From a virus, in the IMG/VR virus record IMGVR_UViG_3300042391_000227, positions 1 to 21,560 of that record: DNA of 21,560 nucleotides; one strand, written 5' to 3'. The notes below the pieces were generated by a model. That model was not told where the DNA came from. It saw nothing but the letters and a program-made list of their open reading frames with translations, and searched no databases. Position 1 is the first letter of the stretch, and each line of letters begins with the position of its first letter. This document shows, piece by piece, positions 1 to 21,560 of this stretch. Position numbers and translations under genes: made by a program.

Positions 1-155
1 GTAGTTGCTTTGTAGATTCATTTACATCACTTGTGATAAGAGCAAGATTTGAAAAGGAAACACAGATTCCTACATTGACAGAAATAGAAAACAACGCTTT
101 AATTTTAGCACAATTAGCAGACGATGAGCAAAAGCCAAAACGTAGAAAGAAATAG
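1..155 (+). CDS. C-terminal end of an unrecognised phage gene (5' partial)
   Basis: The frame whose first complete codon is at base 3 is open from the window edge to a TAG at 153-155 and encodes about 50 residues. The other two plus-strand frames have stops within the first 50 bases, so this is the only candidate for an upstream gene entering the window. The end is helical and charged, closing with the basic tail KPKRRKK. It overlaps the start of the methyltransferase gene by 32 nt, which fits the compact spacing of this operon. No family can be assigned from so short a piece. Confidence 0.5.
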   Translation, partial: SCFVDSFTSLVIRARFEKETQIPTLTEIENNALILAQLADDEQKPKRRKK

Positions 156-705
156 TTTTAACGGAACTTGGAACGATGCCAAATGTTTCGAACACGAAAT
201 GAAGTTATCTATCAATATGGATAATCAAGGTTATGTATCGATGTTTGAAAACACGGCTAAAAAAATACGAGAAATAACCAATGCAAAATCGTTCACAGAC
301 TGCGGTGGTGGTATGGGTGTCTATGCCTATGCAAATAGAGATATCCTTAACAAGTACTATGACTTATCACCTTTACATTGTGAGTATGCCAGTAAATATA
401 TTCCTAAAGAGAAAATCATACAAGGAGACTTTACCACGCTTAAAATAGATGAGAAAGAATTAGTATCGTCTATTGAAGTAATGGAACACATCGAAGATGA
501 AAAACTGATTCCATTTTTAACTAACTTGCAATGTAAGTATTTTCATTTTTCAAGCACACCACACAAAACAGATTTTGATGAAGAATGGGGGCATATTAAC
601 ATCAAGCAAGAAAACGAATGGATAAAACTATTTGAGCAATGTGGTTTTAAATATCATAGCAATGTAGATTTACCAACAACTTGGAGTTTATTATTTAGCA
701 AATGA
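124..705 (+). CDS. class I SAM-dependent methyltransferase
   Basis: This 193-residue protein has the Rossmann-fold methyltransferase signature. Motif I is DCGGGMG at residues 59-65, an acidic loop after strand 2 is YDLSP with D80, motif III-like is GDFTT at about 101-105, and the motif IV region is EVMEH at 118-122, as in UbiG/methyltransf_11-type enzymes. The glycine motif is CGGG rather than the usual GxGxG. The methyl acceptor cannot be read from the sequence: there is no DNA-MTase motif such as DPPY/NPPY, so a small molecule, sugar or protein is more likely than DNA. It lies in the packaging operon upstream of a glycosyltransferase. Its last four bases overlap the start of the HNH gene. 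Confidence 0.75.
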   Translation: MSKSQNVERNSFNGTWNDAKCFEHEMKLSINMDNQGYVSMFENTAKKIREITNAKSFTDCGGGMGVYAYANRDILNKYYDLSPLHCEYASKYIPKEKIIQGDFTTLKIDEKELVSSIEVMEHIEDEKLIPFLTNLQCKYFHFSSTPHKTDFDEEWGHINIKQENEWIKLFEQCGFKYHSNVDLPTTWSLLFSK

Positions 706-965
706 AAAAACACACAAAGATTTATATGGACTATTTCGGCTATCATTTAACTGATTGGATTCCGTGTGAAATTTGTGGGAATGCTGGTAATGATATTCAC
801 CACGTAGAATGTCGTGGAATGGGTGGCACTAAAAAAGAAGAAACAATAGAAAACTTAATGTGTCTTTGCAGAGGTCACCACGTTCAATACGGTGATAAAA
901 AACAACACAAAGAGATGCTCAAAGAAGTGCATTTAAATTTTATGAAGTACAACAAAAAAATGTAA
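702..965 (+). CDS. small HNH-type endonuclease-like protein
   Basis: The 87-residue protein has a compact HNH/zinc-finger layout. CEIC (C22, C25) is followed by DIHHVECRGMGG with H33-H34, then ENLMCLC with N51, and a closing CRGHH with C56 and H59-H60. The order CxxC, HH, N, CxxHH matches HNHc proteins in which the cysteines bind structural zinc and the HH/N/H set coordinates the catalytic metal. Small HNH proteins next to terminase genes are known in cos-type phages, where they assist genome cleavage during packaging. Here the probable small terminase follows after 10 nt and the large terminase about 2 kb downstream. The start overlaps the methyltransferase stop (ATGA). Confidence 0.7.
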   Translation: MKKHTKIYMDYFGYHLTDWIPCEICGNAGNDIHHVECRGMGGTKKEETIENLMCLCRGHHVQYGDKKQHKEMLKEVHLNFMKYNKKM

Positions 966-975
966 TGAAATAGTA

Positions 976-1353
976 ATGGCAAATAATCCAAACGTAATAG
1001 ACAATTTAAAACCATTTAAGAAAGGCGAAGTTGCAAATCCAAATGGTAGACCCAAGAAAATAGTAACCAAATTAAAAGAACTTGGTTACGGCAAAGACGA
1101 TATAAATCAAACCTATATGAATATGTGTGCAATGAACCGGCAAGAACTTGAACTAATAGACAAAGATAAAACTGGTCAATACACCATCATTGAGCAAATC
1201 ATTGCGGGGTCACTTGTCAAAGCTCACGACAAAAACTCTTTATTTAATCTTGAGACTTTAGTTACACGTGTACACGGCAAACCAAAAGAAACGCTTGACA
1301 ATAATATAAAAACAGACGAACCAATAATAATCACTTTAAATTTAAAACAATGA
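976..1353 (+). CDS. probable small terminase subunit (DUF5681-like N-terminus)
   Basis: The 125-residue protein opens with FKKGEVANPNGRPKK at residues 15-29. This is the KGxxxNPxGRPK signature of DUF5681-type proteins, often found next to phage terminase genes and frequently annotated as small terminase or terminase-associated. The middle is helical (a KELGYGKDDINQTYMNM-type segment, then IIEQIIAGSLVKA), and the C-terminus is an acidic strand-like tail. The family signature and its place upstream of the large terminase support a DNA-recognition role in packaging, but no helix-turn-helix is obvious. It ends in a 4-nt overlap with the next gene. Confidence 0.5.
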   Translation: MANNPNVIDNLKPFKKGEVANPNGRPKKIVTKLKELGYGKDDINQTYMNMCAMNRQELELIDKDKTGQYTIIEQIIAGSLVKAHDKNSLFNLETLVTRVHGKPKETLDNNIKTDEPIIITLNLKQ

Positions 1354-1577
1354 CAGAAACAATTTATCTCGGAAATGGTTGGGAGGACCAGTACGGAAAC
1401 AACGTATCAATTAACATCGAAAAACTAAATCAAGCCATTGCAAGTGGAAAACTTGAAGTAAACAAATATGGTGATGTGAAATTAAGAGTTGGCAAACTTA
1501 AAACGCCAAACGAAAAAAGCAAAGCTACTCATTACGTCGCAGTACCTAAACCTAAAAATGATAGTTTACCATTTTAA
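1350..1577 (+). CDS. small protein of unknown function with an SSB-like C-terminal tip
   Basis: This 75-residue protein begins METIYLGNG-like (MTETIYLGNGWEDQYG) and has a middle segment rich in predicted strands (SINIEKLNQAI, then YGDVKLRVGKL). It ends with a lysine-rich linker and the tip NDSLPF. That tip resembles the acidic-PF terminus of single-stranded DNA binding proteins, which docks partner enzymes. An SSB-like or single-strand-associated role is therefore possible, but no OB fold can be shown by eye and the tail is only weakly acidic. It overlaps both neighbours by one to four bases, so it is probably translationally coupled within the packaging operon. Confidence 0.5.
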   Translation: MTETIYLGNGWEDQYGNNVSINIEKLNQAIASGKLEVNKYGDVKLRVGKLKTPNEKSKATHYVAVPKPKNDSLPF

Positions 1578-1798
1578 TGAAAGCGATTCTTGAATTTAAT
1601 TTGCCTGATAACCAACACGATTTTGATTGTGCAGTTGATGGTGCAAAATGGATGTCTGCAATGTGGGAATTAAACGAGTGGTTAAGAAGTCAAACCAAAT
1701 ATGCACCTGATACAATGTCAGACGATACGCACAAAGCATTTGAAGAAACAAGGGCTAAACTCTACGAAATACTAAACGAAGAAAGTATAAAACTATGA
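1577..1798 (+). CDS. conserved-type small phage protein, function unknown
   Basis: The 73-residue protein starts MKAILEFNLPDNQHDF, followed by a helical stretch (WMSAMWELNEWLRSQ) and an acidic helical C-terminus. Small proteins of this style (an initial strand with FNLP, then a W..D/E..LR helix) are common in phage early and packaging gene strings and have no assigned function that I know of. The start codon shares its A with the TAA stop of the previous gene, and its stop overlaps the next start (ATGA), so it is very likely translated as part of the operon. Confidence 0.55.
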   Translation: MKAILEFNLPDNQHDFDCAVDGAKWMSAMWELNEWLRSQTKYAPDTMSDDTHKAFEETRAKLYEILNEESIKL

Positions 1799-1980
1799 AA
1801 GCAGCGTGGAGATTAACTGAAGAACAAAAACCAAGCGATGACCGTGAAGTAATGGGCAACTATTCTTTTGGCAATCAATTGATAAAATTTGACGGTGAGT
1901 ATTGGTACGACACCACTTCTGAGATAGTAGTAAGTGAACCTTTGTACTGGATGCACATCCCCAATTTACCACACGAATGA
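1795..1980 (+). CDS. DUF551-like small phage protein
   Basis: The 61-residue protein shows the pattern W...EEQKPSDDREVMG, a central FDGEYWYDT strand region, and a C-terminal WMHIPNLPHE. This resembles DUF551 proteins, which have an EexP.d..eVl segment and end in WmplPelP. DUF551 proteins are frequent in phages and their role is unknown. The ATGA overlaps at both ends tie it to the neighbouring genes. Confidence 0.5.
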   Translation: MKAAWRLTEEQKPSDDREVMGNYSFGNQLIKFDGEYWYDTTSEIVVSEPLYWMHIPNLPHE

Positions 1981-2993
1981 GAATATTAGTATTAATGGAT
2001 AGTGCAAGTGGGGTGAGCTTTCATCGACTATTCACCCCATACGCTCGTATGCAACAAGACTACGATATACAAGTAGACGTATCACAAAAACCCCCTGAGT
2101 GGATTAACATTGATTTTAGCGTTTACGATGTCGTTATATTCAATAGATGGATTTCGGTTGCACAATATAACATATTTGAGAAGTTAAGCGAATTAAACAT
2201 ACCTACTATTTGCGACGTCGATGATTATTGGGTAGTGCCTAAATCAAACCCAGCATATCGAGTGTACAAAAAAATGATTAAGAATGCAACTAAGGACGCT
2301 ATTTTAAACGCTACACACATTACATCGTCAACAACCCTACTTGCTGAGAAGATAAAAGATATAAATACCAACATAACTATTTTACCGAACGCTTTGGACT
2401 TAACCCAAAACCAATGGACTTTTGAAAAGGCAAAGAATGAGAAGTTGACAATTGGATGGGTGGGTGGTATAACGCACCTTGAAGATTTAAAACGAGTAGG
2501 TAATAGCGTAAAGAGATTCTGTGAAGAAAACGACGCTATCTTTTATATGGCTGGGTATCACACAGAAAGCCACGAATGGCAAATGTGCGAGAAAACCATT
2601 ACGGGCGAATCAATAGAAAACCGTCCTAACTGGTTTAAAACTATACGAGGTACAACGCCTACAGATTATGGGACTTCATATTCATTATTTGACTTTTGTA
2701 TTGCACCACTTCAAGATACTAATTTTAACCAATATAAAAGTGAATTAAAGATAGTAGAGGCTGCAGCATATAATTTACCTATAATTGTATCAAATGTCAA
2801 ACCATATACGCTACACGAGGGGAATAAAGGAGTTATTTTTACTGAGAATAACGAGCAATCGTGGTATGATTGTATTTGCCGTATGGCTAAACTAAACATT
2901 GGTGATTTGAACACAGAATATTGCAACCAATATCACAACCTTAAATCTATAAATCAAACACGCTACGAATTACTCAAGTCACTATGCAAATAA
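1977..2993 (+). CDS. GT-B fold glycosyltransferase (GT4-like)
   Basis: The 338-residue protein has the two-lobed layout of GT-B enzymes. The N-terminal lobe starts MRILVLMDSASGVSFHRL and contains DVDDYW at residues 80-85, seen in several sugar transferases. The C-terminal lobe opens with IGWVGG at about 159-164 followed by H.EDL. It carries the nucleotide-sugar binding segment KSELKIVEAAAYNLP from residue 254, equivalent to the EX7E-containing motif of family GT4. Donor and acceptor cannot be deduced. It could modify virion proteins, host surface sugars or a modified base. Its placement directly before the large terminase (10-nt overlap) is unusual for a modification enzyme and suggests late expression. 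No signal peptide or membrane segment is visible, so it should act in the cytoplasm. Confidence 0.75.
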   Translation: MRILVLMDSASGVSFHRLFTPYARMQQDYDIQVDVSQKPPEWINIDFSVYDVVIFNRWISVAQYNIFEKLSELNIPTICDVDDYWVVPKSNPAYRVYKKMIKNATKDAILNATHITSSTTLLAEKIKDINTNITILPNALDLTQNQWTFEKAKNEKLTIGWVGGITHLEDLKRVGNSVKRFCEENDAIFYMAGYHTESHEWQMCEKTITGESIENRPNWFKTIRGTTPTDYGTSYSLFDFCIAPLQDTNFNQYKSELKIVEAAAYNLPIIVSNVKPYTLHEGNKGVIFTENNEQSWYDCICRMAKLNIGDLNTEYCNQYHNLKSINQTRYELLKSLCK

Positions 2994-4171
2994 CCTACAA
3001 TCGTCCATTCGTTACGACTTACCAAGAAGCCATACTTGATGCACCTGAACGTTACACGGTAACGGCAGCAGCAACAAAGTGCGGTAAAACGGCAAGTCAT
3101 ATCATTTGGATGTTTGAACAAGCGTTAAAACTAAAAGAGAATCAAGCGGTGTGGTGGGTTGCACCGGTCTATCAACAAGCTGAGATAGCATTTCGTAGAA
3201 TGAAAACCCAAATTAATGTGAAGGACTTTTTTATTAGCAACGAAAGTAAGTTAACATTGATTTTGCCAAATGGTGCAAGAATAGAATTTAAGTCCGCAGA
3301 AAAACCCGACAATCTTTATGGTGACGATGTCTATTCAGCAGTAGTTGACGAGGCGTCAAGAATGCGTGAAGAAAGTTGGTTTGCTTTGCGTACTACATTG
3401 ACGGCTACAAAAGGCAAGTGCAAATTAATTGGTAACGTCAAAGGCAAAAAGAATTGGTTTTATAAATTGGGTGAACGTGCAAGACTTGGTGAACCTGACT
3501 ACAAGTTTTTTAAGATTACGGCATACGATGCTGCAAAAGAGGGCATACTTGACTTAGAAGAAATTGAACAAGCAAAGAGAGATTTGCCTGAGTTTGTTTT
3601 TAAAGAGTTATATCTTGCAGAACCTGGTGACGATAAGAGCAATCCTTTTGGAATAGACAATATTCGACGATGTTATGCACCAATAAGCAATAGCACACCC
3701 GTAGCGTTTGGCATTGACCTTGCAAAATATACGGACTGGACTGTGATAACGGGGTTGGATAAAGATAATAGGGTGTGTTATCTCGACAGATTTCAATCTG
3801 ACTGGGAGCAAACGCAAAGAAAAATAGTAAATGTGGTTGGCAGAATACCAGCGTTCGTGGATAGTACTGGTGTCGGTGACCCAATAGTTGAGAATTTACA
3901 ACGTTTATTGCCTAACATTAAAGGTTTTAGATTCACATCACAAAGCAAACAACAAATAATTGAAGGGTTAGTGATGGAAATACAACAAAATTCTATTGCA
4001 TTCCCTGAATCCCCTATCGGGTACGAATTGGAAAACATCGAGTACGAATACACCCGTACGGGCGTAAAGTATGCTGCACCATCAGGACTGCACGACGATT
4101 GTGTGATGTCCTTAGCGTTGGCAGTAGATTGTAAAAAACATAATAAAAAAGGTATATTTGCATTTGCATAA
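2984..4171 (+). CDS. terL: terminase large subunit
   Basis: The 395-residue protein carries both motor and nuclease signatures. The Walker A variant ATKCGKT is at residues 30-36, the Walker B VVDEA at 120-124, and a coupling-type segment (LIGNVKGKKNWFY) follows. The RNase H-like nuclease domain shows FGIDLAKYTDWT with D245, FVDSTGVGDPI with D293, and HDDCVMSLALA with D371-D372, which fits a three-acidic metal site. The protein would hydrolyse ATP to push DNA into the prohead through the portal encoded at 17712 and cut the concatemer. The large terminase is usually close to the portal gene, but here more than 13 kb separate them. The start ATG lies 10 nt inside the glycosyltransferase gene; the stop overlaps the next start by one base. 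Confidence 0.92.
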   Translation: MQITYNRPFVTTYQEAILDAPERYTVTAAATKCGKTASHIIWMFEQALKLKENQAVWWVAPVYQQAEIAFRRMKTQINVKDFFISNESKLTLILPNGARIEFKSAEKPDNLYGDDVYSAVVDEASRMREESWFALRTTLTATKGKCKLIGNVKGKKNWFYKLGERARLGEPDYKFFKITAYDAAKEGILDLEEIEQAKRDLPEFVFKELYLAEPGDDKSNPFGIDNIRRCYAPISNSTPVAFGIDLAKYTDWTVITGLDKDNRVCYLDRFQSDWEQTQRKIVNVVGRIPAFVDSTGVGDPIVENLQRLLPNIKGFRFTSQSKQQIIEGLVMEIQQNSIAFPESPIGYELENIEYEYTRTGVKYAAPSGLHDDCVMSLALAVDCKKHNKKGIFAFA

Positions 4172-4731
4172 TGATAACAATTAAACATATTCAAGAATTA
4201 AAGGAGATAGATCACTATTCACCTTTAGAAAAAGCCATACACACTATTTGCATAGTAGATGGTAGAGATATTGACGAGGTCGAAGAAATGAAAGTTTACG
4301 ACTTATTCAATCGGTTCAATACAATAATGGACAATTTAAAGTTTGAAGATACTATTCAGCTTAGATTTAAAATAAAAGGTCGACGCTTTAGAATGATTCC
4401 TAATGCAATGGAAATGCAAGGTCAACACTTCATATCGCTTCAACAATTTAATAGCGAAGATACGCTTCCAAACTTGCACAGAATTATGGCAATGCTATCT
4501 GAGGAAGTCAATATATTTGGTCGACCTAAAAAAATCAAAAACTTAGGTGTGCAATTTGAAGAAGTCAGTAACTTATTTTTACATTTGCCGTATCAAATAG
4601 CATATGGCTACACGCTTTTTTTTTCTCGTCTTTATCCGAAATTGTTGGACGCTACCCAAACTTATTTGAGTCAGATGGTGGAGAGTCTGAAGGCAAAAGC
4701 AATGGAATACAAGGATGGTTTGAACTCGTAA
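4171..4731 (+). CDS. tail assembly chaperone, short form (G-like)
   Basis: The 186-residue protein is acidic and helical, with an N-terminal IQELKEIDHYSPLEKAIHT region and a central strand-rich part (IQLRFKIKGRRFRMIP). I recognise no catalytic motif. The assignment as the short tail assembly chaperone is inferred from the overlapping -1 frame: a run of nine T inside the gene would let ribosomes slip and make the 245-residue long form ending at 4907. In lambda and many other long-tailed phages such a G/GT pair assists tube assembly around the tape measure. Unlike in lambda, two tail-tip type genes lie between this pair and the tape-measure gene. After the T run the unshifted frame adds 35 residues ending DGLNS. 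Confidence 0.6.
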   Translation: MITIKHIQELKEIDHYSPLEKAIHTICIVDGRDIDEVEEMKVYDLFNRFNTIMDNLKFEDTIQLRFKIKGRRFRMIPNAMEMQGQHFISLQQFNSEDTLPNLHRIMAMLSEEVNIFGRPKKIKNLGVQFEEVSNLFLHLPYQIAYGYTLFFSRLYPKLLDATQTYLSQMVESLKAKAMEYKDGLNS

Positions 4732-4907
4732 ATCAAATCTGTAAAGGTGAACGTGATAAATGGGATTATATTTTGGAAATGCCTATTGTGGAGTTTTTAA
4801 ACACGGTTGCATTTTACGTTGGTAAGCAAAAAGAGTTTAACAAAGATTTGCAAAAATGTACTACGTTTGAAAGTATGGTACTTGCATATTTAAGAAATTT
4901 AGTTTAG
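4171..4907 (+). CDS. tail assembly chaperone, long form made by -1 frameshift (GT-like)
   Basis: The frame at -1 to the short form is open from 4572 to a TAG at 4905-4907. It has no in-frame ATG or GTG before the ATG at 4779, so most of it cannot be started independently. Slippage on the T run (heptamer T TTT TTT at 4617-4623, zero-frame codons TTT TTT) would join residues 1-151 of the short form to 94 further residues, 245 in all. The added part reads as an ordinary protein: an acidic linker (FESDGGESEG), then a helical domain with GWFELVNQICKGERDKWDY, ILEMPIVEFLNTV and KEFNKDLQK. That resembles the T domain of tail chaperones. It is followed by the terminator at 4937. The main alternative is a homopolymer length error that splits one gene. 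Confidence 0.65.
4616..4624 (+). other. slippery T9 run, programmed -1 frameshift site
   Basis: Nine consecutive T residues are read in the zero frame as CTT TTT TTT TCT and in the -1 frame as GCT TTT TTT TTC. The heptamer T TTT TTT fits the X XXY YYZ rule, with full re-pairing of both tRNAs after a one-base slip. Only a weak hairpin (TTGG/CCAA, 4645-4659) can be seen just downstream, so a strong stimulatory structure is not evident. Confidence 0.65.
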
Positions 4908-4936
4908 GTTTGTGTTCGTTCTTTCAATCGTGCTTT

Positions 4937-4972
4937 AACCCTCATAGTCTAAACAAGCTATGGGGGTTTTTT
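4937..4972 (+). terminator. rho-independent terminator after the packaging operon
   Basis: An 11-bp stem AACCCTCATAG / CTATGGGGGTT (one T·G wobble) closes a 10-nt loop, and the 3' arm runs into a stretch of seven T (4966-4972). It lies 29 nt after the stop of the frameshifted chaperone frame and directly before the two-box promoter motif at 4980. It therefore separates two transcription units. Confidence 0.85.
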
Positions 4973-4979
4973 CATCAAA

Positions 4980-5007
4980 GCAACAAAAATCACAAAGTGC
5001 TAATATA
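4980..5007 (+). promoter_or_regulatory. two-box phage promoter motif, copy 1
   Basis: GCAACAAA (first A of AACAA at 4982) is followed by CTAATATA starting at 5000, a distance of 18 nt. The start codon GTG at 5013 lies 13 nt after the C of the second box. The same boxes with the same 18-nt distance occur at 11118, 11736 and 13838. It directly follows a terminator, as expected for a promoter. If the second box acts as the -10 element, transcription would begin at or within a few bases of the start codon. Confidence 0.65.
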
Positions 5008-5012
5008 TAAAA

Positions 5013-6152
5013 GTGAGTATTACTGTAAATCAAAAACCCGACGATAACGCACCAGCATATAATGATTTAAATTTTGTCATTACTGAGAGTGATAGTGCTA
5101 TTTACACTAAGCCAAACTTTAAATTTATTGCCGATGTATTTGAAAATACAACACGAATTGCACGTTTAAAAGCACCTATCTATCCAAATAGCACCAACAA
5201 AAGTGTTTTTAACATTGGTAGGTTAATTGAAAACTTTGTAACTTTTGATTGGGACATTGACGATACGTCTGTGAGTGGATGTCCAAATAGTAATGTTTAC
5301 TACAAGGTAAACTTTGGTTACGAGTATTCAACTGGCACTACTTCACCAATTATTGAAGTAAGTGGTGCAACTAACGTGACGGGATTAACTGCGTACAATA
5401 TGGCTTTAAACCCTATTGACTTTGTTACGTTTGACGAGGATGACTACAAAATAAACACCACAAAGAATGCCGAGTTTTTAACAACAATGCGAAGTAAAAC
5501 CATTTATCAAAATCAAAAAGACTGGCTTTACTTTTGGCGTGGGAATGCTGTGAGTGTACAAATTAAAACTTTTCCAGCAGCCACAACACAAATAATTTTA
5601 CTAAGTGGAATAACAGATTCGGTTATACGGATTCCAATTATACCAGCAAGTGGTGCAACTTATTTAGAAGTCAAAGCAGTTGGTTCTGGCTCAACAAGTG
5701 AAACATATAGAATAGACATAGAAGATGAATGCACAAAGTACGCAAATAATGACGTTTACTTCCTCAACAGATACGGGGCTATCGAGTCATTTCGGTTTAA
5801 TCGGGTGCGAAAAGATAACTTTACTATACAAAGAAAAACTTATAAGCAAACACAATACAGTTTATCAGGTTCAAGTTATTCCTACGAGACCAGTGCAAGA
5901 AGTACAAGTAACTACAACACCGAAATAATGCAAAAAATTACACTCAATTCTAACTGGATCACAGAAGAAGAAAGTGTATGGCTCAAAGAGTTGGTAGCTT
6001 CACCCTCTATATGGTTGTTAGACGATGGAGTTTTGAAAGCAATTAACATCACTAACACCGACTATTCGGTAAAAACATTGCTAAACGACAAAGTTTTTAA
6101 TTTGACAATCGAATGCGATTTGTCATTTGTCGATAAAGTTCAACGCTTATGA
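5013..6152 (+). CDS. probable tail-tip/baseplate protein (Bacteroidota phage type)
   Basis: The 379-residue protein is rich in strands and aromatic residues, with no signal peptide or enzyme motif. The segment FLNRYGAIESFRF at residues 250-262, followed by RKTYKQTQ, and the C-terminal part with EEESVWLKELVASP and WLLDDG are features I associate with structural tail proteins of Bacteroidota phages, possibly the distal tail protein. The GTG start is supported by the upstream motif, which puts this codon at the same distance (13 nt) as the ATG starts of the other three copies (14-15 nt). It overlaps the 906-residue tail gene by four bases and is first in the tail operon. The two middle segments with SGAT look like Ig-like strands, but this is not certain. 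Confidence 0.6.
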   Translation: MSITVNQKPDDNAPAYNDLNFVITESDSAIYTKPNFKFIADVFENTTRIARLKAPIYPNSTNKSVFNIGRLIENFVTFDWDIDDTSVSGCPNSNVYYKVNFGYEYSTGTTSPIIEVSGATNVTGLTAYNMALNPIDFVTFDEDDYKINTTKNAEFLTTMRSKTIYQNQKDWLYFWRGNAVSVQIKTFPAATTQIILLSGITDSVIRIPIIPASGATYLEVKAVGSGSTSETYRIDIEDECTKYANNDVYFLNRYGAIESFRFNRVRKDNFTIQRKTYKQTQYSLSGSSYSYETSARSTSNYNTEIMQKITLNSNWITEEESVWLKELVASPSIWLLDDGVLKAINITNTDYSVKTLLNDKVFNLTIECDLSFVDKVQRL

Positions 6153-8869
6153 TAAATTTATTCGTAAATAATACGCTGGTCGATTTAAGCGAAGATTTTG
6201 ACTTGCTTATTACTCGTTCAATTGCTGATATTAAAAACCCTGAGCAAAGGTCAAGTGACTGGTCAAAGACTGCAAAGATACCTGGAACAAAAACAAACAA
6301 CATTTTATTCGGTGGTATATTTGAAGTTGAACATACGGTCTTAGGGAGTGGGCAATTTGCACCAAACTTTAACCCAAACAAAAAAGCTGATGTCGTTGTA
6401 TTGGTCGACGGCTTTGAGCAGTTAAGAGGATTTATTAGATTGATTCAAATAAACGTTCTTGACCACGATTTTATTGAATATGAATGTTCACTACACGGAC
6501 AAACTGCTGACTTGTTTACAACGCTTGGCAATGCTAAATTAAGCGAATTAAACTTTGACGAATACAACCACGTTTTAACTTCAACAAACGTTACCAATTC
6601 TTGGGACACGTCAATTGTAAAAAACGGAGGTTCACAAGCCTTTGCCTATGGTGAAGGTTATGTTTACGCACAAATGCTAAATAAGTTCGGAAGCAAAAAC
6701 ACTAAAACAAATCAATGGCGAGTAGATGACCATATACCTTGTTTATATGCAAAGACAATAGTCGACAAAATAATGTCAACTACTGGCTACCAATACACGT
6801 CTGATTCATTTTTTACAACTGATAGGTTTAAACGTTTAATTATTCCATTTACAAATTTTGGATTAAATACTGATGAAACATCGGCAAATAATCGTTTATT
6901 TCAATCAGCAAACACAACAACAATTACGTTTACTACATTCAATCAATTAGTGCCATTTAACAACGACTCAACTGGTGGCAACTTTGACAATGGGGGAAAT
7001 TATAATACGTCAACTTATAAGTTTATTTCACCAATTACTGCAACCTATGATTTTTATTTATCAATTAAAGGTAGTGCAAGTATTCCAAGTGGTTTGATTT
7101 CTGCGGAAACATCAAGACTGGGTTTTGGTGTATATAGGAATGGTGTTTTAAGTAGAACTATTTACATACCGTCGACAAATAGTGTAGTAAATAATTGGTC
7201 TTTTGATTCAACATCTTTTGAATCATTACAATGTTTTCAAGGTGATGAAATACAAATTAAATTTATTGAATTTTCAGGTAGAAATTTTTATAATTTATTA
7301 TCTTCATTATCACTTGATGCAAATGATAACTATTTTTTTAATCGTATTTCAGCATTTAATTACGGATATTTAAACACATTAGATTTTTCGCAGTTTTTTA
7401 GTGGCGACTTTACACAAAAAGAATTACTATTTAACTTTGTTAAAATGTTTAACTTGTATATTGAACAAGATAGCGATAACCCTAAGAAACTGCGATTTAT
7501 ACCACGTGACGAATTTTACAATGGCACTACTCAAGATTGGACTCATTTACTTGACTATTCGCAGAACGTACAAATAGTTCCAATGGGTGACTTAGAAGCA
7601 AACCCCTATGTATTTACTTACAAAGAAGGTCAAGACAATAGAAATACTGAATACAAACAAAGTACAACACGTATATATGGTGATAGAATAATCCGTTTAG
7701 ACAATGATTTTGTAAAACAAGAAAAGAAAATAGAAGTTACATTTGCGCCTACAATGATTTTTCAAGACAATAGTAGATATTATTCGTATATATTAAACGC
7801 AAATAATGACAAAGGACAGCTTAGATGTCTATATTTTGGGGGAGTTAAGACTACATCTTTATATGAAGTGTACAATACCACGCCAACAAACACACCTAAT
7901 TTTACTAAATATCCGTTAACGCTGCACATTGACGATACTGATAATATGCAATTTGACCTAAATTTTGGAATGCCAAACTATGTCATTACAAGTATGGGGT
8001 TAAATTACTCAAACCAAAACCTTGTTAATGTATATTGGTATAAAACAATTCGAGAAATTACCGATAAGAATAGCAAAGTTTTCAAAGGATATTTCCGTAT
8101 CAATCCGTATCAATGGGCAAACATTAAATTTAAAGACCTATATTTCTTTGAGGGTCAATATTGGAGACTTAACAAAATAACAGATTACAACCCTTTGCAA
8201 GAAGGCGTGTATCTATGTGAATTTCTTTTAGTGACTTATTATGAACCAACAACTTCAAACAAAAAGAATGTAGGATTAGGAGTTACTGATATTTTTGGTG
8301 ATAGATACCCATTCGGCAAACCAGTTGGGTTCACGGGCGTAACTACTGGGGGCGTAAACATTGGAGACAGTGGTTTAGATTCTAAAGACAATATCACAGT
8401 AGGCAATGACCACGTTTCGCAAGGTAAATTCGCAAACACTATTTTAGGTGGTACACAAGTAAACATCCCAATTAATTTTGAAAGTGTAACGGCTATAAAC
8501 TGCGATACTTATTCTATCACAGAATCAAATCGTTTCTATGTAGAAAATTTCCCACAGATGGGTGCTTATAGTTGTGGTGGTAATGTAATTGAAATTGACA
8601 ACACCGATAGCCCTTATACGTGTTTATACGATGACTATTTAATTGTATGCGATATGACGGGCAACATATCAATAGTTTTACCTAACCCATCAGCAAACAA
8701 AGGCAAAATATTTGTCGTTAAAAAATTAGGTAGTCCACATACAATAACTGTAACTGCTGGTGATGGTTCTATTTTAATAGATACGTCAACAAGTCACACA
8801 ATTACCAATAATAAAGAAGCACATCAATTTATTTCAACAGGAACACAATATTACGTTATAGTACCTTAA
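6149..8869 (+). CDS. large tail-tip/receptor-binding type protein
   Basis: This 906-residue protein has a mosaic layout. The N-terminal 250 residues (SSDWSKTAKIPGTKTNN, then FNPNKKADVVVLVDGFEQL and RGFIRL) look like the conserved baseplate or tip core seen in Bacteroidota phages. Residues about 250-407 form a strand-rich jelly-roll-like insert (YDFYLSIKG, LGFGVYRNGVLSR, GDEIQIKF) encoded by markedly AT-richer DNA than its surroundings. The core then resumes (FRINPYQWANIKFKDLYFF, YWRLNKITDYNP). The last 85 residues (YLIVCDMTGNISIVLPNP, VVKKLGSPHTITV) match the small C-terminal domain repeated in many tail fibres, where a predicted trimeric sandwich reads T-G-N-I-x-I-x-L-P. The protein probably joins the tail tip to host-recognition domains. 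Confidence 0.65.
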   Translation: MINLFVNNTLVDLSEDFDLLITRSIADIKNPEQRSSDWSKTAKIPGTKTNNILFGGIFEVEHTVLGSGQFAPNFNPNKKADVVVLVDGFEQLRGFIRLIQINVLDHDFIEYECSLHGQTADLFTTLGNAKLSELNFDEYNHVLTSTNVTNSWDTSIVKNGGSQAFAYGEGYVYAQMLNKFGSKNTKTNQWRVDDHIPCLYAKTIVDKIMSTTGYQYTSDSFFTTDRFKRLIIPFTNFGLNTDETSANNRLFQSANTTTITFTTFNQLVPFNNDSTGGNFDNGGNYNTSTYKFISPITATYDFYLSIKGSASIPSGLISAETSRLGFGVYRNGVLSRTIYIPSTNSVVNNWSFDSTSFESLQCFQGDEIQIKFIEFSGRNFYNLLSSLSLDANDNYFFNRISAFNYGYLNTLDFSQFFSGDFTQKELLFNFVKMFNLYIEQDSDNPKKLRFIPRDEFYNGTTQDWTHLLDYSQNVQIVPMGDLEANPYVFTYKEGQDNRNTEYKQSTTRIYGDRIIRLDNDFVKQEKKIEVTFAPTMIFQDNSRYYSYILNANNDKGQLRCLYFGGVKTTSLYEVYNTTPTNTPNFTKYPLTLHIDDTDNMQFDLNFGMPNYVITSMGLNYSNQNLVNVYWYKTIREITDKNSKVFKGYFRINPYQWANIKFKDLYFFEGQYWRLNKITDYNPLQEGVYLCEFLLVTYYEPTTSNKKNVGLGVTDIFGDRYPFGKPVGFTGVTTGGVNIGDSGLDSKDNITVGNDHVSQGKFANTILGGTQVNIPINFESVTAINCDTYSITESNRFYVENFPQMGAYSCGGNVIEIDNTDSPYTCLYDDYLIVCDMTGNISIVLPNPSANKGKIFVVKKLGSPHTITVTAGDGSILIDTSTSHTITNNKEAHQFISTGTQYYVIVP

Positions 8870-8878
8870 AACAAAACA

Positions 8879-11116
8879 ATGGCAAAATCAACCGCAGCAA
8901 TAGAAATAGAAGTAACCCCAAAAGGTGGTGCAACAGAAACCGTAAAAACGTTTAAACAACAATTAAAAGAAGCTAAAAACGAGGCTCAACAATTAGTTGC
9001 TACGTTTGGCGAATTTTCTGCTGAAGCGTTAGCTGGTCAACAAAAAGTTGCTGACTTATCAGATAAAATGGAGGATTTTAACGACCGAATAAAAGCGTTA
9101 AATCCTGACAAATTCGCACGTGTACAAACGGTTGTTAATGGGGTTGCAAGTGGTTTTGCAGCAGCACAAGGTGCAATGGCTTTGTTTGGTTCTGAAAGTG
9201 AAGATTTGCAAAAGACACTTGTAAAAGTACAAGGTGCGATGGCATTGGCTCAAGGGCTTGAAGGACTTGGTAAAGTACAACAACAATTTACCACACTTGC
9301 AAAAGATACACTACAAGGAGTTATAAAAGCATTTAGCACTTTAAAAGGGGCTATAATTGCAACCGGTATTGGTGCGTTGGTTGTGGGGTTAGGATTGCTA
9401 ATTACATATTGGGACGATATCAAAGAAGCGTTGGGTGGTGTAAGTGAAGAACAAATCAAAGTCAATGCAGCAACCAGGGATGCAGTTGCAGCACAACAAG
9501 GTAATATTGAAAAATTAAAGTCATATCAAAAACTTGTTGGAGATACTTCTTTATCAGAAAAAGAAAGAAAGGTTGCCTTAAATGAATTAAATAAATTAGG
9601 AATAGAAACAAGAGATATTAATATAAATAGTGCAAATAGTTTATCTCAATTAAATGCTCGTATAACTGATAATATTAATTTAATTAAGCAAAAAGCACAA
9701 GCACAAGCATTAGAAAAAATTATTGCTGAAGAAACTGAAAAAATATACCGTGAACAAAATAAAACTGTTGATGAACAAGTAGGATTTTTAGATAAATTAT
9801 ATGCTATTGATATGGCATTAATGACATCAGATTATGAAGGCGCAAAAGCAAGTAGGGCAAAACAAAAAGCAAATGAAAACATTACTAAATCACAAGGTTT
9901 ATTAAATATTGCGACGGAAGCATATAATAACATTTTAAAAGATTTAACTAAAAGTGAAACAAAAGTTGCTGAAGTTACAACAACAGTAAACGACGCTTAC
10001 GAAAGGCAAAATTCTACACTTCAAAATAAATTAAATCTTCAATTAATTGCACTTGAAAAAGCAAAGGCAAAAGAAGTTTCTAATTTGGTTTTAACAGAAC
10101 GTGAAAAAATTGTAATAGAAAATAAATATGCAGAACTTTCTTTAAGTGCAAAAGAAAATGCAATTAAAAAAGAACAAGGATTAATTGGTGCAATTACTGA
10201 CCCAAAACAAAGACTTTCACAACAAAGAAAACTAAATGAAGATTTAGCAAAATTAGATGTTGATAGAATAACTCAAAAAACTGCTTTTAATGAAAAAATA
10301 AAGGCAGACGATTTGAAAATAAAGGCAGAAGCCGAAAAATTAATTGCTCAACAACAAACAGATACTGATGCAGCAAATCAAATTCTTTTAAAAAGCTACG
10401 ACGAATACTACGCACAACAAATTTTGATTGCAAAAGAAAGTGGTAAAACAAAAGAAGAAATTGAAAAAGAAGTTGCACGTCTTGAAGTTGAAAATCTTGA
10501 GGCAAAATTAGTTTCTGTTCAAGATAGTGGTGATGCAACTATAGAAATTGAAACTCAAATTTTTGAGAAGAGAAAAGCAATAAAAGACAAAGAAGCTGCC
10601 GATGATTTAGAACGTGAAAAGAATAAACAAGAAGGTATTTATAATATAGCAAATAGTTCTTTGAGTGCTTTGTCTTCATTAAATGAAGCCTTTGCCAGTG
10701 ATAGTGAAGAATCGCAAAAACGTGCGTTTGAAATTGACAAGGCGTTAAAATATGCAAGTACAATAATGTCAACAATTGAAGGTACACAAAGTGCATTCAC
10801 AACTGCAAACAAATCACCAATAACTGCAATATTTCCAGCTTACCCGTACGTTCAGGCTGGGGCTGCACTTGCATTTGGTTTAGCTAACTTAAAGAAAATT
10901 AGCGATACTAAATTTCAAAGTAAAACCACACCAAGTGCTGGTGGAAATCGTGCTGCTGGTGGTGGTGAAGTTACACAAATGGCTGCACCAAGAATGTCAA
11001 GTTTAGGCAATGGTAATGAGTTAACACAAGATAGACGAGTGTACGTTACCGAAGGCGATATTTCACGCACACAGAAGCGTGTAAGCAACAATCAAAGTGT
11101 AAGTGTAGTAGAATAA
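8879..11116 (+). CDS. tail tape-measure protein
   Basis: The 745-residue protein has long charged coiled-coil stretches (residues about 20-75 and 380-620, rich in K, E, Q and A). A hydrophobic segment lies at residues 157-178 (GAIIATGIGALVVGLGLLI), and a second hydrophobic region near 646-674 (SPITAIFPAYPYVQAGAALA) is followed by a glycine/serine-rich tail. This combination is typical of tape-measure proteins, which set tail length and take part in DNA delivery. The length is modest and would predict a tail of roughly 110 nm by the usual 0.15 nm per residue rule. DNA from about 9,480 to 10,300 is much AT-richer than the start of the gene (see findings). The start is ATG after an A-rich CAAAACA context. 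Confidence 0.82.
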   Translation: MAKSTAAIEIEVTPKGGATETVKTFKQQLKEAKNEAQQLVATFGEFSAEALAGQQKVADLSDKMEDFNDRIKALNPDKFARVQTVVNGVASGFAAAQGAMALFGSESEDLQKTLVKVQGAMALAQGLEGLGKVQQQFTTLAKDTLQGVIKAFSTLKGAIIATGIGALVVGLGLLITYWDDIKEALGGVSEEQIKVNAATRDAVAAQQGNIEKLKSYQKLVGDTSLSEKERKVALNELNKLGIETRDININSANSLSQLNARITDNINLIKQKAQAQALEKIIAEETEKIYREQNKTVDEQVGFLDKLYAIDMALMTSDYEGAKASRAKQKANENITKSQGLLNIATEAYNNILKDLTKSETKVAEVTTTVNDAYERQNSTLQNKLNLQLIALEKAKAKEVSNLVLTEREKIVIENKYAELSLSAKENAIKKEQGLIGAITDPKQRLSQQRKLNEDLAKLDVDRITQKTAFNEKIKADDLKIKAEAEKLIAQQQTDTDAANQILLKSYDEYYAQQILIAKESGKTKEEIEKEVARLEVENLEAKLVSVQDSGDATIEIETQIFEKRKAIKDKEAADDLEREKNKQEGIYNIANSSLSALSSLNEAFASDSEESQKRAFEIDKALKYASTIMSTIEGTQSAFTTANKSPITAIFPAYPYVQAGAALAFGLANLKKISDTKFQSKTTPSAGGNRAAGGGEVTQMAAPRMSSLGNGNELTQDRRVYVTEGDISRTQKRVSNNQSVSVVE

Positions 11117-11117
11117 C

Positions 11118-11145
11118 GCAACAAAATTTAAATTAAACTAATATA
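11118..11145 (+). promoter_or_regulatory. two-box phage promoter motif, copy 2
   Basis: GCAACAAA (AACAA from 11120) is followed by CTAATATA from 11138, again 18 nt apart. The ATG of the protease gene at 11152 is 14 nt after the C of the second box. It fills nearly all of the 35-nt gap between the tape-measure and protease genes. Confidence 0.6.
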
Positions 11146-11151
11146 CATTAT

Positions 11152-11730
11152 ATGGATTTACCTATTTACAAATTGACCATATCTGAGGACGATTTAGAAA
11201 GTGGCGTAGAATTTATTTCTTTAGTTGACAAACCAGCAATTGAAAAAGATTTTATGGCTTTCAATCAGCGTAGAAAATTTGCTATTCAAAATGAAGAAAA
11301 AAGGATTATTTCAGGTGCTGCGATGTTGGCTGATTTGCCAATTTATCGTCGTGACGATAGTAGGGGTGAATATTACGTGGTCTTTGACAAAGAAACCATT
11401 TATAAAATTGCTAAAAAATGGGCGAAAAACAACAAGTACAATAGTGTAAATGTTGACCACGATAAGGCAATAGACGGATGCGTTTTATTTGAATCTTATT
11501 TATTGGATTTTGAACGTGGTATAATGCCACCAAAAGGATTTGATGATGCAAAAGATGGTAGTTGGTTTGTTAGTTACTTTATTGAAGACGATGCAAATTG
11601 GGAAAAATGCAAAGATGGAACTTGGAATGGGTTTAGTGTAGAGGGTTTTTTTGATTTTGTAGAACCTAAAGAAGAAGATAAAATTTTAGAAGACTTGAAA
11701 TCACTATTGTCGAAGTGGAATGGCAAATAA
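11152..11730 (+). CDS. prohead maturation protease (XkdF-like)
   Basis: The 192-residue protein starts with LPIYKLTISEDD and the segment EFISLVDKPAI. It then has a core with ISGAAMLADLPIYRRD, YYVVFDKETIYKIAK and NVDHDK with H103, followed by NGFSVEG with S162. A histidine in an (N)xDH context and a serine in GFSVEG, 59 residues apart, are the expected catalytic pair of S78/U9-type prohead serine proteases of the PBSX XkdF group. It should cleave the scaffold and possibly the capsid protein during maturation. Its position directly upstream of the scaffold-like and major capsid genes supports this. The short C-terminal helix (EEDKILEDLKSLLSKW) may bind the scaffold. It is preceded by its own copy of the two-box motif. 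Confidence 0.75.
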   Translation: MDLPIYKLTISEDDLESGVEFISLVDKPAIEKDFMAFNQRRKFAIQNEEKRIISGAAMLADLPIYRRDDSRGEYYVVFDKETIYKIAKKWAKNNKYNSVNVDHDKAIDGCVLFESYLLDFERGIMPPKGFDDAKDGSWFVSYFIEDDANWEKCKDGTWNGFSVEGFFDFVEPKEEDKILEDLKSLLSKWNGK

Positions 11731-11735
11731 AAAAT

Positions 11736-11763
11736 GCAACAATTAAAACATAAAACTAATATA
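11736..11763 (+). promoter_or_regulatory. two-box phage promoter motif, copy 3
   Basis: GCAACAAT (AACAA from 11738) and CTAATATA (from 11756) are 18 nt apart. The ATG at 11771 is 15 nt after the C of the second box. It occupies the 40-nt gap between protease and scaffold and would give the capsid genes a separate strong transcript, useful for proteins needed in high copy number. Confidence 0.6.
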
Positions 11764-11770
11764 TATAAAA

Positions 11771-12316
11771 ATGGACTCTAAAAGTTTAATTCAAGAAATC
11801 CGCACTATGTTAAAATTTGACGATGCGGTATCTGTTGAAATGGCAAGTGCCGTTTTGACCGATGGAACGGTAATCAAATGGGAAGGTGAACTTTCTGTAG
11901 GTACTGCTATCTTAGTAGAAACTGCTGAAGGCGATATCCCAGCTCCTGACGCTACTCACGAAGTAGAAGGTGGTACACTTGTAACTACAGTTGCTGGTAT
12001 CGTAACTGAAATCGTAGAACCTACTGCAGAAGTTGAAGTTGAAATCGAAGCTGCAAAAGAATTTGCAACAATTGAAAAATTCAACGAAGTAGTAAGTAAC
12101 TTAGAAAGCAAAATCGCTATTTTGACTGCACAATTTGAAAGTGTAGTTGCTAAATTAGAAAAGCAAAGTGAAATGTTTTCTAAAACTGTTGACTTAGTAG
12201 AGAAGGTTGCAAATCTTCCAAGTGCTGAACCAACAAAAGCACCCGAGACGTTAAGCAAAAAAGAACAACAATTTGCAAACATTGTAAAAATCGCACAACA
12301 ACTAAAGAAAAAATAA
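11771..12316 (+). CDS. probable capsid scaffold protein
   Basis: The 181-residue acidic protein has two parts. Residues about 20-80 form a strand-rich segment (LTDGTVIKWEGELSVG, PAPDATHEVEGGTLV, TTVAGIVTEI), a short repeat-like barrel pattern seen in proteins just upstream of capsid genes in Bacteroidota phages. Residues about 95-181 form a coiled coil (FNEVVSNLESKIAILTAQF, VVAKLEKQSEMF) ending in a lysine-rich helix (VKIAQQLKKK). A coiled coil between protease and major capsid genes, ending in a basic helix, is the normal design of a scaffold that is removed by the protease. It is only four bases from the capsid gene. Confidence 0.65.
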   Translation: MDSKSLIQEIRTMLKFDDAVSVEMASAVLTDGTVIKWEGELSVGTAILVETAEGDIPAPDATHEVEGGTLVTTVAGIVTEIVEPTAEVEVEIEAAKEFATIEKFNEVVSNLESKIAILTAQFESVVAKLEKQSEMFSKTVDLVEKVANLPSAEPTKAPETLSKKEQQFANIVKIAQQLKKK

Positions 12317-12320
12317 AAAT

Positions 12321-13265
12321 ATGTCATTTGTAGTATCATCACTCGCAAATTACACCAATGAGCAGAGTCTTAATTTATTAAGCAAAGCCCTATTCGGTGG
12401 TAAAACGGCTCGTTTAATGTACGATGCCGGTCAAGTTCAAGTAGGTATCAAATCTGCTGAAACTCTTAACATTCTATCTTCAGACGTTTATTTCCAAAAC
12501 GATTCTTGTGGTCTGACCCCGTCTGGTTTAACAACTTTCACACAAAGAACTTTAACAGTAGGTAAACTTGCAGTTGAAGAAACCCTTTGTCCTAAAACTT
12601 TGGAAGCTAAATGGATGCAAACACAAATCGCTCCCGGTTCTGCAGTAGCATTGCCATTTGAAGAACTTATCGGTTCTGAGAAAGCTGGTGTAATTGCTGA
12701 GAAATTGGAAATTGCTATTTGGCAAGGAACTGTAGCGACATCTAACACTAACCCTAACACTAACAAGTTCGATGGTTTTACAACTATCTTGACTGCATTA
12801 GGATTTGGTGGTTCAGGTGACCCTATTTCAGGAAACACTATTAGTGCAACTTCAGTTACAACTTCAAACGCTGATGACATCTTAGATGCTATCTACGCTG
12901 CTATTCCTTCAAGAATTGCAAGTAAAGACAACTTGGTTTGTTTTTGTGGAGTTGATTTCTACAAGAAGTTCTTAGTAAACTTGAAGAACGCTAATTTGTA
13001 CCATTATATGCCTGAACCAGGTATGATGGATATGATTATCCCAGGTACTAATATGAAATTAATTGCAGTTGGTGGTTTGGATGGAACTGACAAATTGGTT
13101 GCAACTCATTTGACTAACTTGTTCGTAGGAACTGACTTGGCAAATGAAGAAGAACAATATAAATTTGTATTCGACCCAATTTCTGAAAACGTATATTTCA
13201 AAGCTAAAATGAAGTATGGCGTACAGATTGCGTTCCCTGACGAAGTAGTTTATTTCACCCTTTAA
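12321..13265 (+). CDS. major capsid protein
   Basis: The 314-residue protein sits between the scaffold and tube genes and has features of an HK97-fold shell protein. An N-terminal helical arm (NEQSLNLLSKALFGGKTARLM) is followed by a segment with CPKTLEAKWMQTQIAPG and EELIGSEKAGVIAEKLEIAIW (spine-helix type). A central A-domain-like part then has DDILDAIYAAIPSRI and CGVDFYKKFLVNLKNANLY, and a strand-rich end closes with KAKMKYGVQIAFPDEVVYF. The DNA is richer in C-ending codons than neighbouring genes, as expected for a highly expressed protein. The assignment rests on context and fold-like pattern rather than a single diagnostic motif. Confidence 0.8.
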   Translation: MSFVVSSLANYTNEQSLNLLSKALFGGKTARLMYDAGQVQVGIKSAETLNILSSDVYFQNDSCGLTPSGLTTFTQRTLTVGKLAVEETLCPKTLEAKWMQTQIAPGSAVALPFEELIGSEKAGVIAEKLEIAIWQGTVATSNTNPNTNKFDGFTTILTALGFGGSGDPISGNTISATSVTTSNADDILDAIYAAIPSRIASKDNLVCFCGVDFYKKFLVNLKNANLYHYMPEPGMMDMIIPGTNMKLIAVGGLDGTDKLVATHLTNLFVGTDLANEEEQYKFVFDPISENVYFKAKMKYGVQIAFPDEVVYFTL

Positions 13266-13277
13266 TTTATATAAGAT

Positions 13278-13784
13278 ATGCCGTGTTTAATTTCTCAAAG
13301 TTTTGCCCTTGATTGCAAAGATGCAGTCGGTGGCGTTAAATCTATCTATCTTGTTAACTGGGCTAAAACTGGCTTTACAGTTGCAAGTGGTGAAGTTACG
13401 GCAACATCAGTAGCAAGTGGGGATGTTTACACTTATGACATCCCTAAAGCGACTGCATCAATGACTAACACAACCAACGTAAGCGTTGAAAACGGCACGG
13501 TTTTTAACCAATGTGACGTGGCTTTCAAATTGCGAAGGTTGTCAACTGCTAAGCGTAATGAGTTAAAATTATTAGCTCAAGGACGTGTATTTACCATTGT
13601 AAAAACCAATAACGATGAGTATTGGTTGGTAGGTAAAGAAAGCGGTTGTGATGTTAGTTCAATGGTTGCGAACACTGGTGCTGCGTTTGGTGATTCTACT
13701 GGTTATGAAGTTACACTTCAGGCTATGGATATCGAAGCACCATACAAGTTGCAGTCTTCTGTAGTAACTACATTAGGGCTTTAA
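13278..13784 (+). CDS. probable major tail (tube) protein
   Basis: The 168-residue protein begins MPCLISQSFALDCKDAVGG and contains alternating strands with a small helical part (AFKLRRLSTAKRNELKLLA). It ends with YEVTLQAMDIEAPYKL. The CxD..GGxKxIYLVNW start and the E-A-P-Y closing segment are of the type I associate with tube proteins in Bacteroidota phages and prophages. It follows the capsid gene after 12 nt in the strongly expressed head unit and is followed by a terminator, consistent with a protein needed in large amounts. A head decoration protein is the main alternative. Confidence 0.5.
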   Translation: MPCLISQSFALDCKDAVGGVKSIYLVNWAKTGFTVASGEVTATSVASGDVYTYDIPKATASMTNTTNVSVENGTVFNQCDVAFKLRRLSTAKRNELKLLAQGRVFTIVKTNNDEYWLVGKESGCDVSSMVANTGAAFGDSTGYEVTLQAMDIEAPYKLQSSVVTTLGL

Positions 13785-13806
13785 TTTCTGTCTTGTTTTC
13801 ATATGT

Positions 13807-13834
13807 GGGGGGTGGCTTAGGTCACCCCTTTTTT
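13807..13834 (+). terminator. rho-independent terminator after the capsid/tube unit
   Basis: A GGGGTG / CACCCC stem (13809-13814 with 13823-13828), extendable by a G·T pair on the inside, closes an 8-nt loop and is followed by six T. It lies just after the stop of the tube-type gene and directly before copy 4 of the two-box motif. This is the same terminator-promoter order seen at 4937-5007. Confidence 0.8.
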
Positions 13835-13837
13835 ATT

Positions 13838-13865
13838 GTAACAAATTAGGTTATTTGCTAATATA
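13838..13865 (+). promoter_or_regulatory. two-box phage promoter motif, copy 4
   Basis: GTAACAAA (AACAA from 13840) is followed by CTAATATA from 13858, 18 nt apart, and an ATG at 13872, 14 nt after the C of the second box. The motif begins four bases after the T run of the preceding terminator. Confidence 0.65.
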
Positions 13866-13871
13866 CTTATA

Positions 13872-14234
13872 ATGCTATTAATCACTAAAGGCGAAACAAA
13901 ATTTTGGTACTTAACGTTAACTGAAAAGGTAACAATAAGCAACCCAAAGTTTTTGTTTTATTTAACACATAGACAAACGAATAAAACGTATGCTTTTATT
14001 TTAAGTGATGTTAGCACTTTTAAAGATAGATATAATAAGTTTTCAATTAACGAAAACACATACGATTTTTTTGAAGGAGAGTATATGTACGAAATTTATG
14101 CTCAAACTTCACCAAGTAATTTAAACCCAGCACTTGCAAATGAGCAAGTAGAAAGTGGAATATTAAAAGTTCAATTATCAAGTACAACAACAGACGAATA
14201 TAATCCAACATTAATAGAAAAAATATATGAGTAA
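13872..14234 (+). CDS. small virion-type protein of Bacteroidota phages
   Basis: The 120-residue protein has an N-terminal strand block (MLLITKGETKFWYLTLTEKVT) and NPKFLFYLTHRQTNKTYAF, then FKDRYNKFSINENTYDFFEGEYMYEIYAQ. It ends in a VESGILKVQ segment. I have seen this arrangement (KGE/QT start, LTEK.T, F.L.....ERYN.F, GEY.Y.IY, VE.G...V) as an uncharacterised protein beside the fibre genes of many Bacteroidota phages. Ig-like or fibre-support folding is likely. It is first in the unit downstream of motif copy 4 and overlaps the following gene by eight bases. Confidence 0.55.
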   Translation: MLLITKGETKFWYLTLTEKVTISNPKFLFYLTHRQTNKTYAFILSDVSTFKDRYNKFSINENTYDFFEGEYMYEIYAQTSPSNLNPALANEQVESGILKVQLSSTTTDEYNPTLIEKIYE

Positions 14235-14493
14235 TTCAAACGAATTTATGGCTGGTTTTACTGGTTGCAAAGTAATCAGTAATACATCAGCAAACACGGG
14301 AAGATTTAGGGGCTTTGTCGTTAATAGTGACGCAGTAGTATCGGCGATTTCTTTCGATGGTACATCTTTAATGACACAACTTGGTTTAACTGGTGTCACT
14401 TTAAAGCAAGGAATTTTTATCACTTTGCCTGAAGAACAAACTATCACGTCAATTACGTTAACAAGCGGTTCAATCGTTTTATACAACGAATAA
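14227..14493 (+). CDS. small structural-type protein, unknown
   Basis: The 88-residue protein is built almost wholly of short strands (GCKVISNTSANTGRFRGFV, VVSAISFDGTSL, GIFITLPEEQTITSI, GSIVLYNE). It has no cysteine pair, signal peptide or enzyme motif. Its GVTLKQGIFITLP and ITLTSGSIVLY segments resemble phage spike or decoration beta domains. It lies one base before the lectin-like surface gene, which suggests a shared role on the virion surface or fibre, but no function can be given. Confidence 0.5.
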   Translation: MSNSNEFMAGFTGCKVISNTSANTGRFRGFVVNSDAVVSAISFDGTSLMTQLGLTGVTLKQGIFITLPEEQTITSITLTSGSIVLYNE

Positions 14494-14494
14494 A

Positions 14495-16075
14495 ATGTTT
14501 GGTGTTAGCTTAGGTATTCGTGTAGGTAATACCAGTATTTTAGGTGGTGGCTTTGACTCAGACGCACAAGCCTATTTTGATAGGGTAACGACTGCGGGTG
14601 GTACGCTTACAACTACAGAAAAAAATGCTGTAAATCAACTTGTTTTAGATTTAAAAGCAAATTCACTTTGGACACCGATGAAAGCCATTTACCCAATGGT
14701 TGGAGCAAGTGCTGCAGCTTGTGCGCAGAATTTAAAGAGCAGTAGTTTTACGGGTACTTTTACAAGTGGTTGGACGTTTGCAAGTACGGGTGCAACACCT
14801 AATGGCACAAGTGCGTATATGAATATAGGTTTAAACCCATCTATGGTATTGACGAACAATAATTATCATTTATCTCATTATTCATTAACTCAAAAAACAA
14901 CAGGTACAGAAGTTGATTTCGCTGCAATTTCCCCTTCTCCGGTAATGATAAGTTTAGCACAATACTATCAAGGTGTGGGTAAAGGTTTTGTAGCTGGTGA
15001 TTATATCGTTTCCGCTATTGCTGTTTTGGGAGCAACCAATACAAGAGGATTTCAAGTAAACACAAGAAGTTCTCAAACATCTGCAAAAATGTTTTTGAAT
15101 AATAGTCAAGTTGGTTCAACTTTAACTTTAAGCAATACTAATCCATTACCAAACGCAAATATGTCACTTGGTTCTAATAACAATGGTGGCTCTTATTATG
15201 AGTATTCATCAAAACAATGTGCCTTTGCATCTATCGGTGACGGCTTAACCGATACCCAAGCATCTAATTTTTACACCGCAGTCCAAGCATTCAACCAAAC
15301 TTTAGACCGTCAAGTAGGTGCACAAATAGTTAGCGACGCAGACGCACAGGCGTATATTAATCGTGTTTACACCGCTGGTGGAACATTGACAAACACAGAA
15401 GCAAATGCAGTCAATCAATTAGTTATTGATTTGAAAGCAAATTCATTGTGGACACCAATGAAAGCCATTTACCCAATGGTAGGAGCGAGTGCAGCGGCGT
15501 GTGCTCAGAACTTAAAAAGTAGTAGTTTTACGGGTACGTTTAGTTCTGGTTGGACTTTTGCAAGTACGGGGGTTACTCCAAACGGAAGTAGTGCGTATAT
15601 GTCAACGGGGTTTAACCCAAGGACATCATTAACAAATAGTAGTGGTCATTTTTCCTATTATAGTAGAACAAATTCGGCTGGTGGTAATAAATATGAAATG
15701 GCTAATTATGATGGTACATTTGGTAACGGGTTAATTATAAGATATTCATCAGATACTTTTTATGCTGTATATGGTCAATACAATGCAAATACTACAAATA
15801 CTGATTCTCGTGGTTTTTTTGTTACAAATAGAAATTCATTGACAAATACTACTGGTTTCAAAAATGGTACTAAATTAATTGATACTATAACTACGGGTAC
15901 AACTGCAAATAAAGATATTATATTGGGTGCTGAAAATTTTAATACTATTTCTGGTTTTACAGATAGACAATGCGCATTCTCCTCAATCGGTGACGGATTA
16001 ACTGACGCCCAAGTATCAGCATTATATACAAATGTTCAAACTTTTCAAACAACCCTCAATCGCCAAGTAGTTTAG
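14495..16075 (+). CDS. surface/fibre protein with two tandem lectin-like modules
   Basis: The 526-residue protein consists of two copies of one module of about 250 residues (roughly 21-273 and 281-526). Each has a short helical start (SDAQAYFDRVTTAGGTLT or DADAQAYINRVYTAGGTLT), a conserved LKANSLWTPMKAIYPMVGAS and an ACAQNLKSSSFTGTF segment. A beta-rich middle follows, and the module closes with QCAFASIGDGLTD or QCAFSSIGDGLTD plus a final helix. The middle looks like a concanavalin/LamG-type sandwich and differs strongly between copies, while the module starts are nearly identical. It is therefore a good candidate for binding sugar on the host surface with two different specificities. A short N-terminal leader (MFGVSLGIRVGNTSILGGG) could attach it to the virion. 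Confidence 0.7.
   Translation: MFGVSLGIRVGNTSILGGGFDSDAQAYFDRVTTAGGTLTTTEKNAVNQLVLDLKANSLWTPMKAIYPMVGASAAACAQNLKSSSFTGTFTSGWTFASTGATPNGTSAYMNIGLNPSMVLTNNNYHLSHYSLTQKTTGTEVDFAAISPSPVMISLAQYYQGVGKGFVAGDYIVSAIAVLGATNTRGFQVNTRSSQTSAKMFLNNSQVGSTLTLSNTNPLPNANMSLGSNNNGGSYYEYSSKQCAFASIGDGLTDTQASNFYTAVQAFNQTLDRQVGAQIVSDADAQAYINRVYTAGGTLTNTEANAVNQLVIDLKANSLWTPMKAIYPMVGASAAACAQNLKSSSFTGTFSSGWTFASTGVTPNGSSAYMSTGFNPRTSLTNSSGHFSYYSRTNSAGGNKYEMANYDGTFGNGLIIRYSSDTFYAVYGQYNANTTNTDSRGFFVTNRNSLTNTTGFKNGTKLIDTITTGTTANKDIILGAENFNTISGFTDRQCAFSSIGDGLTDAQVSALYTNVQTFQTTLNRQVV
14555..14835 (+). repeat. direct repeat, first copy of the lectin-like module start
   Basis: This stretch aligns with 15335-15615 at a constant offset of 780 bases (260 codons). 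Identical runs include ATGAAAGCCATTTACCCAAT. Most mismatches are third-position and synonymous, so the two copies are an older in-frame duplication kept under protein-level selection. Confidence 0.9.
15335..15615 (+). repeat. direct repeat, second copy of the lectin-like module start
   Basis: Second copy of the 14555-14835 segment at a 780-base offset. The protein is identical over a 37-residue stretch, from LKANS to FTGTF, although several codons differ. Downstream of about 15,640 the copies lose similarity until the closing QCAF.SIGDGLTD segment. Confidence 0.9.
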
Positions 16076-16103
16076 GAAATATGCTTACACTGTTGTATAT
16101 TTG
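16071..16103 (+). promoter_or_regulatory. possible host-type Bacteroidota promoter for the HNH gene
   Basis: TATATTTG at 16096-16103 fits the Bacteroidota -7 consensus TAnnTTTG. A weak TTTA at 16071-16074, 21 nt upstream, could serve as the -33 element. It ends four bases before the ATG at 16108. Differing from the phage two-box motif, it would give the inserted endonuclease gene its own host-driven expression. The -33 match is poor. Confidence 0.35.
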
Positions 16104-16107
16104 TGTT

Positions 16108-16842
16108 ATGGGTAATAAATGGTCAACATTAAAACCATTGGATGCTAACTACATTGTTAGCAACTATGGCAAAAAAACCGTACAACAAATTGCAACTGAT
16201 TTGAACGCAACTACTGATAGAGTTCGTAGGGTGTTAAAAATGCAAGGAGTACCAATGATGGGTAAATCTGCAATGTATGCTAATATTAAACAATTGAAGT
16301 TTGATTATGAGGATGCATTATGTGAGGATTACAGAAATGGGGCTACTCAATTGTCATTGGTAAGAAAATATAAAATTTCTGGCGAAAAAGTAATACTATT
16401 ATTAGAGAGAAATGGTATTGATAGAACAAAAGGAAGTGGTTCAAGTTCTGTAAAAGCGTGGGCAAGTGGTAGACGCAAACCAAGAAACTGCAATAAGGGT
16501 GGAACAAAAGACATTCATAATGCTTTGTTTGGTAGATGGAAATCAAATGCTAAATCAAGAAATTATCCTTTTAATGTAACTATTGAATACTTACAAGGGG
16601 TTTTAGAATCTCAAAACTACAAATGTGCATTAACTGGCAGCCCATTATTATGCCCAAAAACATACAACGAAAAGCGTGAAATGACATCTAATCCTTATTT
16701 AGTATCTTTGGATAGAATACAAAACGATTTAGGATATGAAGAAGGTAATGTTCAATTCGTTTGTGTATGGTCAAATAAGGCAAGAGGTAGTTATGACAAT
16801 GAAATATTTAAACAAATAATAAATAATCTTAAAACACTATGA
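16108..16842 (+). CDS. HNH homing-type endonuclease with two helix-turn-helix segments
   Basis: The 244-residue protein (from ATG 16108) has two N-terminal DNA-reading segments: residues about 12-48 (YGKKTVQQIATDLNATTDRV) and about 67-105 (NGATQLSLVRKYKISGEKV). A basic linker (ASGRRKPRNCNKGG) follows. The C-terminal nuclease has ALFGRWKSNAKSRNYPF, YKCALTGSPL, then SLDRIQNDLGYEEGNVQFVC and WSNKARG. The LDRI..D.GY..GN.Q.V pattern is the variant HNH of phage homing endonucleases, with D-R where classic members have D-H. A freestanding homing endonuclease inserted among structural genes is common in phages. An upstream in-frame ATG at 16081 would add a hydrophobic nonapeptide (MLTLLYICV); I prefer 16108. 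The stop overlaps the next ATG by four bases. Confidence 0.75.
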   Translation: MGNKWSTLKPLDANYIVSNYGKKTVQQIATDLNATTDRVRRVLKMQGVPMMGKSAMYANIKQLKFDYEDALCEDYRNGATQLSLVRKYKISGEKVILLLERNGIDRTKGSGSSSVKAWASGRRKPRNCNKGGTKDIHNALFGRWKSNAKSRNYPFNVTIEYLQGVLESQNYKCALTGSPLLCPKTYNEKREMTSNPYLVSLDRIQNDLGYEEGNVQFVCVWSNKARGSYDNEIFKQIINNLKTL

Positions 16843-17069
16843 TAGGATACATTTTAACAACAGAACAATACGAACAAGTACAAGGGCAATTTTACGCACC
16901 TTATGAGTTTTTCAACTGCGTTCAAGATATTAACGATGTATGGTTTTTGTTTTTGTCTGACCAAGATAAAGAAGCCATTTTAAATGATAATAATTGGAAT
17001 TGGATTCTTGCATTACCTGAAGGCGAGTACGTTCCACCACCAGCACCACCATTCCCACCAATAGCATAA
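16839..17069 (+). CDS. small phage protein with proline-rich tail, unknown
   Basis: The 76-residue protein starts MIGYILTTEQYEQVQGQFY, followed by FNCVQDINDVWFLFLSDQD, and ends in a proline-rich tail (GEYVPPPAPPFPPIA). The arrangement of an N-terminal T.EQ helix, F.CV.DI....FLFLS.QD and a proline tail is one I have met beside fibre genes of Bacteroidota phages, without an assigned role. It may cap a fibre or act as a small chaperone for it. No membrane segment is convincing. It overlaps the HNH gene stop. Confidence 0.5.
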   Translation: MIGYILTTEQYEQVQGQFYAPYEFFNCVQDINDVWFLFLSDQDKEAILNDNNWNWILALPEGEYVPPPAPPFPPIA

Positions 17070-17070
17070 A

Positions 17071-17355
17071 ATGAGCCTACCAATTTCATTTGAAGAATTT
17101 AAAAAGAACCCCATAGCAGCGGTGGCTTTTTGTATGCTTTTAATTGTAGGCTATTTGTACTATGATTCCGAGAATACAAAGAAAGCCATTATTTCAAAGT
17201 GTGAAAATGAAAATATAAAAATGGGCGATAGGTTGCACAAAATGGAACGTCAACAAAAGCAAAGCGATAGTTTATTGGCAGTATATTCATATGAGATTAA
17301 ATTTTACTTGAATGCTATCGAAGGGTATTCTGAAACAATAGAACAAAAAAAATGA
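17071..17355 (+). CDS. small membrane protein with coiled coil
   Basis: The 94-residue protein has one membrane segment (residues about 16-31, AAVAFCMLLIVGYLYY) after a short N-terminus, and then a charged helix with coiled-coil character (CENENIKMGDRLHKMERQQ, KQSDSLLAVYSYEI). This N-in, helix-outside topology is like that of inner-membrane spanins or holin partners. It is next to two holin-like genes with ATGA overlaps, so a role in lysis is the leading idea. No direct motif proves it. Confidence 0.5.
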   Translation: MSLPISFEEFKKNPIAAVAFCMLLIVGYLYYDSENTKKAIISKCENENIKMGDRLHKMERQQKQSDSLLAVYSYEIKFYLNAIEGYSETIEQKK

Positions 17356-17528
17356 GAAACTTGAACGACACGGCAGCAGATAGTAGCAGCATCATTTCAG
17401 TAGTGAGTGCCTTTGCATCCATTAGCACAACGGCACAACCTATTATCTCGGCATTGGCTGGTTTAGTGGCTATCATTTCGGGGTTATTTGCCATCCGTTA
17501 TTACATAAAAAAAACAAACAATTTATGA
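17352..17528 (+). CDS. holin-like small membrane protein (58 aa)
   Basis: A 58-residue frame with ATG at 17352 and TGA at 17526-17528 fills the space between two other membrane genes. It overlaps both by four bases (ATGA at each end), which makes translation likely. After a polar start (MRNLNDTAADSSS) it carries one long or two short hydrophobic segments (IISVVSAFASIS and ISALAGLVAIISGLFAI) and a basic end (RYYIKKTNN). Size, topology and charged C-terminus suit a holin, although small membrane proteins of other kinds cannot be excluded. Confidence 0.6.
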   Translation: MRNLNDTAADSSSIISVVSAFASISTTAQPIISALAGLVAIISGLFAIRYYIKKTNNL

Positions 17529-17725
17529 AAATATTTGAAATATTCAAAGGTGATAAAGGCGAATTTAGCTCAAAGCGATTAATCGGCATTGTCGGTGGTT
17601 TAGCTTTAATTGGGGCGATGGTTTACCACAACACCGATAAGTTAATTGAAAGCGTTGAATGGGTGGTCATTCTAACATTAGGATTTACATCAGTAGATAA
17701 ATTCGGAAACAATGGAAAACAATAA
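17525..17725 (+). CDS. holin-like protein with two membrane segments
   Basis: The 66-residue protein has a polar N-terminus (FKGDKGEFSSKR), a first membrane segment (LIGIVGGLALIGAMVY), a short loop (HNTDKLIES), a second hydrophobic segment (VEWVVILTLGF) and a polar end. Two-segment proteins with the GEFSSKR start are frequent in Bacteroidota phages and are usually labelled putative holins. The gene overlaps its upstream neighbour by four bases and the portal gene by 14 bases. I see no endolysin in this window that would complete a lysis set. Confidence 0.55.
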   Translation: MKIFEIFKGDKGEFSSKRLIGIVGGLALIGAMVYHNTDKLIESVEWVVILTLGFTSVDKFGNNGKQ

Positions 17726-19451
17726 GTTCGCACTCGATAGACTTTCTTTTGCTGGCATTTCTTTGCCTACATTTAAAGAAAATAAAACAAAAGGGTACAC
17801 AACTTTTGGTGAGGATAACTTATACCCTCAAAAATTGATTGATTTATACAACAAATCACCTAAACATAATGCTATTGTCAACCAAAAATCGTCTTATATT
17901 GCTGGTGAATCATTTGAAATTTATGCAGATGACACGCTAAACAAGGCAAAAGCATTCGACAAGTTAAGAAATATTAATGCATTTGAAGATTATGAGTCGT
18001 TTAATACCAAGATTTCACAAGATTTTGAACTATTTGATGGCTATTATATTGAAGTTATTTGGAATAAAGCCAAAACAGAGATTGCCGAGTTGTATCATTT
18101 ACCCTTTCAGAATGTTAGATTAGGCAAAGATTGTGCCTATTACTCAGAAGATTGGTCAAATAGCCGTGAAGCCGTAATAGAATACCCATTATTTAACCCA
18201 ACAACAAGGGAAAATAAACAAGTATATGCATTTAAAATGTATCGTGCCGGTCAAGGGAAATACCCTTTGCCATCTTATATAGGTGCTTTAAAGTATATAG
18301 AGATTGACGTTGAGATAGGTAACTACTATTTGAGTAATATCAAAAACGGATTTTTTGCACAGACAGTAATTCAAATGTTTAAGGGTCAACCAACGCCTGA
18401 AGAAATGAGAATTGCTAAACGTCGTTTTAAAAAGAACTATCAAGGTGCAGAAGCTGAAGAAAGTGGTGGGTTAATCATTATGTATAATGAGCAGAACGAA
18501 AAACCCGCAGAAATTACCAACTTACAACCGTCTGACTTTGACAAACAATTTCAACAACTAAACGACCAAGTACAAGAAGAAATCTTTGTCGGTCATAGAG
18601 TAAGTACACCCGTTATTTTTGGAATTGCAACGCCCGGTACATTAGGTCAGCGTAATGAAATTATCGAAGGGTACGAGTTATTTCAAACTTCTTATATTGA
18701 ACCACGCCAAAAAATTAAGGATTCGTCTTTTAATGTGGTGTTTCAATATATGGCTGATGCTAAATTGAAAACTACTAACAAGCCACCAATTGGTCAGGAT
18801 TATATTTTACTATTTGAAAAAGGTATTCTTGACAAAAATGAAGTTCGCAAAGAATTAGGTTTTGCCATTGTAGAAGAAGTTGCAATGTCTAAAAAGCAAA
18901 GCAACGACGATGTTTTAAAAATGTTTAGCGAATGTGGTGTATCAAAAAACGATTATGAAGTTTGTAAGTTTGAATTTGCAAGTGCAAGTCAAACTGCTAT
19001 TTTGCAGATATTAAATGCAAACGAAGGCATCACAGTAGGCGAAATCGCAAAGTACGTTAACATCGACGCCCAAAAGGTAATGGATGCAATCACTCAAATG
19101 ATTGACGATGGCTTAATTAATTCAGACAATGGCAAACTTTCAACTTCACAAAAAGGCACACGTGAACTTAGTAAAAGTGTAGACACTCAAATAGAGTTAA
19201 GATATGAGTACGGATTAGATGCTGCCTTTACTGGTGAACCTGAATTGATAGATACAAGCCGTGATTTTTGCCGTCAATTGATAGGGTTAAATAGATACTA
19301 CACACGCACAGAAATTGACACGATTTCAAGCCGTGTTGATAGAGATGTGTGGAAAGAAAGAGGTGGGTGGTACACTATACCTGACACCGACGTACATATT
19401 AACCATTGCCGTCACGCTTGGAATAGTAAATTAGTAAGGAAAAAATTATGA
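17712..19451 (+). CDS. portal protein with winged-helix segment and Mu F-like C-terminus
   Basis: The 579-residue protein has a portal-type body: FGEDNLYPQKLIDLYNKSP near residues 35-53, HNAIVNQKSSYIAGE, a long central part with FELFDGYYIEVIWNK and LPFQNVRLG, and a stem-like region with QEEIFVGHRVSTPVIFGI. After residue 422 comes a winged-helix-like stretch to about 488 (QTAILQILNANEGITVGEI, IDAQKVMDAITQMIDDGLI). The last 80 residues hold DTSRDFCRQL, YYTRTEIDTIS, GGWYT and NHCRHAWN, the conserved C/H pattern of Mu gpF-like minor head proteins. The portal forms the ring through which DNA enters. Fusion with a Mu F-like end is plausible in this phage type; the winged-helix piece is odd. Its start lies inside the holin-like gene. 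Confidence 0.8.
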   Translation: MENNKFALDRLSFAGISLPTFKENKTKGYTTFGEDNLYPQKLIDLYNKSPKHNAIVNQKSSYIAGESFEIYADDTLNKAKAFDKLRNINAFEDYESFNTKISQDFELFDGYYIEVIWNKAKTEIAELYHLPFQNVRLGKDCAYYSEDWSNSREAVIEYPLFNPTTRENKQVYAFKMYRAGQGKYPLPSYIGALKYIEIDVEIGNYYLSNIKNGFFAQTVIQMFKGQPTPEEMRIAKRRFKKNYQGAEAEESGGLIIMYNEQNEKPAEITNLQPSDFDKQFQQLNDQVQEEIFVGHRVSTPVIFGIATPGTLGQRNEIIEGYELFQTSYIEPRQKIKDSSFNVVFQYMADAKLKTTNKPPIGQDYILLFEKGILDKNEVRKELGFAIVEEVAMSKKQSNDDVLKMFSECGVSKNDYEVCKFEFASASQTAILQILNANEGITVGEIAKYVNIDAQKVMDAITQMIDDGLINSDNGKLSTSQKGTRELSKSVDTQIELRYEYGLDAAFTGEPELIDTSRDFCRQLIGLNRYYTRTEIDTISSRVDRDVWKERGGWYTIPDTDVHINHCRHAWNSKLVRKKL

Positions 19452-19999
19452 CAAATTTTGTTTATTTAATATCGACTACTTATCTAAAAGATAATAGCCC
19501 CATCAATGAAAACGTTGATGATAAATTGCTCAAATCTGCTATCAAAGAATCACAAGAAATTTATATTCGTGATATAATTGGTAGTGGGTTGTATAACGAG
19601 TTGCAAACTCAAGCGTTTGCTGGTACATTGTCGGCTAATAATACGAACCTTTTAGACACTTATATTGCACCTTGTTTAAAGTACTACACATTAACCGAAT
19701 CAATGCTTCCTATGACGTTTAAAATGCTAAATAAAAGCGTTGCAAGTCGTAATAGCGAGAACGCTACACCAGTTACTATTGATGAAATGACAATGATTGA
19801 ACGTAGGTATAGAGACAAAGCCGAGTACTATGCAAATAGACTGCGTGATTATTTACTTGCGAATACCAATATATTTCCATTATTTTTGAATAGTGGTTCA
19901 ACAAGTGATACCATTTTTCCTCAGGACGTACAAGTTTTTGGAGGAATTTATTTACCAAACAATGACTGCGACGAAAGATATTATTTCATCCGACCTTAA
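19448..19999 (+). CDS. head-tail connector protein (DUF6712-like)
   Basis: The 183-residue protein is mainly helical. An N-terminal strand (TNFVYLISTTYLKDNSPI) is followed by VDDKLLKSAIKESQEIYIRD and GSGLYNELQTQAFAG. Next come LLDTYIAPCLKYYTLTESM and a YRDKAEYYANRLRDYLLAN helix near the end. The pattern of IGSGLY..L, a conserved YI.P.L.YY...E and an RY.DKAE.YA.RL helix matches the connector proteins usually found right after the portal gene in Bacteroidota phages. It would sit under the portal at the head-tail junction. The four-base overlap with the portal gene supports joint translation. Confidence 0.65.
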   Translation: MTNFVYLISTTYLKDNSPINENVDDKLLKSAIKESQEIYIRDIIGSGLYNELQTQAFAGTLSANNTNLLDTYIAPCLKYYTLTESMLPMTFKMLNKSVASRNSENATPVTIDEMTMIERRYRDKAEYYANRLRDYLLANTNIFPLFLNSGSTSDTIFPQDVQVFGGIYLPNNDCDERYYFIRP

Positions 20000-20111
20000 A
20001 GGCAAGGTTAGACAAAAAAACGAAGCCAAACTTTTAAAATTTATCAATGACTCTAAACCAAATAATTCAGCAAGTCCAAACGGCAGCAGAAAGTCACCAA
20101 CAAGTAAATAA
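19962..20111 (+). CDS. possible 49-residue basic protein, uncertain
   Basis: An ATG at 19962 opens a frame to TAA at 20109-20111 encoding a small basic protein (MTATKDIISSDLKGKVRQKN, then KLLKFINDSKPN and a SPNGSRKSPTSK end). It overlaps the connector gene by 38 nt and the next gene by 65 nt. It would bridge a 47-nt gap that otherwise has no coding frame. The overlap with a better-supported gene at its 3' end makes it doubtful. The frame continues upstream to 19893, but that start lies deep in the connector gene. Confidence 0.35.
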   Translation: MTATKDIISSDLKGKVRQKNEAKLLKFINDSKPNNSASPNGSRKSPTSK

Positions 20112-20481
20112 CTTTTTTTGTGGTGAAAATGCAATGGCAGAAGAAGAAGTAAAATTCTATCCTTTAGTTTGGTTAGTGCCTAACGGGTTTGACTTTGATA
20201 GCGAAGGCAAAACGGTGACCTATCAATTTTTGATGCTTGTTATTGACCGACATTTTGAAAGTCAATCCAACTTGATAGAAATTTTATCGGACACGGCTTT
20301 AATTTTACAAGACATTATAACATTACTAAAAAGAAATTCATATGAAGAAGCCATTGGATGGTCAACAAACGCAAAAGCAGAACCTTTCATCGACGGAAAA
20401 ACTGACGTCATTGCTGGTTATGGTCTTGAAATTAGTTGTGTTGTGCCTTATCTTGAAAGCTATTGCGACATTCCTTTGTGA
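20047..20481 (+). CDS. head-closure or tail-completion type protein
   Basis: The 144-residue protein begins with a helical MTLNQIIQQVQTAAESHQQV and NNFFCGENAMAEEEVKFYP. A strand core follows (LVWLVPNGFDFDSEGKTV, YQFLMLVIDRHFE), then a helix (LIEILSDTALILQDIITLL), PFIDGKTDVIAGYGLEI and the end YCDIPL. The NxFF.G.....YP..W..P start, the SDT..IL.DI..L helix, the PF.D..TD.I.G segment and YC.IP are typical of a small protein in Bacteroidota phage head-tail junction clusters, likely a stopper or tail-completion protein. The stop shares a base with a following ATG (TGATG). Confidence 0.6.
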   Translation: MTLNQIIQQVQTAAESHQQVNNFFCGENAMAEEEVKFYPLVWLVPNGFDFDSEGKTVTYQFLMLVIDRHFESQSNLIEILSDTALILQDIITLLKRNSYEEAIGWSTNAKAEPFIDGKTDVIAGYGLEISCVVPYLESYCDIPL

Positions 20482-20710
20482 TGTGGATGGTAGTTCTAAT
20501 ATTCCCAATAGGATTATTGATACTGCTTACAAGGTGGAGTACAAAGAGAAAATCAAAATCATTAATAAAGAAAAAATCAAAATAGAAAAAAGATATGACA
20601 CGTTATTTATGTATTTTCTTGATAGTCCTTACTCAACAAAACTACTCGATAGCACAATCAATTTGCATCGACAGCTCGACAGTCAAGAACGCCAATCTTT
20701 ATCTAATTAA
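20420..20710 (+). CDS. overlapped spanin-like membrane protein (start uncertain)
   Basis: From ATG 20420 this frame encodes 96 residues: a hydrophobic start (MVLKLVVLCLILKAIATFL) followed by a charged helical region with DTAYKVEYKEKIKIINKEK and KIEKRYDTLF, and LLDSTINLHRQ near the end. One membrane segment plus a charged helical outer part is the layout of an inner-membrane spanin. It overlaps the upstream gene by 62 nt and the next by 116 nt, an arrangement known for spanin pairs. The frame runs upstream to an ATG at 20342. The competing reading starts at ATG 20481 in the next frame and gives 34 residues ending at 20585 (MWMVVLIFPIGLLILL, then a lysine-rich tail). Either could supply the membrane segment. 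Confidence 0.4.
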   Translation: MVLKLVVLCLILKAIATFLCDVDGSSNIPNRIIDTAYKVEYKEKIKIINKEKIKIEKRYDTLFMYFLDSPYSTKLLDSTINLHRQLDSQERQSLSN

Positions 20711-20909
20711 AGGTGCAAAAGCTCGTGAATTAAACTTGTTATATCAAAAGCGAATAGCAACAGATAGCACTTTAATTGAATTACAAGATAGTTTAATAAG
20801 CGATTTGGAATTTGTGATTTGCGAGATTGACCAAGAACAAAAATCTTTAAAAAAATACTCAATTTATGCCACTATTTATTCTATAATAGTGACGTTATTT
20901 TTATTCTAA
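20595..20909 (+). CDS. secreted protein with C-terminal membrane anchor, spanin-like
   Basis: The 104-residue protein has an N-terminal signal peptide-like start (MTRYLCIFLIVLTQQ, then YSIAQS with a possible cleavage after AQS). A helical charged middle follows (NANLYLIKGAKARELNLLY, DSTLIELQDSLISDLEFVI), and a hydrophobic segment closes the protein (YSIYATIYSIIVTLFLF). A secreted start, coiled middle and C-terminal membrane segment recall unimolecular spanins, but no lipobox cysteine is present (the cysteine after the signal lies in SICID). Similar VKxANLYLIKGAKARE proteins occur in Bacteroidota phages without known function. The gene starts inside the preceding frame, and its stop overlaps the phosphoesterase start (TAATG). 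Confidence 0.5.
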   Translation: MTRYLCIFLIVLTQQNYSIAQSICIDSSTVKNANLYLIKGAKARELNLLYQKRIATDSTLIELQDSLISDLEFVICEIDQEQKSLKKYSIYATIYSIIVTLFLF

Positions 20910-21560
20910 TGAACAACAACGTACACATTTTTTTAGTACCTTTTGAGCAAAGAAAGGTATTATTGTTATCGGACTTACATTGGGATAACCCTAAATGTGA
21001 TAGAGTTTTACTTAAAAAACATTTAGACTTAGCACTTAAAGGTGGTAACGATGTGCTATTAAATGGCGATACTTTTTGCTTGATGCAAGGTGCATATGAC
21101 CCTCGTAAATCAAAAGCCGACATTCTCCCTGAACACAATGTAAATAGTTACTTAGATGCCGTTGTAAACGATGCAATTGAATGGTTTAAACCATATGCAA
21201 AGATTATTAAAGTTATTGGTTATGGTAATCACGAAACTAACATAATTAAAAGACAAGAAACGGACGTAATACAACGCTTTGTTTTTGGGTTAAATCGTGA
21301 GTGTGGAACTGAAATACAAGCTGGTGGTTATGGTGGTTGGATTGTTTATCAATTTAAAGACCAAACAATAAGAAAAACATTTAAGATAAAATATTTTCAC
21401 GGGTCAGGTGGTGGTGGACCAGTTACAAGGGGGGTTATTCAGTTTAATAGAATGAGTACTTTTATAGATGGTGCTGATATGATATGGATGGGTCACGTTC
21501 ACGAATGTAATGAGGTCATTTATACATCTGAATTTTTAAATAAAAACCATAATGTCGAAC
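20909..21560 (+). CDS. calcineurin-like metallophosphoesterase (3' partial)
   Basis: The frame from ATG 20909 is open to the window end (217 codons visible). It has the complete metal-site signature of the family in order: SDLHWD with D22 and H24, NGDTF with D54, GNHE with N107-H108, FHGSG with H164, and GHVHE with H196 and H198. These residues bind the two metals that hydrolyse phosphomonoesters or phosphodiesters. Glycine-rich stretches (AGGYGGW, GSGGGGP) sit between the later motifs. There is no signal peptide, so it acts in the cytoplasm. The substrate cannot be read: such phage enzymes may act on DNA ends, nucleotides or signalling nucleotides. It is coupled to the previous gene by a TAATG overlap. 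Confidence 0.8.
   Translation, partial: MNNNVHIFLVPFEQRKVLLLSDLHWDNPKCDRVLLKKHLDLALKGGNDVLLNGDTFCLMQGAYDPRKSKADILPEHNVNSYLDAVVNDAIEWFKPYAKIIKVIGYGNHETNIIKRQETDVIQRFVFGLNRECGTEIQAGGYGGWIVYQFKDQTIRKTFKIKYFHGSGGGGPVTRGVIQFNRMSTFIDGADMIWMGHVHECNEVIYTSEFLNKNHNVE

Follow-up and report, generated by a model that had tools for sequence, protein, structure and literature searches.

A probable −1 ribosomal frameshift at an all-T site next to terL in aquatic phages, likely encoding tail assembly chaperones of the G/GT type

The DNA analyzed here, called the window, is the whole 21,560-nucleotide stretch of an IMG/VR virus record (IMGVR_UViG_3300042391_000227) and comes from an uncultivated phage. Directly after the gene for the large subunit of terminase (terL), it carries a gene that is overlapped at its 3' end by a second, hidden reading frame. 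The features of this region, all on the plus (+) strand, are the following.

2984-4171, +: terL (phrog_2, E 1.9e-35), which immediately precedes the frameshift gene in the examined near relatives as well
4171-4731, +: zero-frame gene, predicted G-like product of 186 aa, stop TAA at 4729-4731; supported by relatives and an AlphaFold2 model
4616-4624, +: run of nine T (T9)
4617-4623, +: slippery heptamer T_TTT_TTT, with zero-frame codons TTT TTT at 4618-4623
4623-4907, +: predicted T-like domain in the −1 frame, 94 codons plus the stop TAG; supported by dN/dS and by an all-helical structure model of low confidence
4624-4731, +: dual-coding overlap 3' of the slip site
5013-6152, +: conserved gene of the tail region, lying between the frameshift and tape measure genes, from synteny
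6149-8869, +: another conserved gene of the tail region, a large one, immediately before that for the tape measure, from synteny
8879-11116, +: gene for the tape measure protein, the proposed client of the chaperone (phrog_3336, E 1.9e-4; synteny)

The start codon of the zero-frame gene overlaps the terL stop (ATG A). Across the T9 run the codons read ACG CTT TTT TTT TCT CGT, and the heptamer is phased as tandem −1 slippage requires. An open −1 frame extends from 4572 to 4904 and ends with TAG at 4905-4907, beyond the zero-frame stop at 4731; its earliest ATG is at 4779, with a TTG at 4773. In all of these points (the in-phase run of nine T, the reach of the open frame, and the absence of an ATG before 4779), the initial annotation of the locus was borne out. 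The G-T fusion predicted from this layout has 245 aa, made of zero-frame residues 1-151 and 94 residues from the −1 frame. AlphaFold2 models the zero-frame product (pLDDT 82) as an alpha/beta core with a helical C-terminus.

A first scan for relatives gave 39 contigs, most of them at either 94-99% or about 43% identity. Profile scans then raised the number of confirmed relatives to over 300 for either half of the gene pair, 80 of which were kept per scan. Both halves are present at 202 loci, some of them on contigs that were fetched more than once; deduplication left 89 distinct overlaps, which form 14 clusters at 80% amino-acid identity. The second half is in the −1 frame in 201 of these 202 IMG/VR loci. 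The apparent exception, L206, was rejected, as it is a 3.8-kb contig cut inside the gene, with the halves at its two ends. Conservation of the −1 frame, on which the initial annotation partly hung, extends to every distinct sequence: it is kept as a protein in 89 of 89, as well as in 43 more from the remote branch described below.

The length of the T run is just as regular. Exactly nine T (xTT TTT TTT TCx, giving T_TTT_TTT) are found in 71 of the 89 distinct overlaps. A run of six T (T6) is found in the other 18, as TCT TTT TTC (T_TTT_TTC) in 15 sequences of one clade and as GTT TTT TCT (T_TTT_TCT) in three. Wherever the run was scorable in a relative it is thus T9 or T6, and none has a length that would fuse the two frames into one gene, the other point on which the initial annotation could have failed. 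A heptamer of the form X_XXY_YYZ stands in the zero-frame phase in 86 of the 89 distinct relatives and in all 43 scored sequences of the remote branch. In all 86, the first Phe codon of the slip site is TTT, compared with 53% of the Phe codons upstream in the same genes. The three remaining contigs (L082, L083, and L182) read GCA GTT TTT TCT TTG at the site and keep both frames without a canonical heptamer; they offer a natural test of slippage on T_TTT_TCT.

Could such an arrangement arise by chance? The T9 run is the sole plus-strand run of at least eight T in the window, and runs of eight T on both strands are rarer than expected (4 matches compared to a mean of 19.5 in shuffled sequences). 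The window's genes were also scanned for −1 or +1 open reading frames extending at least 30 codons beyond the gene stop; among the overlapping pairs, the gene at 4171 alone has an all-T heptamer, and its overlap is the longest (53 codons). Given the zero-frame protein and the codon usage of the family, the probability of an open −1 frame across the overlap is 0.06 for the window sequence and about 1e-14 for all 14 clusters if they are taken as independent, which they are not fully. The hidden double frame at 4171 is confirmed as real, far beyond chance.

Selection acts on both frames. In close pairs, dN/dS of the stretch read only in the −1 frame is mostly 0.03-0.07, much like that of the stretch read only in the zero frame, and points to strong purifying selection on the −1 domain in the pairs for which it was computed. 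Pairs involving L052, L053, L060, and L056/L058 were left out of the −1-only estimate because their zero-frame stop is shifted and the sequences are misaligned. Zero-frame synonymous differences per codon are 0.16-0.30 upstream of the site, 0.08 in the first ten codons after it, and about 0.03 beyond. Synonymous variation thus drops about sevenfold (0.22 to 0.03), and the drop begins at the slip site, as it should if this is where −1 translation sets in. In 63 of the 89 sequences, no ATG, GTG, or TTG occurs in the −1 frame as far as 20 codons beyond the slip site. The comparison shows two genuine protein-coding frames, joined at the slip site in an ancient arrangement.

A remote branch of the family was entered through a fold search with the zero-frame model. 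The matches were uncharacterized phage proteins and, among named phages, a protein of Nonlabens phage P12024S. Its gene lies directly after terL with the same ATG A overlap, and its slip site reads ATA CTT TTT TTT TAT. The protein read from the −1 frame of P12024S is LSFRERLRDLYPELY...WSWYHTF, and the annotated gene covers just its final 55 codons. The arrangement in phage P12024L is the same, T9 included, so that the run length seen in the contigs recurs in two cultivated phages. In these Nonlabens (Persicivirga) phages, the halves (genes 38/39 and 40/41) are annotated as two unrelated "hypothetical proteins," with no frameshift noted, and the two P12024S pieces sit in separate PHROG families of unknown function (32199 and 38404). 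A scan from the P12024S gene gave 63 loci, 43 of them distinct where scored, and T_TTT_TTT is present in all 43; the T run is exactly nine in nearly all of the branch. Comparison of the window family with the remote branch by hhalign (one comparison for each half) matched the zero-frame halves at E 1.2e-12 and the −1 halves at E 5e-9, which supports homology of both the G and the T halves. The two cultivated phages resemble the window gene in having homologous G and T domains, a T9 heptamer, and a position after terL, and they differ from it in being remote in sequence and annotated as two unrelated proteins. Flavobacterium phage 6H, a weak fold match, carries T_TTT_TTC close to the end of its gene; a stop in the −1 frame follows at once, and for this reason the phage was not counted.

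In several members of the remote branch, the zero-frame product continues 55-84 residues beyond the slip site, so the two products there differ in their C-termini and not simply in length. In four of them (L229, L240, L245, and L272), the zero frame runs 79-84 codons beyond the site and overlaps the −1 domain almost fully. Both overlapping frames are similarly conserved in these four, a case of long dual coding with two alternative C-termini.

The reading we consider quite probable is that programmed −1 ribosomal frameshifting makes two proteins, G and G-T, which act like gpG and gpGT of phage lambda. Most ribosomes would terminate at 4731 and release the 186-aa G-like protein. A minority would slip back one base on T_TTT_TTT at 4617-4623 and read on to 4907, producing the 245-aa fusion, the last 94 residues of which would form a separate helical T-like domain. 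That some ribosomes slip in this way at the T9 run and add a second domain is very probably the case.

What the two products do is suggested by their architecture and by the genes around them. In the lambda model, the tail assembly chaperone consists of a short product and a −1 extended product (PMC5009743), and the pair predicted here likewise has a shared N-terminus with a short and an extended form. By analogy with lambda, G would serve to coat the tape measure protein (8879-11116), and T, the rarer part, would bring in tail tube subunits. The contigs examined share one gene order over the length that each covers: glycosyltransferase, terL, frameshift gene, two tail-region genes, tape measure, protease, capsid. 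The glycosyltransferase-like gene of the window, at 1977-2993 before terL, is also conserved in the near relatives examined. On architecture and synteny, the frameshift-gene pair is likely a tail assembly chaperone. Of the claim in the initial annotation that this is a G/GT-type tail chaperone, the G/GT-like shift is strongly supported, and the chaperone part stands as likely, neither sequence nor fold having matched a chaperone already known.

Of course, the frameshift could be real and the products something other than tail chaperones, such as a packaging or head-tail factor linked to terL. The frameshift gene adjoins terL, and in the contigs examined at least two genes lie between it and that for the tape measure, while genes for tail assembly chaperones like lambda gpG/gpGT usually lie just before theirs. 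Nor do the products match known tail assembly chaperone families in Pfam, NCBIfam, or PHROG; the hits of five of 15 remote members to phrog_166 ("tail protein"), none with E better than 0.005, are too weak to build on, and the fold search reached annotated chaperones only at E ~0.5, which is not significant. Against a non-chaperone role stand the combination of a short G and a −1 extended G-T, which is the architecture of tail assembly chaperones, and the fact that the window has no other candidate with a T-rich slip site. On balance, such a role is unlikely, though it deserves some weight. Other searches gave no match either (PDB by sequence and by fold, and tblastn of the window gene against a phage collection). 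Two scans of genome contigs (genome_contigs) were likewise without a match, and so gave no prophage or host link.

Lambda differs from the window gene in its slip site as well, which is a G/A heptamer in lambda and all T here. Another parallel is phage P2, a contractile-tailed phage, whose E/E+E' frameshift uses T_TTT_TTG. Both have a T-rich slippery heptamer in a tail chaperone gene, or in what is likely one, with T_TTT_TTT or T_TTT_TTC in the present family. In our reading, the pair described here would work like G/GT, which is a statement about function and not about descent from lambda-type chaperones.

How the shift occurs is the next question. On the preferred reading, the slip would take place on the ribosome, with two Phe-tRNAs re-pairing from UUU to UUU without a strong RNA stimulator. 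The initial annotation had seen no strong downstream hairpin, in agreement with single-sequence folding, sliding windows, and consensus folding, none of which gave a structure; z-scores were near zero, and Rfam and tRNA scans of the window also gave nothing. It had further described the shift as entirely homopolymeric, which holds for the window and not for the family, since one clade uses T_TTT_TTC.

The same fusion could be made if RNA polymerase slipped on the T9 run, giving some mRNAs an extra U, so that ordinary translation enters the −1 frame. Nine is a run length with documented bacterial cases, namely, transcriptional slippage at T9/A9 in Thermus dnaX and Shigella spa13 (PMC5009743), which are like the window gene in having a nine-base homopolymer in a gene with an alternative frame. 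In addition, 71 distinct relatives and almost the whole remote branch have a run of exactly nine, and no RNA stimulator of ribosomal slippage was found. However, a homopolymer of about nine or more is not universal in the family. In the 15-sequence clade that has only T6, the −1 domain is under selection, and the six T are held in the sole phase that gives T_TTT_TTC, which is why ribosomal −1 slippage fits best. Unlike dnaX and spa13, this family keeps the ribosomal heptamer where the run has only six T. The T9 run itself can be explained as the heptamer plus its flanking codons (Leu/Val xTT before, Ser/Tyr T.. after). Polymerase slippage could occur in the T9 members, alone or in addition, but it does not readily explain the T6 members, and as the source of the fusion it is improbable.

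The three T_TTT_TCT contigs may slip through a single tRNA or through imperfect re-pairing; in the fungus Podospora, a −1 shift is reported at U_UUU_UCC (PMC5009743). A more speculative idea, to which we would give little credence, joins both mechanisms: T9 would be a double slippage device, for RNA polymerase and ribosome, that sets the ratio of G to G-T without RNA structure in a terL-linked tail chaperone lineage unrelated in sequence to lambda G/GT, with the T6 and U_UUU_UCU clades having kept only the ribosomal (or single-tRNA) route.

It is very improbable that the −1 region is a separate downstream gene with its own start, through internal or coupled initiation, and that no fusion is made. 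P12024S does have a −1-frame ATG at the zero-frame stop, where its 55-aa gene is annotated, but 63 of the 89 sequences lack any such start near the site, and the slip site, where both the synonymous constraint and the conservation of the −1 frame set in, lies before every start of this kind. Although homopolymers are error-prone, an error of sequencing or assembly, or the decay of what was once a single gene, deserves practically no credence, given the recurrence of one run length across many independent contigs and in both cultivated phages, the T6 clade, the conserved zero-frame C-terminus and stop, and the purifying selection in both frames. The relatives and the selection tests thus rule out error, pseudogene, and separate gene.

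Searches of the open-access literature turned up no account of this frameshift in these phages. The principle is already known, and as far as could be seen, the lineage, the location after terL, and the all-T site are new. The result offers a functional reading for hundreds of "hypothetical" genes adjoining terL in aquatic phages, and it adds one more lineage to the tail genes that depend on −1 slippage. The group has cultivated members (P12024S and P12024L, isolated on a marine Persicivirga). The natural series of T9, T6 with C, and shifted T6 would allow slippage without an RNA stimulator to be measured and ribosomal slippage to be separated from that of the polymerase.

The window holds a few other features of note. 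A_AAA_AAA occurs in phase at 17346-17352 and 17507-17513, at the ends of two successive small genes and just before ATG A overlaps with the gene that follows; these heptamers are probably due to chance in an A-rich region. In the portal protein (17712-19451), a winged-helix (HTH_24/MarR-like) domain scores above the Pfam cut-off at about residues 422-475, and an extension at the C-terminus comes after it; a fusion of winged helix and portal is unusual. A 526-aa protein (14495-16075) is an internal duplication, with residues 20-264 matching residues 280-515 (133 identities in 251 columns), and its position suggests a virion surface or tail fiber protein.
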